Shown: in pieces, positions 1 to 63,980 of the stretch | How positions within the stretch are numbered: the stretch's first letter is position 1 | How the letters are laid out: each line of letters starts with the position of its first letter | Program-made: the position numbers and the translations under genes | The notes under the pieces: generated by a model | What the model saw: only the letters and a program-made list of their open reading frames with translations | What the model was told of the DNA's origin: nothing | Databases searched by the model: none | Assembly (NCBI GenBank): GCA_016188575.1 | Contig: JACPHN010000098.1 | Span: 1 to 63,980, forward strand | Length of the DNA: 63,980 nt | Source of the DNA: Candidatus Schekmanbacteria bacterium | GTDB lineage: Bacteria > CSSED10-310 > JACPHN01 | Reading direction: 5' to 3'

Positions 1-2
1 CT

Positions 3-290
3 GTGGAGGATTTCAAGAGGGACCTCGCGCGGTAGGTTGCCACGAGCACCCCCGCCGAAGAGCTGCTCAAGTGGATCCCGATCGAAGAGCGGCTCAAGGG
101 GCTGCGGCCGGAAGAGCGGCTCAAGGGGCTGCGGCCGGAGGATCTGCTGAAAGCGTTGCGGCCCGAAGAGCGGCTCAAGGGGCTTCCGCCGGAGGATCGG
201 CTCAAGGGGCTGCGGCCCGAAGATCTGCTGAAGGCGCTTTCTCGCGAGGAGATCCTGGCGTACCTCGAGAAGCTCGAGAAAGCCCACTGA
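3..290 (+). pseudogene. C-terminal tail of a repeat protein, interrupted by an in-frame amber codon
   Basis: One reading frame runs from the window edge to a TGA at 288-290, but a TAG lies in frame at 33-35. Before it the frame reads VEDFKRDLAR; after it VATSTPAEELLKW is followed by seven nine-residue units. No ATG or GTG occurs in frame after the TAG, so the downstream part could not start on its own. Tails of the type RPEERLKGLRPEE are familiar at the C-terminus of Rpn/PD-(D/E)XK transposase-like and related proteins (family knowledge). I infer the 3' end of such a gene, broken by a nonsense mutation; the N-terminal domain lies outside the window, so the family is not proven. Confidence 0.5.
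81..269 (+). repeat. Seven tandem 27-bp coding repeats
   Basis: Units translate as IEERLKGLR, PEERLKGLR, PEDLLKALR, PEERLKGLP, PEDRLKGLR, PEDLLKALS and REEILAYLE. The DNA period is 27 bp with few changes, so copy number can change by slippage. The predicted structure is a run of short amphipathic helices. Confidence 0.8.
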
Positions 291-302
291 TGAGTCGCCG
301 CG

Positions 303-800
303 CTACGGTCGCGTAGACGGAGGCGTCGGGGGTGGCAGTGCGTGACACCGCGAGGCCTTCGCGGCGCGGCGCCAGGGACCGAGCACCAGGCGCCGGAAAG
401 GCGTGAAGGCGAGCGCGCCCAGCGCCAGCGCCGCTCCCGTGACGTCGGCGAGCATGTCGGCGCCACTGGCGTCGCGCAGTGGTACGAATGCCTGGTGAAT
501 CTCATCCGTGATCGCGAAGGCGGTCGTCACCGCGAGCACGAGAAGCGCCCGGTGCCAGGTCCACGGCCGCCCGGCGACCGCCATGCCCCGCGCCAAGAGC
601 AACGCAAAGACCGCGTACTCGATGGCGTGCAGCAGCTTGTCCGGCGGCAGGTCGACGCCGCCAGGCAGCGGTCGAGACGAGAGCGCCACGATGGTCACAG
701 CGTACCCCGCGAAGAGCGCCCAGCGCGGGATCGCCGGGTTCTTTGCGGCTGCGCCGCCACGCGCCGAGTCCGAATCAAGAGGGTCTGGGCGATGCGTCAT
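303..800 (-). CDS. VanZ-like membrane protein
   Basis: 165 residues with about four hydrophobic segments. The family signature is visible: DKLLHAIEYAVFALLLAR in the second segment and ITDEIHQAFVP followed by ASGADMLADVTGA in the third and fourth. VanZ-like proteins are small integral membrane proteins of poorly known function, named after a teicoplanin-resistance accessory gene; nothing here suggests a resistance cluster. The ATG at 800 lies 26 nt inside the end of comEC, so the gene is probably co-translated as the last member of the leftward DUF559-HhH / comEC / VanZ unit. Confidence 0.85.
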   Translation of the reverse strand: MTHRPDPLDSDSARGGAAAKNPAIPRWALFAGYAVTIVALSSRPLPGGVDLPPDKLLHAIEYAVFALLLARGMAVAGRPWTWHRALLVLAVTTAFAITDEIHQAFVPLRDASGADMLADVTGAALALGALAFTPFRRLVLGPWRRAAKASRCHALPPPTPPSTRP

Positions 801-3315
801 CGGCTTTCAAGTAGGAGCACGCCGCGGGACCAGCAATGGTATTGTAGCACAACCGCACGCCGTCGGTAAGGAATTGGATCCGGCCGTGCACGTCGGTCCG
901 CAGCACCGTAGGAGCTGGCCTGAGCGCAGCGACTCGTGCCAGCATCTCATCGTGCGGATGTCCCAGGCGGTTGTCCTTGCCCGCGGAGATTGCCACGATT
1001 TCGGGGGCGACGGCGCGCAAGAACGGCTCGGTAGACGACGTTCGGCTGCCATGATGCGGCGCCTTGAGCACCGTCGCCCGCAACTGGGGACCGTAGACCA
1101 GCAAGCCACCCTCGGCCCCCGCCTCGGCGTCCCCCGGAAACAGCATGCTGAAGCGCCCATAGCGGATCTTGAGGATGAGAGAGCGCTCGTTCATCCCCTG
1201 GTCGATGGCGGCATACCGAGGCGGCTGGTCCAGCACGCTGATCTCGGCCCCGACCTCCGCCAGCGCGCGCCGCAGCTTTTCCAAATCAGCGCTGTCCGCT
1301 CCTGTGCCGAGCCACGCCTGCCGCGGCCGGAGCTCCCGCGTCGCGGGCACGAGCCCCAGGAAGTGATCGCGATGGGGGTGTGACATGATGATCCCCTCGA
1401 GGCGCCGAATGCCCTCGCGAAAGAGGTACGGGACGACAATGTTACCGCCGATGTCGGGATTGCCGCTCGGCACGCCGCCGCCGTCGAGAAGCCAGCTCTC
1501 ACCGCCCGGGAACATGATGAGAATCGCGTCGCCGTTGCCGACGTCGAGCACGTCGACCCGCAGAACATCTGCCGCCGCCATGGAGAACCCTGCCGGCGCC
1601 GCTCCTCGCGCGGCCGCTGGCCGCGCCGCGCCTGGAATTGGCGGTGCGCCGCCCACGCTCGCGCACCATGAGGCGGCCAGCAGCAGCGACACCGCCCCGG
1701 CGAGCCGGGCGAGGCGTCGCGCCGGGGAACACACCAAAATGACACCCACGGCAGCACCGTACGTGGCGACGACGGCGAGATGCGGGCGGCCGACGACGAG
1801 GTAGCCGCCGATCCAGACGTCTGCGGCGTGGCCGAGGGCCAGAGAAAGGCGGGCCAGGAGCACCGCGGCGCCAACGAGGGCGCTGCCGGCCCAACCGGCG
1901 CCGGCAAGGCCGCCTGCGAGCCCAAAAACCAGTGTCGGCGCGAACAGTGGACCGAGGATGACGCCGGAGAGAACCGACCCCGGCGAAAAGCGCTGCAGGT
2001 GCAACACAAGGAAGGGCACGGTGACGGCGGACACGGCAACCTGCGTCGCCACAGTTGTGCGCAGCCACCTGCACGCCCACCCGGCGACAGGGCGCTGGTC
2101 ATGGTCTCCACTCCTCCGGCTCGCGTGCGCGTCCACCATCGGCACCACGACCAGCAGCGCCAGGGTTGCGCCATAGGTCAGTTGCGCTCCGAGGTCGAAG
2201 AGGATGCACGGGTCACAGAATAGCGCGAGCAGCAGCGCCGCCCAGAGCGACCGCGCGGCCGCCGGGCGATAGCCGCAGGCCAGCGCAATGAAGTGCAGGC
2301 AGAGACCGACGGCGGCGCGGGCAACAGACGGCTCCCAGCCGACCATCGCGGCGTATCCCATCATCGCGGCAGCCTGCACGACGCAGATGACACGGTACCG
2401 CAGGCTACCGTCGTTGAGTCGACCAAAGAGCAGCCCGAGAGCCGCACAGAGAATGCTGACGTGCTGCCCCGAGACGACCAGCAGATGGTAGGCGCCGATG
2501 CTCTTGAATACTTCCCGCTCTTCGGACTCGAGCCGATCCTTGCGGCCAAGAATCAGCGCGGCGAGCAGGTCCCGCTCGGGTCGCCGAGCTTCCTCCGGGA
2601 CTGCCGGGCACAAGGCGTCCGCGATCCGCGTCTCCACGGCGGTGAGCACTCCCTCGAGCAACGTTGCGAGCGGCCCTACTCGCCGATGCGAGCAATCGAT
2701 CGCAACGCCAGTGACCCAACGGCCGAACAGGACGGAGAAGCCGGCGCGGCTCCGCATCCACCAGACAACGGGTTCGTTTCGATAGGGCTGCCGATCGCTT
2801 ACGATTACCTGGCCGCGCACGGAGCAGCCGCTTTTGAGCGGAGTCGCGGCGCTGCCGGGAGCTCTCAGCGTGGCGGCGAGCCCGAGAATGTCGCGGCGCT
2901 CCGCGCCTGTGACGCGCACGTCCATGAGCCACTGGCCGGCGACGTAGCGAGGTCGCGCCTCAAGGCGCGCTTCAATCGGTATCGGAGTGGCGGGCAGGCG
3001 CAGCGACGGCGCTGGGGGCGGTGGCAGCAAGGCATCGAACCGCGCGGCGCCCACGAGCATTGCAAGCGCCACGAGAGCGAGACGGGCGCAACGGGCGCTC
3101 GTAGCCCAGGCGGCGCCCGAGCCGGCGCTGACCGCCGCGGCTAAGCTGATGGCGCCGCCGACCGCGGCCGCCGCGGAGCAGCCGCCGCGCGCCGCCACCA
3201 GAATCCCTCCAATGTACCCGATGCCAACGAAATCGAGTCCCGTGAGCGCGAAATGCCGCCGAAGCGGCCTGCGCGGCTCCTTCCCCGCCGGCGCCGCCCT
3301 GCCCGAGCCGTTCAT
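775..3315 (-). CDS. comEC: ComEC/Rec2 family DNA-uptake channel
   Basis: 846 residues from the ATG at 3315, which overlaps the upstream stop codon (ATGA). The open frame continues further upstream but only antisense-like Arg/Pro-rich sequence is gained. Order of parts: N-terminal membrane segments and a soluble DUF4131-type region; a polytopic Competence domain with the conserved stretch SIGAYHLLVVSGQHVSIL; and a C-terminal metallo-beta-lactamase domain (roughly residues 580-846) with SHPHRDH, PGDAEAGAEGG and APHHGSRTSS. The protein forms the inner-membrane channel for single-stranded DNA during natural transformation. The upstream HhH protein supplies the usual DNA-receptor partner. No type IV pilus genes are visible in the window. 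Confidence 0.95.
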   Translation of the reverse strand: MNGSGRAAPAGKEPRRPLRRHFALTGLDFVGIGYIGGILVAARGGCSAAAAVGGAISLAAAVSAGSGAAWATSARCARLALVALAMLVGAARFDALLPPPPAPSLRLPATPIPIEARLEARPRYVAGQWLMDVRVTGAERRDILGLAATLRAPGSAATPLKSGCSVRGQVIVSDRQPYRNEPVVWWMRSRAGFSVLFGRWVTGVAIDCSHRRVGPLATLLEGVLTAVETRIADALCPAVPEEARRPERDLLAALILGRKDRLESEEREVFKSIGAYHLLVVSGQHVSILCAALGLLFGRLNDGSLRYRVICVVQAAAMMGYAAMVGWEPSVARAAVGLCLHFIALACGYRPAAARSLWAALLLALFCDPCILFDLGAQLTYGATLALLVVVPMVDAHASRRSGDHDQRPVAGWACRWLRTTVATQVAVSAVTVPFLVLHLQRFSPGSVLSGVILGPLFAPTLVFGLAGGLAGAGWAGSALVGAAVLLARLSLALGHAADVWIGGYLVVGRPHLAVVATYGAAVGVILVCSPARRLARLAGAVSLLLAASWCASVGGAPPIPGAARPAAARGAAPAGFSMAAADVLRVDVLDVGNGDAILIMFPGGESWLLDGGGVPSGNPDIGGNIVVPYLFREGIRRLEGIIMSHPHRDHFLGLVPATRELRPRQAWLGTGADSADLEKLRRALAEVGAEISVLDQPPRYAAIDQGMNERSLILKIRYGRFSMLFPGDAEAGAEGGLLVYGPQLRATVLKAPHHGSRTSSTEPFLRAVAPEIVAISAGKDNRLGHPHDEMLARVAALRPAPTVLRTDVHGRIQFLTDGVRLCYNTIAGPAACSYLKADDASPRPS

Positions 3316-4220
3316 GGCGCGGCTCCGGACTGGTTCAGACCAAAAACGGGTGCCAGCCGCCGAGTGCGAATGGGGCCGAAGCCAGGAATGGCCGCAAGCT
3401 CGTCCATGCTGCCGGGCGCCCGCGTATGCGCTCGGTACTCGACGATGCGGCGTGCGAGCCCGGGGCCGACGCCCTCCAAAGCCGCCAAGAGCTCGGCCGG
3501 TGCCCACTCCAGAGAGATCGCAGGTCCGTTGGCGCGAAACGGGTAGAACTGCTCGACAGCGAGCACGCGGGCGCCGACGCGCTGCCACGACAAGACGCGC
3601 GGCTGCGGCGGGTCAGGTGCGGCCGCCGTAAGCACGGAGGCCGTCTTGGTGGAGACGAGAGTCGTCGCGCTGCTCGCCTTGCGCCGCAGCGGATTCGCGA
3701 GGGCGCGCGCCGCCAGCCGGGCACCCGCGGTGTCGAGCGCCAGTACCAGCAGCAGCGTCCCGATCCACAGAGACCCCCAGGGGAACGGCCGCGCCACCGC
3801 GGTGAGGTCGGCTGCACTCTCCGGCACCGCGGAAAGCACGACGCCTTTGCGATCGCGAGCGGTGTTCGCCAGGGGCGTCAAGCAGGCCCCGCCGCCCGCG
3901 GCGCGGCTCGTTTCCACAGCGCTGGAAATCTGCGCGATCACGCTTTCCATCTCCTGATGGACCGCGCCGATCGTGAGCCTCACCACCTGAAAACCCTGGT
4001 CGGCGAGGCCCCGGGCGCGCTCGCTCTCTCGCTTGTCAGCGCCCGCACAGGTGCCGGCGTCGATCAGCAGAACGAGCCGTCGCTCGACGCACGCAAAGTC
4101 GGCGAGCTCAGCTCCGATAGCGACGCGCGGGCGAAACTTCGCGTTTCGCACCTGCCGCCTCTGGATTCGGCTCCAAAGGACGCTCGCCGCATCCGCCATT
4201 TGGGGATTGTCCTCAGACAT
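3312..4220 (-). CDS. DUF559 nuclease-like domain fused to ComEA-like helix-hairpin-helix
   Basis: 302 residues. Residues about 10-96 match the DUF559/Vsr-like fold: LWSRIQRRQVRNAKFR, ADFACVERRLVLLIDAG and ERARGLADQGFQVVRL. The catalytic pattern is partly lost: in the usual LVVELDGGQH segment the Glu is Leu52 and the His is Cys58, while Asp41 and Asp54 remain. A hydrophobic helix follows at 148-163 (WGSLWIGTLLLVLALD), then a linker and a ComEA-type double HhH at 238-293 (LEGVGPGLARRIVEYR, IPGFGPIRTRRL). The start ATG has GGAG close upstream; the stop overlaps the comEC start. ComEA-like proteins bind incoming double-stranded DNA beside ComEC, so a DNA-binding role in uptake is likely; whether the nuclease domain still cuts is unknown. 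Confidence 0.8.
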   Translation of the reverse strand: MSEDNPQMADAASVLWSRIQRRQVRNAKFRPRVAIGAELADFACVERRLVLLIDAGTCAGADKRESERARGLADQGFQVVRLTIGAVHQEMESVIAQISSAVETSRAAGGGACLTPLANTARDRKGVVLSAVPESAADLTAVARPFPWGSLWIGTLLLVLALDTAGARLAARALANPLRRKASSATTLVSTKTASVLTAAAPDPPQPRVLSWQRVGARVLAVEQFYPFRANGPAISLEWAPAELLAALEGVGPGLARRIVEYRAHTRAPGSMDELAAIPGFGPIRTRRLAPVFGLNQSGAAP

Positions 4221-4449
4221 TTCGCTCCGACTCCGGTCGATTCAGGTCTCTTTCCGGGTTCTCTGCCGGCGCAACAAGCAAGAACCGTGCCGCGAAGCGC
4301 GCGCAAGCGGCAGTTCGCGAATTCGCTGCGCAGCGATATTCCTTCCGTCTCGAGACCCCCTGCGCGGGCGCGCGACGCAACCGTCGTTTCCAGATGTAAC
4401 CGTTGGTTGTCGCTCGACGTCCCGGCGGTTGTCGCCTATGACGTCCAAA

Positions 4450-4463
4450 TCACACTTGTGTGA
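4450..4463. promoter_or_regulatory. Palindrome in the 4221-4638 gap, possible operator
   Basis: TCACAC-TT-GTGTGA is a perfect 6-bp inverted repeat. It sits in the only large non-coding gap of this end (4221-4638), between the leftward DUF559-HhH gene and the rightward response regulator. Apart from it I see no gene, strong promoter or terminator in the gap. The half-sites resemble CRP/FNR-type half-sites but with the wrong spacing, so operator function is only a guess. Confidence 0.25.
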
Positions 4464-4638
4464 CGTGACGGGTGCCATTGCGCCCGCGGCGGAGACCGGG
4501 CCGATGCCGCCGATGCCTTCATGGACCCTCCGCTCGCACCCGTCGCCACCAATCGACGAATTGGAACGACTTTTGCTCTATGGTGTCTGACGAACCACGG
4601 CAGCGCGAAACCCAATGTCCGAATCGGGGAAAAAGAAG

Positions 4639-5016
4639 ATGGAACGAGTGCTCGTAGTCGACGACGATCGAGGCGTAAAGCGGGGTGTCTCCATGATGCT
4701 TCGTCACGAGGGCTACCAGGTGGACGAGGCCTCCGATGGGCAGGAGGCACTGGATCTTCTTTCCCGAGTCGTGTATAACCTGGTAATCACGGATCTTTAC
4801 ATGCCACGACTGGGCGGTATCGAGCTGCTTTCTTGGGTGCGGGCTCACGCGCCGAACACGCAGTGCCTGGTGATGACCTCGCACCCGGACTCGGATGTGA
4901 TGCTCAGGGCGCGCAAGCTGACTCGTGGCAACGTGCTGTCCAAGCCGTTTTCGTTGGCGGCGATGGAGACCGCAATCAAGCACTTGCTGATGGGATCCGA
5001 CGATCTTCTCAACTAG
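4639..5016 (+). CDS. Single-domain response regulator
   Basis: A lone CheY-like receiver domain of 125 residues starting MERVLVVDDD. The acidic pocket DDD, the phospho-acceptor Asp in LVITDLYMP, the switch Thr/Ser in LVMTSHP and the Lys in LSKPF are all present. There is no output domain. The ATG at 4639 is preferred because GGGGA lies 8 nt upstream; an in-frame ATG at 4615 would add eight residues but lacks a ribosome site. No histidine kinase is adjacent, so its partner is elsewhere. The gene is followed after 28 nt by the UbiA gene, so the two may share a transcript. Confidence 0.9.
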   Translation: MERVLVVDDDRGVKRGVSMMLRHEGYQVDEASDGQEALDLLSRVVYNLVITDLYMPRLGGIELLSWVRAHAPNTQCLVMTSHPDSDVMLRARKLTRGNVLSKPFSLAAMETAIKHLLMGSDDLLN

Positions 5017-5044
5017 ACCTGCCCGCGGGCGCCTCGACGGATCG

Positions 5045-6052
5045 ATGGCAAACTCGTGCTCCAAAGAACCGGCGCCGGAGAGCGTGAGCTTCGACTCCGG
5101 TGTTGTGGACCTGAACGCTTGCGCGGCGGCCGATGCGGCCGGAGTGGACGTGTGGTCAAGGATCTCGCGCCAACTCCGTCTTTACTACTTGGCGCTGCGC
5201 CCAAAAGAATCGATCATGATGCTCGGCGTGCCGCTCCTGGGGGTGCTGTTCAGTCTGGACGCCTTCCCGCTGGCCAAGCTTGTCGAGGTGTTTTGGCTCT
5301 TTTTCGGGGCGGCACTGGTGGCGGGTCACGTGTACACGCTCAATGATCTCATGGGGTTGAGCTACGACATATACGACGCGAGCAAGCGGGAACGACCGCT
5401 GATGGCCGGTTCGCTGCGGGCCAGCGAAGTTTTCGGGTTCTCGATGGGCCTGCTGTTACTCGGTCTGGCGATCCTGTTGTCGCTTTCGCTACCGGTGTTC
5501 GTGATTGCGGTGCTGATCACGTTGGTATGGGTGGCATACGCCGCTCCCGGCATCAAGCTGAAGGCGGTCCCGGTCGTTACCTCGCTAGTCAACGCCGTCG
5601 GCGCCGGTTGTCTGCCTTTTCTCCTCGGCTACGTGCTGTTTGCCGGCAACGAGCAGCTCGGGCGGGGCCTGTTACTGAGCATCTATTTCGGCATCATCGC
5701 CGGCGCCGGGCAGATGAACCGCGAGATCGTCGACCTTGACGTAGATGTCAAGACGTCCTTTCGCACCACCGCCGTGTGGCTCGGGCGGCGGTGGACGTTT
5801 GTCACCAGTTTCGCTCTCTTCATGCTGTCGACCGCGTTTCTGGTGGCGCTGGCAGTCGGGCTGCACACGGTCCCCATGGTTCAGGCGCTCATCGCGCTCG
5901 CAGGTGCTCCAGTGCACGCCCATATGTTCTGGGTCTGCCTCCGGTCTGGAGTAACGCGAGAAGCGACGGTGAGCTACGTTCGCGACTATCGACTGCTGTA
6001 CCTGGTCATGGGTCTGGCGATGGTCGGCGATTTGCTGGCGCGGTTGATGTGA
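5045..6052 (+). CDS. UbiA-family prenyltransferase
   Basis: 335 residues with about nine membrane segments after a hydrophilic N-terminus of roughly 45 residues. The first Asp-rich motif is NDLMGLSYDIYDASKRERPL and the second is REIVDLDVDVKTSFRTTAVW, both typical of UbiA intramembrane prenyltransferases, which attach a polyprenyl diphosphate to an aromatic or other acceptor with Mg2+. The gene ends 2 nt before a geranylgeranyl reductase-type flavoprotein, a pairing known from chlorophyll, quinone and archaeal-lipid pathways. The acceptor cannot be read from sequence; a prenyl-lipid or quinone modification is likely. Confidence 0.85.
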   Translation: MANSCSKEPAPESVSFDSGVVDLNACAAADAAGVDVWSRISRQLRLYYLALRPKESIMMLGVPLLGVLFSLDAFPLAKLVEVFWLFFGAALVAGHVYTLNDLMGLSYDIYDASKRERPLMAGSLRASEVFGFSMGLLLLGLAILLSLSLPVFVIAVLITLVWVAYAAPGIKLKAVPVVTSLVNAVGAGCLPFLLGYVLFAGNEQLGRGLLLSIYFGIIAGAGQMNREIVDLDVDVKTSFRTTAVWLGRRWTFVTSFALFMLSTAFLVALAVGLHTVPMVQALIALAGAPVHAHMFWVCLRSGVTREATVSYVRDYRLLYLVMGLAMVGDLLARLM

Positions 6053-6054
6053 GC

Positions 6055-7212
6055 ATGAAGCGGTACGACTGTGCCATTGTCGGAGCTGGCCCTGGCGGTG
6101 GCGCGGCGGCGATCGCCGCCGCGGATGCCGGTCTGTGTTGCCTCCTGCTGGAGGCTCGCCGCACCCCCGGCGAGCGCACCGCGTGCGGCGGCGGGCTCGC
6201 CATCGGTACGGCGCGTGAGCTGGAGCTGCCGGCATCGGTGGCGGAGCAGCAGCTCGCGGCGATGGCTTTCCACTTTCGCGGTGCGCCGGACACGAGTCGT
6301 GTGTGGGAGAGCTGGCGACCAATCGGTGTGACCGTCGATCGCCGGCGCTTCGACAGCCACCTGGCCGGCCGGGCGCAGGCGTTGGGCGCCGAGGTCGTAA
6401 CCGAGGCGCGAGTTACCGGGGTGGATCGCGATACCGGTGTCGTCGAGTACCGGCAGGGAGGCGCGGTTCGGCGGATTGCGGCGAGCTTTGTGGTGTTCGC
6501 GGATGGCGCGACTACGCTGGCACCGCGGATGGGTGATCTCGGCTTCATCTCGCGGCCGGACAACACAATCGGCGCGATTGCGTGGGAATATGAAGCCCCC
6601 GGCCATGGTTACCGCCGCTTCGACTGCTACTACGACAAGGTCACGGTACCGTGGGGCTATTACTGGATATTCCCGCGCGCGGACGTGCTCAACATCGGCG
6701 TTGGGATCGTGCTGGACGCGGTTCGCGGCGGCGCCAAGGGGGGCGGTGCGGGCCTGCCGAGCCTGCTGGCCCGTTTCACCGATTCGATTCCCGCGATTCA
6801 GGGCCGGCACCCTACGCGCCGCCTCGGGGGGCTGGTCCCGCTGGAGCCGGCAGCGCGCGTCGCCGACGGTCGGCTGCTGGCGGTCGGCGATGCGGCCGGT
6901 CTCGTCAATCCCATCACCGGCGGCGGCATCCACCACGCCATCTATAGCGGCCGGCTGGCGGGAGAAGCGGTCGCGCACGCCTGGAAGCGAGGGAGCTCAA
7001 AGACGCCATACGGCCGCTGGCTCATGCGGTCTCCGAGCTACCGCTGGCTCTCGCTACTGGCCTCCGTCACCGCGTACGGCCATCGCTCGTGGCCGGGAAC
7101 GGCGTTTGTGCGGCTTACCCGAGCCCTGACCACATTCGCGGAAACCGTAGACAAGATTGACCGCCCGATCTCGCGCTTTCTCAACTGGCGAGCCGCATCC
7201 AAATGGCAATGA
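6055..7212 (+). CDS. Geranylgeranyl reductase family flavoprotein
   Basis: 385 residues. The start ATG at 6055 gives MKRYDCAIVGAGPGGGAAA, a canonical dinucleotide-binding motif for FAD at the extreme N-terminus. The C-terminal FAD contact reads LLAVGDAAGLVNPITGGGIH followed by HAIYSGRLAGEA. The GRFGGR-like middle motif is replaced by the CYYDKVTVPWGYYWIFP region, which is typical of ChlP/GGR proteins. Such enzymes saturate double bonds of geranylgeranyl chains. Direct coupling to the preceding UbiA gene suggests that it reduces the prenyl chain of that enzyme's product. Confidence 0.85.
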   Translation: MKRYDCAIVGAGPGGGAAAIAAADAGLCCLLLEARRTPGERTACGGGLAIGTARELELPASVAEQQLAAMAFHFRGAPDTSRVWESWRPIGVTVDRRRFDSHLAGRAQALGAEVVTEARVTGVDRDTGVVEYRQGGAVRRIAASFVVFADGATTLAPRMGDLGFISRPDNTIGAIAWEYEAPGHGYRRFDCYYDKVTVPWGYYWIFPRADVLNIGVGIVLDAVRGGAKGGGAGLPSLLARFTDSIPAIQGRHPTRRLGGLVPLEPAARVADGRLLAVGDAAGLVNPITGGGIHHAIYSGRLAGEAVAHAWKRGSSKTPYGRWLMRSPSYRWLSLLASVTAYGHRSWPGTAFVRLTRALTTFAETVDKIDRPISRFLNWRAASKWQ

Positions 7213-7258
7213 CGGCGGCTCGAGCAGCCTCGTCTCAGGAGGCATCAAGAGGTAAACG

Positions 7259-7498
7259 ATGAGCGAACCCACGATTGCCGGTAGACGGCCAACGGTGGTG
7301 GTGCTTCCGGAGGGAACCTACTACTGGTGTGCGTGCGGGAAGTCACGCAACCAACCGTATTGCGATGGGTCACACAAGGGCAGCGGCTTCGCGCCGATCC
7401 CGTTCACGCTCACGGAGGAAAACCGTGTCGCGCTGTGCATGTGCAAACACTCCTGCAACAAGCCGTTCTGTGATGGTACCCATCGCACCCTTGCCTGA
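7259..7498 (+). CDS. CDGSH iron-sulfur domain protein, two domains
   Basis: 79 residues with two CDGSH zinc-finger-like motifs: CACGKSRNQPYCDGSH and CMCKHSCNKPFCDGTH. Each supplies three Cys and one His to bind a [2Fe-2S] cluster; tandem forms are common in bacteria. A good ribosome site (AAGAGG) precedes the ATG by 7 nt. It is probably a small redox or cluster-transfer protein and may serve the flavoprotein upstream or the radical SAM enzyme downstream. Confidence 0.92.
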   Translation: MSEPTIAGRRPTVVVLPEGTYYWCACGKSRNQPYCDGSHKGSGFAPIPFTLTEENRVALCMCKHSCNKPFCDGTHRTLA

Positions 7499-7543
7499 TC
7501 GTCCCGGCGGTATCCTCGTGGTCGCGACGGTGGAGGTCGTCCG

Positions 7544-9052
7544 ATGACTGTCGCCGCTGCTCCGCATCCGGTCGGTGTCTCGGCGACTCCGAGGCGCTTC
7601 GATAAGTCGCGAATTCGGCGCGCCTTGCTGGTGTATCCGCCGAGCGGTCTGTTTGATCGCACCGACCGCTGCCAGACTCCCATCGCATACGCCAGCGCGC
7701 AGGGGGCACGACCGCCGATGGACATCGCGTACATCGCCGCGGGGCTAATCGCTGAGGGCATCGCCTGCCAGCTCGTTGATTACCCCGCCGAGCAGCTCGG
7801 CTGGAGTGCTTTTCGCCGCGACCTCGAGGTTCTGCGCCCCAACCTTCTCGTCCTCAGCATCACTTCGTTCGCCTTCGACCTCGACATGGAAGCGTGCACC
7901 ATCGTCAAGGAGATGCTTCCGGCGTGCCTCACCGTCGCCAAGGGCGCCCATTTCAAGCTGGCTCCGGCCGAGTGCCTGGAGCTCTACCCGCAGCTCGACA
8001 TGGTCATCTGGGGAGAATCGGAGCTGGTGCTACCCGAGGTCTTCGCCGCCGAGCGACTTGCCGACGTTGCGGGCATCGCCGCCCGTGATGACACGGGCGC
8101 GCCCTTTGTCACCCCCGAGCGGCCGGCGCTCCGAGACCTCGACCGACTCCCCCTCCCGGCCCGACATCTCATCAACAACGAGCTCTATCGCCTCCCCAAT
8201 ACCGGCGAAAAAATGACCACGATCATCGTCGGCCGCGGGTGTCCTCACGAATGCATTTTCTGTCTGGTGCCGGCGGTCACGGGGAAAAAAGCCGTGTACC
8301 GCAGCCCTGGCTCCGTCGTCTCCGAAATCCGGGACTGCGTCGAGCGGTTCGGAATCCGCCAGTTTCTACTGAAGGCCGACGCCTTCACGATCAATCGCAA
8401 GTGGGTTCTCGCATTTTGTGACGCGGTCGCGATCGCGGGCCTCGAGGTGGGCTTCATCAGCAATAGCCGCGTCGACGGCCTCGATGAAGAAGTCGTTACC
8501 GCGCTCGCCCGCGCCGGCTGGTGGATGCTGGCAATCGGCGTCGAGAGCGGTAACCAGGACATCTTGAATCATGTCAAGAAAGGCGCCACGGTCGAGCAGG
8601 CCGAAACCGCGGTCAGGCTGTGCCGCAAGCACGGGATCCGCACCTTCGCCTACTTCACCATCGGCTTTCCGGCTGACACGCGGCGCACGGTGCTCGACAC
8701 GATTCACTTCGCGCTGCGCCTGGATCCGGACTTCTGCGAGTTTCATCCCGCCTTCCCGTTTCCGGGAACGGTGCTTCACGACATGGGCGAGAAGCTCGGT
8801 TTGCTGCACATCGGTGGCAACGCTGGCCGGGGGGTCATGCCCAGGCAGTTCCTGCGCAGTCAGGCTCTGGACCTCCGGCAGATCAATCGGCTGCGGATCT
8901 ACGGCCTGATGCGGTTTTATCTGCGACCGCGGTTCATCTGGCGCACGCTGCGATCGGTGAGCGGCCCGGCGGAAGTGTTGCGCTACCTCTCGGCCGCCGC
9001 CGAAAAGATCTGGACCACCGTGCGCTATACCCTTTCGCGCCAGGGATGGTAG
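7544..9052 (+). CDS. B12-binding-type radical SAM protein
   Basis: 502 residues. The first ~200 form a Rossmann-like region of the B12-binding type (RRALLVYPPSG, MDIAYIAAGLIAEG, LLVLSITS), but no clear DxHxxG cobalamin motif is seen. The radical SAM cluster motif is CPHECIFC (Cys233, 237, 240). MLAIGVESGNQDILNHVKKG and FAYFTIGFPADT follow the usual order for the Elp3/MiaB-like barrel. GGAGG lies 6 nt before the ATG. Members of this class methylate or rearrange unreactive carbons, many in lipid and cofactor synthesis. Substrate unknown; the UbiA/GGR neighbours suggest a lipid or quinone. Confidence 0.88.
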   Translation: MTVAAAPHPVGVSATPRRFDKSRIRRALLVYPPSGLFDRTDRCQTPIAYASAQGARPPMDIAYIAAGLIAEGIACQLVDYPAEQLGWSAFRRDLEVLRPNLLVLSITSFAFDLDMEACTIVKEMLPACLTVAKGAHFKLAPAECLELYPQLDMVIWGESELVLPEVFAAERLADVAGIAARDDTGAPFVTPERPALRDLDRLPLPARHLINNELYRLPNTGEKMTTIIVGRGCPHECIFCLVPAVTGKKAVYRSPGSVVSEIRDCVERFGIRQFLLKADAFTINRKWVLAFCDAVAIAGLEVGFISNSRVDGLDEEVVTALARAGWWMLAIGVESGNQDILNHVKKGATVEQAETAVRLCRKHGIRTFAYFTIGFPADTRRTVLDTIHFALRLDPDFCEFHPAFPFPGTVLHDMGEKLGLLHIGGNAGRGVMPRQFLRSQALDLRQINRLRIYGLMRFYLRPRFIWRTLRSVSGPAEVLRYLSAAAEKIWTTVRYTLSRQGW

Positions 9053-9060
9053 CGCGCGGC

Positions 9061-10425
9061 TTACGGGCCGAAAAGCGGCCGCAGCGGGTCCCTGAGGCGC
9101 GGGTGCACACAGAGCAGACGCTGCTGGTGGAGCAGCCGGCCAAACATGCGAATCACCTCGGACTCCTCCTCGATAAAGAAACCGCGCCCCGTGGAGTCGA
9201 CCATGCGAATGGATCGGGACCTTGCTGGGTCGCCCGTCATGGGCTGATACGGCGAGTCTTTGGACTCATCGACGAGCACGTCATAGTCGGGGTCGAAACC
9301 GAGCGCAGCGGCCCGCGCACGCGCCTCTCCCACCAGCGCGTTGGCGCTCTCGCGATCGCCAACCGGAAGGGAGAAGGTCTTCCACAGGCCGCGATACAGC
9401 AGGCCGGAGCAAATCTCGGCGAGCACGCGGTCCGCTTCCCGCTCCCAGTTCTTGAAGCACAGCCAGACATCGGCATCGTCAAGGTCCGCGAACGCCGCCG
9501 GCGCGATTGCCTCGCCTGCCAGGAGCTTTCCCATCGTCCCGCCGGGCCACCACGAGAAGGCGTATCCGTCTCGGTGCAGCGCTCCGGCCCGCTCCAGCGC
9601 CGCCCGCAGCATGCGCTCCGCCGAGCGGCTGGTGCGATGCAGGTAGACCTGGGTGTACATGTGAAACCGCGCGAGGAGATAGCCCTCGACGGCCTCACGC
9701 GCCCCTTCGTGCACGGCGAGGTGATTGTTGTGCACGTCGAGCATCGCGAGGATGCGCTGCAGATCGAAGCTGCCGATTTTCACGCCGGTTGCGTGTCCAT
9801 CGCGCAGAATGTAGTCGAGGCGGTCGGCGTCGAGCTGGCTCGAAACAATCTCGTGCAGGAACTGTGGCGCGCCATCGTCGCCGGTAAGACGGCCCACGAT
9901 CGCTTCCGGCAAGCTCGGATCGAAGTCGCTCAACGCCGCATGCACCTGCGAATCGGGGTCCTGGACGAGCCCGGCCGAACGGCCTTCATGGTCGGCTCCC
10001 GTGAACCGCTCGAGGACGTGACTGAAGGGGCCATGACCGACATCGTGCAGCAGCGCGGCCGCAAGCGTCACGAGCCGATCATCCGCGGAAATGTCCACGC
10101 CGCGGCGCGCGAGCTGCCGCAACATCCGCTGTGCCAGGTGTGCCACACCCATGGAATGAGCGAACCGCGAATGGTCGGCGCCGTGATAGACGACGTTTGT
10201 CAGACCGAGCTGCCGGATCCGGCGCAGCCTTTGCACCTCACGGGTGTCGACGAGCCGGAGCAGCAAGCGCCCGTCATCGCCATCCGGGGTGATGGCAATG
10301 ATGTCGTGGATGGGGTCGCGAAAGAGCTTCGGTTTTGTGTAGGGCAGCACTCCAACCTCCTCAGGCCGAGCGGCGTCGCGGGGCATCGAATGTGGATCAT
10401 ACGGCGCATCGCCCAGGCCTGTCAC
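9061..10425 (-). CDS. HD-domain phosphohydrolase (dNTPase/SAMHD1-like)
   Basis: 454 residues beginning at a GTG; an in-frame ATG at 10386 is an alternative. The family opening KLFRDPIHDII is followed by SRFAHSMGV, then LLHDVGHGPFSHVLE, which together give the H...HD...D metal set. DADRLDYILRDGHATG in the middle is typical of the SAMHD1/YdhJ-like subgroup. Such enzymes hydrolyse dNTPs or other nucleotides; some take part in phage defence. It is transcribed divergently from the beta-barrel gene. The exact substrate is not readable. Confidence 0.88.
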   Translation of the reverse strand: MTGLGDAPYDPHSMPRDAARPEEVGVLPYTKPKLFRDPIHDIIAITPDGDDGRLLLRLVDTREVQRLRRIRQLGLTNVVYHGADHSRFAHSMGVAHLAQRMLRQLARRGVDISADDRLVTLAAALLHDVGHGPFSHVLERFTGADHEGRSAGLVQDPDSQVHAALSDFDPSLPEAIVGRLTGDDGAPQFLHEIVSSQLDADRLDYILRDGHATGVKIGSFDLQRILAMLDVHNNHLAVHEGAREAVEGYLLARFHMYTQVYLHRTSRSAERMLRAALERAGALHRDGYAFSWWPGGTMGKLLAGEAIAPAAFADLDDADVWLCFKNWEREADRVLAEICSGLLYRGLWKTFSLPVGDRESANALVGEARARAAALGFDPDYDVLVDESKDSPYQPMTGDPARSRSIRMVDSTGRGFFIEEESEVIRMFGRLLHQQRLLCVHPRLRDPLRPLFGP

Positions 10426-10447
10426 GCTCGGCCGCTCCGGCGGTCCG

Positions 10448-10477
10448 TTGCCGCGCGATGGTCAGAGGCTCTATTCT
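10448..10477 (+). promoter_or_regulatory. Candidate sigma70-type promoter for the beta-barrel gene
   Basis: TTGCCG, an 18-nt spacer, and TATTCT (10472-10477). The leader to the ATG at 10558 would be about 75 nt. It overlaps the 5' side of the divergent HD gene. Confidence 0.4.
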
Positions 10478-10557
10478 GCGACCCACGCCAATCGCGCGCA
10501 AACGGAGCCGCGAGCGGGTGACGCCTGGCTCGTTTCCGGATTTCGGAGGGAAAAACA

Positions 10558-11157
10558 ATGGCTGGATGGGCAACTTGGGCTTCGTTTGTGGCGCTCGGCG
10601 TCGTCGCGCTTTGGACTGGAACGGCGCAAGCCGATCCGCTGCACAGCGAAAACAACAAGGCGCGAGACGGGCAGTTCTTCGCCATCGGCGCCAACGTGGG
10701 GCTACTGCGCATTACCGACGGCGAGGACATCTACCCGCGAGTCGCGGTGCCGCTGCGGGGGCGGTTGCTCCCGGTGGGTATCGAGCTGAACCTCGAAGCG
10801 AATCGCGAAGACTTCACTACCACCGATGCCGCCGCGAGTCTCGGGACCCGCGACCTCTTCTCCATCAACTACGCGGGGATCATCTACCCACTGGCCCCGG
10901 AAACGCTCATCCAGATCTATGGTCTGGGCGGCGCTCAGATGTTCTATTCCGACACAGTCGAGTGCCCGCAATGCCAGCGCCTCCCCGAAAATGGCTGGGG
11001 TAACGGATTTTTCATCGGCGGCGGGCTGGAAATCCCGCTGTACGATACCTGGCTCGTCGATATGGAGGCGCGCTATTTTTGGGTCAATGACGACGTGAGC
11101 GGCATCTCGAATCGGCAAGGAGGCCAGATCGGCCTTTCGGTACTGCTCCTGCCGTAG
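10558..11157 (+). CDS. Small outer-membrane beta-barrel protein
   Basis: 199 residues. A signal peptide ends near TAQA-DP (about residue 24). The rest alternates hydrophobic and polar residues in strands such as FFAIGANVGLLRI, LLPVGIELNLEANRE, TLIQIYGLGGAQMFY and TWLVDMEARYFWV, and it ends in a hydrophobic strand, as expected for an 8-strand OmpA/OmpW-size barrel. VECPQCQRLPENGW holds a CxxC in a probable surface loop. GGAGG lies 9 nt before the ATG. No close family is recognised. Confidence 0.75.
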   Translation: MAGWATWASFVALGVVALWTGTAQADPLHSENNKARDGQFFAIGANVGLLRITDGEDIYPRVAVPLRGRLLPVGIELNLEANREDFTTTDAAASLGTRDLFSINYAGIIYPLAPETLIQIYGLGGAQMFYSDTVECPQCQRLPENGWGNGFFIGGGLEIPLYDTWLVDMEARYFWVNDDVSGISNRQGGQIGLSVLLLP

Positions 11158-11192
11158 CCCGCCGACGGCCGGCCGCCGTGACCATGAATTCC

Positions 11193-11221
11193 TGGCGATA
11201 CGCCGCGCAATCCCGTACAAT
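11193..11221 (+). promoter_or_regulatory. Weak candidate promoter for the dehydratase operon
   Basis: TGGCGA, 17 nt, then TACAAT (11216-11221), 49 nt before the ATG at 11270. The -10 is good, the -35 is poor. Confidence 0.3.
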
Positions 11222-11269
11222 GGAGCGGGAGAGCGCCGAGCACTACACCTCACGCGGAACGAGCTCAAT

Positions 11270-12349
11270 ATGGATAGCACACCCACTCGCACTCAGGTTA
11301 TCGCCGAGCACAAACGCAGCGGCGGTCGCATCGCGGCCGTATTTCCAGTGCATTACTCCCGTGCGCTGTTTCGCGCCTTCAACATACTCCCTGTGGAAGT
11401 CTGGGGAGGTGGGCGCACCGGCAACGCCGGCGACGCGCACCTGCAGGCATACACCTGCAGCGTGGTCCGCGGGGTGTTGTCGGCGCACCTGACGGGAATG
11501 CTGCGGGACGCCGAGCTGTATTGCGTCCCCCACACCTGCGACTCACTGCAGGGGCTGGGGAGTCTGTTCCTGGACCTGGTGGATCCCGGTCGGCCGGTAA
11601 TTCCGATCTATCTGCCGCGCGATGAGGGACCGGCGGCCGTGGCTTTCATGGCGTCGGAGCTGCGAGCGATCTACGATCGACTCGCCGAGCTCACCGGCAG
11701 CCGCCCGAGCGACGCGGATCTCCAGCGAGCAATAGACCGGGAATGCGAGGCGGACAGCGTTCTGGCAGCGATGCTCGAGCTCCAGGGCCGTCTCGCTCTC
11801 CCGGCACGGGCGTTCTACGCGGCCGCGAGGTCACGCGAGTACCTGCCCGCCGAGCAATTTGCCGCGGCCGGCCGCCGTTTGCTCGAAACGACGGTGCGCC
11901 GGGAGGAGCCCGCCGGTGTCCCTATCCTGCTCTCGGGGATCGTTCCTGAGCCCGAGGAGATTCTCGATCAACTCGATGCCGCCGGCGCCTCCATCGTCGC
12001 CGACGACATGGCGTGTTGCGGCCGGCGCAACTACGCCATGAGCACCAACAGTGATCCCTTTGGCCGCATGGCCGAGCAGATCCTTGGCGGTCCTCCCGAC
12101 TCTACTCGTGGCGTCGCCGTGGAGCGCCGGCTCGCACATCTACTGTCGCTAGCCTCGGCGCGCCGCGTGCGCGCTGCGGTATTCTATGAAGTCAAGTTCT
12201 GTGAACCAGAGGCATTTTACCTTCCTCAGCTCCGTCGAGGGCTGGAGGAGGCCGGGATCAAGACTCTGGCGCTCGAGGTCGACATCAGCGAGCGGCCATC
12301 TCATCAGATCGCCACTCGTATCGAGGCCCTTCTGGAGACGCTCGCATGA
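11270..12349 (+). CDS. 2-hydroxyacyl-CoA dehydratase family subunit (HgdB/BcrC-like)
   Basis: 359 residues. The three Cys positions expected for the [4Fe-4S] cluster of this family are seen in PHTCDSLQGLGS, ADDMACCGRRNY and YEVKFCEPEAFYLPQL. HgdB/BcrC-type subunits pair with HgdA/BcrB-type subunits to remove water from (R)-2-hydroxyacyl-CoA or to reduce benzoyl-CoA after one-electron activation. The stop overlaps the ATG of the next gene (ATGA). First gene of a three-gene operon that includes its own activator. Confidence 0.88.
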   Translation: MDSTPTRTQVIAEHKRSGGRIAAVFPVHYSRALFRAFNILPVEVWGGGRTGNAGDAHLQAYTCSVVRGVLSAHLTGMLRDAELYCVPHTCDSLQGLGSLFLDLVDPGRPVIPIYLPRDEGPAAVAFMASELRAIYDRLAELTGSRPSDADLQRAIDRECEADSVLAAMLELQGRLALPARAFYAAARSREYLPAEQFAAAGRRLLETTVRREEPAGVPILLSGIVPEPEEILDQLDAAGASIVADDMACCGRRNYAMSTNSDPFGRMAEQILGGPPDSTRGVAVERRLAHLLSLASARRVRAAVFYEVKFCEPEAFYLPQLRRGLEEAGIKTLALEVDISERPSHQIATRIEALLETLA

Positions 12350-13671
12350 GCCTTGCGAATCAGCTTCGCTATCATCTCAACGTGTCCATCGTTGGCAACA
12401 GCGTGTTGCGGCTACAACGGTGGCAGGGTGAGTGGCAAATGAGCCGGCCCGGCTCCTGGCAAAACGCGCACATCGCTCCACCTGTGGCTGTGGCGCCGCG
12501 GCTCAAGGAGCTCATCAGCCGGCATTACCTCAAAGGTCAGTATGCGCATCTCGGGCGCAAGGTCGCCTGGGTAACCTCGGGCGCCCCCGTCGAGTTTCTG
12601 GTCGCGCTCGGCTACTTCGTCCTCTACCCGGAAAACCACGCCGCGGTGTGCGGCATTCGGCGCATGTCCGAGTCGCTGTGCACCGCTGCCGAGGACGCCG
12701 GATACTCGCCGGACCTCTGCTCCTATGCCCGCACGGATATCGGCAGCGTGCTCACCGGGAAAACGCCGGTTGGCAAGGTCCCCCGCCCCGATGTGTTGGT
12801 GTGCTGCACCAACATCTGCCAGACGGTGCTGTTCTGGTATCGCGTCCTGGCTCATCACTTCAACGTTCCCTTGATCGTGATCGATACGCCGTTTCTGTAC
12901 ACGGAAGCGACGGAACGCGCCGTCGCCTACGTCAAGGCGCAACTCGAAGACGCGGTCATCGTCGCGGAGCGCGTTGCCGGCAGGTCGCTAGGCTTCGACA
13001 AGCTCAAGCAAGCCACGCGCTACAGCCGGCAAGCGTGCGAGCTGTGGATGAAGATCATGGAGTGCGGGCAGCACCGGCCCGCGCCCATCACCGCCTTCGA
13101 CGAGTTCTTTCACATGGCACCGATTGTGGAGATGCGCGGGGAAGCGTTCACGGTCGATTACTATGCGGCCTTGCTCGCCGAGCTCGAGCAGCGCAAGGCG
13201 AACAACATCGGCGCGGTGACCGTGGAAAGCAAGCGGCTGCTGTGGGATAACCTCCCCGTGTGGCACCGCGTGCGGTGGCTCTCGGAGATGCTGGCCGAAC
13301 GCCAGGTCGCGCTGGTCGCGTCAACCTACACCAATGCCTGGGGCGAGCTCGCCCACTTGGTGGATCCCGAGCGACCCATGGAATCGGCAGCAACCGTTTA
13401 CCTGCACCCGATCTTGAATCGGGGCACCGGTCACAAGCTCAAGACGATGCGGCGAATGGTCGACGATTACCAGGCCGACGGCGTCATCTTGCATTCGGAT
13501 CGTTCGTGTAAGCCGTACTCGATCGGCCAAATCGGGCAGCGCAACCGGCTGGCAGACGAGCTCGGCGCGCCAGCGCTGCTGCTGGAGGCCGACCACAACG
13601 ATCCCCGGGCGTTTTCAAACGAGCAGGTGGCGACCCGGCTGTCCGCATTCCTGGAGCTCTTGGAGAAGTAA
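12346..13671 (+). CDS. 2-hydroxyacyl-CoA dehydratase family subunit (HgdA/BcrB-like)
   Basis: 441 residues. Family landmarks include PENHAAVCG, CCTNICQTVLFWYRVLAHHF, VIDTPFLY, LKTMRRMVDDYQADGVILHS followed by DRSCKPYSIGQ, and ALLLEADHNDPRAFSNEQV. These give the Cys ligands and the C-terminal EADHNDPR signature of the BcrB/HgdA group. The protein forms the catalytic heterodimer with the preceding subunit. The next gene starts 2 nt after the stop. The sequence does not say whether the substrate is a hydroxyacyl-CoA or an aryl-CoA. Confidence 0.88.
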   Translation: MSLANQLRYHLNVSIVGNSVLRLQRWQGEWQMSRPGSWQNAHIAPPVAVAPRLKELISRHYLKGQYAHLGRKVAWVTSGAPVEFLVALGYFVLYPENHAAVCGIRRMSESLCTAAEDAGYSPDLCSYARTDIGSVLTGKTPVGKVPRPDVLVCCTNICQTVLFWYRVLAHHFNVPLIVIDTPFLYTEATERAVAYVKAQLEDAVIVAERVAGRSLGFDKLKQATRYSRQACELWMKIMECGQHRPAPITAFDEFFHMAPIVEMRGEAFTVDYYAALLAELEQRKANNIGAVTVESKRLLWDNLPVWHRVRWLSEMLAERQVALVASTYTNAWGELAHLVDPERPMESAATVYLHPILNRGTGHKLKTMRRMVDDYQADGVILHSDRSCKPYSIGQIGQRNRLADELGAPALLLEADHNDPRAFSNEQVATRLSAFLELLEK

Positions 13672-13673
13672 CG

Positions 13674-14459
13674 GTGAGCACAGTTGTCGCGATCGGAGCC
13701 GATGCGGGGTCGACCACAACCAAGCTGGTCGGCATCTCGCACGACGGGGTAATTGTGTGGGAAACGATTGAGCCCACGGAACCGCGAATGCGAGAGCAGC
13801 TCGAGCGACTACTGGCGACGATACCGGGTAGCGGCGGCAGTGCGGGGCCGACGGTTCCCGTGGTCGCCACAGGTTATGGCAGAAACCTGGTCGACACGAA
13901 GCATCGCCGCGTCACGGAAATAACGTGCCACGCCACCGGGGTGTATCGCAGCATCAGGAGCAGCGGCACGCTCATCGACATTGGGGGTCAGGACAGCAAG
14001 GTAATCGTGATCGACGCGGCGGGTGGCGTCGTCAACTTCGCGATGAATGACAAGTGCGCGGCGGGAACGGGGCGCTTCCTGGAGGTCGTGGCGGCGAGGA
14101 TGCGGGAAAGTGTGCAGGATTTCGCGGCGTTGGCGTTGTCCTCGCCGGAGGAAGTAGCGATCTCGAACACGTGCACAGTCTTCGCGGAATCGGAGATGGT
14201 GTCGCTGCTCGCGCAGGGGCACGCGATCGAGTCGATATCGCGGGGGCTCCACCGAGCGTTGGCGCGCCGCGTGGCCTCGCTCGCCAGAAGCGCTGGGGCC
14301 GTGGCCCCACTGATGATGTCCGGCGGTGGAGCACACAACGTGGCGCTGCGGGCGTTGCTCGAGAACGAGCTCGGCGCGGCGATTCGGCTACCGGCCAAAC
14401 CGCAACTGATGGGCGCGTACGGAGCCGCCTTGCTGGCGCTGCGAAGAGCCGCCGCGTAA
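13674..14459 (+). CDS. ATP-dependent activator of 2-hydroxyacyl-CoA dehydratase (HgdC/BcrD-like)
   Basis: 261 residues from a GTG. ASKHA-fold ATPase: GADAGSTTTKLV phosphate loop, TGYGRNL, IDIGGQDSKVIVID, and the two Cys sites NDKCAAGTGRFLE and ISNTCTVFAESEM, whose Cys bridge a [4Fe-4S] cluster in the homodimer. MSGGGAHNVALRALLE closes the adenosine pocket. It transfers a single electron to the dehydratase with ATP hydrolysis. Only one ATPase is present, unlike the two of class I benzoyl-CoA reductase (BcrAD), which favours the hydroxyacyl-CoA dehydratase layout. Confidence 0.9.
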   Translation: MSTVVAIGADAGSTTTKLVGISHDGVIVWETIEPTEPRMREQLERLLATIPGSGGSAGPTVPVVATGYGRNLVDTKHRRVTEITCHATGVYRSIRSSGTLIDIGGQDSKVIVIDAAGGVVNFAMNDKCAAGTGRFLEVVAARMRESVQDFAALALSSPEEVAISNTCTVFAESEMVSLLAQGHAIESISRGLHRALARRVASLARSAGAVAPLMMSGGGAHNVALRALLENELGAAIRLPAKPQLMGAYGAALLALRRAAA

Positions 14460-14473
14460 ACGGGCGACGCCGC

Positions 14474-14986
14474 CTATCCCTCGGGCGGAGGAGTTGTGCA
14501 CGGCGTGACGCCGGCCTGCCCCCTCAGCGCGGCCCAGACACAACCGCCGAGCTTGACGACGCGGCCGAAGCCGAGAACGAGTCGCCCGCTTTCAAAGCGC
14601 AACCGGAATAGCTCGAAGTCGGACAGCGCAAGCATCTGCGCGCTGTCAGGAAAGCGGTTCAGGTAGCGCTGTTGGCGGGCTTCAAAGGTGGCGTGCGCGC
14701 GCTTCACGACCTCAGGAACGCCGCGCAGTGCGACGCGCACGAGCTGATGCGGATCGGCCTCAGGCCGATCCGGCTCGTGGATCAACACCGCGCAGGTAGC
14801 ACCCGCCGCCAGCCCGCGCGTGTGCTCGGCGAGCGGAGAGCCCAGAACGAGGGCGCCGCAATAGTCTTCTTCGCGCACGAATGGCATGAGCCCGATGGCG
14901 GGCTTGCCGTAGATGGCCACGGCGATAGATAAAACGCGCTGCGTATCCAGCAGGCGGCGAAGCGCGGCGAGCTCTTCGGATGCCAT
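14474..14986 (-). CDS. HugZ/HutZ-like heme-utilisation or PNPOx-fold protein
   Basis: 170 residues with a split-barrel flavin-reductase/PNPOx-like layout: ALRRLLDTQRVLSIAVAI at the start, CGALVLGSPLAEHTRGL, and the ending DFELFRLRFESGRLVLGFGR, which is the typical C-terminal signature of the HugZ/CREG-like group. GGGAGG lies 8 nt before the ATG. Members bind or degrade heme, or bind FMN. It converges with the dehydratase operon, with 14 nt between the stops. Confidence 0.75.
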   Translation of the reverse strand: MASEELAALRRLLDTQRVLSIAVAIYGKPAIGLMPFVREEDYCGALVLGSPLAEHTRGLAAGATCAVLIHEPDRPEADPHQLVRVALRGVPEVVKRAHATFEARQQRYLNRFPDSAQMLALSDFELFRLRFESGRLVLGFGRVVKLGGCVWAALRGQAGVTPCTTPPPEG

Positions 14987-15007
14987 GCACAGGCCTCCCC
15001 TTGGGGC

Positions 15008-15652
15008 TTATTGGACGGTCGTGCGGCGCCGCCCGATGCCGGGGAAAAAACGTCCGGACGTACCCATGTAGGCCGCATACTCCGGATACCGGCTACACAG
15101 AAACGCTTCCTCGAGCCGTGCCTGTATGGGAAGCGCAACCGCCGTGCCGACCGCCAGCGAGCACGCCAGGACATCGCCGGTAGCCAGTGCCAGCCCCGCC
15201 GTAAGCACCAGCATCCCCGTGTAGATGGGGTGGCGGATAAAGCGAAACGGCCCGTCGCTCACCACCGGGCCAGGAGCCTCGGCGTCGATGCCGATGCGCC
15301 ACGACAGCCCCATTGCCCGCATGGCGTGGCCGACAAGCCCGATGCCCGCCGCCATCAGCAAGAAGCCCGACACCCCCGCCCAGACACATTCACGCCATGC
15401 CGGCGCCGCCAGATAGCGCGTCACCAGCTCGGGACAACCTGCATTGAGCCCAATATCGAAAAAGTACGCCAGGGTTCCCGGAATGAACAGGAGGATAAGG
15501 AACCCCTCGGGCTTGTCGTAGTCGCGATGCTGGTGGACCACGACGGGGCTGCGGCCGAGCTGGGCACGCACGCTGCGTCGCTTCCAGAACACCAGATACA
15601 GCATCGCCACGGCAAAGATGGGCAAGAACACCTGGTACGGCCAGCTCGGCAT
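15008..15652 (-). CDS. Isoprenylcysteine carboxyl methyltransferase (ICMT)-like membrane protein
   Basis: 214 residues, about five membrane helices. The diagnostic C-terminal SAM-binding region reads GPFRFIRHPIYTGMLV and RLEEAFLCSRYPEYAAYM. ICMT/PEMT-fold proteins methylate carboxyl or other groups of lipid-like substrates at the membrane; bacterial members are mostly uncharacterised. GAGGAG lies 8 nt upstream of the ATG. Same strand as its HugZ-like and DUF4920 neighbours, with about 20 nt gaps. Confidence 0.85.
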   Translation of the reverse strand: MPSWPYQVFLPIFAVAMLYLVFWKRRSVRAQLGRSPVVVHQHRDYDKPEGFLILLFIPGTLAYFFDIGLNAGCPELVTRYLAAPAWRECVWAGVSGFLLMAAGIGLVGHAMRAMGLSWRIGIDAEAPGPVVSDGPFRFIRHPIYTGMLVLTAGLALATGDVLACSLAVGTAVALPIQARLEEAFLCSRYPEYAAYMGTSGRFFPGIGRRRTTVQ

Positions 15653-15673
15653 TTGCGCGTCTCCTCGTTCCAG

Positions 15674-16213
15674 CTACAGGTTTTTCGCTCGCGTAAGCTC
15701 TACGCCAGTCGCCACAAAGCGGACCTCCCGGGCGGCTCCGTTTTCATCCGTTGCCACCGTCGCACCCTCACTCTTCAGGTGCTCGGCATCCGCAGCGGAC
15801 AGTGTCTCGACGACCACTTCACCCTCACAGGTGGCCGCTGCCGACTTCGCGTCGCGTGGCACGAAGAATGCGTAGTCCTTGAACGTCACCCGGATACCGC
15901 GGCCACCATCGCGCGGAGTGAGCTCCATCCAGCACCCGCGGTTTTGGCATACCTGGCTGACAATACCGGAGGTGCGGACGGCGCGGCCCTGAAAGCTCTG
16001 CGGGTCGCCGAGAAGCGCGCTCAACGCCACCTCGTCACCAGGTTTGAGGGGCGCTCCGCGATGAATCGCCGCCGCCTCCCCCATGTCCGGATTGTCGGCC
16101 GTGGCGCCGTCCTCGCCCGCCAAACACGGCGGCGGCACGGCGGCCGCCACCCCTAGCGAAAATGCGCACAGCGAAGCAATGGCAACGAGCTTACCCCCGC
16201 GCAATAGCCTCAT
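15674..16213 (-). CDS. Exported DUF4920 protein
   Basis: 179 residues from the ATG at 16213, which has AGGAGG 8 nt upstream. A signal peptide runs to about CLA-GE (residue ~32). The body carries the DUF4920 pattern: QGRAVRTSGIVSQVCQNRGC, WMELTPRD, and IRVTFKDYAFFVPRDAKS. This is an OB-fold-like periplasmic domain with a conserved Cys pair (VCQNRGCW). Function unknown; members occur with metal or redox proteins. Confidence 0.82.
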   Translation of the reverse strand: MRLLRGGKLVAIASLCAFSLGVAAAVPPPCLAGEDGATADNPDMGEAAAIHRGAPLKPGDEVALSALLGDPQSFQGRAVRTSGIVSQVCQNRGCWMELTPRDGGRGIRVTFKDYAFFVPRDAKSAAATCEGEVVVETLSAADAEHLKSEGATVATDENGAAREVRFVATGVELTRAKNL

Positions 16214-16242
16214 TGAGAATCCTCCTGAAAGGCAGGGATGGG

Positions 16243-17637
16243 TCAGGAAAACACGATATCGCCGGCGAGCACCGCGCCGGACGGAATGACCGAGCGCTTG
16301 TCGCCTGCGCTGCGACACTGGCACCGACCGGCCACGGACACGCCATGACTCCACTCCAGGTCACCGCTGATGGAGAGCCGCTCGCAATGCAGGAGTGAGG
16401 GAGGTCCGCAGGGGAAACGCGCCTCGAAATCGCCGATGAATCGATAGTAGCAATCGTCCAGCTCGACGATCGGCGGCGCGGTGCGGTGGGGATGAAGCGT
16501 CACCTGGTAGCGATCGTCGAGAGTGAAGGCATCAGAGCGCAGAACGAGCAGGTCGCTGGTCGTTTTCACCGGCAAGAACCGGCTCCGCGGTACATGAATC
16601 GCGCCAGCGCGCTCGAACGCGGCAATCGCTGAGCCCATGGCCGTTTCGAGCTGATACGCCAGAGGCGAGTCGGGGTTGCTGGGGTCGATGGGTTTTACGT
16701 TGCGGATCATCGGCAGCCCCAGCACGCCGCCACGCTCGCGCAAGGCATCGTGCAGTGCGGCCAGGTCCAGCCACAAGTTGTTGGTGTTGAAAAAGCGATG
16801 CCGTTGCCAGTCCTCGAACGCCGCCAGGTCGTCGGCCGGACACTGGGCGCGCTCGCGAAGTAGGAGACGTCCGTCCGCCCGACGCGCGAGGTGGCCGCCC
16901 TTGCGGTCGGCCTCGCAGCGATCCGCGACCTCCATCGCAAAAGCGAGGTCGCTGAGCGCGAACCACCCCAGGATCGACAGATCCAGAGTGGCGCCGAGAT
17001 TGTCGGCATTGGACACGAACGCAAACCGATAGCCGGCCGCAAGGAGCAAGTCCAGGGCACCCGATGACAGCAGCGCGGCGTACAGGTCGCCGTGTCCTGG
17101 TGGACACCACTCCAGCCCCGGATCGGCCGGCCAGAGCGCCGGTGCCAGATCGGAGGCGCGGACTTTCGGCACACGGTGCTGCATGAAATCCAGCGGCAAG
17201 TCGACGTCGAGATCGTACGCCGCAAGATGCGCCAGCGTGTCGGACCGCGTCCGAAAGCTGTTCATCAACAGCAGGGGGAGGCGGCAGGCATGCTGATCGC
17301 GCAGCCAGAGGAGCTGGCGAGCGATGATGTCCAGGAAGGTGAGGCCGCCCTTGGCCACAAGCAAGGACTTGGCTCGCGACATTCCCATCGACGTCGCCAG
17401 TCCGCCGTTGAGCTTGATCACCACGGTCGCGGGCAGCGCTGAAAGGCCCGCGGATGCGGACGCCGGCAAGCCGAGGAACGAAGGAAGCTCCGTGACGGAC
17501 TCGATCTCCGCTTCCGCGATCAGGCCATCGCCGCCCCGTCGAAGCTGCTCGTAATAGTGCGCAAACGTGGCGATCGCGATTTCGGGCTGCGCCGCCTCGC
17601 GCATGCGCTCGACAAACGGATCAACGGGCCTGGACAT
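16243..17637 (-). CDS. UTP-glucose-1-phosphate uridylyltransferase, eukaryotic-type UDPGP family
   Basis: 464 residues. The nucleotide-binding motif is VIKLNGGLATSMGMSRAKSL (the LNGGLGTxMG class, here GGLATSMG). Further family landmarks are LLLMNSFRTRSDT, WCPPGHGDLYAAL, FVSNADNLGA, RFFNTNNLWLDLAAL and FLPVKTTSDLLVLRSD. It makes UDP-glucose (or UDP-GlcNAc) for envelope polysaccharides and differs from the GalU type common in bacteria. Possible link to the heptose/LPS genes at 23-27 kb. Confidence 0.9.
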   Translation of the reverse strand: MSRPVDPFVERMREAAQPEIAIATFAHYYEQLRRGGDGLIAEAEIESVTELPSFLGLPASASAGLSALPATVVIKLNGGLATSMGMSRAKSLLVAKGGLTFLDIIARQLLWLRDQHACRLPLLLMNSFRTRSDTLAHLAAYDLDVDLPLDFMQHRVPKVRASDLAPALWPADPGLEWCPPGHGDLYAALLSSGALDLLLAAGYRFAFVSNADNLGATLDLSILGWFALSDLAFAMEVADRCEADRKGGHLARRADGRLLLRERAQCPADDLAAFEDWQRHRFFNTNNLWLDLAALHDALRERGGVLGLPMIRNVKPIDPSNPDSPLAYQLETAMGSAIAAFERAGAIHVPRSRFLPVKTTSDLLVLRSDAFTLDDRYQVTLHPHRTAPPIVELDDCYYRFIGDFEARFPCGPPSLLHCERLSISGDLEWSHGVSVAGRCQCRSAGDKRSVIPSGAVLAGDIVFS

Positions 17638-17682
17638 TCGATTCGCCTCTCATGGTTGCGTCTCCTTGGCGCGCCAGCACCC

Positions 17683-18573
17683 TCATGGGCAAGCCCGCCG
17701 CCACTCGCCCCGCCCGTCCGGTTCCACCCGGATGCTCTCGACCACGGGGTCGTGCGCGAAGACCAGCCGCCAGCCGCTGCGCGCTGCCTCCGAGAGCAGC
17801 TCGCGTTTTTCCTGGCAGGTCTTCACGGGGTTCAGATCGTATCCCATTACGTACGGGATCCGCAGGTGGCCAAGCGTTGGAATCAGGTCCGCCAGGAAAA
17901 GATAGGTGTCCGCTTCAGATCGAACCAATACGCACGCCATACCCGGCGTATGGCCGCAGCGTGGGATCAGACTGACACCGGGGAACAGCTCGGTCAAGCC
18001 ATCGTGCAAGACCAACTCGGGAGCAGCGCCGCCAGCGGCAAGAAAACGGAAATTTTCGTCGCGGTAGCTGCCGGCGTCGCGTTCGCTAGGGCGGTTGGCC
18101 CAGCTCCAGTTTTCGCGCAGAACGTGGTGACAGGCTCGGGGAAAGGCGGGAACGTTGGCGAGCGGATCACCGTCGACGGGGTGCCGGCGGGTCAGGCCGC
18201 CCGCGTGGTCAAAATGCAAGTGCGTGAGAATGACGTGGTTGACGTCAGCAGTAGTAAGGCCAAGCGAGCGCAGCCCGGCATCCATGCCGGTACTGCTCGC
18301 GGGGGCCTCTGCGCTACCCGGGCGGAGGCGATAGATTTCACGGCTTTTCGCGTCCCACTTGTCGCCCATGCCCGTGTCCACCAGGATGATGCCGGCAGTG
18401 GGGTGGCGAATGACGAGACAGCGCGCGGACATGTCAATGCGGTTGAGCTCGTCCGCGGGATTTCCGCGTTGCCACAGCGGTTTGGGAATGATCCCGAACA
18501 TGGCGCCGCCGTCAAGGCGAAAATGCGCCTCGACGAGGGTATCTATGGTGACGGCCGCCGCGGTGTGGAACAT
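17683..18573 (-). CDS. Metallo-beta-lactamase fold hydrolase (lactonase-like)
   Basis: 296 residues. Complete metal site THLHFDHAGG, LIPRCGHTPGM and LFLADLIPT; the opening DMSARCLVIRHPTAGIILVD followed by TGMG is typical of AHL-lactonase-like/MBL-fold enzymes. It has no signal peptide, so it is cytoplasmic. It is divergent from the ArsS-like gene with about 270 nt between their likely starts. Substrate not predictable. Confidence 0.85.
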   Translation of the reverse strand: MFHTAAAVTIDTLVEAHFRLDGGAMFGIIPKPLWQRGNPADELNRIDMSARCLVIRHPTAGIILVDTGMGDKWDAKSREIYRLRPGSAEAPASSTGMDAGLRSLGLTTADVNHVILTHLHFDHAGGLTRRHPVDGDPLANVPAFPRACHHVLRENWSWANRPSERDAGSYRDENFRFLAAGGAAPELVLHDGLTELFPGVSLIPRCGHTPGMACVLVRSEADTYLFLADLIPTLGHLRIPYVMGYDLNPVKTCQEKRELLSEAARSGWRLVFAHDPVVESIRVEPDGRGEWRRACP

Positions 18574-18841
18574 GGAGCCATCCCGATGACTGACAAATCG
18601 TTCGTGGACCTGAGCGCGTGTGACTACCGAGCCGGGCTTACCACCGATCGCGCCGCACCGGCAACTGTCGGCGACCGTTGCGGGCTGGCAGTCTCAGCCG
18701 CTATGCTCAGTCGCACCAAATCCGGCGGTTCGCCGGGCGCTGGTCCGGCCTCCGCACCGTCCTGTCGACACCTGCGGCAAACGCGGCGACGGCGGCGCTC
18801 CTTTTCGCCTCGTCCCGCCCCGCGTGGAGCATACGAAAGCC

Positions 18842-19873
18842 ATGAGCCATGCTGTCCTCCCCGCGTCCGAGCGCGGAGTCTCCGAAGCACCCAGAGCGTT
18901 TGACCAGGCCCTGCGCCAGAGCGGCCGCGCCGGCCTCCGCCGCGCCGAGACGCGCACGCTGCAAGTAAACATGGGCAAGCTGTGCAATCAAGCGTGCGTT
19001 CATTGCCACGTAGAGGCGGGACCCAAGCGCACGGAAATCATGCAACAGCCTACGGCGGAGCGGATCATCGAGCTGCTGTCGGCAAGCCCCGCCGTGCAGT
19101 GCCTGGACGTGACCGGCGGCGCTCCGGAGCTGAACCCGAGTTTTCGCTGGCTGGTCAGGGCGGCGCGCGAGCGCTCCGTGCATGTCATGGACCGCTGCAA
19201 CCTTAGCGTGCTGCTGGAGCCGGGCATGCACGACCTCGTCGACTTTCTCGCCAAGCACGCCGTCGAAATCGTGGCGAGCATGCCGTGCTATCTCCAGGAC
19301 AATGTTGACAAACAGCGCGGCAAAGGCGTTTTCGCCAAGAGCGTTGCCGCGCTGCGGCGGCTGAACGAGCGCGGTTACGGAATGTCAGGGACCGGCCTGC
19401 GCCTGTCCCTCGTCTACAATCCGGGCGCCGACGTGCTTCCGCCGCCACAGGCAAAGCTGGAAGCGGCGTACCGGGAAAACCTCGGCAGCGGCTACGGCAT
19501 TTCCTTTAGCAGGGTGTTGACGATGACGAACATGCCGATCAACAGGTTCGCCACGTGGCTCCAACAGCGAGGGCGCTACGACTCCTACATGGGCCTCCTC
19601 GCGCGGAGCTTCAACCCCTTGACGGTAGACGAGGTGATGTGCCGGAGCCTGGTGAGCGTCGGATGGGAGGGAACCCTGTTCGACTGCGATTTCAACCAGA
19701 TGCTGGACATGCCGTTGAGCAATGGCGCGGGGCGCGGCGAGCCGCTGACCATCTGGAAGCTGCGCTCGCTGGCCGAGCTGACAGACAGAGCGGTGGCTCT
19801 CGGAAATCATTGCTTCGGCTGCACCGCCGGTGCGGGCTCGAGCTGCGGAGGCGCGCTGCAAGAATCGGCCTGA
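18842..19873 (+). CDS. arsS: ArsS-like radical SAM protein
   Basis: 343 residues from the ATG at 18842; the open frame extends to 18620 but the extra part is not protein-like. The cluster motif is CNQACVHCHVEAGPKR, preceded by LQVNMGKL, and DVTGGAPELNPSFRWLV follows; these are the hallmarks of the arsenosugar biosynthesis ArsS family. The C-terminus has extra Cys in LFDCDFNQMLDMPL and HCFGCTAGAGSSCGGAL, as in family members with auxiliary clusters. ArsS forms a dimethylarsinoyl-deoxyadenosine intermediate. No ArsM methyltransferase is adjacent, so the role here may differ. Confidence 0.85.
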   Translation: MSHAVLPASERGVSEAPRAFDQALRQSGRAGLRRAETRTLQVNMGKLCNQACVHCHVEAGPKRTEIMQQPTAERIIELLSASPAVQCLDVTGGAPELNPSFRWLVRAARERSVHVMDRCNLSVLLEPGMHDLVDFLAKHAVEIVASMPCYLQDNVDKQRGKGVFAKSVAALRRLNERGYGMSGTGLRLSLVYNPGADVLPPPQAKLEAAYRENLGSGYGISFSRVLTMTNMPINRFATWLQQRGRYDSYMGLLARSFNPLTVDEVMCRSLVSVGWEGTLFDCDFNQMLDMPLSNGAGRGEPLTIWKLRSLAELTDRAVALGNHCFGCTAGAGSSCGGALQESA

Positions 19874-20064
19874 GTGCCTGGCACCGAGCACGGAGGGGCA
19901 GAGCGCCCCGGCCTCAAACTTCCGCTACTTGCCTTCCTCGGAAGGCTACCGAATTGCCGGGCCGACTGTCAAATGCACACGTCCCGACCGCGGCAGCAGC
20001 ACCGCTTGCCAGCCCCAATCACCCCCCGACCACCCCAGGGAGCAACGCCACGCTCAGGACCACT

Positions 20065-21096
20065 CTAGAGTTTCCAGGCATGGCTGTGGAACCGGCGAAT
20101 TTCTTCCACGGCGCGATCGCCCACATGGCTGGGGACCCGGGCAGAGGGCGGCGTGCGCCCAGTCGCCACTTCGAGCACGGCGCGGATGCTCGTTGTCAGG
20201 CCGATCAGATCATAGCCGCCCTCGAGGACGAAGACGACCTTCCCGCCACAGCACTCGGCCGCGATTGCGCACACGATCGCGGCGAGGTACGCAAATCCTT
20301 CCGTCGAGACGTTCATGTCGGCGAGCGGATCGCGGCGGTGTGCGTCGAACCCCGCGGACACGAGCACGAGCTCGGGATCGTAGCGCGCGCCGAGAGGACC
20401 GAGGACGCGATCGAAGAGCGCGGCGTAGTCTCCATCCGCAAGCTCAGGCGGTAGCGGAGCGTTGACGGTGAAACCCAGTCCGGCTTCCGCGCCGACTTCC
20501 GCGAGCGCCCCCGTTCCCGGATAAAACGGATACCGGTGCGCGTTGAAGACCAGCACCTGCGGCGAGTCATAGAAAGCCTGCTGCGTGCCATTTCCGTGGT
20601 GGACATCCCAATCCACGATCAGGATGCGCTCCAGACCGCGCTGAGTCAGCGCGTGTCGGGCGGCGATGGCGACGTTGTTGAAGAAGCAGAACCCCATGGC
20701 GCGGTCGCGTTCGGCGTGATGACCTGGGGGCCGGCCAAGCGCGAAGGCGGCGCTCGCCTTACCCGCGAGGACAGCGTCGACGGCGGCGATAGCGCCACCG
20801 GCCGCGAGCAATGCCGCGTCGACCGACCGCGGTGAGGTCACCGTATCGGGATCGAAGTGCGCCACGCGACCGCGCTGGGCGAGCACGGAATCTATATAGG
20901 CGGGCTGGTGCACGGCGCGCAGCGATTCTACCTCGGCGGCCACCGCTGCGCGCTCGCGCACGCTGGTGATCGGCGCCTCCCGCAGGCTGTCGAGCACCAC
21001 GCGGAGGCGGTCGGGTCGCTCCGGGTGGCCTTCCCCCGGGTCGTGATCCACCATTCGCTCCTCGGTGACGACGAGCACATCAACCGGTTCAGGCAC
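20065..21096 (-). CDS. Histone deacetylase-like amidohydrolase
   Basis: 343 residues from a GTG with AAGGGA close upstream. The catalytic set is intact: [55 protein letters not shown] and VLEGGYDL. Bacterial members of the HDAC/AcuC/APAH family remove acetyl groups from polyamines, proteins or other amides using zinc. A strong promoter lies upstream (21155-21183). Convergent with arsS; the 190 nt between their stops shows no clear terminator. Confidence 0.92.
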
Positions 21097-21154
21097 AGCA
21101 TCCCTTCTCTTCGCGCTGCGTGCTTGCGCTGCTTCGCCATTTGGTTCTGGTGCT

Positions 21155-21183
21155 ACTATACCGAGGGCGCCGGCCGTTCACAA
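21155..21183 (-). promoter_or_regulatory. Strong sigma70-type promoter for the HDAC-like gene
   Basis: On the minus strand TTGTGA (21183-21178), a 17-nt spacer, and TATAGT (21160-21155). The start codon is about 58 nt downstream. Best consensus match seen in the window. Confidence 0.65.
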
Positions 21184-21288
21184 TCCGGTGTTGTGCGGGG
21201 TGGCGGTCTTCTCCGCCGGCGGAATCCATGATACACTGCGGACGCACGTAAGATATCTCCACTTCTGGCATCTCCTCCTTCACTAAGC

Positions 21289-22857
21289 ATGTCAATGGGA
21301 CCTTTCTTGGCACAAAACCTACCCCCTGAAAAACTTCTCGCGTTGCCGGACGTCGAGAGCGCGGAAGCCTACGGCGCTCTGGAACGTGAGCTGCTTCGCC
21401 ACGTCATTTCCAACGGCCCCCCCCCACCGCACCGCAGCGTCTTCACCAACCGCACACTGAGACTCGAAAAGATCCGGTACGTGGGATTCGACCTCGACTG
21501 GACGCTCGCGGACTACGTTCGCTCCACCACCCTCGCGCTCATCTTCGATCTGAGCCGCGACCGCATGGTCCAGGATCTGGGCTACCCGGAGGCGCTGCGT
21601 GAGGTGCGCTTTGACTCGTCGTTTGCGAGGCGAGGCCTGCTGATCGATCGCCAGGCGGGCACGGTGATCAAGATGAACCGGCACCGCTTCGTCGGCCGCG
21701 CGTATCTGGGCAAGCGGCGCCTCGACGACAGCGAGCGCAAGCGCCTCTATCGCCACGACCCCATCAACCCGGCCAGCGACCGATTCTATCACGTGGACTC
21801 TCTCTTCGAGCTTCCCGAGGTCAACCTCTACGCTGAGCTCATCGAGCTCTCCCAGCGCCCCGAAAATCGCGAGCACTTCCCGGCGCCGGAGCGGATATTC
21901 GCTGACGTCCGTCAAATTGTGGACACGGTTCATCGCGATGGAACGCTCAAGAAGTTGATCCTTGCCGAGCCGCAACGGTTTCTCGAGCGCGACCGCGAGG
22001 TCGCCCTGGCGTTGCAGCGTTTCGCGCTTGGCGGCCGGCGCCTCATGCTCATCACCAACGCCGAGTGGTTCTACACGAAGGCCATCTGCAGCTACCTGTT
22101 CGACGGCATTCTGCCAGGAGTTCACTCCTGGCTCGATCTCTTCGATCTGGTAGTCGTGTCGGCGCGCAAACCGTCGTTCTTCAGATCGAAGGTGCCGTTT
22201 CAGCAAATTGACGCCGACGGTAAGGTGCTAGGATCCTGCACCCTGCCGTCGTGGAAGGGGACGTATACGGGCGGCTGCCGCGATGGCCTGGCCGGTCTGC
22301 TCGGCGACAACGGTGAGGAGGTGCTCTATGTCGGCGATCACATCCATAGCGACATCGTCGCGACCAAAATTGGATCGACCTGGCGAACGGCACTCATCGT
22401 CAGCGAGCTCGAGGAAGAGATCTTGCGTCGCGAGGAACTGGTGACGCAGGAACGGCAGCTTCTTCAGCTCAAGCGCGAGCTGTCGGCCCTCGGTCACCAG
22501 ATGGATGACGCCCGGGACGTGCTGACGCTCGAGCAAATGCTCGCGGCGCTTTCCAACAACGGCAGTGGGAACGAACGCTGTGCGCAGCTCGAGGTGTTGC
22601 TCGCCGACTACGAGCGGCGGCACCGGGAGCTACGCAGCCGCGCGGCGGCGCTGCGCGAGTATCTGTCGTCAAGCTTCAACCCTTATTGGGGGTCGGTGTT
22701 TCGTCAGGGCGGCAACAAGAGCCGCTTCGGCAACCAGGTCAGCGACTTTGCCTGCATATACAGCAGCCGCGTGAGCAACTTTGCTCGGTATGGCACTTTC
22801 CACTACTTTCGGGTCGGCCACGACGCGATGGTACACGAGGACGAGCCGGCGGCCTAG
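21289..22857 (+). CDS. HAD-family cytosolic IMP/GMP-type 5'-nucleotidase
   Basis: 522 residues. HAD motif I is VGFDLDWTLADY, with Trp replacing the usual Tyr of DMDYT; motif II is LMLITNAEWFYT, and motif III/IV is VLYVGDHIHSDI. The long insertions and C-terminal helical part fit the NT5C2-like HAD-IG group, which dephosphorylates purine nucleoside monophosphates. No clear Shine-Dalgarno is seen; an ATG six bases further on is equally possible. A TACACT at 21232-21237 may be a weak -10. Confidence 0.88.
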   Translation: MSMGPFLAQNLPPEKLLALPDVESAEAYGALERELLRHVISNGPPPPHRSVFTNRTLRLEKIRYVGFDLDWTLADYVRSTTLALIFDLSRDRMVQDLGYPEALREVRFDSSFARRGLLIDRQAGTVIKMNRHRFVGRAYLGKRRLDDSERKRLYRHDPINPASDRFYHVDSLFELPEVNLYAELIELSQRPENREHFPAPERIFADVRQIVDTVHRDGTLKKLILAEPQRFLERDREVALALQRFALGGRRLMLITNAEWFYTKAICSYLFDGILPGVHSWLDLFDLVVVSARKPSFFRSKVPFQQIDADGKVLGSCTLPSWKGTYTGGCRDGLAGLLGDNGEEVLYVGDHIHSDIVATKIGSTWRTALIVSELEEEILRREELVTQERQLLQLKRELSALGHQMDDARDVLTLEQMLAALSNNGSGNERCAQLEVLLADYERRHRELRSRAAALREYLSSSFNPYWGSVFRQGGNKSRFGNQVSDFACIYSSRVSNFARYGTFHYFRVGHDAMVHEDEPAA

Positions 22858-22887
22858 GGCGGCGTGCGGCCGGGGGCGAGCTTCCTG

Positions 22888-22999
22888 ATCCCCCGGCGTT
22901 CGGGCTAAAAGTTGCGGGGAAAGGGCATCACGAAGACCTGCCGCCTCACCTCCCCTCGCGATCGGGGGGAGAGACGGAGGGGTGCGCTGGAGGTGGGAA
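22888..22999 (+). repeat. MITE-like intergenic repeat, copy A
   Basis: Fills most of the gap between the nucleotidase and the GT9 gene. Conserved parts are GATCC at the left end, GCATCACGAAGACC, CCTCACCTCCCC and GACGGAGGGG, ending in a GGTGGGAA right end that is the degenerate mirror of the left. It aligns without large gaps over the first ~70 bp to the copies at 26977, 42280 and 60703. Confidence 0.7.
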
Positions 23000-23025
23000 C
23001 CGTCTAGAATTGGTTTGCCCTCGAT

Positions 23026-24135
23026 ATGGGAGGGCCGCAGCGGACTCTGCGGATCCAGGCCAGGGAGATGCGTCAGGTGAAAGAGCTGTCGCAGGATCGC
23101 ATCAGAAGCGTTGTCGTTCGGGCACCGAACTGGATCGGCGATTGCGTCATGGCGATGCCGGCCATGCAGATCATGCGCCAGGCCTTCCCGACGGCCCGCT
23201 TCGACGCGATCGCGCAACCGCTGGTGGCGGACGTCTTGGAGGCTGCGAAGCTCCGGCAAGGCACCGCATTGGCGGCGGAGGCGGTTGCGACTGGCGACCC
23301 GCAACTGTTCGATACCATTCACCGCATTCCCGTTGCGCGCGGCGTAAGCAAGCTTTCGGGGCTTGGCCGATCCGTCATGAGCGTGCGCAAGGACGTGCCC
23401 GGTCCCCGCCGCAGCCAGCTCGGCGTTTGCTTGCCGAATTCTTTCGAGTCTGCGCTGCTCCTGCGCCTTTTGGGTTGCCGATATCGGCTCGGAGTTGCGG
23501 CCGACGCGCGTGGCTGGTTGCTGACGCATGCCGTGCGGAAGCGACTCATTCCCGTGGGATGCCATCACTCGGAGTATTACTTGAGCATCCTGGCAGCGGT
23601 TGGCATATCCGGCGAGGCCATGCGGCCGGCGCTCGCCGTACCCCAGCGTGGCCGCGAAGAGGCCCGCCTGCTGCTGTCCGCGTGCGGGGTCGTCTCGGAG
23701 GTCGACATCGCGGGCCCGACTCGCCTCGCGCTGACCCGCGACGCCGGCCGGCGGGCTCCGCTGATCGTCATGCACCCGGGAGCAGCGTTTGGCGACGCCA
23801 AGCGGTGGGGTCCCGAGGGATTCGCCGCGGTCGCCGCGCAGGCCGTCAACATTCTCGGCTCGGCGGACGTCGTCGTCAGCAACGACTCGGGTCCCATGCA
23901 CCTGGCCGCGGCTCTGGGCACTCCCGTCATTGCCGTATTCGGCCCCACCAACCCAACCCGAACAGGGCCGCTCGGACCGGGCCACACGATCATCAGCAAG
24001 CACGTCGAATGCAGCCCGTGCGAGCTTGTGAGCTGCCCGATCGATCACCGGTGCATGACACTCATTTCGGAGAAGGAGATATTCGGTGCTCTGGCCGCCA
24101 CGCTGGCAGCGAGCCGCCGCGTGGTCAGCCGCTAG
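23026..24135 (+). CDS. GT9 glycosyltransferase, heptosyltransferase II-like, with internal shortening
   Basis: 369 residues. WaaF signatures: VVVRAPNWIGDCVMAMPAM, CLPNSFESALLLRLLG, MHPGAAFGDAKRWGPEGFAA, SNDSGPMHLAAALGTPVIAV and FGPTNPTRTGPLGPGH. It adds heptose to the LPS inner core at the inner face of the membrane. Odd: between the GPEGF segment and VVVSNDSG only about 17 residues remain, where family members usually have 60-70 (the strand-helix unit before the nucleotide-sugar site). An extra stretch lies around residues 75-130. ATG at 23068 is an alternative start. Activity may be altered. Confidence 0.82.
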   Translation: MGGPQRTLRIQAREMRQVKELSQDRIRSVVVRAPNWIGDCVMAMPAMQIMRQAFPTARFDAIAQPLVADVLEAAKLRQGTALAAEAVATGDPQLFDTIHRIPVARGVSKLSGLGRSVMSVRKDVPGPRRSQLGVCLPNSFESALLLRLLGCRYRLGVAADARGWLLTHAVRKRLIPVGCHHSEYYLSILAAVGISGEAMRPALAVPQRGREEARLLLSACGVVSEVDIAGPTRLALTRDAGRRAPLIVMHPGAAFGDAKRWGPEGFAAVAAQAVNILGSADVVVSNDSGPMHLAAALGTPVIAVFGPTNPTRTGPLGPGHTIISKHVECSPCELVSCPIDHRCMTLISEKEIFGALAATLAASRRVVSR

Positions 24136-24165
24136 CCGCGGGCTTGAGCCGGCGCACCGGACGCC

Positions 24166-25197
24166 ATGAACACGACCGTCGACTCCGCCGCGCTCTGCCG
24201 GTTCATCGATCGCTTTTCCGGAATTCCCACCATCGTAGCGGGCGATCTTATTGTAGATGCTTATCTTTCAGGTGTGACCTCACGCGTCTCCCGCGAGGCG
24301 CCGGTGCTGATTCTGCGATACCAGGACGAGCGCCTCGCGCCGGGTGGAGCGGCGAACGCCGCCGCGAATCTTCGCGACCTGGGCGGAGATGTGTGCGTCC
24401 TGGGAGCGGTGGGCGCCGACGCGGGCGGGGAGGCGCTTCGCGACGAGCTGCGGCGGCGCGGGATCGGCGTCGAAGATGTAGTCGTGATACCCGATCGCCC
24501 GACCACGACGAAGATGCGCATCCTGGCCGGGGGACACCACACGGTATCCCAACAGGTCATCCGCATTGATCGCGAGGCCGATGGGCCGCTGCCGGCGACG
24601 CTGCAGCAGGAGCTGCGGGAGCGGTTTCTCCGGCGGGTCCGCGAATGCGCCGCCGTGGTCATCTCGGACTACGGGCTGGGCGTCGTGTCCGCCGACCTCA
24701 TCGCGGCCGTCAATGATCTGGCGCGCGCCGATTGGAGCGTTCCCCCGGTGCTCGTCGATTCCCAAACGAGGTTTGCGCTCTTTCGCGGTGTAGCGTCGTT
24801 GACGCCCAACGAGACCGAAGCCGCCGCCGCGCTGTCGCGCCCTATTCCCGAGACCGAAGAGGACCTCGAGCGGCTGGGACGCGAGCTGCTCGGCCAGACC
24901 GCAGCGGGCTCTCTGTTGATCACGCGCGGCAGCCGCGGCATGAGCCTGTTCGAACCTGGGAACCGGCGCATCGACATCGCGATCTTCGGCGACGCCGAGA
25001 TCGCGGATGTAACGGGGGCTGGCGATACGGTCATTGCCGCCTTCACACTATCGCTTGCCGCGGGCGCATCGCATCGCGAAGCCGCGGCGATCGCCAACGT
25101 CGCCGCCGGGCTCGTCGTCAAGAAACGCGGGACCGCGACCGTGTCGCGTGGCGAGCTTCTCGAGGCGATGCGCGGCGCGGGTAGGGTTCCGGGGTGA
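24166..25197 (+). CDS. rfaE1: D-glycero-beta-D-manno-heptose-7-phosphate kinase (PfkB family)
   Basis: 343 residues. Ribokinase/PfkB marks: VAGDLIVDAYLSG at the start, APGGAANAAANLRDLG, SLTPNETEAAAAL, and the ATP/anion-hole motif DVTGAGDTVIAAFTLSLAAG. It phosphorylates heptose-7-phosphate at C1 in ADP-heptose synthesis. The stand-alone kinase followed by a stand-alone adenylyltransferase is the split version of HldE. The stop overlaps the GTG of the next gene (GTGA). Confidence 0.93.
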   Translation: MNTTVDSAALCRFIDRFSGIPTIVAGDLIVDAYLSGVTSRVSREAPVLILRYQDERLAPGGAANAAANLRDLGGDVCVLGAVGADAGGEALRDELRRRGIGVEDVVVIPDRPTTTKMRILAGGHHTVSQQVIRIDREADGPLPATLQQELRERFLRRVRECAAVVISDYGLGVVSADLIAAVNDLARADWSVPPVLVDSQTRFALFRGVASLTPNETEAAAALSRPIPETEEDLERLGRELLGQTAAGSLLITRGSRGMSLFEPGNRRIDIAIFGDAEIADVTGAGDTVIAAFTLSLAAGASHREAAAIANVAAGLVVKKRGTATVSRGELLEAMRGAGRVPG

Positions 25198-25697
25198 GAG
25201 AATCAGCCGCCAAGGTCACCACGCTCGCCGACCTCATGCGGGTGCTGCCTGAGGTGCGGTCCCGTGGTGCGCGCGTCGTCCTGGCCAACGGCTGCTTCGA
25301 CTTGCTGCACGTTGGACATCTGCGCTATCTGCAGGCGGCCCGCGACTGTGGCGACGTGCTCGTTGTCGCCATCAACGCGGACGCGTCGGTGCGCGCGCTC
25401 AAGGGCCCGGGACGCCCCTTGACACCCGAGCACGAGCGCGCCGAGCTCGTCGCCGGCTTCTCGTGCGTGGATTTCGTGATCGTCTTCAAGGAGCCGGACG
25501 TAACCGGCATCCTGAAGGAGCTGCGGCCCGACGTGCACGCCAAGGGCACCGACTACTCCGCGGATACAGTGCCGGAGCGCCACGCCGCTCGGGAGCTCGG
25601 GATCCGCGTTGCCATCACGGGAGATGCCAAGAGCCATGCCACCAGGGACCTCATCCGCCTGGCCGCCGCGGCGACCGGTGGCAAGGAATCCCGCTGA
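25194..25697 (+). CDS. rfaE2: D-glycero-beta-D-manno-heptose 1-phosphate adenylyltransferase
   Basis: 167 residues from a GTG overlapping the kinase stop. Nucleotidyltransferase motif VLANGCFDLLHVGHLRYLQA (HxGH), VVAINADASVRALKG and VHAKGTDYSADTVPE match RfaE domain II. It makes ADP-heptose (after phosphatase action) for the two GT9 transferases on either side. The GmhA, GmhB and HldD steps are not encoded in the window. Confidence 0.93.
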   Translation: MRESAAKVTTLADLMRVLPEVRSRGARVVLANGCFDLLHVGHLRYLQAARDCGDVLVVAINADASVRALKGPGRPLTPEHERAELVAGFSCVDFVIVFKEPDVTGILKELRPDVHAKGTDYSADTVPERHAARELGIRVAITGDAKSHATRDLIRLAAAATGGKESR

Positions 25698-25713
25698 TCC
25701 AACCGGGTGACGA

Positions 25714-26976
25714 ATGATCCGAGCCGCGCTTGACGACAGCTCCGCACCACTTTTCCGCAAGATGTTGGCGGCACGCCTGGGCTACTGGCCGCCGCGACAC
25801 GTCGTCATCGTTCGCCTCAGCGCTCTCGGCGACGTCGTCCATACGCTGCCACTCGCAGCGACCCTGCGCCGGTATTTCCCGGCGACCCGGCTGAGCTGGG
25901 TCGTCCAGGGATCGCTCGCGCCCCTGCTGACGGACAACCCAGACCTCGATCGCGTGGTGCCGGTTGATCTCCGCACATGGAAATCCGCGCGCGGTCTCTC
26001 CCGCGCCTGGGCCGTTCGCGACGCTTTCCGCCGGGATCGACCCGACCTTGCCCTGGACGCCCAGGGCTTGTTCAAGAGCGCCGCCGTAGCGCGGCTCACG
26101 CGCGCCCGCGTCTGCGTCGGCCTGGCGCGGCAGCTCCGCCGCGAGCCGCTGAGCTCGTGCCTGTCCTCCCTGACCATCTCGCCACCGGCTGCCGAGCTGC
26201 AGATCGTTCGGCCGCGGTTGGCGCCGCTGACAGTGCCCTGTGACGGAGAGGCGGAGGCCCGAGAAGACACGGCATCGGGTGCCTCGACTCGCTACCTCCA
26301 TGGCCTCCACAGTGTCCAGCGCCACCTGGCGCTCGCCTGGGGGCTCGGCGCGTGGCCGCCCATGATTACCTACGCGCTGCCGCGAGACGCCGCCGCCGAA
26401 GCCGCGATCGACACGTTCCTGGGGTCGCTCGCGGGTGCAGAAGCGCGCGTCGGCATCAACGTCGGTGGGGCGTGGCCGACCAAGATTTGGCCGCCTGCCG
26501 CAGTCGCTCGCGTCATCGAGGAGATAGTCGAGCGGCGTCTGGGCGTACCCGTCCTGGTGTGGGGTCCCAAGGAGCGCCCCCTGGTGGACGCGGTGCTCGC
26601 GGGCGTGACGCGAGCGGTCCGGCGCGGCGCCGCCGTCGCGCCGGCGACGAACCTCGCGGAGCTCATCGCTCTGCTGCGGCGTCTCGACGTGCTGATTTCC
26701 GGCGATACGGGCCCGCTGCACCTGGCTGTCGCCGCCGGCACACCCACGGTCGGGCTGTTCGGCCCCACCGCGGCGCGCACCAGTGGCCCGTTCGACGACA
26801 GTTGCCGGACTCCCGGGCGCCGATCTCGGCATCGCACAATTTCCGTGGACCTGCCCTGTGGTCCCTGTTACCGGCGAGACTGCGATCGCTGGATCTGCAT
26901 GCCCGCAATCTCCCCCGAGCTCGTGGTCGCGGAGCTCCGCGCGGCGCTGGACAGATCCGACACCCAGGCGATCTAG
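25714..26976 (+). CDS. GT9 glycosyltransferase, heptosyltransferase I-like
   Basis: 420 residues. N-terminal HVVIVRLSALGDVVHTLPLA and C-terminal SGDTGPLHLAVAAGTPTVGL, FGPTAARTSGPF and CGPCYRRDC follow the WaaC/GT9 pattern; VGINVGGAWPTKIWPPAAVA and LVWGPKERPLVDAVLAG show the complete nucleotide-sugar domain, in contrast to the other GT9 gene. It is longer than typical WaaC (about 320-350) because of an N-terminal extension and an insert near residues 170-200. Last gene of the heptose operon; repeat copy B begins directly after its stop. Confidence 0.87.
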   Translation: MIRAALDDSSAPLFRKMLAARLGYWPPRHVVIVRLSALGDVVHTLPLAATLRRYFPATRLSWVVQGSLAPLLTDNPDLDRVVPVDLRTWKSARGLSRAWAVRDAFRRDRPDLALDAQGLFKSAAVARLTRARVCVGLARQLRREPLSSCLSSLTISPPAAELQIVRPRLAPLTVPCDGEAEAREDTASGASTRYLHGLHSVQRHLALAWGLGAWPPMITYALPRDAAAEAAIDTFLGSLAGAEARVGINVGGAWPTKIWPPAAVARVIEEIVERRLGVPVLVWGPKERPLVDAVLAGVTRAVRRGAAVAPATNLAELIALLRRLDVLISGDTGPLHLAVAAGTPTVGLFGPTAARTSGPFDDSCRTPGRRSRHRTISVDLPCGPCYRRDCDRWICMPAISPELVVAELRAALDRSDTQAI

Positions 26977-27106
26977 ATCCACCGCCGGTTGGACTGGAAG
27001 CTGGGTGGAAAGCTCCTCACGAAGACCCCGCCACCTCACCTGCCCCCGCATACGGAGGGAGGGACGGAGGGGGCGCTGTCGCGTTGCCGCCAAGTCGGCG
27101 GTGGAT
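26977..27106 (+). repeat. MITE-like intergenic repeat, copy B (best preserved)
   Basis: 130 bp bounded by perfect 11-bp inverted repeats ATCCACCGCCG (26977-26987) and CGGCGGTGGAT (27096-27106). Inside are GGAAAGCTCCTCACGAAGACC, CCACCTCACC, and the G-rich GGAGGGAGGGACGGAGGGGG, which could form a G-quadruplex. The left end abuts the stop codon of the GT9 gene. Confidence 0.78.
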
Positions 27107-27167
27107 TCAGGGCTTGAAGTTGCCTGGCGGCTCGCCATACATGTCACGTAGAGAAAGGCGCGTAACT

Positions 27168-28313
27168 ATGTTCGGGATCGTCACTTCCGCGCTCCGGTCA
27201 GACCGCGGCGCGCTGCTGTCCGCCATGCTCCTGTGCCTGGCAGTCGCCGGCGCGGCAGGCAGCGGCTGCCGGGGCAAGCCAGAGAGCCGGCTCATCGGCG
27301 CAATCCTCCCGCTGACGGGTGCGGAGGCGCTGTATGGGGACAGCATTCGCAAGGGAGCTGACCTCGCGCTGATCGAAAAGAACGAGCTTCTCCGGAATAG
27401 CGGCACCCGCTATATCCTGGTTTTCCGCAATTCGCGGGGTAACGCCGCGGACGGCGAAGCCGCCTACGAAAGTCTGAACAAGCTCGGCATTCACGTCCTG
27501 TTGGGGCCGGCAATCAGTGAGGTAGCGCAACAGGTGGCCCGGCTCGTCAATCGCGACCACGGCCTGATGCTGACTCCCGCTGCCACGGCACCCAATCTCA
27601 CGAAGGGCCGCGGTTTTGTATTTCGCAACGCGCCGTCTGACGTATACGAGGCCGTCGCCATGGCGGTTTACTGCCAAAAAAACGAGCTGAAGCGCATCGC
27701 CGTGCTGGCCAGTGACAGCAGCTATGGTCAGGGTTTACGAGAGGAGCTCGTGTCCAAGGCGCTCGAGCTGGGCATCGCCATCGCCGCCGACGTGCGTTTC
27801 CCCGCGGGCACTTCGGACTTTTCCGAGCTACTCGACACGATCACGGCGGCCAAGCCGCTAGCCATCTACGTCCCGGCGTATTACCACGAAATCGCCGCGA
27901 TCTTGCGCCACGCCAAGGCGAAAGGGATCACCGCGCAGTTCCTGGTGCCGGCCAGTTTCGTTGTGCGCGGCGTCATCGCGGCGTCCGGCGCAGACGCAGA
28001 GGGCGTGATCGTCGCGCAACCGGATTACGACCCCGCGTCGCCGGCGGAGCCGCTGCACTCCTTTGTGACCGCCTATCGAAAGCGCTACGGAGAGGATCCC
28101 GACGTGTTTGCTGCGCTGAGCTACGATGCCGTGAACATGCTGGTGGCAACCATGGAGATCAGCGGCGATCGCCCCGACGAGGTGGCGCAGGGGCTGCGCG
28201 TGATGAAGCGCTTCCCCGGGGTGATGGGCGAGACGCAATTCGACGACGCAGGTGACGTCATCAAGGTCCCCAAGCTGAAACGCGTGGTCAATGGACACCT
28301 CGAGCAGATCTGA
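27168..28313 (+). CDS. Branched-chain amino-acid-type ABC substrate-binding protein
   Basis: 381 residues from the ATG at 27168. Hydrophobic signal ending AAGSGC suggests export and possibly lipid attachment, though the lipobox is not canonical. The mature part has the periplasmic-binding type I order: IGAILPLTGAEALYGDSIRK, VLLGPAISEVAQQVARLVN, MLTPAATAPNLT, VFRNAPSD and IAVLASDSSYGQGLREEL. No LivHMGF transport genes follow; instead two repeat-protein genes overlap downstream. It may therefore act as a receptor or sensor rather than a transporter part. Confidence 0.87.
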   Translation: MFGIVTSALRSDRGALLSAMLLCLAVAGAAGSGCRGKPESRLIGAILPLTGAEALYGDSIRKGADLALIEKNELLRNSGTRYILVFRNSRGNAADGEAAYESLNKLGIHVLLGPAISEVAQQVARLVNRDHGLMLTPAATAPNLTKGRGFVFRNAPSDVYEAVAMAVYCQKNELKRIAVLASDSSYGQGLREELVSKALELGIAIAADVRFPAGTSDFSELLDTITAAKPLAIYVPAYYHEIAAILRHAKAKGITAQFLVPASFVVRGVIAASGADAEGVIVAQPDYDPASPAEPLHSFVTAYRKRYGEDPDVFAALSYDAVNMLVATMEISGDRPDEVAQGLRVMKRFPGVMGETQFDDAGDVIKVPKLKRVVNGHLEQI

Positions 28314-29061
28314 TTCCCAAGGATCGCGGCCGGTAGCGCCCGCAGATAGGGGCACGGCGATCCTTGTGGATCCCACGGCAACGCTGCCGGACGTCCTGAG
28401 GCTGGCCCGCTCCCGGGACGCCGGCGGTGAGCTTCTGCGCGCCATTGGCGGGCACCGCCGCTGGGGTCGGGATTTGCTGGTGCGTGAGGCCCTGGTGCGC
28501 AACCCGACCACGCCGCTGGACGTGGCGCTCAGGTTTGTCAGTGAGCTGACGTGGAAGGGCCTTGTGGGCGTGCTTTCGTGTGCGCTCATCCACCCGCAAG
28601 TGCGGCGCCGGGCCATGGACCGGCTGAAGCTGAAGCTCCGCGAGCTCACCTCCGGGGAGCGCACGAGCCTCGCCCGCGAGGCCCCGGCCGACGTCGGCGC
28701 ATTACTCCTCGGCGTCTGCGCGCCCGACCGAGAGCTCGGGGCGGTCCTGGACAATGGCCGCTTGCGCGAAACCGACCTGCTGGCGGCGATTGGGCAGTCG
28801 CTCGCGCCGGAGGCGTTGCGGCAGGTCGCTGCGCACCCGCGTTGGCGCGACCGTTATGTCGTCGTCCGGGCGTTGGCGATGTGCGATCGCGCGCCCGCAG
28901 ATCTCGCCATCCCACTGCTTGACCACCTGCACGTGCAGGATCTAAGAGAAGCCGCCGCCTTCAGCCGCCTTTCGGAAGCGTTGCGCGCCGAAGCGCGGCG
29001 GCTCCTGAGTGAGCGAACCCAAAACCCGTATCATCCCCGAACAGGAACTTCGAGCTCGTGA
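28291..29061 (+). CDS. Helical-repeat protein, uncharacterised (paralogue of the next gene)
   Basis: 256 residues, no signal or membrane segment. It contains two copies of a ~55-residue unit: one around LLVREALVRNPTTPLDVALR with VSELTWKGLVGVL and QVRRRAMDRLK, another around YVVVRALAMCDRAPADLAIP with LLDHLHVQDLREAA and ALRAEARRLLSER. The same unit recurs at the end of the following protein. HEAT/ARM-like alpha-solenoid structure is likely. The start lies 23 nt inside the substrate-binding protein gene, and its end overlaps the next start, so the three genes are coupled. Function unknown. Confidence 0.7.
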   Translation: MDTSSRSDSQGSRPVAPADRGTAILVDPTATLPDVLRLARSRDAGGELLRAIGGHRRWGRDLLVREALVRNPTTPLDVALRFVSELTWKGLVGVLSCALIHPQVRRRAMDRLKLKLRELTSGERTSLAREAPADVGALLLGVCAPDRELGAVLDNGRLRETDLLAAIGQSLAPEALRQVAAHPRWRDRYVVVRALAMCDRAPADLAIPLLDHLHVQDLREAAAFSRLSEALRAEARRLLSERTQNPYHPRTGTSSS

Positions 29062-30308
29062 CGCAAACCGCCGACCTGGCAGGTCAAATTCGGCAGCGAC
29101 TGGCAGCCGGTCAGCTCTCTTCGCACCAAAAGCTGGGCATTGCGCGCGGCATGATTCCGCTCCCGCCGGATCAGCTCGCGACGCTCTTGCTCGACTTGTA
29201 CAAAGATTCCGACGAGGAAGTAAAATCAGCGGCGCTGGAGACGCTGGGCGAAATGCCTGGGTCAATCCTCGAGGCCGTGGTTGCGGCGGCGGAGACTTCC
29301 GGCGGCGTCCTGGACGGATTCGCCCGCCTGTTCGTCGTGCTCGAACGCGCGGATCTCGTGCGCAAAGTAGTCGGCAACCGCAACGCTCCGGAGCACACGT
29401 GGCAGTTCCTCGCCGCGCATGCCCCCCGCGCGGTGCTCGACGAGATGGCGGACAATCAAGACCGGTTGTTCCGCAATCCGATGTTGATTGATCTCATGAT
29501 CCGCAACAGCGCGGCGTCGCCGGCATTGCGCCGGCGCCTCGATCAACTCAAGCTCGAGCTCAGTCAGTGGGGCGACTCGACACCGGGAACGTCGACGCCG
29601 GCAAAGGCGCCGCCAGAGCTGCCGGCGATGGCTCCGAGGCCCGCGGCGGGGAGACCGGCGGCGCCCGGCATCGACGTCGCGCTGCCCGACGACTTGCCGG
29701 ACCTGGAGGACGATCTGAGCGAGCCGGCACCGGTGGAGACGCGAACGCAAACACTTCCCGGAGCGGATGGCGCGGCGGCCGCACCGGAGTCTATTTCCCT
29801 GGATGACGTGCCCAGGGATTTGGAACAGGACGAGGATGGTGGCGCGCCGGCGCTGGACCTCGAGGACATCGAGGACGAAAATCGGCCGCTGGCCTTCCGC
29901 ATTCGGACCATGACCGTGGCCGAGCGCATCGCTCTGGCCCTCAAAGGCGGGCGCGAGGAGCGCGCCATCTTGATCCGCGACAAGGTCAAACAGGTAGCGT
30001 TCACCGTGCTCAAGAACGCCCGCATGACGGACACGGAGGCGGAAACACTCGCCAAGATGCGCAGCCTCGACGTCGACATCCTCCGGGAAATGGCGCGTCA
30101 CCGCGAATGGCTGAAGCGCTACCTCTTTGTCTTCAACCTCGTGCAGAATCCGAAGACGCCGGCCGATGTCAGCCTACCTCTGCTCAACCGACTCTACGAA
30201 CGCGATTTGAAGAACATCCAGCGCAACAAGGACGTGCCCGAGGTAATCCGCAATGCCGCGCGGCGCGCCGCCCAGTTGCGGGCCAAGCGCAAGGACCCCG
30301 GCGAATGA
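29058..30308 (+). CDS. Helical-repeat protein with acidic linker, uncharacterised
   Basis: 416 residues from a GTG overlapping the previous stop. An N-terminal HEAT-like region (about 1-165: LLLDLYKDSDEEVKSAALET, LGEMPGSILEA) is followed by a Pro/Ala- and Asp/Glu-rich linker (about 170-285) and a C-terminal solenoid with REWLKRYLFVFNLVQNPKTP, ADVSLPLLNRLYERDL and VIRNAARRAAQLR. The last unit is homologous by eye to the two units of the preceding protein. No family name recognised. The stop overlaps the start of the prenyltransferase gene (ATGA). Confidence 0.75.
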   Translation: MTQTADLAGQIRQRLAAGQLSSHQKLGIARGMIPLPPDQLATLLLDLYKDSDEEVKSAALETLGEMPGSILEAVVAAAETSGGVLDGFARLFVVLERADLVRKVVGNRNAPEHTWQFLAAHAPRAVLDEMADNQDRLFRNPMLIDLMIRNSAASPALRRRLDQLKLELSQWGDSTPGTSTPAKAPPELPAMAPRPAAGRPAAPGIDVALPDDLPDLEDDLSEPAPVETRTQTLPGADGAAAAPESISLDDVPRDLEQDEDGGAPALDLEDIEDENRPLAFRIRTMTVAERIALALKGGREERAILIRDKVKQVAFTVLKNARMTDTEAETLAKMRSLDVDILREMARHREWLKRYLFVFNLVQNPKTPADVSLPLLNRLYERDLKNIQRNKDVPEVIRNAARRAAQLRAKRKDPGE

Positions 30309-31318
30309 TCCGCGATCTTGGTGAAACCGGCTATCGGACGGCTCTTGACACCGGCGAGACCCGCGAGCACGAAGCCAACGGCACCGATACCGCTGCCCGC
30401 GCCGCGGTGGCGGGTGGCGGCTCCGCGCGGCGCCCGGTCAGGATCGCGGCCGCGATCCTGGAGTCGATGCGCCCCAAGCAGTGGACCAAGAACCTGGTGG
30501 TGCTCGCCCCGCTGGTCTTTTCCCTGAAGCTGGCCGACAGCTCCGCGGGCCTCCGCGCCGCTCTCTGTCTGGCGCTGTTCTGCTGCATTTCCGGCGCCGT
30601 CTACTTGCTCAACGACGTCATTGATCGGGAACGTGACCGGCTTCACCCGCAAAAACGGCACCGTCCCGTGGCTTCCGGCCGGTTGTCGGTAGCAGCCGCG
30701 CTCGGCGCTTCCTTCGTGCTGCTGGCCGGCAGCATGGCCGCGGGCGGGGCCCATAGTGCCGAGCTCGCCGTGGTGCTCGTCGCCTACTACGCGATCAACG
30801 TCGGCTATTCAACGGTGCTCAAGCAGATCGTCATCGTCGATACCCTGTCGATCGCCCTGGGCTTCGTTCTCCGTGCCATCGCCGGTGCCGTGGCAATCGC
30901 GGTCGTCATTTCGCCGTGGTTACTGCTCTGCACGTTCCTGCTCGCCCTCTTCCTCGCGCTGTGCAAGCGCCGCAGCGAGCTCATCGCGCTCGGCGATGCC
31001 GGTCACTCGCGCCGACCGGTGCTCCGAGAGTATACGCCCGAGCTCCTCGATCAGATGGTCTCGATATCCAGCGCCTCCACTTTGCTCGCCTACTGCCTCT
31101 ATACGATCAGCGATAACGCCGTGGAGAAGTTCGGAACCACGAGCCTTTTCTACACCGTCCCCTTTGTGCTCTTTGGTATCTTCCGCTACCTGTATCTCGT
31201 GCACCAGCACAACCGCGGAGACACGCCCGAGCAGGTCCTGCTGGAGGATCTCCCGCTGATCAGCGGCATTGTCGGCTGGTCGGTCGCGGTGCTCGCGATC
31301 CTGTACTTCAAGCTGTGA
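30305..31318 (+). CDS. UbiA-family decaprenyl-phosphate phosphoribosyltransferase-like
   Basis: 337 residues, N-terminal hydrophilic ~45 residues then about eight membrane helices. MRPKQWTKNLVVLAPLVFS, LLNDVIDRERDRLHPQKRHR (NDxxDxxxD) followed by PVASGR, SLALFLALCKRRSEL-like FLALCKRRSELIALG, and REYTPELLDQM are typical of the DPPR synthase branch. That enzyme moves phosphoribose from PRPP to polyprenyl phosphate, first step to decaprenyl-phosphoarabinose. DprE1/DprE2 epimerase genes are not in the window, so the end product is open. Confidence 0.88.
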   Translation: MIRDLGETGYRTALDTGETREHEANGTDTAARAAVAGGGSARRPVRIAAAILESMRPKQWTKNLVVLAPLVFSLKLADSSAGLRAALCLALFCCISGAVYLLNDVIDRERDRLHPQKRHRPVASGRLSVAAALGASFVLLAGSMAAGGAHSAELAVVLVAYYAINVGYSTVLKQIVIVDTLSIALGFVLRAIAGAVAIAVVISPWLLLCTFLLALFLALCKRRSELIALGDAGHSRRPVLREYTPELLDQMVSISSASTLLAYCLYTISDNAVEKFGTTSLFYTVPFVLFGIFRYLYLVHQHNRGDTPEQVLLEDLPLISGIVGWSVAVLAILYFKL

Positions 31319-32606
31319 GCGCCGCCGCGCCGCCGAACAACCGCTCGAGGTGCGCCGTCCACGCCGGCAGCCGCACCGGGTCGGCGGGATACCGCCGGTA
31401 GTGGCGCTCGATCGCCGCGATCCGCGCCAGCGCGGGCAAGAGCCGCCGTGCCAGGCGGCGCTCCCGCAAGGCACCCAGGGCCAGGCGCGCCACCTCGCCG
31501 CCGCCGATCCGCGGTCGGAGCTGCTCGAGCGCCGCCACCGCCGCCGCGGGCAGCAGCAAACCGGCGCGCATCATCGCCGCCAGCTCACCTGCCCCCATCG
31601 TCGCCGAAAACCGCGCGAAAAACGCGGAGCCCGCGAATAGCCCGCCGAACCTCCGTTGCCAGGCGACGTTGTATTGCCATGGGCCACCGGCCCCGCGGCT
31701 CAAGGACTCGGCCGCCATACGCCCTGCCACCAGACCAGCACCGACCCCGGAACCATGAGCTGCAAACACCTGACCGGCGGCGTCGCCCACGTACATGGTG
31801 TTGCCGTCGTCCAGCCGCGCACGCGCTGGACCGATCGGAATCGCTCGCTGGCCGCCAAAGAGCCGTGGCCCGATCCACGCCTGCGCCGCGGTAAATTCCC
31901 GCAGCAATGCGCCGCCACCGGGATTTCCCAGTGCCGGCAGCGACCCCCCGAGCAAGCTGACTTCCTCCCCCTCGACCCGCACTCCCAGCACGGAGAAGCC
32001 ACCGGCTGCGCCGGCGAAGGATACCCCGTGCGCCGGCTCCAGACCTTGCGCGGCGAACCACCGGCACGCGGCCGCAGGATCGGCGATCGCGTGCACCTGC
32101 TGCGCCGCAGCGCACCACGCGGGCCGGATCCGCCCTTCCGCGCGCCGCTGGAACCCGCGCGCCCGCGCGCCGCCAGCATCGATCACGAAGCGGCACCCGA
32201 TCTCGCCGCCACCGGCCTGCACCGCGCCGTCCCGCACCCCCGTCACGCACACCCCGCCGCGCAGCTCGGCTCCCTCCTGCCGCGCCATCGCCTGCAGGCG
32301 GCCCACCAGGAGCCGCATGTCGACATCTACCAGCTCATGTCCGCTGATTGTTACCCGCTCTGGCCCCCATCCCGCGACGATCGTCGCCTGCCGCGGCCGA
32401 CAGCGCAGCTCCACCCCCTCAGGCACCGGGATCGCCGCCGCCGCGAAATACCATTCCGGTACCCCGTTGACCCATCGGGCGCCCGCCTCGCCCAGCTCCC
32501 GCGCCTCCAGGCACAGCACGCCGAGGCCGGCGCGGGCACAGTGATACGCCGCCGCCGCCCCGGCGGAACCCGCCCCGATCACGACGACATCGGCTTTCTC
32601 ACTCAT
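31308..32606 (-). CDS. FAD-dependent oxidoreductase
   Basis: 432 residues from the ATG at 32606 (AGGGG upstream). N-terminal ADVVVIGAGSAGAAAAYHCA binds FAD; CRFVIDAGGARARGFQRRA and MYVGDAAGQVFAAHGSGVGA are the later FAD contacts, giving the GGR/glutamate-synthase-like PHBH fold. The C-terminal ~100 residues are Arg/Ala-rich helices. Its last 11 nt overlap the convergent prenyltransferase gene. It may act on a lipid or aromatic substrate; the sequence gives no more. Confidence 0.8.
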   Translation of the reverse strand: MSEKADVVVIGAGSAGAAAAYHCARAGLGVLCLEARELGEAGARWVNGVPEWYFAAAAIPVPEGVELRCRPRQATIVAGWGPERVTISGHELVDVDMRLLVGRLQAMARQEGAELRGGVCVTGVRDGAVQAGGGEIGCRFVIDAGGARARGFQRRAEGRIRPAWCAAAQQVHAIADPAAACRWFAAQGLEPAHGVSFAGAAGGFSVLGVRVEGEEVSLLGGSLPALGNPGGGALLREFTAAQAWIGPRLFGGQRAIPIGPARARLDDGNTMYVGDAAGQVFAAHGSGVGAGLVAGRMAAESLSRGAGGPWQYNVAWQRRFGGLFAGSAFFARFSATMGAGELAAMMRAGLLLPAAAVAALEQLRPRIGGGEVARLALGALRERRLARRLLPALARIAAIERHYRRYPADPVRLPAWTAHLERLFGGAAALTA

Positions 32607-32625
32607 TGCCCCTGCCTGCTCCCGC

Positions 32626-33483
32626 TCACGTGCGCGGATCCAGCGCGTCCCGCAGCCCGTCGCCGACAAAGTTGAACGCGAGCACCGTCGCGAAAATGAG
32701 CGCCCCTGGGAAAAAAGCGAGCCATGGATACTCCGTAATGTGTGACTGCGCGTTTCTCAGCATATAGCCCCACGACGCGTTCGGCGGCTGGCTTCCGAAC
32801 CCGAGATATGAAAGCGCCGACTCCACAATGATCGCCCTCGCCACGCCGAGCGTCGCCGCCACGATGATCGGCGACGCGGCGTTGGGAAGCAGATGCCGCC
32901 ACACGACTCGCGCCGGCGTCGCCCCGAGCGCCCACGCCGCCTCTACAAACTCCTTCTCGCGCAGCGAAAGAAAGTCGGCCCGCACGAGCCGGCACACATC
33001 GGGCCACGATGACAGGCCGATGACCAGCGTCACCAGGTGCAGGTTCGCGCCAAAGTACGAGGCGAGCAGCAGAAGCACGAAAAAAATCGGAATCGCCAGC
33101 ATGACGTCGACAAGCTTCATCACCAGCCCGTCCACCACACCGCCGGCGGCGCCCGCCAGCGCGCCCAGCAGCACGCCAGCAAGGAGCGCCACCACCGTCG
33201 CCTCGATACCGACCCGCAGCGATACCCGTCCGCCATACAGGCACCGTAGAAACACGTCTTGACCGAGCTCGTTGGTGCCAAACCAATGCCGGGCTCCCGG
33301 TGGTTCGAGCTTCTCGGCGAATCGCAACGCCAAGGTCTCGGCCTCGGGCACGAACAGCGACACCCCCACCGACGCGCACCCGAGCACGACAATGACCACC
33401 AGGCCACCGACGGCTGCCCAGTGCCGCCGAAAGCGCCGCCAGAGCGTGGCGGCCATCCCGGGCCGGGCCGGCGCCGTCATCAC
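32626..33483 (-). CDS. dppC: Peptide-type ABC transporter permease (DppC-like)
   Basis: 285 residues, six membrane helices. The ABC-loop (EAA) motif reads EFVEAAWALGATPARVVWRH followed by LLPNAASPIIV, and LRFAEKLEPPGARHWFGTNE with LGQDVFLRCLYGGR is the DppC/OppC N-terminal signature. Forms the membrane channel with the DppB-like protein, whose stop overlaps its start (ATGA). No DppD/DppF ATPases are encoded in this operon. Confidence 0.93.
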   Translation of the reverse strand: MMTAPARPGMAATLWRRFRRHWAAVGGLVVIVVLGCASVGVSLFVPEAETLALRFAEKLEPPGARHWFGTNELGQDVFLRCLYGGRVSLRVGIEATVVALLAGVLLGALAGAAGGVVDGLVMKLVDVMLAIPIFFVLLLLASYFGANLHLVTLVIGLSSWPDVCRLVRADFLSLREKEFVEAAWALGATPARVVWRHLLPNAASPIIVAATLGVARAIIVESALSYLGFGSQPPNASWGYMLRNAQSHITEYPWLAFFPGALIFATVLAFNFVGDGLRDALDPRT

Positions 33484-34442
33484 CGGTACGCAATCCGCGG
33501 GTCCAGCACGGCGTAGAGCAGATCCGCGGCCAGATTGAAGGTAACGATCAACACCGACGACACGAGCAAGATGGCCTGCACCCGCGGATAGTCGCCCTTG
33601 AGCACGCCGTCGTAAAAGAGGAGCCCCATCCCGGGCCAGCTAAAGATGGTCTCTGTGATGATCGCCCCGGTGAACAGCGTCGGCAACTGCAGCGCCACGA
33701 TGGTAACTACGGGGATCAGCGCGTTGCGCACCCCATGCCGTGCCACCACCGCGGTTTCGCCTAGCCCCTTGGCGCGCGCGGTGCGGATATAGTCCTGAGC
33801 GAGCACACCGAGCAGGCTCGCCCGCATGTATCGGCTCCAGGACGACATGTAGAGCAGGCTCAGCACGCTCGCGGGCATTACGAGGTGGCGGAGGCGCGCG
33901 CTGAAGCTCGCCGCCGTCGCCTCTGTCACCCCTGCGCGTCCACCGGCGGGCAGCCAGCCGAGCTCTACCGAGAAGAGCACCTGCGCCATCAGGCCAATCC
34001 AGAATACCGGCAACGAAATCCCCACGAGCGCGAGAAAGGTCAGCGCGTAATCCAGAGCCTTTCCCGCGCGCACGGCCGACATGACGCCCGCGCTCATCCC
34101 CATCGCGATCGCCAGCAGAAACGCGGCCGACATGAGCTCGAGAGTGGCCGGCAGCCGCCCGATGATCATCGCCGCCACGGGTTCCCCGGTGACGAAAGAG
34201 CGCCCCAGATCGCCCCGCAGCCCGATCCGCACGAGCCAGGCACCATATTGGACCGGCAGCGGCAAGTCGAGACCGAGCGCTTTCTTTTTCAACTCGATGT
34301 CCTCCGCCCGCACGTTCGGCAACCCCTCGAGCCGCGCGAGCGGCCCCCCCGGTGCGAGCCGAACCAACCCGAAGCAAATCGCGCTGATGGCAATCAGGAG
34401 CGGAATCGCTCCCAATGCCTTCCGCAGCACAAAAGCGCCCAC
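33480..34442 (-). CDS. dppB: Peptide-type ABC transporter permease (DppB-like)
   Basis: 320 residues from a GTG. Opening VLRKALGAIPLLIAISAICF, GDLGRSFVTGEPVAAMI, and the EAA loop DYIRTARAKGLGETAVVARH followed by GVRNALIPVVT are typical of DppB. Ends LLYAVLDPRIAYR, as usual in the family. Operon order: binding protein, DppB, DppC. Confidence 0.93.
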   Translation of the reverse strand: MGAFVLRKALGAIPLLIAISAICFGLVRLAPGGPLARLEGLPNVRAEDIELKKKALGLDLPLPVQYGAWLVRIGLRGDLGRSFVTGEPVAAMIIGRLPATLELMSAAFLLAIAMGMSAGVMSAVRAGKALDYALTFLALVGISLPVFWIGLMAQVLFSVELGWLPAGGRAGVTEATAASFSARLRHLVMPASVLSLLYMSSWSRYMRASLLGVLAQDYIRTARAKGLGETAVVARHGVRNALIPVVTIVALQLPTLFTGAIITETIFSWPGMGLLFYDGVLKGDYPRVQAILLVSSVLIVTFNLAADLLYAVLDPRIAYR

Positions 34443-34458
34443 CCTACCTCAGCCTTGC

Positions 34459-36144
34459 TCAACGCGGCCGCAGGCGCCACTCGTGAATGTTCCAGGTGTC
34501 CCCGACCTGCGTCGGATTCGGCTTGAAGCCCTCCAGACGCGCCGTCATCGGATCGATGTCGGAGCGCCAGACGATCGGCGTCATTGGCACATCGGTCGCG
34601 ACCAGCACCTGCACGTCGTCGTAAATCGCCTTGCGCTCGGCAAAGGCAACGGCACGAATGCCGCGATCGAGAAGCTCGTCCATCCGGCTGCTCGCGTATC
34701 GCGAGTGGTTCTGTCCATGCGGAGGCGGGATGTTGGTGGAATGGTACAGATTTTTTCGGTCCGGATCGGGAAAGTAGACCCAGGCGTACAGCGCCAGGTC
34801 GAACCTGCCCTGTTTGAGCACGCCGCCGCTCTCGTGGGGGGCGAACAGGGCCGTAGCGTTGTGGTTCTCGATCGCGATCTCGATGCCGAGGCTGCCGAGC
34901 TGTTGCTGCAGCACCTGCTCCACCAGCTCCCGAGACGGGTTGCCGGCAGTCGTGGACAACCGCACAGTCATCCGCGCTCCATCACTGGTCCGCACGCCAT
35001 CGGCTCCCCGCTTCCACCCCGCCTCGTCCAGGAGCCGCGCGGCCGCGGCAGGATCGTAGCGCACCAACTGCTCGACCGCCGCATTGTACCAGGAAAGGCG
35101 CGGCGAAATATCGCCGGCGGCGACTGGATAAACGGCTCCGTAGATCTCACGGCTGATCTGCGCGCGGTCAATGCCGAGCTGAATGGCGCGCCGCACCCGC
35201 ACGTCCCGTAACAGCGGGGATTCGACGTTGAAATCGAGATGCTCCCACATCAACAGCGGCGTGATGGACACCGCCACGTTCTCCAGCTTGCGCAGTTGCT
35301 CGAGGTGATCCGGCCGAGCATTGTCGAAGCCGTCGATCTCTCCCGCCTTGAGCGCGACGAGCAGCGCGTTGGCGTCGGGGATGAAGCGAAACGTGACCTC
35401 CTCGATTGCCGGCGCTCCGCGAAAATAGTCCGGATTCCGCTGCAGCGTGACGTGGGAGCCCGTGGCCCAGGTCTTGAACCTGTACGGACCGAGCCCTACG
35501 GGCGCACGATGAAAGGCCGACTTGCCGAAATCATCGCCGATCTGATCCGCGAGCAGGTGCCGGGGCATGATGGGCTCATTGAGAAACGTGTCCATCACGA
35601 ACGGCGCAAAAGGCTCCTTCAGCTTGAAAACGACCGTATAGTCGTCCGGCGCCTTGACCGTGTCGATCTTGTCGAAACCGGATCGCGACTCGATCTCATG
35701 CCGGGGATCGAGCATCACTGCGGTGGAAAAAAGCACATCGGCCGCCGTGAAGGGCGCCCCATCGTGCCAGCGCAGGCCACGGCGCAGGTGGTAGGTGTAG
35801 GTGAGGTAATCGGCGCTGATGTCGCCGTTTTCGAGTGTGGGGATCCGCTCGATCACGTCCGGCACGAGGTTCATCTGCTCGTCGATCGTGACGAAGTAGC
35901 CGTAGATGGGCGCGGTCACGTAGGTCGTGTAGACCATGGCGTTGAGTGCGGCGTTCAGCTTGTCGGGCTCTTGCTGCAGCCCGATGATGAGCCGGTTGGT
36001 GCGCGCCGTCTGACCGTCCGACTGCGCCGGCGGAGGCTGGCGCGAAGTCGCCGGGTCGCCGCCGCACGAGGCCGCCGCCAGTAGCAGAAGAGCGGCCGCG
36101 AGCGCGCATACCTGCAGTGGCCGCCGCCCGTGACCGCCGCTCAC
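34459..36144 (-). CDS. Peptide/nickel-type ABC substrate-binding lipoprotein (SBP family 5)
   Basis: 561 residues if started at the GTG at 36144, whose last two bases overlap the acyltransferase stop (GTGA). Lipoprotein signal LQVCALAAALLLLAAASCGG. The mature part shows RLIIGLQQEPDKLNAAL, YTYHLRRGLRWHDGAPFTAA and DVLFS, FKLKEPFAPFV and PVGLGPYRFKTW, which define family 5 solute-binding proteins that carry peptides, nickel complexes or sugars. The GTG start is inferred from the overlap; the ribosome site is weak. Confidence 0.9.
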   Translation of the reverse strand: MSGGHGRRPLQVCALAAALLLLAAASCGGDPATSRQPPPAQSDGQTARTNRLIIGLQQEPDKLNAALNAMVYTTYVTAPIYGYFVTIDEQMNLVPDVIERIPTLENGDISADYLTYTYHLRRGLRWHDGAPFTAADVLFSTAVMLDPRHEIESRSGFDKIDTVKAPDDYTVVFKLKEPFAPFVMDTFLNEPIMPRHLLADQIGDDFGKSAFHRAPVGLGPYRFKTWATGSHVTLQRNPDYFRGAPAIEEVTFRFIPDANALLVALKAGEIDGFDNARPDHLEQLRKLENVAVSITPLLMWEHLDFNVESPLLRDVRVRRAIQLGIDRAQISREIYGAVYPVAAGDISPRLSWYNAAVEQLVRYDPAAAARLLDEAGWKRGADGVRTSDGARMTVRLSTTAGNPSRELVEQVLQQQLGSLGIEIAIENHNATALFAPHESGGVLKQGRFDLALYAWVYFPDPDRKNLYHSTNIPPPHGQNHSRYASSRMDELLDRGIRAVAFAERKAIYDDVQVLVATDVPMTPIVWRSDIDPMTARLEGFKPNPTQVGDTWNIHEWRLRPR

Positions 36145-36914
36145 CACCACACCGACTTTCTGCGCTGCAGGCCGTCCTGGATCATCTGCTCTACCCTCAT
36201 GACGACCTCGGAATGGCAACGCTCGACGATGCTCTGGTCGTCTGCCGCTTCAGGTGGGTAGGGCAAGGTGATCGGCGCGCCGACATAGGCGGTCATCTTG
36301 ACGGGAAATGGTAGCAGACCGATTCCCAGAGGCGGAACGAGCGGCGCACGGATGCCCAGCAGACGCTGCCCGGCCACGAACGAGTTGACCGGAAGCCAAT
36401 ACGCGTCGTCCGCACCGATACAAACCGTGGGAATAAGCGGCGCGCGTGCCCTCAGGCTGAGACGCACGAAGCCATAGTGTCCGTCCCAGAACAGCCGATA
36501 CTTCTGGCTGCTCGGCTTCCACGCTTCATAAGCACCGCCCGGCATGGCAAAACAGAGCTCGCCGCGCGCCAGCAGGGCGGCGCCATTCTCCTGGGTGCCG
36601 TCAACCGCTCCCATGCTCACGAAGAATGAGCGCATCCCCGGCACCCGGAACACGTCGTGATCGGACAGACCGCGCGGAATTCTGCCGCAGCTCCGGAAAA
36701 TCCGGGCACCGAGAAAGAACGCCTCCACGGTAACCGTGCTGTGCGGGGAGATGATGAGCCCGGCGCCGGTGATGGGGACGTTTTCGAGGCCGAAAACCTC
36801 GTAGCGAAAGTAGCGCTCGAGCCACTCGCAGATCGCGAGGCTGCGGGCATCGAGCTCGGCAGGCCCGGCGTCGATGTTATGCTCGTCTCCGGATTGATAG
36901 ATGCGCATGGCCAC
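36141..36914 (-). CDS. Lysophospholipid acyltransferase-like protein
   Basis: 257 residues. PlsC/DGAT2-like order: FGLENVPITGAGLIISPHST, then FFVSMGAVDGTQENGAALLA, and CFAMPGGAYEAWKPSSQKYR as the PGG-E motif; VRLSLRARAPLIPTVCIGAD follows. The usual HX4D motif is not intact: after His in SPHSTVTVEAF the first acidic residue is Glu at +6. The TMEM68/DGAT2-type HPHG form is also absent. Likely a membrane-associated acyltransferase, activity uncertain. First gene of the overlapping leftward operon with the ABC importer. Confidence 0.75.
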   Translation of the reverse strand: MAMRIYQSGDEHNIDAGPAELDARSLAICEWLERYFRYEVFGLENVPITGAGLIISPHSTVTVEAFFLGARIFRSCGRIPRGLSDHDVFRVPGMRSFFVSMGAVDGTQENGAALLARGELCFAMPGGAYEAWKPSSQKYRLFWDGHYGFVRLSLRARAPLIPTVCIGADDAYWLPVNSFVAGQRLLGIRAPLVPPLGIGLLPFPVKMTAYVGAPITLPYPPEAADDQSIVERCHSEVVMRVEQMIQDGLQRRKSVWW

Positions 36915-37072
36915 TGGGCGGGTACCTCCTCAAGTGCGGATCTGCGGAGAGGATAGACGTTCAGCTCGCCGATGTCAAAACGGATTGGGCAGGGTTTTTC
37001 CGATGGGAGCGGTGCTATGACTACCCATCAGGGATCGTGACCAAAGGGGAACGGGAGATCCGCGTGGAAGAA

Positions 37073-37807
37073 ATGGCGATCGTGGTCGTATCCGGCATTG
37101 TCGCGGGCACGATCAATACGATGGTTGGTGGCGGCAGCCTGATCACGCTACCCGTGCTCATTTTTCTCGGCCTCTCTCCCGCCGTAGCCAATGGCACGAA
37201 TCGCTTGTCGTTGGTCGGCCAGACCGCGACGGCGTCGCTTGCATACTACCGCACTGGCATTGTGCGGCCCCATTTGGCGGTGCAACTCGCCATTCCGGCT
37301 CTCGTCGCCTCGGTACTGGGCGCGCTCGTGGCAACCGACCTCTCCGCGGCAGCCCTTCGCAAGGTCATCGGCCTGCTGCTTCCTGCGGCGCTGATCGTCG
37401 TTTTCGCCGAGCCCCACAAGCGCCTGTCCCGCCTTGGCGGACTCTCGCCCCGCAAGCAGCTCGCGATCGCCCACGTGGTGTTCTTCGGTCTCGGCTTTTA
37501 CGGCGGGTTCTTGGGCGCCGGGATCGGCGTGCTCATCATGACCGCGCTCGTCGTGATCTACGGAATGACGCTTCTGGAGACCAACGGGGTCAAGACGATC
37601 GTCAATCTGCTGTTGTCGTGTGCATCGCTTGTGGTTTTTTGGCATGCGGGCGCGATCGACTGGCGGCTTGGCGTACCGTTGCTGCTGGCCAACTCGGTGG
37701 GAGGCGTCGCCGGTGCGCACCTGGCCGTTCGCGGCGGCGAGAAGGGGATTCGGCTGGCGCTCGTTGTCGTCGTCGCCGTCTCCTCCGTGAAGCTGTTGCT
37801 CGGGTAG
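37073..37807 (+). CDS. TauE/SafE family anion exporter
   Basis: About 244 residues from the ATG at 37073 (GGAAGAA directly upstream); a GTG at 37037 would add twelve. Eight membrane segments with the duplicated family motifs VAGTINTMVGGGSLITLPVL plus SPAVANGTNRLSLV, and FYGGFLGAGIGVLIMTALV plus ETNGVKTIVNLL. TauE/SafE proteins export sulfite, sulfoacetate or related anions. It is monocistronic and convergent with the MBL gene. Confidence 0.9.
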   Translation: MAIVVVSGIVAGTINTMVGGGSLITLPVLIFLGLSPAVANGTNRLSLVGQTATASLAYYRTGIVRPHLAVQLAIPALVASVLGALVATDLSAAALRKVIGLLLPAALIVVFAEPHKRLSRLGGLSPRKQLAIAHVVFFGLGFYGGFLGAGIGVLIMTALVVIYGMTLLETNGVKTIVNLLLSCASLVVFWHAGAIDWRLGVPLLLANSVGGVAGAHLAVRGGEKGIRLALVVVVAVSSVKLLLG

Positions 37808-37824
37808 AGCCTGCTCGCGAACGC

Positions 37825-38751
37825 TCAGGATAAGCGGTACTTCTGGACGAAGTTGTCGATCTCGGGTTTGTCGAAAACCTCGTATTCGGTCTTTCCATTG
37901 ACGGTGTGACCGGTCTTTCGCCAGTACGCGCGGTGCGCGTCGAATCCCCGCTCATAGCAGACCGTGTCGTATATCCACTCACAGATCGTGGCGCTATCCG
38001 CGCGCGGGTTTTCACGCACCAGCTCCCGGGCGAGCTCGTCGAGGCGTTGCAGCACCTGCAAGGTCACCTCCAGCGCCGAGCGCCCGGCGGCGCCGCGGTA
38101 CGTAGCGCCCGAGGCGCTCTTGAGAAAGTCGAAATCGAGGCGCAACAACCGTTCCAGGCTCGAGATCGCCATATCGCCGAACTCGAAGTACTGAAACGGG
38201 GTGACCGAGTCGCACGCCTCGTAACTGGGACCTTGAGGCTGGCAGAGATCACCGCAGAAGAGCACCTTGTCCTCTGGCAGAAACAGCGACACGTCGTCGC
38301 GGTGCCCCGAGTGACCGGGCGTGTGAATGAAGACGTACGCGCGGCCATCCAGGGTAATCTCGTCGCGCGCGCCGATGCGCCGCGCGACCCGACTTCGCAA
38401 CGGCGAGTTGTGATGAACGATCAGCTCGTAGTTGAGCAGCTCAGTGGACTTGCGCCCACGATAGCCGGTGAAGGAGCGGTTGATGAACTCGAGATTCTCG
38501 ACCCGGTCGATATGCGAGTGCGTCAGGAAGATCCACCGCACCGGCTTTTCACGCGCGATAAGCAGGTCGAGCATGGCCTCGAATTGCGCTGTATAGCTGC
38601 GGCTACCATCCTCCTCCTCGCTCAAGACACGCCAGCCGAAACACGGATCCACAAGCACGAAGGAGCTTTCATTCTCGATGAGCGATGCCCAGCCGACACC
38701 GCTTTCGGTTGGGTGTCCAAGTTGCGTAACGTGCTCGGTCACTTCTTCCAT
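37825..38751 (-). CDS. Metallo-beta-lactamase fold protein with an altered metal site
   Basis: 308 residues. MBL landmarks are LVDPCFGW, FLTHSHIDRVENLEFI, VFIHTPGHSGHRDDVSLFLP and VLFCGDLCQPQG. In the HxHxDH motif the last His is Arg (HSHIDR), which should weaken the second metal site. The C-terminal ~100 residues are helical (LQVLQRLDELARELVREN, WIYDTVCYERGFDAHRAYWR), an unusual extension. Cytoplasmic; substrate unknown. Confidence 0.8.
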   Translation of the reverse strand: MEEVTEHVTQLGHPTESGVGWASLIENESSFVLVDPCFGWRVLSEEEDGSRSYTAQFEAMLDLLIAREKPVRWIFLTHSHIDRVENLEFINRSFTGYRGRKSTELLNYELIVHHNSPLRSRVARRIGARDEITLDGRAYVFIHTPGHSGHRDDVSLFLPEDKVLFCGDLCQPQGPSYEACDSVTPFQYFEFGDMAISSLERLLRLDFDFLKSASGATYRGAAGRSALEVTLQVLQRLDELARELVRENPRADSATICEWIYDTVCYERGFDAHRAYWRKTGHTVNGKTEYEVFDKPEIDNFVQKYRLS

Positions 38752-38851
38752 CGGTCAGTACCCCGGAAATGTTCCACATGTAGAGCTTCTGAGTGTGCTT
38801 ATCGGTAGTCGGGATGTGGCGAGAGCATCGGTATCTCGGCGCCCGCGCTCC

Positions 38852-39319
38852 CTAGCGAGAGGCGGGCGACCCGCAGTATGGGCAAGTTGCGGGTCCGTCG
38901 GCGGCAGATGCCGAGAATTTTCCCGAGCAGTACTCACAGCATATCACGATTGCTGCGGGCTTGTCGCGCGCGTCGCGCGCGGCGAGCGCGGCAACATCGA
39001 GCGCATCTTGCGCCGCCGTACTGCCGGCGAACCCGGGTAGCTCCGCCCTTGCCGCCATCACCTCGCGGCGGAGCCTGGCGCGGGTGCGCAGCCCAATGAC
39101 CAGGAGCAGACCAAACAGCAAGATGAAAGCGGGGATCAGTGCTGCGGCGGCGCTGAGCAGCGGATCGAGGCTCGGTTCCGCTCCCGCGCCCGCCTCACCG
39201 CCGGCCAGGATGGTCCGCGCGAGTGACTCGGAAAGCAGCTCATAGACGCGGCGGCCACCCGCATAAAGCAGCAGCAGCATCACCGCGATGCCGAGGCAGA
39301 TCAGCAGCACGCGGCGCAT
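38852..39319 (-). CDS. Small membrane protein with C-terminal zinc ribbon
   Basis: 155 residues from the ATG at 39319. Two hydrophobic helices (VLLICLGIAVMLLLLYAG at 4-21 and LIPAFILLFGLLLVIGL in the middle) flank an Ala/Gly-rich loop. The cytoplasmic tail ends in IVICCEYCSGKFSASAADGP and ATCPYCGSPAS, a CxxC-x14-CxxC zinc ribbon. No family recognised. It starts 10 nt after the TRAP receptor gene, so it belongs to that transcript. Confidence 0.7.
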   Translation of the reverse strand: MRRVLLICLGIAVMLLLLYAGGRRVYELLSESLARTILAGGEAGAGAEPSLDPLLSAAAALIPAFILLFGLLLVIGLRTRARLRREVMAARAELPGFAGSTAAQDALDVAALAARDARDKPAAIVICCEYCSGKFSASAADGPATCPYCGSPASR

Positions 39320-39329
39320 GCGCGCGCTC

Positions 39330-40460
39330 CTACGGCTCCGCGGCGCGAGGAAACGTGAAGGCCGCGAAGGCCGCCTCGGCGGTCGCGAACCAGCGGTGAC
39401 TCTCCGCGCGAAACTTTCGCCACGCGTCGTATACCTTGCCATACGCGGCATCGGCTGCGGCCTGTTCGCCGAGGAGCGCTTCCGCTTCCCGGTACGCGGC
39501 GGCGAGGATGCTGTCGGAGAACGGTCGCAGCTCCACACCGGCGGCCCTCAGACGCGCCATGGCCGGAGGGTTTTTCGCATCGTAGTTGGCGAGCATCCCC
39601 AGGTTGGCTTCGGCGGTGGCCGCCACGAAGACCTCCTGATAGATCTTCGGGAGGGAATCCCACGCCTTTCGGTTGACGTAGAACGACAGCGCCGGTCCGG
39701 GCTCCCACCAACCCGGGTAGTAATAGTACTTGGCGACCTTATGAAAGCCGAGCTTCTCGTCGTCATAAGGTCCGACCCACTCCGTGGCGTCGATCGCACC
39801 GCGCTCCAGAGCCGGGTAGATGTCGCCACCCGCAAGCACCTGAACGGTCGCTCCAAGGCGGCTCATCACGTCTCCCCCGAGCCCTGGAATGCGCATCTTC
39901 AGTCCTTGCAGGTCCGCAACCTCGCCGACCTCGCGGCGAAACCATCCTCCCATTTGAGCGCCCGTGTTTCCGCCCGAGAAGCTGATGATCCCAAAATCGG
40001 CGAAAACGGGCTGCAGGAGCTCGCGCCCGCCTCCATAGGCCATCCAGGCGGCCTGCTGGCGGGCCGTAAGCCCGAACGGGACAGCGGTGTCGAAGGCGAG
40101 CACGGGGTTCTTTCCGGTGTAGTAGTAGCTCGCCGTATGGCCGATCTGCACGGTTTCTTGCTGCACCGCGTCAAGAACGGCAAGAGCGGGAACGATTTCG
40201 CCCGCGGGGTAGCAGCGGATCTTGAAACTGCCGCCGGTCATCGCATCCACGCGCTGCGCCAACGCCTCGGCGCCGCCATAGATGGTGTCGAGACCGCGCG
40301 GAAAACTCGACGCCAGCTTCCACATCACGTTTTTGGCCGCATGCACGGCCGGAGCGCCGTGCTCACCTGCCGGTCCCGGCCCACACGCTACTGCCGCGCC
40401 GGTCACCACCAACGTCGCAGCCGCCTTCTGCATGAACTCTCGCCGCTTCATACTGTCCAT
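39330..40460 (-). CDS. dctP: TRAP transporter substrate-binding protein, Tat-exported
   Basis: 376 residues (an in-frame ATG at 40451 is a second candidate start). A twin-arginine signal MKRREFMQKAAATLVVTGAA is followed by the DctP/TakP-type body: MWKLASSFPRGLDTIYGGAE, MTGGSFKIRCYPAGEIVPAL, DLQGLKMRIPGLGGDVMSRL and ERGAIDATEWVGPYDDEKLG. The last motif with the conserved Glu-Trp resembles receptors for 2-oxo acids. The permeases are encoded 6 kb away at 46393-48299 on the other strand. Confidence 0.92.
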   Translation of the reverse strand: MDSMKRREFMQKAAATLVVTGAAVACGPGPAGEHGAPAVHAAKNVMWKLASSFPRGLDTIYGGAEALAQRVDAMTGGSFKIRCYPAGEIVPALAVLDAVQQETVQIGHTASYYYTGKNPVLAFDTAVPFGLTARQQAAWMAYGGGRELLQPVFADFGIISFSGGNTGAQMGGWFRREVGEVADLQGLKMRIPGLGGDVMSRLGATVQVLAGGDIYPALERGAIDATEWVGPYDDEKLGFHKVAKYYYYPGWWEPGPALSFYVNRKAWDSLPKIYQEVFVAATAEANLGMLANYDAKNPPAMARLRAAGVELRPFSDSILAAAYREAEALLGEQAAADAAYGKVYDAWRKFRAESHRWFATAEAAFAAFTFPRAAEP

Positions 40461-40625
40461 CGTCTCGCCCTGGTCTGGATGCCGCCGTGCTCAGTTGCCG
40501 GCTCGATTGTAGTGGCGGCCTCCCGCCGGCGCAACGCGACGCCTTTTGCTAGTTTGCCACCGGCACCGCCGACCCGCGCCGGATGAAACGGACGACCTTG
40601 CAACGTGAGTTTCCCACTAGGATCT

Positions 40626-40799
40626 TCAAGCATCCGGTCCGCCGAAGCCGGCCCCTCGCATCCACGAGATCAACCGCTCGCACAAGTGGTCCGCAACCTC
40701 GGTGTGGTGCAAGGACGGATTCGAGGCGCGGAGCTCGCCTACGTACTCGAGGGCCGCGAGCGCCGACAGGCGCCGGCTGATGAGGCTTCGGGAATGCAT
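40626..40799 (-). CDS. Possible 57-residue protein
   Basis: A short frame between the TRAP receptor and the coiled-coil gene: MHSRSLISRRLSALAALEYV, GELRASNPSLHHTEVADHLC, ERLISWMRGAGFGGPDA. Composition and GC-rich third positions look protein-like, but no good ribosome site is seen and no homologue is recognised. It could be a real small gene or the remnant of a larger one. Confidence 0.3.
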   Translation of the reverse strand: MHSRSLISRRLSALAALEYVGELRASNPSLHHTEVADHLCERLISWMRGAGFGGPDA

Positions 40800-40860
40800 G
40801 ACCCCAACATACGGCGCGCTCCACTATTTGTTGCGCGCTACTTGTGGGTAATGGGCAGCG

Positions 40861-41271
40861 CTAACTGCGCCGCTCGATGCGGTCGAGGATGGCGACCAGC
40901 GCCCTGGTATGGCTGTCGCTGACAGCCATCACCTCGGCGTGTCGCTCCTCGAGCTGCTCGATGAGCAGGCGCCAGCGCTCCCTGTCCATGGCGCGATCCT
41001 CGGCGGCGACCTTGCGATCCTCGGCGGCGACCTTGCGATCCTCGGCGGCGACCTTGCGATCCTCGGCGGCGACCTTGCGTTCCTCGGCGGCTGCCCTGCT
41101 CTCCGCGATGGCAATCTTTTGCTGCTCGGCGAGTGTCTTCAGTATCGCCGCCGTCTGGGCGTCCTGTGCCGCGAATCGCTCCATCAGCGCGGCCTGTCGC
41201 TCCGCTGCGATCCGATCCTGCTCGGCCATCCGTCCAAGGATGGCCTCGATGCCGTTCCTGCTGCCGTCCAT
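40861..41271 (-). CDS. Coiled-coil protein with tandem RKVAAED repeats
   Basis: 136 residues, highly charged and almost entirely helical. In the middle are four identical heptads RKVAAED encoded by perfect 21-bp repeats, preceded by a diverged one (RAAAEE). The flanks, LMERFAAQDAQTAAILKTLA and RWRLLIEQLEERHAEVMAVS, also show heptad spacing. No signal or membrane helix. Function unknown; it lies in a patch with remnant genes. Confidence 0.6.
   Translation of the reverse strand: MDGSRNGIEAILGRMAEQDRIAAERQAALMERFAAQDAQTAAILKTLAEQQKIAIAESRAAAEERKVAAEDRKVAAEDRKVAAEDRKVAAEDRAMDRERWRLLIEQLEERHAEVMAVSDSHTRALVAILDRIERRS
40993..41076 (-). repeat. Four perfect 21-bp tandem repeats
   Basis: On the plus strand the unit is GCGATCCTCGGCGGCGACC plus TT, repeated at 40993, 41014, 41035 and 41056, with a fifth imperfect copy at 41077-41097. 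It encodes the RKVAAED heptads. Identical copies indicate recent expansion and possible length variation between strains. Confidence 0.95.
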
Positions 41272-41396
41272 AAACCTGGCTCCCGTACGTTTGCATTGCG
41301 CGCGCTGCGCAGTCTATGGCCGCTGCGGGGCAGGTGCAACGGTAAAGGGGCGGAGCACACATCCGCCGTCGACCTCTCGCACACGGCGGCGCGAGT

Positions 41397-41603
41397 CGGT
41401 CCGGCGCTGAACGGGCCGTAGGCAGTCACTTCCTTCCGGCCGTTCGCCCGGTAGATCGTGGTGACCCTGCCGCGGGCGTCAGCCTCGAGCTTGGTCACGA
41501 GTTGCACGCTAACTGGCATGTGCACCTGCGCGAAGTGGGCGGAGGGCGCGTAAGTGAAACGGCTGCGGCCGCCGGCGGGGCATGTGATCGTTTCGACCAG
41601 GTC
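41397..41603 (-). pseudogene. Possible RHS/YD-repeat-like remnant
   Basis: Minus-strand frame reads DLVETITCPAGGRSRFTYAP and later LEADARGRVTTIYRANGRKE with VTAYGPFSAGP, which resembles the GRVT...NG...Y rhythm of YD/RHS repeats. It is far too short to be a gene and overlaps the start of the plus-strand frame at 41554. Assignment is tentative. Confidence 0.22.
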
Positions 41604-42150
41604 GGGCACGGCGGTGCTGCGAAGGTCGCAGTGCGTCGAGTGGTCACGTGCCGGCAACGTTCGCGGTCTGGAGCACGTCGTACGGCGATCGGTCCTGCTC
41701 GCGCCCGAACGCACCAGGGACCTCTACGTCCAGCACCTCGCCCTTCGAGGCATGCCCTTCGTCCCTGCCGATGCCGGCGCAGCGGCGGCACAACGGCTGG
41801 TCGCGTATGCCGAGGAGGTACGTGAGGTCATGGCGGCGGTTCTTCGGCACGGCCTGGCTTCCGAGGCTGCTCGGGCGCTTGGGATTCCCTATGCGCGGCT
41901 CACCGGCAGGTTGCTCATCCATGCTCGGGAGCACTTCACAAGGGATGGGCGGCGGTCCTCGATCGACAAGTCCAACGTCTCCGTGAGCTACTTCGAGGTC
42001 AAGCCGGGTTCAACGTGGGCGAAGCCGCCGGCGACGATCCGTCATGACTACGATCCGGGAACGCACGTCTCTCATCCGGTCTGGTACCGCCATTGCGGCC
42101 AGAACGCCCTGGCCCTCGACCGCTGTACCCTGCTCTCAGAGGCGCTCTAG
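41554..42150 (+). CDS. Hypothetical protein, unrecognised
   Basis: 198 residues. From about residue 45 the sequence looks protein-like with GC-rich third positions: LLAPERTRDLYVQHLALRGM, LVAYAEEVREVMAAVLRHGL, ASEAARALGIPYARLTGRLL. The C-terminal part has Tyr/His/Trp-rich stretches (SVSYFEVKPGSTWAKPPATI, VSHPVWYRHCGQNALALDRC). The true start may lie downstream of 41554, since the first residues overlap the possible RHS-like remnant. No family or neighbour suggests a role. Confidence 0.45.
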   Translation: MKRLRPPAGHVIVSTRSGTAVLRRSQCVEWSRAGNVRGLEHVVRRSVLLAPERTRDLYVQHLALRGMPFVPADAGAAAAQRLVAYAEEVREVMAAVLRHGLASEAARALGIPYARLTGRLLIHAREHFTRDGRRSSIDKSNVSVSYFEVKPGSTWAKPPATIRHDYDPGTHVSHPVWYRHCGQNALALDRCTLLSEAL

Positions 42151-42279
42151 CAGCGATCGGCCGTGGCCGGCGCGCTGGTGCTCGCGAGCAGCGAGGCGAG
42201 CGGTGGGCTCAGGGCGACTGCCGACGACGGCGGACGACTACCCGCACCCACGGCCCGCGACATGTAGTCGTCGAAGGCA

Positions 42280-42380
42280 ATCCGCCGCCTGTCCGACCGC
42301 GAGCTAGGCGGAAATCGCATCACGAAGACTCTCAACGTCACCTCCCCCCGCTTGCGTGATAGGGACGGAGGGGGCAGCGC
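42280..42380 (+). repeat. MITE-like intergenic repeat, copy C
   Basis: ATCCGCCGCC left end, then GGAAATCGCATCACGAAGAC, GTCACCTCCCCCC and AGGGACGGAGGGGGC. The right terminal repeat is missing or lost just before the CorC gene end. Alignable over its full length with copies A, B and D. Confidence 0.68.
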
Positions 42381-42386
42381 CGCGGC

Positions 42387-43622
42387 TCACACGCGAATGC
42401 GCACCTCCTCGATCGAGTGCGCGGTCGCTTTCTCGATCGTAAAGGTAATGTGATGGTAGCGAATGACCTGGCCGGACTTGGGAATGTCGCGGGTGAGGTC
42501 GAGCAGAAATCCCCCTACCGTCTCGTAGTTGCCCTCCGGCAGGCGAATTCCGGTATCCTCTTCGAGGCGGTCCAGCTCGACCCGGGCACCCACCAGGAGC
42601 TCGTTTTCTCCAAGCCGCCGCACGGAGCGGAGCTCCTGGTTCGTGTCATCGTATTCGTCCTGCAGGTCCCCAACGACCTCCTCGAGTATGTCCTCGAGCG
42701 TGACGATGCCCTCGGCGCCGCCGAATTCGTCGACGATGACGGCCATCTTGTCCCCATCCTTGCGAAAGCTCAGGAGCAAGTCCTCGACGGACTTGGCTCC
42801 CGGAACAAAGCGGATCGGCTGCACCAGCGGCTTGATGGGCTTGTTCGGGTCGTCCCGTGGGAGCTGCAGGACGTTGATCAGGCCGACGACCCGGTCAACG
42901 CGCTCGTCGTGCACCGGGTAGCGCTTGTGCCCCTGTTCGACGGCAATCTCGATCGCCTCGCCACAGGTCGCCTGCAGCTCCACGCCTGCCACCTCGATCA
43001 GCGGCACCATGATCTCGCGGACAGTGGTCTCGCCGAAGTCGAAGACGCGGCGGATCATGACCTTTTCCACCGGCAGTATGTCGCCTTCCGTCGCCGACAT
43101 GTCCACCATGGACACGATCTCCTCCCGCAGCGTGAACGGATTCTGGCGCTGCTCCCCGCCCACCGCCCGAGCGACTACCTTGCTGATTGCGGAGAATACG
43201 AGGAGCAGCGGAAAAAACAGATACGAGGCGCCCCGTAACAGGTAGATCGCCCTGGGTGTGAGATAGTCCGCGCGTTGCTGAAAGACGCTCTTGGCCACGA
43301 TCTCTCCGAAAATCCAGATCAGCGGTGCCACTACCGGGATGGCAACCCAGCCGTATGAAGGTCCAAGGAGCCTGATCGCCAGCGCCGTCGCCACGGTGGT
43401 ATTGGTGACCACCGCGATATTTGTGCCAACGAGAGTGGTCGACAGCAGCCATTCGGGCTTCTCGAGCATGGACAGGGCGAGCCGCGCGCCGCGCGAACCC
43501 TGCTGTGCGGCGGCCCGGAGCTTGAGACGGTCAGCGCTGACCACCCCAATCTCCGACCCCGAAAAGAACGCCTCCGCCGCCAGGCAGGCGGCAATGATCG
43601 CCACGGAAACGAGCACGTCCAT
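42387..43622 (-). CDS. CorC/HlyC-type CNNM membrane protein (first of two paralogues)
   Basis: 411 residues. N-terminal CNNM domain with three to four helices (FFSGSEIGVVSADRLKLRAA, LVGTNIAVVTNTTVATALAI, IFGEIVAKSVF), a CBS pair (REIMVPLIEVAGVEL; GHKRYPVHDERVDRVVGLIN; DEFGGAEGIVTLEDILEEVV plus GDLQDEYD) and the C-terminal CorC/HlyC domain (NYETVGGFLLDL). These proteins bind Mg-ATP at the CBS pair and move Mg2+ or other cations. It follows the sister gene by 3 nt, suggesting a heteromeric pair. Confidence 0.92.
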   Translation of the reverse strand: MDVLVSVAIIAACLAAEAFFSGSEIGVVSADRLKLRAAAQQGSRGARLALSMLEKPEWLLSTTLVGTNIAVVTNTTVATALAIRLLGPSYGWVAIPVVAPLIWIFGEIVAKSVFQQRADYLTPRAIYLLRGASYLFFPLLLVFSAISKVVARAVGGEQRQNPFTLREEIVSMVDMSATEGDILPVEKVMIRRVFDFGETTVREIMVPLIEVAGVELQATCGEAIEIAVEQGHKRYPVHDERVDRVVGLINVLQLPRDDPNKPIKPLVQPIRFVPGAKSVEDLLLSFRKDGDKMAVIVDEFGGAEGIVTLEDILEEVVGDLQDEYDDTNQELRSVRRLGENELLVGARVELDRLEEDTGIRLPEGNYETVGGFLLDLTRDIPKSGQVIRYHHITFTIEKATAHSIEEVRIRV

Positions 43623-43625
43623 CGC

Positions 43626-44993
43626 TCAGGCCTGATCCTTTTGCTCCGGGTCCACTCCGGCGATCTGAATCTTCGGCAGCGCCATCGGCCCCGATGCCGC
43701 CATACCCTCTTGCTCCACCTTCCCCGCCGGCTTCACCAGGACCCTGCCGATGCGCCGTTTTTGCATCTTCAATACGGTATACATGTGGTCGTCGATGATC
43801 ACACACGAGCCCTCCGGCGGTAGCTCGCCGAACTCGTGCAGCAGGAGTCCGCCGAGCGTTTCCGCCGGCTCCCGGGGGAGCGCGATGCCGGTCGCTTCGC
43901 TGAAGCGGTCGATCGAGATGCTGCCCTCTACCCGATATTTGCCGCCGCCGAGATCTTCGATGGCAGCCTGGCGCCGTTTCACGAGCTCCGAGGCGCTCGG
44001 AATATCGCCGAAGATACATTCGAGCAGATCTTCCATGGTCACCAGACCGGTGATGCCGCCGTACTCGTCGACCGTCAATGCCATGCTCAGCTTCCGCCTG
44101 CGGAACGTGTGGAAAAGGTCGGCAACGGGCTTGGTTTCAGGCACGACGTACGGTGTCCTGAGCAGGGACCGGAGCTGGACACCCCCGTCGTCCGGCTTGC
44201 CGGGGCTCAGGTCTGCGGCGAGCAGGTCCCGCGCGTAGAGTATTCCGATGATGTGGTCCCTTTCCCCCTCGTAGATCGGCACCTTCGTATATCGCGTGCG
44301 CTGCAGCTCCGCCACGATCTCCCGCAAGGGGTGAGTCACGGCGAAGGCGCAGAACTGCGACCGCGGCGACATGACGTCCCCGAGCGTCTTCTCTCCGAAA
44401 TCGAAGATGTGATTGATATAGCTCGCCTCCACGTTATCGAGCGCTCCGGTGCCGACGGCCTCCTTGGCCAGCGAACGCACGAGGTCTTCCGTGACGATGT
44501 TCGCGGGGATCCGCTCGGCGCCGACCACCTGGGTCGTGAAATAGTCCGCGATCTGGCGCACGACATTGCGAAGCGGCGCGATGAGCCGCGCGAAGAGCTC
44601 GACGTAACGACTCTCCGCTGCGGCGAAGGCGATGTTGTTCTTGATCGCCAGAGTCTTCGGAGTAATCTCGCCGAAGAGCAGGAGCAGCGGCACCATGATC
44701 AGGAGGTTCAGGTACTCCCGTTCCGACTGGAAATGGTTGATGAGGATGGTGGCCGAGATGGCACTGGCAGACACGTTGACGAGCTCGTTGCCAATGAGAA
44801 TCGTCACGATGAGGCGCCGCGGCTGGCTCAGCAAGCGCTCGATCAGGTCCGCTCGCGGATGGCGCTCACGGCGGAGCTGATCGAGCTGCCGGCGATCAAG
44901 GGAAAACAGGCTCGTCTCGGAGCTGGAAAAAAAGGCGGACAGCCCGAAGAGGACGGCAAGCACCGCCACGTCGAGCCATAACCATGCGTCCAA
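43626..44993 (-). CDS. CorC/HlyC-type CNNM membrane protein (second paralogue)
   Basis: 455 residues with the same layout: CNNM domain (FFSSSETSLFSLDRRQLDQL, ILIGNELVNVSASAISATIL, LLFGEITPKTLAIKNN), CBS pair (LGDVMSPRSQFCAFAV, RYTKVPIYEGERDHIIGILY, VDEYGGITGLVTMEDLLECI plus FGDI) and C-terminal domain ending in a ~40-residue tail. First gene of the two-gene unit. Likely cation transport or sensing in the inner membrane. Confidence 0.92.
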   Translation of the reverse strand: MDAWLWLDVAVLAVLFGLSAFFSSSETSLFSLDRRQLDQLRRERHPRADLIERLLSQPRRLIVTILIGNELVNVSASAISATILINHFQSEREYLNLLIMVPLLLLFGEITPKTLAIKNNIAFAAAESRYVELFARLIAPLRNVVRQIADYFTTQVVGAERIPANIVTEDLVRSLAKEAVGTGALDNVEASYINHIFDFGEKTLGDVMSPRSQFCAFAVTHPLREIVAELQRTRYTKVPIYEGERDHIIGILYARDLLAADLSPGKPDDGGVQLRSLLRTPYVVPETKPVADLFHTFRRRKLSMALTVDEYGGITGLVTMEDLLECIFGDIPSASELVKRRQAAIEDLGGGKYRVEGSISIDRFSEATGIALPREPAETLGGLLLHEFGELPPEGSCVIIDDHMYTVLKMQKRRIGRVLVKPAGKVEQEGMAASGPMALPKIQIAGVDPEQKDQA

Positions 44994-45071
44994 CGCACGC
45001 TCCCGGCAGTTATCTTTCAGCTAGCAACTCTCGCCCGACCATTGTAGCAGAACGGACCATCCACGAAAACC

Positions 45072-46118
45072 TCATTGTGACCGCGCGGCAAGCGGCGTGC
45101 TCGCGGCGAGCAGGCTGCGCTCGAGCTGCTCCTTCTTCGCGGGGGGAAGCCACGACGCGCGCGCGCCATTGCGAATCAGCTCGCGAATCTCCTGTCGGCT
45201 GAACCCAAACACCTGCATGAGCTGCGCGTATTCATCGACAAGCGAGCTCCCGAACATCTGCGGATCATCGGTATTGATGGTGATGAGCAGCCCGTGCTCC
45301 CGGAAGCGCCGCACCGGGTGAGCGGCCAGCGACGGGATCACGCCGGTGCGCAGGTTGGAAAGCGGGCAGAGCTCGAGCGGAATGGCGTGCTCGGCAAGAT
45401 GGTCAACGAGCTCGGGGTCTTCACCGGCGCGCGTACCGTGGCCGATACGCTCGACCTTGAGCGCGCGAATCGCTCCCCAGACGCTGCCGGCGCCGGCCGC
45501 TTCCCCCGCGTGTGCCGTCGTGCGAAAACCGAGCGCTCTGGCGCGCGCGTACACCGGAGCAAATGGCTCCGGGGGAAAACGGTGCTCCGATCCCCCGATG
45601 CCGATGCCGATGACGCCAAGGCAACGGCAGTCGGCGATGGCCTCGAGCACGGCGGAGGCGTTGGCCGGCCCGTAGTCGCGAACCAGATCGACGATGAGCG
45701 CCACCTCGGTCTCGGTGACGCGGTCGAGCCCCCGGCGAATCGCTTCGGTGATGCGCTCCGGCTGGAGGCCATGGCGCGCGAAATCGGCTGGCGAATAGAA
45801 CGTCTCAGCGTAGCGGATGTTCTGGCGCGCGAGATCCCGAGCCACGGCTTCGGCAGCAAACGTCAGGTCATCGTATTCTCTGATGAAGCCGTTCTTCCAC
45901 ACCCAGGTTTCGATGAAGTGCGCGAAATCGCGATACACCATGCGTTCACGCAGGGCGTCGAGGCTCGCGATGCCGGTCCCCGGTCCGTACTTGCAGACGA
46001 GCGTCCACAGTGCTTCGAGGGGAATGGCGCCCTCGAGATGGAGATGGAGCTCGACTTTCGGGAGCAGCTCGAGCCACTCACGGTCCTCTGGTGCCAGGAC
46101 AGCCGGAGAAGCATGCAT
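45072..46118 (-). CDS. add: Adenosine deaminase family protein
   Basis: 348 residues from the ATG at 46118; the open frame continues upstream but is not protein-like. Metal and substrate motifs: LPKVELHLHLEGAIPLEALW, FRTTAHAGEAAGAGSVWGAI, RIGHGTRAGEDPELVDHLA, ELCPLSNLRTGVI and LITINTDDPQMFGSSLVDEY. All zinc ligands and catalytic Glu/Asp residues are in place. It deaminates adenosine (or adenine / related purines) in the cytoplasm. Confidence 0.93.
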   Translation of the reverse strand: MHASPAVLAPEDREWLELLPKVELHLHLEGAIPLEALWTLVCKYGPGTGIASLDALRERMVYRDFAHFIETWVWKNGFIREYDDLTFAAEAVARDLARQNIRYAETFYSPADFARHGLQPERITEAIRRGLDRVTETEVALIVDLVRDYGPANASAVLEAIADCRCLGVIGIGIGGSEHRFPPEPFAPVYARARALGFRTTAHAGEAAGAGSVWGAIRALKVERIGHGTRAGEDPELVDHLAEHAIPLELCPLSNLRTGVIPSLAAHPVRRFREHGLLITINTDDPQMFGSSLVDEYAQLMQVFGFSRQEIRELIRNGARASWLPPAKKEQLERSLLAASTPLAARSQ

Positions 46119-46344
46119 CGTGGCGCTCCAGTGAAGCGCGGCGCAGCGGTGAAAGAGCCGCGCAGCTTCGGCCCACCTTACCGCGGCGGCGCCAGGAGTG
46201 CAACGGGTCACGTCGCCCTGAATCCACCGCCGGTCGGGCTGCGAGCGGCGCGGAGGCTTTTCTGGGCGAGGTTGCGACCGAAGCGGGGGGAGGGGCTGAA
46301 CAAATACGCGCCCGTGACCGGGACGAGTCGCGCTATCCGCGGTC

Positions 46345-46373
46345 TTTACGCCGCGCCCCTTGCTTGCTAGACT
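46345..46373 (+). promoter_or_regulatory. Weak candidate promoter for the TRAP permease operon
   Basis: TTTACG, 17 nt, TAGACT (46368-46373). The predicted transcript would start close to the dctQ start codon. The 274-nt gap upstream (46119-46392) also holds a solitary ATCCACCGCCGG (46222-46233) identical to one end of the dispersed repeat. Confidence 0.28.
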
Positions 46374-46392
46374 TTGGCGAAACGATTCCCCA

Positions 46393-46980
46393 ATGGCGGA
46401 AAATAGAATGGAACGGCTCCTGAGAATTGCGCATGCCATCGACGGGGCCATCGACCTGCTGGGTCGCGCCCTGGCGTGGCTCACTCTGGCGATGGTGTTG
46501 ATCGGTGGTTTCAATGCCCTGAGTCGATATGCGGGTCGATTCACGGGCGTGACGCTTAGCTCCAACGCCTATATCGAGCTGCAGTGGTATCTGTTCAGCC
46601 TGCTTTTTCTGCTCGGAGCCTCCTATGCGCTGAGGCACAACGTTCACGTGCGCGTCGACGTGTTGTATGGCAGACTCGGCGAAAAGGGGAAGGCCGCCAT
46701 CGACGTCGCCGGCACCGTGTTGTTTCTCGTGCCGTTTTGCGTCCTGCTCGCGTGGATCTCGCTGCCATCGGTGATCAGCTCGTGGCAGGTCTTGGAGAGC
46801 TCGCCTGACCCGGGCGGTCTACCTCGGTATCCGATCAAGACGGTTTTCCCAGTCGCCATTGTCCTGGTTCTGGTACAGGGCTTGTCCGAGCTATTAAAAC
46901 GCGTCGCGGTGCTGCGCGGCAAGCGACCCACCGGCGCGGAATCCGACCTGGAAGCGAGTAGTCGGAGCGGGCTGGCATGA
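46393..46980 (+). CDS. dctQ: TRAP transporter small permease (DctQ)
   Basis: 195 residues from the ATG at 46393 (ATG at 46408 is possible). Four membrane helices, with the family stretch AYIELQWYLFSLLFLLGASY followed by ALRHNVHVRVDVLYGRL. DctQ stabilises the large permease and docks the receptor protein. The stop overlaps the dctM start (ATGA). Probably works with the DctP-type receptor encoded at 39330-40460. Confidence 0.92.
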   Translation: MAENRMERLLRIAHAIDGAIDLLGRALAWLTLAMVLIGGFNALSRYAGRFTGVTLSSNAYIELQWYLFSLLFLLGASYALRHNVHVRVDVLYGRLGEKGKAAIDVAGTVLFLVPFCVLLAWISLPSVISSWQVLESSPDPGGLPRYPIKTVFPVAIVLVLVQGLSELLKRVAVLRGKRPTGAESDLEASSRSGLA

Positions 46981-48299
46981 ACGGGGACTATCTCGGGCCG
47001 CTGATGTTCGTAGCCGCGTTTGTGCTGATCTTCACAGGATATCCGGTGGCGTTCGCGCTCGGCGGAACGGCGCTGATTTTCGCGATCATCGGGATCAGCT
47101 TTGGATATTTTGAGGTGCCACTTCTGTACGCCATCCCGGAGCGAGTCTTTGGAATCATGGCGAACTACGTCCTCTTGGCGGTGCCGTTCTTCATTTTCAT
47201 GGGGACGATGCTCGAGAAATCCCGGCTGGCGGAGGACCTGCTGCAGGCGATCGGCAAGTTGTTTGGTCCAGTGCGCGGCGGATTGGCGCTGGCGGTAGTG
47301 TTTGTAGGGACGCTGCTGGCCGCTGCGACGGGCGTGGTCGGCGCCTCGGTCGTGGCCATGGGCGTGATCTCGCTGCCCGTCATGCTGCGCTATGGCTATT
47401 CGCGGGAGCTCGCAAGTGGCATCATCACCGCTTCCGGCACGCTCGGGCAAATCATTCCGCCGAGCATCGTTCTGGTCGTGCTTGCGGATCAGCTCGGCGT
47501 CTCGGTCGGTGACCTGTTTCATGGAGCGCTCGTGCCGGGGCTGATCCTGTCTGGGCTGTACGCGGTGTTCGTGGCCGTCATCGCCGTGGTCAAGCCGGCG
47601 GCGGCGCCGGCCCTGCCACGGGAGCTGTGGACAGCGCGCCGGGGGGTCCTGATGCGGGAGGCGGCAGTGGCCATAGTTCCGCCGCTGGCGCTGATCGTCA
47701 TCGTGCTCGGTAGTATCTTCCTGGGAGTAGCGACGCCGACCGAAGCCGGTGCACTTGGGGCGATCGGCGCCATGGTCCTGGCGCTGCTGAAGGGTCGCCT
47801 CAGCCTGTTTGCACTCAGAGAGACGATGGACGCCACGACCAGGCTCACCGCCATGGTCATGTTTCTGCTCATCGGGTCCACCGCCTTCGCACTCGTGTTC
47901 CGCGGGCTCTACGGCGACGTCTGGATCGAGGACCTGCTCACCAATCTGCCGGGCGGGCGCATCGGTCTGCTGATCGTGGCGAACCTTGCGGTGTTTGTTC
48001 TGGGCTTTTTCATCGATTTCTTCGAGATCGCCTTTATCGTCGTCCCGTTGCTGGTGCCGGCGGCTCGCGCGTTGGGCGTGGACCTGGTGTGGTTCGGGGT
48101 GATGCTCGGCATGAATTTGCAGACTTCCTTCCTGACGCCGCCGTTTGGATTCGCGCTGTTCTATCTGCGGGGCGTGGCGCCCAAGGAAGTTCTGACCACG
48201 CAGATCTATCGTGGCGCCGTGCCGTTCATCGCCCTGCAGTTGGTCGCGCTCCTGCTTGTGATCTTGTTTCCGCAACTGGTGTCCTCGACGCGCCCGTAG
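46977..48299 (+). CDS. dctM: TRAP transporter large permease (DctM)
   Basis: 440 residues, about 12 membrane segments. Characteristic stretches: FTGYPVAFALGGTALIF, NYVLLAVPFFIFMGTMLEKS, FVGTLLAAATGVVGASVVAM, ITASGTLGQIIPPSIVLVVL and QTSFLTPPFGFALFYLRGVA. It is the sodium-driven translocation subunit for organic acids. Complete length for the family. Confidence 0.94.
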   Translation: MNGDYLGPLMFVAAFVLIFTGYPVAFALGGTALIFAIIGISFGYFEVPLLYAIPERVFGIMANYVLLAVPFFIFMGTMLEKSRLAEDLLQAIGKLFGPVRGGLALAVVFVGTLLAAATGVVGASVVAMGVISLPVMLRYGYSRELASGIITASGTLGQIIPPSIVLVVLADQLGVSVGDLFHGALVPGLILSGLYAVFVAVIAVVKPAAAPALPRELWTARRGVLMREAAVAIVPPLALIVIVLGSIFLGVATPTEAGALGAIGAMVLALLKGRLSLFALRETMDATTRLTAMVMFLLIGSTAFALVFRGLYGDVWIEDLLTNLPGGRIGLLIVANLAVFVLGFFIDFFEIAFIVVPLLVPAARALGVDLVWFGVMLGMNLQTSFLTPPFGFALFYLRGVAPKEVLTTQIYRGAVPFIALQLVALLLVILFPQLVSSTRP

Positions 48300-48348
48300 G
48301 GTCTCGCGGACGAAGCATGACAGTATTTCCAGGTGACGAGGCCTCGCT

Positions 48349-49575
48349 ATGAATCTTCCGGCAGTCGTCGATCCGCGGCTCCTCGCGCATTTGATCGCCA
48401 TTCGGCGCGACCTGCACGAGCATCCGGAGTTGAGCTGGCACGAGCGGAGAACATCCGAGCGCGTGCGCGCCGAGCTCCAAGAGCTCGGCATCGTGTGTCG
48501 TGCCGCGGGCGATCAGCCGGGGGTGATTGCCGAGCTCCCCGGAACCCAAGAGCTACCGTACATTGCGCTGCGCGCCGATCTCGATGCGCTACCAGTCTGT
48601 GAGCAGACAGATCTGCCGTTTCGCTCCGCCAACGAGGGCGTGATGCACGCTTGCGGCCACGACGGACATACGGCAATGCTGCTGGGCGCGGCGGCGATCC
48701 TGAGCCGGCGGGGGCCGCTGCGCGCGCCCGTGCGGCTGATCTTTCAGCCGGCAGAGGAGGACAGCGGCGGCGCAGACTCCATGATCGCGCTGGGCGCGCT
48801 GCGGGACGTGGCATATATCTTCGGGGGACACGTCGACCGCTTCCACGAGCCCGGCACGATCGTCGTGGCGGCGGGGACCGTAAACGCCTCATCGGACGAG
48901 TTTCGCATCGTGGTGCGCGGACGCGGCGGCCACGCCGCGCGCCCTCACGAGGGGATTGACGCGATTGTAGCGGCGAGCAGCGTTGTCGTATCGGCGCAGT
49001 CGCTGGTGGCGCGCGGGGTAGATCCGGGCCAGACCGCCGTGGTCTCGATCGGGCAATTCGCTGCTGGCACCGCGCCCAACGTCATCGCCGACACGGCGAC
49101 CCTCGCCGGTACGGTGCGCACGCGGGACGCGGGGGTGCGCGCGCAGGTCAAGGAAGCGCTCGTCCGCCTGGTAACCGGGATTTGTCGCGCTCACGGCGCG
49201 GAGTCGGAGGTGACTTTCGTCTCCGGTACTCCTCCGCTGGTCAACCATCCTGACGGAGTCGCCCTGGCGCGCGCCGCGGCCGCCGACGCCACGGGCGCGG
49301 CGGCGCTCCAGCAGATGGCGGCCGTGAACATGGGAGCCGAGGATTTCGCTTGTTACCTCGACCACGTGCCGGGGTGCTATGTGCGGTTCGGCGCACAAGT
49401 TTCGGGGCGACCCAGTTTTCCTGCGCACTCCGCGCGGTTTGATTTCGACGAGCGCGCGCTTGCGATTGGCGCAGCATTCTTCTATCACGCCGCGGCCCGC
49501 GCCTCAGATCTGCTCACCACGCGCCTGCCACTTGCGGCCGAGCGGACTTTCGGTCTATCGAAGGAGGCCGATTAG
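48349..49575 (+). CDS. M20-family amidohydrolase (IAA-amino acid / hippurate hydrolase-like)
   Basis: 408 residues. RRDLHEHPELSWHERRTSER, IALRADLDALPVCEQTDLPF, MHACGHDGHTAMLLGAAAIL and LIFQPAEEDSGGADSMI give the two-metal site and match the M20D (HipO/ILR1-like) group; the dimerisation domain starts near GRGGHAARPHEGIDAIVAA. It hydrolyses N-acyl amino acids or similar amides. It follows dctM by 49 nt and may process what the TRAP system imports. Confidence 0.93.
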   Translation: MNLPAVVDPRLLAHLIAIRRDLHEHPELSWHERRTSERVRAELQELGIVCRAAGDQPGVIAELPGTQELPYIALRADLDALPVCEQTDLPFRSANEGVMHACGHDGHTAMLLGAAAILSRRGPLRAPVRLIFQPAEEDSGGADSMIALGALRDVAYIFGGHVDRFHEPGTIVVAAGTVNASSDEFRIVVRGRGGHAARPHEGIDAIVAASSVVVSAQSLVARGVDPGQTAVVSIGQFAAGTAPNVIADTATLAGTVRTRDAGVRAQVKEALVRLVTGICRAHGAESEVTFVSGTPPLVNHPDGVALARAAAADATGAAALQQMAAVNMGAEDFACYLDHVPGCYVRFGAQVSGRPSFPAHSARFDFDERALAIGAAFFYHAAARASDLLTTRLPLAAERTFGLSKEAD

Positions 49576-49604
49576 CGCGTCCGCTCACCGCACCTCTGGG
49601 GGTA

Positions 49605-49632
49605 TTGCCACGCGCGTGGCACGGGCTATACT
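49605..49632 (+). promoter_or_regulatory. Promoter of the TPR/TonB/ExbBD operon
   Basis: TTGCCA (49605-49610), a 16-nt spacer, and TATACT (49627-49632). Transcription would begin near 49639, which rules out the in-frame GTG at 49639 and supports the TTG start at 49672 that has AGGAG 7 nt upstream. Confidence 0.6.
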
Positions 49633-49671
49633 GGGACGGTGCCGTTTGGCTCTACTGGCAGGAGATTAGCG

Positions 49672-50730
49672 TTGCATCGGCGAGAAGGCACATCATTAGG
49701 CTTTTCAGTAGCTCTGATCCTGATCCTCTCGGGAATGATACTCGGCTGCGGCGATCTCGCCGACGAGTTCAAGAGTCGCGCCCTGATCCGCGAGGGCAAG
49801 GAGCTCTACCAAAAAGAAGAGTATGCAGATGCCTGCTCGCGCTTCGAAGAGGCGCTGACCATGCGAGCTGCCGACCTGCAGCTCAAGCAGTCTCTCGCGT
49901 ACTGTTACACGGCTCTCTACGACCCCGCCGGCACTACGCCGGAAAACGCGGCGCTGACGGACAAGGCTGCGGCACTACTCCGCGAGGTACTGGCGGCAAC
50001 GCCGGACAACGCGAAGCTGCGGGAGGCGGTGCTCGGTCTCTACGTCAATGCAAACCGGCATCGCGACGCGATTGCGTTTCTCGAGGGTGTGCTCCAGCAG
50101 GCGCCGCAACAAGTCGAGGTCGCCAAACAGATCGCGACGCTGTACGCGGAAATCAAGGACTTCGACAAGGCGTACGAGTGGTACTACAAGTGGGGAAGCA
50201 TGGACCCGACCAACCCGGATCCCTGGTTCACCATCGCCTTCCTGGCCTGGAAGCGCGCCTATTGCGACCTGGTATCCGGCCGGTGTGAAGAACCGACGTT
50301 TTCCACCAAGGACCGGGCAGGTCAGGTCGAAGCGGGCATGAAGGCGGCGCTAAAGGGTCTTGAGGTCGATACGAATCACGCCGAGCTGTGCGCGTACTTG
50401 AATTTGCTCTATCTCGAGAAAGCGAAGTGGATCGACGTCGGTGACGCGGCCAAGATCAGAGTCGATCGGCAGGAAGCGGCCAAGTACCGGGAGAGAGCGG
50501 TGCAGCTTTTTGAGGAAAGAAAGAAAAAGCAGGCACTCGAGCTGGAACAGGCCGCAGCCAGCGGCACGCCTGGAGCCGCGGGAGAGCTGTCACCGGAGCT
50601 GCAGAACGCGCTGTCGGACGCGACCCCGGCGGGAAATGGCGCGGGCGAGGCGTCGCCTGCCGCGGGCGAGGCGACACCTGCAGGCAAGGATGGGTCAGCC
50701 AAGGAGAAGGTGGGAAATGCTGGACAGTAG
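49672..50730 (+). CDS. TPR lipoprotein of the TonB/ExbBD operon
   Basis: 352 residues from a TTG (AGGAG ribosome site). Signal MHRREGTSLGFSVALILILS, then GMILGCGDL with the lipobox ILGC, so the protein is lipid-anchored. Several TPRs follow: IREGKELYQKEEYADACSRF, LREAVLGLYVNANRHRDAIA, IATLYAEIKDFDKAYEWYYK. The C-terminus is a low-complexity tail of Ala/Gly/Glu. First gene of the operon; its last 14 nt overlap tonB. Probably an envelope scaffold for the ExbBD motor. Confidence 0.85.
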   Translation: MHRREGTSLGFSVALILILSGMILGCGDLADEFKSRALIREGKELYQKEEYADACSRFEEALTMRAADLQLKQSLAYCYTALYDPAGTTPENAALTDKAAALLREVLAATPDNAKLREAVLGLYVNANRHRDAIAFLEGVLQQAPQQVEVAKQIATLYAEIKDFDKAYEWYYKWGSMDPTNPDPWFTIAFLAWKRAYCDLVSGRCEEPTFSTKDRAGQVEAGMKAALKGLEVDTNHAELCAYLNLLYLEKAKWIDVGDAAKIRVDRQEAAKYRERAVQLFEERKKKQALELEQAAASGTPGAAGELSPELQNALSDATPAGNGAGEASPAAGEATPAGKDGSAKEKVGNAGQ

Positions 50731-51436
50731 CCTCGTAGAGAGCCGGCGCGACAGGCTCAGCAAGCGCCGCATCATCCTGCTGCCCATCGTCATCGGGATT
50801 CACGTACTTGCGCTTGTGGTTGCCGTCGCGTCCTCGGTGTGGTCGGTCAGCTACATCGAAGAGGCGCCCATTCAGGTGTCGATTTTCGTCGGCCCACCGC
50901 CGCCGCCACCGGCCGCCAAGCCAAAGCCGAAAAAACCGAAAGCCGAGGCACCAAAGCCCAAGGCGCCGCCGTCGACCGCCAATCTCGCGCCATTGGTTAT
51001 TCCCTCCTATGATCCCGAGCCCATCCAAACGGAAAAGGTGGACGTTTCGGACCTGGATGCAGACGTGGGCAGCGGTTTCGACTACGGCGTCGAGGGTGGC
51101 ATACCGGGCGGCGTTCCTGGCGGCGTGCCAACTGACAAGCCGATCTGGTCCGAGCATTCCGGCGGGCAGCCTCCCACGATCAAGTCGAGGGTGCCGTGCG
51201 TATACCCGGAGCTCGCGCGCCGAAGCCAGATCGAAGGGACTGTCGTTTTGGAGGCGGTGATCGGCACCGAGGGCAAACTCGAAGAAGTCAAGCTTGTCAA
51301 GCCCGCTCATCCACTTCTCGACAAGTCGGCGGAAGATTGCGTGCGCAAGTGGAGTTTTGAGCCCGCCATCGTGAATGGGCGGAAAATCAAGGCCTTCTTT
51401 AACGCAACGGTCAATTACAAGTTTACGACTCACTAG
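50717..51436 (+). CDS. TonB-like energy transducer
   Basis: 239 residues. A single N-terminal membrane anchor (IILLPIVIGIHVLALVVAVA), a Pro/Lys-rich periplasmic stretch (GPPPPPPAAKPKPKKPKAEA) and a C-terminal TonB domain (VYPELARRSQIEGTVVLEAV, SAEDCVRKWSFEPAIVNGRK). It links the ExbB/ExbD proton motor to an outer-membrane or surface partner. GGAG and GTGGGA precede the ATG. Confidence 0.9.
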   Translation: MLDSSLVESRRDRLSKRRIILLPIVIGIHVLALVVAVASSVWSVSYIEEAPIQVSIFVGPPPPPPAAKPKPKKPKAEAPKPKAPPSTANLAPLVIPSYDPEPIQTEKVDVSDLDADVGSGFDYGVEGGIPGGVPGGVPTDKPIWSEHSGGQPPTIKSRVPCVYPELARRSQIEGTVVLEAVIGTEGKLEEVKLVKPAHPLLDKSAEDCVRKWSFEPAIVNGRKIKAFFNATVNYKFTTH

Positions 51437-51605
51437 CCGGTCCCGAGAGAATGGACTGAGCAGCCCATTGATGAGGAGCAAAGCTCGCTGTACGGCATCC
51501 CGGCGCGCAGCGCACGCCGCCCGCGGCAGGGCGACTGGCGGCGCTCCCCCGACCAGGGCAGCAGGCGCCGGATCATCACACGGATAATTCTGAGGGAGGT
51601 TGCGA

Positions 51606-52334
51606 ATGGAGCTATCACTTGTCGAAATCTGGGGAAGCATGAGCTTTCCCGTGCGAATGGTTGCTGCGGTAATGTCCGCCATGTCCATGTGGAGCCTGTG
51701 GGTGGCGATCGACAAGTTCATCCTTTTTACCCGAGCCAAGAATCAGTCGCTGCACTTCGTCGGCGCACTGAGCAGCGACGCACAGCGCCAGCACCCGGCC
51801 AAGGTGCTGGAGCTTACCCGCGATAAGGCCTATCGGCAGAGCCATCTCGCCAAGATCGCAAACGCTGGCATGCTGGAATTCCTGCGCGCCGCCGAGTCTC
51901 CAGCGCCGTCGCCTACCGCGCGCCCCGCGGCCGTGGCCAGCGGCCAACCGCGCCTGCTCGAGCGCACGCAACACGCCATGGAACGTGCCGCGGTAATCCT
52001 CTCCCAGGACTTCAAGAAGGGCTTCAATGCTCTCGCCACGGTCGGGTCCACGGCTCCGTTCGTCGGTCTGTTCGGCACCGTTATCGGTATCATCAACGCC
52101 TTCCAGGTCATCAAGACGGCCGGCGCCGGCGCCATCGGCCAGGTTTCCGGCGGCATCGCGGAAGCGCTCATCATGACCGCATTCGGACTACTCGTCGCCA
52201 TCCCGTCCGTGTGGATGTACAACTTCTTCACCGCACGCCTCGAGCGCATCCAGCACGAGATGGCCAACGTCACCGGAGATCTCCTCGACTACCTGGAAGA
52301 TTCCGCGGAGGCACGGGATGGCAAGCGCGCTTGA
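51606..52334 (+). CDS. exbB: MotA/TolQ/ExbB proton channel protein
   Basis: 242 residues, three membrane helices. The conserved C-terminal pore region reads LATVGSTAPFVGLFGTVIGI, INAFQVIKTAGAGAIGQVSG and GIAEALIMTAFGLLVAIPSV. ATG at 51606 has GGAGG 7 nt upstream; a TTG at 51600 is less likely. It forms the pentameric stator around ExbD-type dimers. Preceded by ~170 nt without a gene, downstream of tonB. Confidence 0.93.
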   Translation: MELSLVEIWGSMSFPVRMVAAVMSAMSMWSLWVAIDKFILFTRAKNQSLHFVGALSSDAQRQHPAKVLELTRDKAYRQSHLAKIANAGMLEFLRAAESPAPSPTARPAAVASGQPRLLERTQHAMERAAVILSQDFKKGFNALATVGSTAPFVGLFGTVIGIINAFQVIKTAGAGAIGQVSGGIAEALIMTAFGLLVAIPSVWMYNFFTARLERIQHEMANVTGDLLDYLEDSAEARDGKRA

Positions 52335-52764
52335 CCGAATGCGGCCGGATGCTCCGCCCGCGATGTCGGAGCCGAACGTCATTCCCCTCATTGACGTCAC
52401 GCTCGTCTTGCTGATCATCTTTATGGTCATCACGCCCATGCTTCAGACGGGCACGGCCGTGCAGCTACCGTCGACTGATCAGCCCGAAGACATCAAGCGC
52501 GAGGAACGGCAGATCATTATCCCCCTGCGTAATGACCTGAGCGTGTATATCGCCGAAGACGCCTACGCGAAAAACCTCTACGGTGAGATGGGGAAATTCG
52601 ACACCAAAATGCGAGAGCTGTTCGCGCGCAACCCCTCCCGGCAGATCCTCATCAAGGCGGACCGCCGCCTGAAGTTCGGCGATGTCCGTACCCTCATGAA
52701 ACATATTCAGCTTTCCGGGTTCACTGACGTCGGCCTCATTAGCGACAAGACCAGGCGCGGCTAG
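52318..52764 (+). CDS. exbD: ExbD/TolR biopolymer transport protein (first copy)
   Basis: 148 residues with one N-terminal helix carrying the proton-relay Asp in NVIPLIDVTLVLLIIFMVIT. The periplasmic domain ends ILIKADRRLKFGDVRTLMKH. The start lies 17 nt inside exbB. One of two ExbD-type genes. Confidence 0.92.
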   Translation: MASALDRMRPDAPPAMSEPNVIPLIDVTLVLLIIFMVITPMLQTGTAVQLPSTDQPEDIKREERQIIIPLRNDLSVYIAEDAYAKNLYGEMGKFDTKMRELFARNPSRQILIKADRRLKFGDVRTLMKHIQLSGFTDVGLISDKTRRG

Positions 52765-52784
52765 TCTGGACGGAGGAATACCGT

Positions 52785-53273
52785 ATGGGAATGGCGGTCG
52801 GCCGGCGCTCCGGTCCAATGGCGGATCCGAACGTGATCCCCTTCATCGATATCTGTCTTGTGCTTCTGATCATCTTCATGATCGTCGTCACCATCCTGAT
52901 GGCCCAGCTTGGCTACGAATCAAAACTGCCTCCACAAGCGCAGTCGGATTCCCCGCCTCCGCAAGGGCCGGTAGAGCAGATCGTAGTTCGCGTCGCAGAG
53001 CCCTGCCAAATGGGGCAATTCGGCACGTGCAAGGTGTTCATCAACCAGGAAGACGTGCCGATCATGCAGTTCCCCGAACGGATCAAACGCGTCTCCGAGG
53101 GCCGAGCTACGCAGACCATGTTTTTTACGGCGGAAGACTCCGTGAACTACGAAAACGCGATGAAAGTCCTGGACATGATGCGAAGTGCCGGCATCCGCAA
53201 TATCGGTGTGCTCGCTGATCCGGTACCCGTGCAAATGGGTGAAGGCACCGTGGACGCTCCCCCCGTCCCATGA
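52785..53273 (+). CDS. exbD: ExbD/TolR biopolymer transport protein (second copy)
   Basis: 162 residues with NVIPFIDICLVLLIIFMIVV, keeping the membrane Asp; the periplasmic part (VRVAEPCQMGQFGTCKVFIN) is diverged from the first copy. GGAGG lies 8 nt before the ATG. Two different TolR/ExbD subunits with one TolQ-like protein also occur in AglRQS-type motors of gliding bacteria. Confidence 0.9.
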   Translation: MGMAVGRRSGPMADPNVIPFIDICLVLLIIFMIVVTILMAQLGYESKLPPQAQSDSPPPQGPVEQIVVRVAEPCQMGQFGTCKVFINQEDVPIMQFPERIKRVSEGRATQTMFFTAEDSVNYENAMKVLDMMRSAGIRNIGVLADPVPVQMGEGTVDAPPVP

Positions 53274-53323
53274 CCGTGCTCGCATTGCCCTCATAAGCGA
53301 TTCATTTTGGCCAAGGAATAGCC

Positions 53324-54421
53324 ATGTCTCAAGCGATCACCCGCCGCGTTTTTATTATCTTCGCGTTCCTGTTTCTCGGCCTGATGGCCGCTTCTGCGCC
53401 CGCTTTCGCCGACTGGGAGCAGGGCATGAAGCTCTTTGAGTCCAAGGATTTCGCTGGCGCACAGTCGGAGTTCGAAGGCGTCATTGCCCAGAACCCCGAG
53501 CATCCAGCAGGGTACTACATGAGCGCTCTGTGCCTGATCCAGCTCAACAAAGTCGATGAGGCGATCGAGGCCCTGAAGAAGACCGTCCAGCTCGAGCCAA
53601 AGCACTACGACGCGAACTATAAGCTCGCGCTGTTCCAGATGAAAAAGGGCAGGACCGCCGAGGTGATCCAGGCCAGCACCGCGGCTCTCGAAAATACCAC
53701 GAAGGACGGGGAAAAAGGCCTGTGCCTGAAACTGCGCGGCGCGGCGTACCTGAAGAACAACAAGTCGGCTGAAGCGAAGGCAGATCTCGACCAGGCGATC
53801 CAGCTTCTCCCCAACGATCCCGGCCTCTCCTACCTCGCCGGAGTGGCATCCCTGAAGACCAAGGATTTCGCCGACGCCTTCGAAAAGCTCAGCAAGGCCT
53901 CGGCCGCCGAGCCGACGAACAAGGAGTACACGCGCCACCTTATGGAGGCGGCAAGCCTGTCCGGGAACTACGAAAAAACGCGCGAGATCGGTGAGGGCCT
54001 CGGCGATCAGCGGAGCAGCGAGGCAACGGAGCTCCTTGGCGCGGCGTACCTGGCGCTCAAGGACTTCCCCAAAGCCGCCACGACGTTTGAGTCTCTTCCC
54101 GACAGCAACAAAGACAAGCTGTACAACCTCGCCCAATCTCACATGGGCGCCAAGAATTGGGCCAAGGCCGAGGCGACGCTCAAGGCGTGGCAGGAGAAAT
54201 CCCCGAACGAGCTGAAGACCTTCGAGCTGCTCGGACTTGTGTATGAGAACCTGCACAAGCCGAAAGACGCGCTCGCTCAATACCAGAAGGGAAAGGAGCT
54301 AGCGGGCGGGGACAAGTTCGACAAGATGATCGATCGCGCACAGCTTGCCATCAAGCATGCCGAGGCAGCGGCGGCTCCCCCGCCTCCCGCCGAGGAAGAG
54401 GCGCCCCCGGCCGAGCAATAG
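53324..54421 (+). CDS. Periplasmic TPR protein of the TonB/ExbBD operon
   Basis: 365 residues. Signal peptide with cleavage near APAFA-DW (about residue 29). About eight TPR units follow (GMKLFESKDFAGAQSEFEGV, LCLIQLNKVDEAIEALKKTV, AYLALKDFPKAATTFESLPD). It ends in a Pro/Glu-rich tail. Last gene of the operon; with the TPR lipoprotein it brackets the motor genes and probably scaffolds the complex in the periplasm. Confidence 0.87.
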   Translation: MSQAITRRVFIIFAFLFLGLMAASAPAFADWEQGMKLFESKDFAGAQSEFEGVIAQNPEHPAGYYMSALCLIQLNKVDEAIEALKKTVQLEPKHYDANYKLALFQMKKGRTAEVIQASTAALENTTKDGEKGLCLKLRGAAYLKNNKSAEAKADLDQAIQLLPNDPGLSYLAGVASLKTKDFADAFEKLSKASAAEPTNKEYTRHLMEAASLSGNYEKTREIGEGLGDQRSSEATELLGAAYLALKDFPKAATTFESLPDSNKDKLYNLAQSHMGAKNWAKAEATLKAWQEKSPNELKTFELLGLVYENLHKPKDALAQYQKGKELAGGDKFDKMIDRAQLAIKHAEAAAAPPPPAEEEAPPAEQ

Positions 54422-54516
54422 GCGGCCGCCTGCCGACAGCGGTGCGCCCGGAACGCGCCACTGCGGCGGGGAAGTGCCGGATTTCCGCTCCGGCCCGCGT
54501 CAGATTGACTGCGTGC

Positions 54517-55926
54517 CTATCGCCAGGGGCGCTCGTCCGTCAAACGAAAGCCGCAGTTGGGCGCCGGGCAGTGGCCTTTTTCCCAGTGTGATATGCAGTT
54601 GTGATCGACCAACCCATCGACTCCCGTCGCCAGGAGACCGGCGTACGTGCGAACCCAGTAGCGAGCTCGGGAATTTGCGTCGTACTTGCTCCAGTCCTCT
54701 TCCCAGCCGTGGCCCCGCTCGTACCGGGAACGCACCAGCCCAGCCACGTGCGCCGGATGCCAACCGCGGCCAAGCAGGCAGCGCACGATCGTCTGCAGGT
54801 TGGTCGGCTGGAGTAGCGCCGGGTTCGGATTTCTCAGGGGAAGAGCCACGCACGGCGGCAGTTGGTCCAGGTCGGTGCGATCATAGGTGTTCGGCCAGTC
54901 GGGCCAGGGGTCCTGCGGGGTCGCGTCGAGCTCGCGGTCGAAGCGCGCGAGCTCCGACTGCTCGTAGGCATCAATCAACCGCGCCACACCTTGCTGGCCG
55001 TCTGGAATGGCGCAGCATTGTACCGCTGCGTACTCCGCCGCAGCGGCAAAGTCCCGGCGCATCTTCAGCGCCGCCCACAAGCCGATCTCCCCCGAGTTGG
55101 TCGCGCGCGGCAACGTGATCTGAATTGGCGTACCTTCCGAAACCGCCTTGCCTACCTTGTAACTTTGCACCTTGTGCTTCTGGTGCGTTGAGAACGGCAA
55201 GCGAATATCTCGCATGAACAGCGGATCGCCGTACATGGTGGTGTCGATTGAAATGGCCTCCCGGCCGTGCTCTCTCGGTCCCACCGCAACGTCGGAGACC
55301 TGCAGCGGCAGCGACACGTGCGCGGCCGTCCGGCGGATGATCTCCTGAGTGAAAAAGCCCAGGAGCCGCCCCATGGCCTCGAATCCGGCCGCCGCTGTCA
55401 TGGTGACCCGTTCGCGGCGCCGGGTTCCCGGAGCGAGGTGGGCGTACTTTCCGAGCAGCGTATCCGGTACGCTGGCCAGACGCTCCAGGTGATGGTGAGC
55501 CCATGACTGAAAGGGAACGCGGGTCACAAAGTGGTAACCCTGTCCGGTCATGATGGACATGTGGTCGATGCCATAGTCCGAAAGCAGCGAACGCACTTGG
55601 TGATAAAGCGGTTCCAGGGCGACGAACACGTCATGGGAGCACAGGTACACGCGCTCGGGGTGATCGCGGTTGTAGTATTCGATATCGAGGATGAACAAGG
55701 TGCTCTGCCGATCCCAGACAGAGCGGAAAACGTCGAGCCGGTTGTCCAGAATATCGCCGAGCTCCTCGACCGAAGCGGATTCGAACGGCCGGTCGTTGCC
55801 CTGGCGGAGCAGCTCGCGCCCATATCCCACCAGGTAATGACTGGTCGGTTCCCCGTGGACATCGGCGATGTATTCCCAGAGTCTGCGGCGAACCGCGGGT
55901 TGCGCGTAGTATTCGTAATGATCCAT
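54517..55926 (-). CDS. Archaeo-eukaryotic primase (AEP)-like protein
   Basis: 469 residues. The three AEP catalytic motifs can be read in order: motif I LFILDIEYYN (Asp81, Glu83), motif II IMTGQGYHFVTRVP (Thr127-His132), and motif III ISIDTTMYGDPLFMRDIRLP with FSTHQKHK (Asp228; the RLP-S-H-K run matches RVPGSxxxK of replication-type AEPs). The C-terminal part (about 370-460) resembles PriCT helices (IVRCLLGRGWHPAHVAGLVR) and ends with a CxxH/CxxxxC cluster, CISHWEKGHCPAPNC, probably zinc binding. Family assignment by motif only. It follows the endonuclease IV-like gene by 9 nt. A nucleotidyltransferase acting on DNA or RNA is inferred. Confidence 0.7.
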   Translation of the reverse strand: MDHYEYYAQPAVRRRLWEYIADVHGEPTSHYLVGYGRELLRQGNDRPFESASVEELGDILDNRLDVFRSVWDRQSTLFILDIEYYNRDHPERVYLCSHDVFVALEPLYHQVRSLLSDYGIDHMSIMTGQGYHFVTRVPFQSWAHHHLERLASVPDTLLGKYAHLAPGTRRRERVTMTAAAGFEAMGRLLGFFTQEIIRRTAAHVSLPLQVSDVAVGPREHGREAISIDTTMYGDPLFMRDIRLPFSTHQKHKVQSYKVGKAVSEGTPIQITLPRATNSGEIGLWAALKMRRDFAAAAEYAAVQCCAIPDGQQGVARLIDAYEQSELARFDRELDATPQDPWPDWPNTYDRTDLDQLPPCVALPLRNPNPALLQPTNLQTIVRCLLGRGWHPAHVAGLVRSRYERGHGWEEDWSKYDANSRARYWVRTYAGLLATGVDGLVDHNCISHWEKGHCPAPNCGFRLTDERPWR

Positions 55927-55935
55927 GGTGTGAGG

Positions 55936-56931
55936 TCAGCGAAAAGAGGCGTCGCCGACAGCGGAGCGGAAGCCATTGCGGAATGAAATGACGCGGGCGA
56001 GCGATTCCTGGAGTGCCGGCAACCCGCCCTCATACACCTCCAAGATGAGCGCTGGTGGTCTGGGGCAGAGCTGATTGCCAAAAACGCGGCAGAGCACGGG
56101 GCGCAGATCCAACATGGCGTGCACGCCCTCGCCAGGCTCCCCAGCCAAATAGGGAGGTCCCCCGTTTCCCGTCCAGCGAATCGGGTCATGGGTGCGGTGC
56201 AGGCCGCAGCCGGCGAGGTGGACAAGCTCGCAGTACGGATTGAGCACCGCCAGCGCCGCGTCCAGGTAGGCGCCAAACGTCGGAGAGTCGTCGGGCGGAG
56301 GCAGTGCCGTCGCGCGGTGATCCCCGTTCTCCGGAAGATGCAGAACCCGTCGGCTATGCCAGAGATGCGGCACGTCGAGACACGCGCCGATCGGCATCTG
56401 GCGGTGGAGTTGGCGGACGAGGTAGGCGAGCTCTCGGGGTGTCGCACATGGCTGAGCGTATTCAAGGTTTTCGAGAAGGATTCGCGGCGCTCTGCTGTCG
56501 GCGATCTCTGCGTGCCAGCGGCGCGCCAGCTCGGCGAAGCTCTCGGCAAAGCGCTCCGCTCGATCGGCGCGCTCTCCCGGGCTCACCCAGCCGTGGGCGC
56601 CGGGGTGAAGCACGAAAGCCCGAGCGCCGAGCTCGCGAGCCCAGCGATAGGCGTACCAGGCATGATCCAGGGCATGCCGGCGGTGGTCCGCTCGGAGTGA
56701 GCTGAGGTCCCATTTCGAGCTAGGTGCGTGCACGTCGAGCCACCGCAGGTTTGGGAGCTCGCGGTGAATGGTGTCCGCCAAGGTCCGCGGAGACCATGCC
56801 AGCAGGGCGTCTGAGCGATCGACGAGCTCGGGCTGCAGCTCGAGCGCCTCGAGATCGGGGAACAATCCTCCCCAGGCCGCGGGCGAACGGGCCCAGTCGA
56901 GAACGTCACAGCAGGCTACGCCGACATACAC
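55936..56931 (-). CDS. Endonuclease IV / xylose isomerase-like TIM barrel protein
   Basis: 331 residues from a GTG with GAGGA 6 nt upstream. The metal-ligand pattern of AP endonuclease 2 / endonuclease IV proteins is visible: LDVHAP (His68), FVLHPGAHG (His109), ILLENLE (Glu154), CLDVPHLW (Asp186, His189), ELVHLAG (His238), HRTHD (His248) and LILEVYEGG (Glu298); the spacing is close to that of Nfo. The fold is shared with sugar isomerases, so the substrate is not certain. Coupling to a primase-like gene favours a nucleic-acid role. Confidence 0.72.
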   Translation of the reverse strand: MYVGVACCDVLDWARSPAAWGGLFPDLEALELQPELVDRSDALLAWSPRTLADTIHRELPNLRWLDVHAPSSKWDLSSLRADHRRHALDHAWYAYRWARELGARAFVLHPGAHGWVSPGERADRAERFAESFAELARRWHAEIADSRAPRILLENLEYAQPCATPRELAYLVRQLHRQMPIGACLDVPHLWHSRRVLHLPENGDHRATALPPPDDSPTFGAYLDAALAVLNPYCELVHLAGCGLHRTHDPIRWTGNGGPPYLAGEPGEGVHAMLDLRPVLCRVFGNQLCPRPPALILEVYEGGLPALQESLARVISFRNGFRSAVGDASFR

Positions 56932-57039
56932 GACGATTCCTCACACATCGGACGGGAAGCAGGACCAAGACGAGCGATTGGGACATTGTACACCTTCGGC
57001 CGGCAGGAAAGCAAAGACGGGGACCGACGGGAACGGCCA

Positions 57040-60000
57040 TCACGGTTCCGCCTGCTCGGCGCCAATCAGTCGCAGCGAAGCGAAGAGGCGGCGCTGAGGC
57101 TCGCTATAATCGTCGATCATCTTGCCGCGAAAGAGCCTGGCCGTCGCGCCGGCGGCGAACGCGGCCTGGGCGCGCTGCAGCTTGTCCAGTCCGGGACCGA
57201 GCGTCGCGTCGGTCGTGGCACCGAGCTCTCTGGCCAGCCTTTGGGCCTGATCCAGGAGTGGTGCCGCGGACACCTCTCGGGCCAGAGCGATGTGGCCGGC
57301 GTTGACAATGGAGAACAGGAGCGACCGCCTGGCATCGAGCTCCCGGAAGATCGCCGTGGCTTGCGCGTTGAGCTCCGCCGCGGCAGCCAGATCGCCGCTG
57401 GTCTCGCGATGCCATTCGGAGAGGGTGACGAGCACGTCTCCTTCGTCCTGCCGGTTGCCAAGTGCACGCTGAATTGCGAGTGCTTGCTCCGACAGCGCAC
57501 GCGCCTGCTCCGGATGGCCCTGCTCATACATCAACTGCGCGAAGTTACTTACGAGCAGCCCTTCGCCCTTGCGATCTCCGACCTCGCGGGCGATGCTAAT
57601 GGCCTGTTCGAGGAGGCGCCGCGCCGGGGCGACCCGCCCTTGCGTCCAGTGGAGAATGGCGAGGTTACCGATCGTGCTGCCTTCCGTGCGCCGGTCTCCT
57701 ACCTCGCGGTGAATCGCCAAGGCCTGCTCATACAGAGCGCGGGCCTCGCGAGCGCACCCCCGCTCCATCTGCAAGGCGGCGAGATTGCTCAACGTCACGC
57801 CTGCAAATGATCGATCGCCTACCTGGACGTGAATCGCAAGCGCTTCTTCGAGAAGGGCGCGCGCTCTCTCACTGTCGCCTTGCTCGTAGCACGCGCCAGC
57901 CAGGCTCACCAGGGTGATGCCCTCGTGTCGTCGATCACCGGCCTCACGGGTGGCCACGAGCGCCGCCTCGAAGAACGAGCGCGCATCATCGATCAAGCCT
58001 TGATCGTGGTAGAGCTTGCCGATGTGGCGCAGGGTTCGCCCCTCGCCACGTCGGTCGCGGCGCTCGCGCTGGATGTCGAGCGCCTGCGCAAAGAGCTCCT
58101 GTGCCTCGCTGCCGCGTCCGGTATCGCCGAGAACCAAGCCGAGGCCACGTAGGCTCTCCGCCTCGCTCTCGCGGTTGCCAATGGCCATTGACTCCGCGAG
58201 CGCCGCCCGGTGCTCGATTTCCGCCTCCCTCATCCGCCCCGTGGCGCGGAGGATTTCCTCGCCTAGCTCGTTTCGCGCCGCGATTCCGGGCGGGCTTGGG
58301 AGAGACGAAAGTCGCGCGTAGGCGCGGTAGAGCCGCTCCGCTTCCTCGTTGGCGTAGCATGACTTGGCGGTCCTCGCCCCTGCGAGATAGCAAGAGGCGG
58401 CGCGCGTGACCTCGCCTGCCTGCTCCCAGTGCCTGCCAAGCTCACCCTGCCGAGACCCGGGAACGGCGCCGGAAGCAAGCAATGTAGCCACCGAGCGGTG
58501 GAGCTCGCGTCGCTGCTCGGCGCCGAGCGAGGCGTAGATCACCTCTTGCAGCTTGTGATGACAGAATTGGAGGTCACCCTGGTCGCCGTCGCCGAGCATC
58601 TGCCTGGCCGACAGCTCGGCCAGGCCCGCCATGAAGACATCGGGGGATTGCCGAGCGACGCTCTCCAGCAGGGCGACTGGCACCTCGCGCCCAATCACCG
58701 ATGCCACCTCCAGCAGCGTCCGGGTTTCGGGGCAGAGGCGGTTCAACCTCTGAAGAACAAGATCCCGGATGGCCCGCGGCAGCGCCAGCGCCTCGTAATC
58801 TTCAGCGCGCGCGGCCTCCTCACCAGCCGCGCCCACCCGCCAGTCGCCCTCCTCGCCTTGCCAGATCAGTCCATCCTCGACCGCGGCCCGCACATACTCA
58901 CCGACAAAGAACGGATTTCCCTCGGACTGCCGCGCCAGGAAGCCGCCGAAGACCGCTGGTGCCGGGCGCAAGGCGAGCATGTCGGCGATCATGGCGCTCA
59001 CCGAGTCCGCCGCCAGCCGGCCCAAAAGGATGCGCTCAACCGCGCCGCTTGCAGCCAGCTCCGCCAACACAGGATGAGCAACCTCTTCGGTTCTGTAGGT
59101 GCCCACCACCAGGCACGGCACCGTCGCGAGGGATTGGTGCATAGCGGCGTCCCCCAAAAAAGAGAGGGTCAGCTCGTCGGCCCACTGGAGGTCATCGAGC
59201 AACAGCAGCAGCGGCCGGTCCTGGGCGAGCGCGCCCAGCGTTTGCAAGAGGTAGCGAAAGAGGCGCTGCCTGGCTTTTTCGGGGGGCAGCGGCGCGGCGT
59301 CGGGGTATCTGTCTTGGCCCGGAAGGTCGGCCAGGTTTGGAAAATAGTCGGCGAGAACCTTCCCGCGCTTCGCGAGCAGTCGATCCGCCTCGGCTCGCCC
59401 GCGCTCCCGGCAACGGTCCGTGAGCCACTCGAAGACTCCGGACAGCGGGCACAATGCATTCGCATGGCCAGCGCGACAGTTGCCAGTGAGCTCCAGGACG
59501 CCCATTCTCCTGACCCGCTCGGCGAGCTCGAGCACCAGCCGCGTCTTGCCGACGCCGCTTTCGCCGCCGACGAGCACAATCCCACCGTTGCCCCGCTGGA
59601 GCTCCTCGATGGCCTGAAGCAGTTGGCGAAGCTCGCCGGCTCGTCCTGCGAAGCGCGGGCGATACAGGCACGGCTGGGGCGGCGGCGCGTCGCTCCAGCA
59701 ATCACCGCCGCCGAATCCCACCCGCGCCAGGGCGCAGGCGACCGCCTGAACGTGGCCAACGCGGGCGGCCGGCTCCTTGGCGAGAAGCTGCAAAATGAGC
59801 TCCGCGAGCTCGTCCGGCAAATGTGGAGCAAGCACCTGTGGTGATTGCGGTGAGTGGTGCAGGTGCTGGTCGAGGATCTCCACCAGGCTGCCCGCGAACG
59901 GTGGCCGCCCCGTCACGATCTCGTACAGCATGCAGCCCAGCGCATACAGGTCGGCGCGGGCATCGATGCGGCTGCCGCGAATCTGTTCCGGAGCGATGTA

Positions 60001-60624
60001 CCACGGCGTCCCCGCCGCGTCGACCACCGACAGTTGCTCGCGCGCCGCATAGCCGCCGCCGTACGCGAGCCCAAAGTCGATGAGCACGGGGAAGTCGGTC
60101 GCGGTAACCAGAACGTTTTCAGGCTTGAGATCGCAGTGCGCCAGACCTTCGCCGTGCAAGTAGGCCAGCGGCGCACAGAGGCGTTGAAGGATCGACAGAG
60201 CCGCGGAGGCTTCAGCCTGAGCGCCGGCGGATGGCACCGCGGTACTTGCCCCTGCGTCGTGCGCCACAGGGCGCATGTAGCGGCGCAGCGAGGTCCCCTC
60301 GACGACATTCATGGCATACCATGGCATGCCGTCGCGGACGCCGTCGCTCAGCACGCGGACGATGCCTGGATGACGGAGCCGCGCGAGTGCGCGGATCTCG
60401 CGGCGAATCGTGAGCAACAGCGCCTGTTTGGGCACCTTCACCATTTTCAGGGCCACCGCCTCGCCTGTCTCCTGGTGCACGGCGCGGTAGATGACGCCCA
60501 TGCTTCCCTGACCGATGGACTCTCCAAGGCGGTAGGGCCCCACTGTTGTTCGAGCTGCCGCGCAGCTCGCGCAAAGCGCCGTTTCCTCGGGTATTTCGGC
60601 GCGGCAGGAAGGGCACGAGGGCAT
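57040..60624 (-). CDS. Ser/Thr protein kinase fused to AAA-type ATPase and TPRs
   Basis: 1194 residues. An N-terminal zinc ribbon (Cys4, 7, 18, 21) precedes the kinase domain: glycine loop [10 protein letters not shown], Lys60, catalytic [12 protein letters not shown] (Asp165), DFG at 183, and [19 protein letters not shown]/MalT-like ATPase follows with P-loop [19 protein letters not shown] and [18 protein letters not shown], then C-terminal TPRs ([20 protein letters not shown] and ten or more similar units of ~40 residues). The layout equals the PknK-type regulatory kinases of Myxococcota and related phyla. The HRD motif is HCD. Likely sensor; its effector is not in the window. Confidence 0.92.
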
Positions 60625-60664
60625 GGCGGTGATCCTGAAACGTGGGCAGTGGGCGAATGCCTGT

Positions 60665-60693
60665 ACTATAGGTCATCCGAGCTCCCATGTAAG
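60665..60693 (-). promoter_or_regulatory. Candidate promoter of the kinase gene
   Basis: Minus strand CTTACA (60693-60688), 17 nt, TATAGT (60670-60665). About 41 nt before the start codon. It lies right next to repeat copy D. Confidence 0.55.
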
Positions 60694-60702
60694 CCGTCCT
60701 GT

Positions 60703-60814
60703 ATCCACCGCCCGTTCGGCAGTATGCTGTGCGGGAAGCTCATCACGAAGTCCCTCCACCTCACTTCCCGCCGGGGGCGGGGGGAGGGAGGGATGAATGG
60801 AGGGGGCAGTGGAT
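60703..60814 (+). repeat. MITE-like intergenic repeat, copy D
   Basis: Left end ATCCACCGCCCGTT, core GGGAAGCTCATCACGAAG and CCACCTCACTTCCC, G-rich GGGGGGAGGGAGGG, then right end CAGTGGAT. It lies between the divergent kinase and acetyltransferase genes. Confidence 0.72.
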
Positions 60815-60906
60815 TTCTGGGGCGCAACTCCGATATCGCATCATGAACGAAGCCGACCCCGGCTGGGCCTCGGCGGCTGATCGTGGTCGTTCGCCGGCGC
60901 AAGACC

Positions 60907-61515
60907 ATGAGCGTCCGATACTCGATCGCCCCGGCCCAGGAGCAGCACCTTCACGCTCTGGCGGGAATCGAGCGCGCGGCTGCTCAGCTTCTTCGGGCTT
61001 TCGCCCCGTCGTCCGTACTCGCGGAGACCACGGACGACGAATCGTTCCGCCGAGCCGTGGCGAACGGAAACCTCTGGGTCGCTCTCGACCACGAAACCCC
61101 TGTTGGGTTCGCCCTTGTCGAGATGCTATCCGAGAGCTCGCCCCACCTTTCAGAAATCGATGTTCATCCTGCGTACGGAAGACGCGGTCTAGGGACCGCC
61201 CTGGTTCGGGCGGTTTGCGAGTGGGCTGCCGACTCCGGATATCCCGAGGTAACGTTGACGACCTTTCGGGCCGTCCCATGGAACATGCCATTCTATTCGC
61301 GCCTCGGCTTCGAGGAGATGCCAACCGATACGGTTTCGCCGCAGGTCAACGCGGTCGTTCGGGACGAAACGGCGCGCGGTCTCGATCCGAGGACTCGTGT
61401 CGTCATGAGCTATCGAACCCACGCGCCGTCTAATGGGAAGGGAGGTGGACGACCCGATGGCGCCAAGAATACCTACACGGATCCAGTCCGGGATGCGGCC
61501 ACCGGCGTACCTTGA
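60907..61515 (+). CDS. GNAT family N-acetyltransferase
   Basis: 202 residues from the ATG at 60907. The acetyl-CoA site is HLSEIDVHPAYGRRGLGTAL (Q/R-x-x-G-x-G/A type), with VALDHETPVGFALVEMLSES before it and FYSRLGFEEMPTD after it. Substrate not known. The C-terminal ~25 residues beyond MSYRTHA are low complexity. Confidence 0.9.
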   Translation: MSVRYSIAPAQEQHLHALAGIERAAAQLLRAFAPSSVLAETTDDESFRRAVANGNLWVALDHETPVGFALVEMLSESSPHLSEIDVHPAYGRRGLGTALVRAVCEWAADSGYPEVTLTTFRAVPWNMPFYSRLGFEEMPTDTVSPQVNAVVRDETARGLDPRTRVVMSYRTHAPSNGKGGGRPDGAKNTYTDPVRDAATGVP

Positions 61516-61778
61516 TCGGCGCTCGCGAATGGTGACATTGTATGGGTCGTAGAGAGTAGCATTCGGCAAGCGCGGCTGCCGCCGTCGGCCGTGGCGGCCC
61601 CCCGCGCTCCTCCACAAGGCGTGTGATGCACATTGCTTGGGGATCATCCGCGCGGAGAGACGTTTCGGCACAAGCGCGATGAACCGCGTCGAAGTACGTG
61701 TGCGGGTGCGACAATGTGCGCTTCGCGTACAAGAGCGAAACTGAAACGGCTCAGTCACTGGGGATAGGAGGCACAGCC

Positions 61779-63242
61779 ATGAGCGAAAGGATACCGAGCG
61801 CGATCGGCGCCGGCGGAACCGTCACACCTTGGAGCCAGCCACCGGAATCACCGAGAGGAGCGCCGGCGGGTGCTCCGCCCGACCCGACACGCGCTGCCGG
61901 CGGAGCACCTCCACTCGCCGGCACCGAAGTCAGCGGCCAGCAGCCGCTCAACGATTCGGCCGGCATCTACGAGCAAGCGGCGACGGCCGACAAGTACGCA
62001 CTTGGCGGCAGGCTCGCCGGGAGTGTCCAGGCTGAAGGGTTCACGGCGCTCGACCGCATGCGGCAGCCGCTGGGCCAGGAGCAAGCGCCGCAACTGCCGG
62101 TGAGCATGGATGATGCGCTCGCGAACGTCAGCATCGGAGCCGTGCCGCACACACCGGACGGTGAACAGCATGGAGGGGCCGTGGCGCCGCCGCCCGCTCT
62201 GGGAGGACAACGTCTCGGCCTCGCTGAGGGGGCAGTCGTGAGGCCGCCGGTGGTTCCCGGCGGCGAGGGGGAGAAGCTCGGCCACATGCCGGGCCTCGGC
62301 GAAGAATTCGGCGCTGGGCTGCAGGTCGGCCACGGGCAAGAGCTCGGTCACCTCACTCCCGGAACGATTGGGGAGTCAGAGGGATGGTTCGGCAAGGGCG
62401 GCCCGGATCAGGCCGGCTTCGATACCGGGACGTTCCGGCCCGATCTTGGCCTGGCTTCGGGGTCGAATCCCTTTGGCGGCGGCGCGGTCGGGCCGCACGT
62501 CGTCTTTCCCGGAGACGGCGTGGCCTCGACGACTGGCGAATGTGGAGAAGGATCAATGCCGGCGACCGGGGGTGAGTCGACCGACGCGGGTGGAGGCGGC
62601 ACACCGGAAGCCGGCTCGGCAACCGGCGGAGCGGAAGGCGGCGGTAGTGGGGGCACCTCGTTCGGGTCCACGGTCGAATCGATGACGGGCGGCGGAAAAC
62701 CCACCGAGTTCGCGGACGGCGGCGGCCTGACGTGGGACGTCGGCGGCGGCGTCAGCATCGGCGGCGGCGGCGGCACCATCGCGGGCATCGCCGCCGGCGG
62801 CGGCACCGTAGCGGGCGACAACGGGGCGACTGCGGAGTCGTTCGGCGTAAAGGGTCTGCCTGGGGGCTATCAGGTCATTTTCGGCGTGAAGTGGGACGCC
62901 GAAGACGGCTGCGGCCGCCAGGGACCAGAGCTCGTGCTGCGCGGTACCTCCAAGGGTACCCCTGAACCAACCAACCCGGACGACATTCTGACGGGCCCTC
63001 ACGGCGATGATCCTGACGGGGAAGCGGGTGGCCTCGGTGGCCACGTCGGGCCGGATAACCGCGACAACCCATGGACCCCGGACGGAGACCCGAGTCCGGT
63101 CGATGGCGCCGGCTGGTCAGGCGGAACCCTACAGCCGAGCAACTACGATAACCCAATGGACAATCCCATGTTCGTCAAGTCCAAGGAGGGACCTTTCGCC
63201 AATCCCGATCCGACGGTGGGAAACAACAACCTGGGAGAGTGA
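61779..63242 (+). CDS. Large glycine-rich protein of unknown function
   Basis: 487 residues from the ATG at 61779, which has AGGAGG 8 nt upstream. No signal peptide or membrane helix. An N-terminal Pro/Ala/Gly region and a helical stretch around NDSAGIYEQAATADKYALGG are followed by long Gly-rich low complexity (for example VSIGGGGGTIAGIAAGGGTV) and an acidic Asn/Asp/Pro-rich C-terminus (NPDDILTGPHGDDPDG). No domain recognised; it may be a secreted, structural or virion-like protein. The 262 nt before it hold no supported gene. Confidence 0.7.
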   Translation: MSERIPSAIGAGGTVTPWSQPPESPRGAPAGAPPDPTRAAGGAPPLAGTEVSGQQPLNDSAGIYEQAATADKYALGGRLAGSVQAEGFTALDRMRQPLGQEQAPQLPVSMDDALANVSIGAVPHTPDGEQHGGAVAPPPALGGQRLGLAEGAVVRPPVVPGGEGEKLGHMPGLGEEFGAGLQVGHGQELGHLTPGTIGESEGWFGKGGPDQAGFDTGTFRPDLGLASGSNPFGGGAVGPHVVFPGDGVASTTGECGEGSMPATGGESTDAGGGGTPEAGSATGGAEGGGSGGTSFGSTVESMTGGGKPTEFADGGGLTWDVGGGVSIGGGGGTIAGIAAGGGTVAGDNGATAESFGVKGLPGGYQVIFGVKWDAEDGCGRQGPELVLRGTSKGTPEPTNPDDILTGPHGDDPDGEAGGLGGHVGPDNRDNPWTPDGDPSPVDGAGWSGGTLQPSNYDNPMDNPMFVKSKEGPFANPDPTVGNNNLGE

Positions 63243-63367
63243 GCAGCCAATCCGGGTACGACGCGGTCCGGAGCGGCGACACGCTGGAGACGTGTCCGGT
63301 GTCGAGCGCTGATCGCGCTGATCGATCGCGATATGGTGGCGCTTGTGTTGCAAAGATGGAGGATCGC

Positions 63368-63574
63368 GTGCAGACGGTCACCATCTCGCCGAAGTTCCAG
63401 GTCGTCGTGCCGCGTTCCGGGCGAGACAGGCTCAACCTTCGACCAAGTCTCTTGGTCCAGGTCATCCCCTACGAAGGCCGTATCGAGCTTATCCCGTTGC
63501 GGCCGGCTCACGAATTGCGCGGTGCTCTGCGCGGCATGCCGACCGATCTCGACCGCGACGAGCATCGCCTGTGA
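63368..63574 (+). CDS. AbrB/SpoVT-type antitoxin-like DNA-binding protein (VapB-like)
   Basis: 68 residues from a GTG with GGAGG 5 nt upstream; an ATG at 63356 would add four residues. The swapped-hairpin domain reads VTISPKFQVVVPRSGRDRLN followed by LRPSLLVQVIPYEGRIELIP, and the tail ELRGALRGMPTDLDRDEHRL is typical of VapB antitoxins that bind a PIN toxin. After the stop the overlapping GTG frame closes after six codons, so no VapC gene follows; the IscB element begins instead. Confidence 0.82.
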   Translation: MQTVTISPKFQVVVPRSGRDRLNLRPSLLVQVIPYEGRIELIPLRPAHELRGALRGMPTDLDRDEHRL

Positions 63575-63607
63575 GTGCCGGGCGCTCGTAGAAGCTCAAG
63601 GTAGTCA

Positions 63608-63659
63608 CCTTCTCCATCCAACCGCCTCCATCGGTATGGATGGAGCTTGGGGGAGAAGG
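63608..63659 (+). other. Two-part hairpin at the left end of the IscB element
   Basis: Outer stem CCTTCTCC (63608-63615) with GGAGAAGG (63652-63659), and inner stem CTCCATC (63626-63632) with GATGGAG (63639-63645 region) closing a short loop. No T-tract follows, so a Rho-independent terminator is unlikely. Its position 34 nt after the antitoxin gene and just before the predicted RNA fits a subterminal transposon hairpin or the element boundary. Confidence 0.5.
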
Positions 63660-63884
63660 GATGACCTGATCTTCATCGGGCTACGTCAGGCGGGTGACGA
63701 CACCCGGGGGTACGAGCGCCAGCTCCCGGCTCTGTCGCCCCGGATCATGAGCGACCAAGGAGACCACCGCGAAGGTCCGGGGTACTCAAGCCCGTCCGAC
63801 ATCGGCGAGGCGCACGTTACCGCCTCTTCGGAGGCGAGAAGCCAAGGTAACAAGGCCCCTTCGGGGGCGAGGGAGGAGACAACG
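63660..63884 (+). ncRNA. Predicted omegaRNA of IscB
   Basis: About 220 nt without a reading frame, directly upstream of iscB and full of stems: CGGGTG-ACGA-CACCCG (63691-63706); CCCCGGA (63738-63744) with TCCGGGG (63776-63782) enclosing GACC/GGTC pairs; GTTACC (63816-63821) with GGTAAC (63846-63851) enclosing CGCCTC-TTCG-GAGGCG (63821-63836); and GCCCC-TTCG-GGGGC (63855-63868). IscB proteins are guided by an RNA encoded at this place (family knowledge). The 5' boundary and guide are not fixed; about 63640-63680 is my estimate. Confidence 0.65.
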
Positions 63885-63980
63885 ATGCAGAACCGAGTGT
63901 TCGTGCTCGATGGCGAACGGCGCCCGCTCATGCCGTGCCACCCGGCGCGGGCAAGACGGCTCCTCCGCGACGGCAAGGCG
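63885..63980 (+). CDS. iscB: IscB RNA-guided nuclease, N-terminal 32 residues (runs off the window)
   Basis: The ATG at 63885 has GGGAGGAG 7 nt upstream. The visible residues MQNRVFVLDGERRPLMPCHP and ARARRLLRDGKA carry the PLMP motif that defines the start of IscB proteins, ancestors of Cas9. RuvC, HNH and bridge-helix parts lie beyond the window, so integrity of the nuclease cannot be judged. IscB genes ride on IS200/IS605-type (ISC) elements. Confidence 0.85.
   Translation, partial: MQNRVFVLDGERRPLMPCHPARARRLLRDGKA

Follow-up and report, generated by a model that had tools for sequence, protein, structure and literature searches.

Results

Two Adjacent Genes on the Reverse Strand

The window, by which we mean the whole 63,980-nucleotide stretch of Candidatus Schekmanbacteria DNA analyzed here, carries two closely spaced genes on its reverse strand. 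In coding-strand order, a gene with a GTG start at 55936..56931 (-) encodes a 331-residue AP_endonuc_2/xylose-isomerase-like TIM barrel, and it is followed by an AEP (primase-polymerase) gene at 54517..55926 (-), recognized from its ORF, motifs and structural model, which encodes 469 residues. The spacer between the barrel stop and the AEP start (55927..55935, -) is 9 nt, and the unit thus has the layout given in a preliminary description of this DNA. A search of 54300-57300 gave no promoter-like or terminator-like site. The GC3 values of the two genes, 0.77 and 0.75, are near those of their neighbors (0.78-0.80), so the pair looks resident. A gene at 57040-60624 (-), 108 nt upstream of the barrel gene and possibly cotranscribed with it, encodes a 1194-residue Ser/Thr kinase-AAA_16-TPR protein, whose PADLOC hits resemble generic kinase matches.

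The 469-Residue Protein Has a Predicted Prim-Pol Fold

Judging from its predicted structure, the 469-residue protein is a member of the AEP (Prim-Pol) superfamily. It contains D81-I-E83, T127-G-Q-G-Y-H132, D228 and D240-I-R-L-P-F-S-T-H-Q-K, together with cysteines C359/C444/C453/C458; the DIE, TGQGYH and D...RLP..S-H-K motifs and the cysteine cluster noted in the preliminary description are thus all in place, as are the hDhE/D, sxH-like and third-acid catalytic motifs of the superfamily. Among 36 aligned AEP sequences, the catalytic residues D81, E83, H132 and D228 never vary, and neither do G130, R239, R242, S246 and K250. An RRM core, looked for in an AlphaFold2 model with a pLDDT of 95.6, was found: D81/E83, H132 and D228 lie on predicted strands of a catalytic RRM-type core spanning residues ∼1-320. 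Foldseek and VIA returned Mycobacterium smegmatis Prim-PolC (6sa0) as the best structural match, with a Z score of 17.7 and an rmsd of 3.6 over 254 residues, followed by LigD-Pol (Z 14-15), CAPP (Z ∼12) and PriS (Z 11.9), and a search of BFVD with the same model gave weak matches only. Despite the Prim-PolC-like structure, no LigD-Pol or Prim-PolC sequence model matched the protein, nor did any model in Pfam, NCBIfam, PHROGs or PADLOC; it had no PDB sequence match, and profiles of its family likewise retrieved no PDB Prim-Pol. By these computations, the family is unclassified and its predicted fold is closest to the gap-filling Prim-PolC and LigD-Pol enzymes. Nucleotidyl transfer or priming is its predicted activity.

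Residues ∼325-469 form a C-terminal domain that is helical in the model. PriL has an Fe-S domain, and PrimPol a zinc finger, that help hold template or primer. The arrangement of Cys359, Cys444, Cys453 and Cys458, LPPC...C...C...C, is reminiscent at the motif level of the PriL domain, and these cysteines are kept in nearly all main-clade AEPs (L044 has no last Cys) and missing from the divergent L048-L050 branch. The only Pfam match in this region, of one family member to PF04104, was subthreshold (14.7 bits; cut-off 22.4). In hhalign, the domain aligned with human PriL, in a sequence 100% identical to PDB 3q36, no better than did shuffles, and a PDB profile search with the domain gave no match; the Foldseek and VIA lists for the whole model were filled by matches to the catalytic core. 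Because hhalign, the PDB profile search and Pfam yielded just this one subthreshold match, the likeness to PriL stays a motif-level resemblance between sequences.

The Barrel Has a Candidate Endonuclease IV-Type Ligand Set

The 331-residue protein matches PF01261 (AP_endonuc_2) with an E value of 6e-16 and 59.3 bits (cut-off 31.1). A candidate identity, endonuclease IV (Nfo) itself, is not supported: the barrel scores 14.8 bits with the Nfo model TIGR00587, far below its cut-off of 129.65, and a canonical Nfo (L073) is encoded separately in this genome. The housekeeping AP endonuclease is therefore a gene other than that of the barrel. Canonical Nfo proteins, recognized like L073 from sequence, are also present in three other carriers of the AEP (L075, L076 and L085). 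The CbiR model NF041277 gives 38.9 bits for the window barrel and at most 67 for the AEP-linked barrels, against a cut-off of 105. CbiR is nevertheless the best or second-best NCBIfam family for every scanned barrel except that of L041, which has no match, and it scores above nfo in each barrel with NCBIfam matches.

AEP-adjacent barrels form two groups. Those of the main group (A5) have ∼280-305 residues and the invariant residues H66, H108, E148, D178, H181, H204, D213, H215 and E244, which we take to be the counterparts of the endonuclease IV ligands H69, H109, E145, D179, H182, H216, D229, H231 and E261. D-tagatose 3-epimerase, when aligned with this group, lacks the ligands at H66, H108, D213 and H215. 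In PDB sequence searches the A5 group matches MJ1311 (3wqo) by far the best (E 1.3e-38); the PDB describes this protein as D-tagatose 3-epimerase-like, and it keeps the nine-ligand pattern in the A5 alignment. The second group comprises the window barrel and those of L041 and L070 (331 to 547 residues). The eight candidate ligands named in the preliminary description, H68, H109, E154, D186, H189, H238, H248 and E298, occur at exactly those positions and are invariant in the three members. The window barrel thus has candidate residues for eight of the nine endonuclease IV ligand positions and no clear equivalent of Asp229; most barrels beside other AEPs keep all nine.

A model of the window barrel has a mean pLDDT of 69, and its comparison with known folds bears out a xylose-isomerase-like barrel. 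The fold search cannot choose among functions: MJ1311, xylose isomerases and epimerases are level at Z scores of 19-21, and the Foldseek list contains endonuclease IV as well. Of the earlier Nfo-like reading, then, computation on the sequence upholds a TIM barrel whose metal-ligand set is of the endonuclease IV type, but not identity with endonuclease IV. AP-site cleavage is a candidate activity of the barrel.

The AEP Family Occurs in Several Lineages and Appears Chromosomal

One scan of genome contigs recovered eight AEP relatives, with 45-49% identity, in Candidatus Lindowbacteria, Auribacterota and further bacteria. A profile search covered 290 bacterial genomes, the majority drawn from across the bacterial domain, and was positive in 16, the window's own genome among them. 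Phage and plasmid collections and viral contigs contained no AEP homolog, and the viral-contig scans likewise returned nothing for the barrel. Neighboring genes recognized by eye include hisS, aspS, transporters and glycosyltransferases and have an ordinary chromosomal look. No DNA ligase, glycosylase or Ku gene was recognized beside the pair when the neighboring ORFs were read by eye, nor were any CRISPR genes, cas1/cas2 included. Together with the GC3 values, the lack of homologs in the phage, plasmid and viral sequences searched makes the pair look resident rather than mobile.

Several loci have further features of their own. A hisS-like gene follows the AEP-barrel pair in L037, L039, L067 and L068 (two bacterial families), and an aspS-like gene does so as well in L037, L067 and L068. 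Eight loci (L003, L004, L005, L006, L007, L008, L009 and L034) have tandem AEP paralogs, A and B, with catalytic motifs intact in both; in the Auribacterota-type genomes and G238, the second paralog follows the AEP gene at the position that the barrel occupies elsewhere. Divergent two-gene AEP-like units, in which a protein of ∼515-535 residues precedes one of ∼440-450 residues, occur in three bacterial families (L050:1587-4475, L071:6014-8947 and L072:5612-8558), and the second protein of L050 has no C-terminal Cys cluster. Divergent AEPs that do not have the four cysteines adjoin ClpC-like genes in L048:6097-10752 and L049:3521-7645 and lie near PIN/PhoH-like genes; L048 also has a PHP-like gene upstream (all recognized by eye).

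The Barrel Adjoins the AEP in Unrelated Genomes

BLAST on the first eight AEP relatives found no adjoining barrel. A profile search of AEP neighborhoods in more genomes reversed this result; BLAST had missed the pairing because the barrels are just ∼16-32% identical to that of the window. Three arrangements were found. The barrel gene lies downstream of the AEP gene on the same strand in eight loci (L035, L037, L039, L040, L042, L044, L067 and L068), where the two genes overlap by 4 nt at one extreme and are slightly more than 130 nt apart at the other; it lies upstream in the window and L070, and the two genes are convergent in L041. Counting one genome per family, a barrel adjoins the AEP in 7 of 14 bacterial families, compared to ∼0.03 expected under random placement, modeled with one gene per kb and with families treated as independent. 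Two barrels in this count were detected by profile and not by PF01261, and PF01261 matches number up to five per carrier genome. The other seven AEP-positive families have no adjacent barrel. The AEPs linked to a barrel are distributed over several separate regions of the AEP tree, whose well-supported branches force at least two state changes. The distances of AEPs and barrels correlate with r = 0.92 over all pairs; over eight nonredundant pairs the Mantel r is 0.39 (p = 0.012), and the correlation is therefore weak once near-copies are removed. The pairing itself, whose conservation in other genomes the preliminary description had proposed to survey, is well supported. Barrels near the linked group also occur with no AEP directly adjacent, at L079:375-1220 (G244; 243 bits with the A5 profile) and L048:13632-14477.

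Discussion

The adjacency of these genes in distantly related lineages suggests an unrecognized DNA repair or damage-tolerance unit. We give about even chances to a chromosomal two-protein unit of this kind; that the conserved neighbors also share a reaction on DNA is our inference. Where DNA is damaged or a 3′ end is blocked, for example by an abasic site or a 3′-phosphoglycolate, the barrel would hydrolyze a phosphodiester and expose a 3′-OH or gap, and the Prim-Pol would extend into a short gap or reprime across it. The four-Cys C-terminal domain might help hold template or primer, much as the zinc finger of PrimPol or the Fe-S domain of PriL does, and host enzymes would carry out the ligation. 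Where tandem AEP paralogs are present, the second AEP takes the partner position. There is precedent for such a partnership: Prim-PolC/LigC fills gaps of 1-3 nt in base-excision repair and is associated with repair enzymes, endonuclease IV among them; Prim-PolC cooperates with enzymes of that pathway, and tagged endonuclease IV copurifies LigC (PMC5663958). A bolder version of the proposal, which we regard as possible and hold tentatively, is a new excision-repair or damage-tolerance pathway of deep-branching phyla, in which a single-chain Prim-Pol with a PriL-like metal domain would act alongside a dedicated trinuclear-metal phosphodiesterase, the latter in place of the end-processing partners of the LigD/LigC type.

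Several observations weigh against a repair unit. Half of the AEP families have no adjacent barrel, and barrels of the same type occur with no AEP right beside them (L048 and L079). The window barrel has no obvious Asp229 equivalent and a model with a mean pLDDT of only 69; no ligase, glycosylase or Ku was recognized by eye beside the pair; the AEP resembles Prim-PolC in structure but matches no LigD/Prim-Pol sequence model; and the distance correlation is weak. A DNA substrate for the barrel is also conjectural, as CbiR, the nearest named family together with the uncharacterized MJ1311, is a corrinoid hydrolase. The main rival reading takes up this last point: the barrel would be a CbiR/MJ1311-like metabolite phosphodiesterase or isomerase, a small-molecule or nucleotide hydrolase whose link to the AEP has a basis other than DNA incision. 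One such basis would be nucleotide or oligonucleotide metabolism, with the barrel degrading primers, RNA-DNA junctions or a nucleotide product of the AEP. The ranking of CbiR above nfo and the MJ1311 match of the main subgroup favor this rival, and AP incision is already covered by the separate canonical Nfo identified in the window's genome and the three other carriers. Yet all scores are under the CbiR cut-off, and no cobamide genes were recognized beside the pair. The nine ligands match those of endonuclease IV and not those of mono-metal epimerases, and what the barrel is repeatedly paired with is a DNA polymerase-like enzyme. We consider this reading somewhat unlikely.

The seven AEP-positive families with no adjacent barrel, and the second AEP at the partner position in Auribacterota-type genomes and G238, are what would be expected if the AEP worked by itself in repriming or translesion synthesis, as PrimPol does, with the barrel loosely associated and adjacency reflecting shared regulation rather than a joint reaction. 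The recurrence of adjacency in separate parts of the AEP tree, in three gene orders and far above chance, makes this improbable. Many bacterial AEPs sit on mobile elements (PrimPol-PV1, PMC5862659) or in CRISPR loci (CAPP, PMC8211822), and a defence module had been suggested at the outset for this pair. That suggestion finds no support, and a role in mobile-element replication or anti-phage defence is very improbable: PADLOC matched neither the window AEP nor the barrel, the phage, plasmid and viral sequences searched contained no AEP homolog, and the neighbors, hisS and aspS among them, look chromosomal by eye and resemble the pair in composition.

What is new here is an AEP family with no database model, present in the chromosomes of several poorly studied bacterial lineages and repeatedly accompanied by a hydrolase partner; it is not a categorically new system. 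A literature search, which covered few subscription journals, found no paper describing the AEP-barrel pair. If the two proteins act together, they would constitute a further bacterial route, besides LigD and LigC, that couples a primase-like polymerase to end processing. Because the family combines a catalytic core and possibly a PriL-like domain in one chain, it may also bear on the origin of the division of labor between PriS and PriL.

Comparison with Known Systems

The barrel shares its fold and a candidate metal-ligand pattern with endonuclease IV, from which it differs in scoring far under the Nfo cut-off and in coexisting with a separate Nfo. The closest sequence relatives of the AEP-linked barrels, CbiR (NF041277) and MJ1311 (PDB 3wqo), belong to the same superfamily; unlike CbiR, the linked barrels score under the CbiR cut-off, have no recognized cobamide context and are linked to a Prim-Pol. 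For the AEP, CAPP (PMC8211822) matches the core at Z ∼12, and no cas1/cas2 was recognized by eye among the ORFs neighboring the AEP genes. PolpTN2-like proteins and PrimPol-PV1 (PMC5862659) likewise have a single-chain AEP core followed by a helical, possibly PriL-related C-terminal region; these are nearly all on mobile elements and often helicase-fused (PMC5862659), whereas the window family is shorter, has no fused helicase and lies among chromosomal genes. The bacterial LigD Pol domain of NHEJ (Z 14-15) is part of an enzyme that couples polymerase to an end-processing phosphoesterase, whereas the window AEP chain has no ligase or PE domain, no Ku was recognized nearby, and its partner is a TIM barrel. 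The closest fold (Z 17.7) is that of mycobacterial Prim-PolC (PMC5663958; PDB 6sa0, 5op0), a gap-filling Prim-Pol associated with base-excision repair enzymes and, via LigC, with endonuclease IV. The two have no detectable sequence match, and Prim-PolC is operonic with a ligase, whereas the window AEP adds a four-Cys C-terminal domain and is paired with a barrel that is not Nfo.

What the first reader, a model, noticed from the sequence alone, without database searches (positions are those of the whole stretch)
63608..63980. IscB gene with an upstream structured RNA locus at the window edge
The first 32 codons show the PLMP motif of IscB, and the 220 nt before it form at least four clean stems (two with UUCG loops), where the omegaRNA is expected. 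The guide segment should be readable near 63640-63680 and would reveal the insertion target of the parent element. Seen: motif and stems. Known: IscB-omegaRNA systems. Inference: functional guide.
Basis: partly seen in the sequence, partly recalled or inferred. Interest (0 to 1): 0.85.

Follow-up and report, generated by a model that had tools for sequence, protein, structure and literature searches.

The report
Contig-end IscB element with damaged guide RNA
The end of this sequence holds the first part of a known kind of jumping gene that encodes an RNA-guided DNA-cutting enzyme (IscB) and its guide RNA; it is one of more than ten such copies in this genome, its guide RNA has lost a core piece, and most sister copies sit directly in front of another gene's start codon.

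Summary
Window 63604-63980 is the left end of an IscB/HEARO (omegaRNA) element. HEARO RF02033 matches 63610-63820 (62 bits, E 3.7e-12; below the 83-bit cut-off), and the 32 codons match RRXRR/PLMP (PF14239, E 5.6e-9). The window is a whole contig that breaks inside IscB, because the element is a repeat: 15 HEARO matches and about 20 IscB pieces lie in this 9.2-Mb genome.

Two corrections. (1) The guide is not at 63640-63680; that is scaffold. The element's sharp left end is 63604, so the guide is the flank 63588-63603 (GTAGAAGCTCAAGGTA). (2) This omegaRNA has a private 39-nt deletion between 63651 and 63652 that removes the conserved guide-adaptor 3' strand and the nexus 5' strand, so a functional guide RNA is unlikely.

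Extra finding: right ends stop at GTGGA (this subfamily) or ATGA (a second subfamily), and in 9 of 11 copies this is a downstream gene's start codon. Known kind, new member; the start-codon landing deserves a follow-up.

The parts
63356..63574 (+). AbrB/MazE-type antitoxin-like gene in the left flank (host sequence, not part of the element)
   Evidence: TIGR01439 33.8 bits over cut-off 28.3; relatives G086 and G001 have a PIN-like toxin ORF directly after it (PIN assignment by eye)
63588..63603 (+). predicted 16-nt guide = host flank immediately left of the element (GTAGAAGCTCAAGGTA)
   Evidence: position relative to left end from alignment; guide is 5' of scaffold in IscB omegaRNAs (PMC9640706); exact match occurs once in the genome
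63604..63604 (+). left end of the element (GTCACC...)
   Evidence: copies become alike abruptly at GTCA and differ upstream; same GTCAAC end in Nitrospirae copies
63604..63870 (+). omegaRNA scaffold (HEARO RF02033 core 63610-63820)
   Evidence: cmscan 62 bits, E 3.7e-12; intact sister C157 92.4 bits; 3' limit approximate
63651..63652 (+). junction of a 39-nt deletion private to this copy; removes guide-adaptor 3' strand (GGTGAC), CAG linker and nexus 5' strand (GCCG)
   Evidence: alignment with C157, C131, C174, C117, C166, C232
63821..63836 (+). terminal hairpin with UUCG loop
   Evidence: sequence
63855..63868 (+). second terminal hairpin with UUCG loop
   Evidence: sequence
63885..63980 (+). 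iscB, first 32 codons (PLMP/RRXRR domain); continues past contig end
   Evidence: PF14239 E 5.6e-9; NF040563 positions 1-28; 81% identical to C174 IscB

Best explanation
This is the left end of an OMEGA (IscB/HEARO) mobile element, one of several recent copies of one subfamily in this genome, inserted 29 nt after an antitoxin-like gene. In intact copies the RNA starts in the host flank (guide, about 16 nt), continues through the HEARO scaffold and loads IscB, which cuts unoccupied copies of the insertion site next to a TAM and so favours retention or spread of the element (inferred from published IscB/TnpB work). The elements carry no transposase and are probably moved in trans by a Y1 transposase encoded elsewhere (inferred). 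The right ends show that insertion occurs immediately before GTGGA (this subfamily) or ATGA (second subfamily), usually a gene's start codon. The window copy is probably a decaying one: its RNA lacks conserved scaffold pieces through a 39-nt deletion.
For: HEARO match E 3.7e-12 directly upstream of an RRXRR ORF. 15 HEARO matches in the genome and none in 14 control genomes. Seven subfamily copies with unrelated left flanks and a common start at GTCA. Full-length sister IscB with HNH. Sharp right ends in two subfamilies, with ORFs starting exactly there. Y1 transposases elsewhere in the genome. 39-nt deletion, with the score 92 bits in sister C157 and 62 bits here.
Against: The window's own IscB is only 32 codons, so its integrity is untested. 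The deletion could be an assembly or population variant at a repeat. After the deletion CCUUCUCC can pair with GGAGAAGG (centroid), so a rewired hairpin might keep some function. Movement in trans and the cutting role were not tested.
Confidence: 0.87

Rival explanations
1. The window copy is a fully functional IscB-omegaRNA unit; the deletion only rewires a peripheral hairpin, because CCUUCUCC/GGAGAAGG and GUCA/UGAC re-form the guide-adaptor hairpin.
For: The window RNA can still form a CCUUCUCC/GGAGAAGG hairpin; the HEARO match is still full length (positions 1-211).
Against: The nexus 5' strand GCCG and the conserved GACCAG linker are gone. Published mutations in omegaRNA pseudoknots abolish activity (PMC9581776, PMC9640706), and the IscB structure shows direct contacts to the nexus. 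None of the other six subfamily copies carries this deletion.
Confidence: 0.12
2. The 39-nt deletion is an assembly artefact at a collapsed repeat and the real copy is intact.
For: The contig ends about 330 nt later in the same repeat; five contigs end inside this element.
Against: The junction lies within continuous contig sequence; the flanking direct repeat is only 5 nt (GGAGA), shorter than usual assembly words; other copies were assembled through this stretch without it.
Confidence: 0.12
3. Only a stray RRXRR/HNH fragment with no omegaRNA, the stems being GC-rich chance.
For: Fold z-score is only -2.4; below the Rfam gathering score.
Against: Covariance match at E 3.7e-12; six sister copies of the same sequence, two of them above the cut-off.
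Confidence: 0.02

Closest known systems
HEARO RNA (RF02033) plus IscB, the OMEGA system (NF040563; OgeuIscB structure 7xht, PMC9640706; HEARO nucleases PMC9755519)
   Same: HEARO RNA directly upstream of iscB, guide side at the 5' end, PLMP start; in sister C174 RRXRR, HNH and the RuvC-like motifs; multi-copy element without its own transposase
   Different: This copy is cut off at codon 32 and its scaffold lacks 39 nt; this subfamily's right-end motif GTGGA does not look like the NNRR TAM given for OgeuIscB (GTGG would be NNRR only at its 3rd-4th base: G, G, so it is compatible but longer and more fixed)
IsrB OMEGA elements (DtIsrB, NTGA TAM; PMC9581776)
   Same: Guide plus omegaRNA upstream of a PLMP/RuvC protein; the NTGA TAM agrees with the ATGA right-end motif of the second subfamily
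   Different: IsrB lacks HNH; the sister IscBs here have HNH

Membership tests
IscB (OMEGA nuclease) | PLMP/RRXRR N-terminal domain | tested here: met
   PF14239 36.5 bits against cut-off 25 on the 32 codons
IscB (OMEGA nuclease) | RuvC and HNH nuclease domains | tested here: inconclusive
   Beyond the contig end in this copy; met in sister C174 (NF040563 372.8 bits, HNH PF01844)
IscB (OMEGA nuclease) | Curated NF040563 cut-off (175 bits) | tested here: inconclusive
   37.2 bits because only 28 of 314 positions are present
HEARO / omegaRNA (RF02033) | Covariance match upstream of iscB | tested here: met
   62 bits, E 3.7e-12, full model length, but below the gathering score 83; two sister copies of the subfamily are above the cut-off
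HEARO / omegaRNA (RF02033) | Intact guide-adaptor hairpin and nexus stem | tested here: not met
   39-nt deletion removes GGTGAC, CAG and GCCG; so it is filed as a degraded copy by descent, not as a working omegaRNA
IscB mobile element | Sharp ends with different flanks in several copies | tested here: met
   Left ends, right ends
IscB (OMEGA nuclease) | Guide-directed DNA cleavage next to a TAM | not testable with these tools
   needs biochemistry

The most novel reading that the evidence does not exclude
Two co-resident IscB subfamilies have different right-end motifs, GTGGA and ATGA, and both land on translation start codons, so the element slides between a gene's ribosome-binding site and its start codon without breaking the reading frame. 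The guides are then gene-specific 5'-UTR sequences, which could allow IscB, or copies that no longer cut, to regulate or protect those genes rather than only drive transposition.
Probability: 0.25. Interest if true: 0.6.

Novelty: new member of a known kind. Interest (0 to 1): 0.33.

Why it matters
As a single locus it adds one more, probably decaying, IscB element. Its genome matters more: about twenty IscB pieces in two subfamilies with readable ends give predicted guides and TAMs (GTGGA, ATGA) for untested enzymes. They also give a natural data set for asking why these elements land on start codons, and whether decayed copies can be served by intact ones in trans.

Tried and rejected
Empty site: antitoxin relatives in 98 genomes are at most 49% identical, so the empty site could not be read. 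Finding this copy's right end: right-end fragments on C241, C181 and C177 have other genes downstream, and no toxin of the expected family was found in the genome with one distant query, so no partner was assigned. Guide off-targets: three 2-mismatch sites, about what chance gives for 18 Mb of strands (my estimate about 5); none is directly followed by GTGGA. The primary papers by Weinberg 2009, Altae-Tran 2021 and Kapitonov 2016 are not held, so whether start-codon insertion was already described could not be checked; from memory, ATGA/GTGA integration sites were noted for HEARO. I considered that the empty Rfam gathering scan of the window refuted the finding; rejected after the E-value scan and the sister copies.

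Full report
What is there. The window is the whole of contig C201 of a 9.2-Mb, 275-contig genome and ends inside an ORF. The ORF starts at 63885 after a GGAGGAGA ribosome-binding site and its 32 codons match PF14239 RRXRR above the curated cut-off and the first 28 positions of NF040563 IscB. Upstream, 63610-63820 matches the HEARO covariance model over its full length at 62 bits, E 3.7e-12. This is below the gathering score of 83, so the default scan of the window is empty.

Sister copies. The same model finds 15 matches in the genome and none in 14 control genomes, and 20 IscB segments are found. By sequence they fall into two subfamilies: A (GTCACCTTCTCC; C201, C157, C131, C174, C117, C166, C232) and B (GTCAACTACCCC; C5 twice, C90, C161, C69, C172, C170, C162, C214). 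Copies of A are mostly 84-98% alike, and five contigs (C201, C157, C131, C166, C232) end inside the element, so the break at 63980 is most simply an assembly break at a repeat. C174 encodes an uninterrupted 438-aa IscB with NF040563 372.8 bits, PF14239 and HNH. It aligns to OgeuIscB and other solved IscBs, including the KLDPG, VEVE, HNH and H-x-x-DA stretches where the catalytic residues are expected. Among 20 relatives no other genome has an IscB above the cut-off, which suggests horizontal arrival.

Left end and guide. All copies become alike abruptly at GTCA and have unrelated sequence upstream. In the window this is 63604. The guide of IscB omegaRNAs is the segment 5' of the scaffold (PMC9640706), so the predicted guide is 63588-63603, GTAGAAGCTCAAGGTA. 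Same-type left ends (GTCAAC) occur in Nitrospirae copies.

Damage. Against C157 the window lacks 39 nt between 63651 and 63652, flanked by a 5-nt direct repeat GGAGA. All six other A copies keep this stretch. It holds GGTGAC, which pairs with the 5' GTCACC of the guide-adaptor hairpin, the CAG linker, and GCCG, which pairs with CGGC (63803-63806 in the window) as the nexus stem (HEARO alignment of C157). C157 scores 92.4 bits and the window 62. C131 also scores only 67.1 because its first bases are altered, and C117 67.4, so a low score by itself is not proof of loss. Fold z-scores are -2.4 for the window and -4.0 for C157. Pseudoknot mutations abolish activity in IsrB and IscB. A functional omegaRNA here is therefore unlikely, though a rewired hairpin CCUUCUCC/GGAGAAGG is possible. 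C117 is also decayed: its iscB departs from the family after about 73 codons.

Right ends and start codons. Right ends stop at GATCCG|GTGGA in A (one copy GCGGA) and just before ATGA in B. In 9 of 11 copies a long ORF starts exactly at this GTG or ATG. Seven of these have Pfam domains: Cas6b (from residue 7), Uma2, histidine kinase, rhomboid, GCS2, M50 and M64. The exceptions are C241 (29-codon ORF) and C210 (GCG in place of GTG). In a Nitrospirae genome and a close relative the right end is also ATGA, and three of six copies start a recognisable gene there: nucleotidyltransferase, ThiF, glycosyl transferase family 3. ATGA occurs 388 times on the two strands of the window. If at most about 15 of these are true starts (my estimate, not computed), six of six B copies by chance is below 1e-7. 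NTGA is a known TAM of IsrB (PMC9581776), so I read GTGGA and ATGA as TAMs (inference). For C174, left flank ...TGAGGCAACC joined to GTGGAAGAG gives a normal ribosome-binding site and start of cas6b, which supports both ends.

Surroundings. The element sits 29 nt after an AbrB/MazE-type antitoxin-like gene (63356-63574). In two relatives a toxin-like ORF overlaps the antitoxin stop and starts MNLVD; in the window the expected overlapping frame closes after six codons. A toxin gene starting at this copy's unseen right end is possible but unproven; one distant query found no such toxin in the genome. The elements carry no transposase; eight Y1 transposase matches lie elsewhere, so movement in trans is an inference.

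Verdict. Observation confirmed, identity right, guide position wrong, guide function unlikely. New member of a known kind. What is shown: the HEARO match, IscB start, repeat nature, left end, deletion, right-end motifs in sister copies. What is inferred: guide use, TAM role, loss of function, mobilisation in trans.

Noticed in passing
L010 (G000:C174:26000-34000), element between 3685 and about 5393: An IscB element sits between cas4 (after cas1, cas2) and cas6b of a CRISPR-cas operon, exactly before the cas6b GTG start: an RNA-guided nuclease element lodged inside a CRISPR operon.
   Followed up: partly
L057 (G000:C162), IscB near 2246-3682: This IscB carries an extra stretch of about 35 residues after RuvC-I (around FRVLSTEKGQGQEEDPRLSSSSLSTRDSALST), looking like a small in-frame insertion.
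   Followed up: no
L051 (G000:C5:77500-82500) and L013 (G000:C210): IscB copies with large internal deletions that keep the right end (L051 both ends), resembling short non-autonomous derivatives.
   Followed up: no
window 28-257: 27-nt tandem repeat coding for a 9-residue unit (like EERLKGLRP), six or more units.
   Followed up: no
window 40972-41139: 21-nt tandem repeat, about six units, partly identical.
   Followed up: no
window 61698-63242: 514-aa Gly-rich ORF without any Pfam match, just upstream of the antitoxin-like gene.
   Followed up: no
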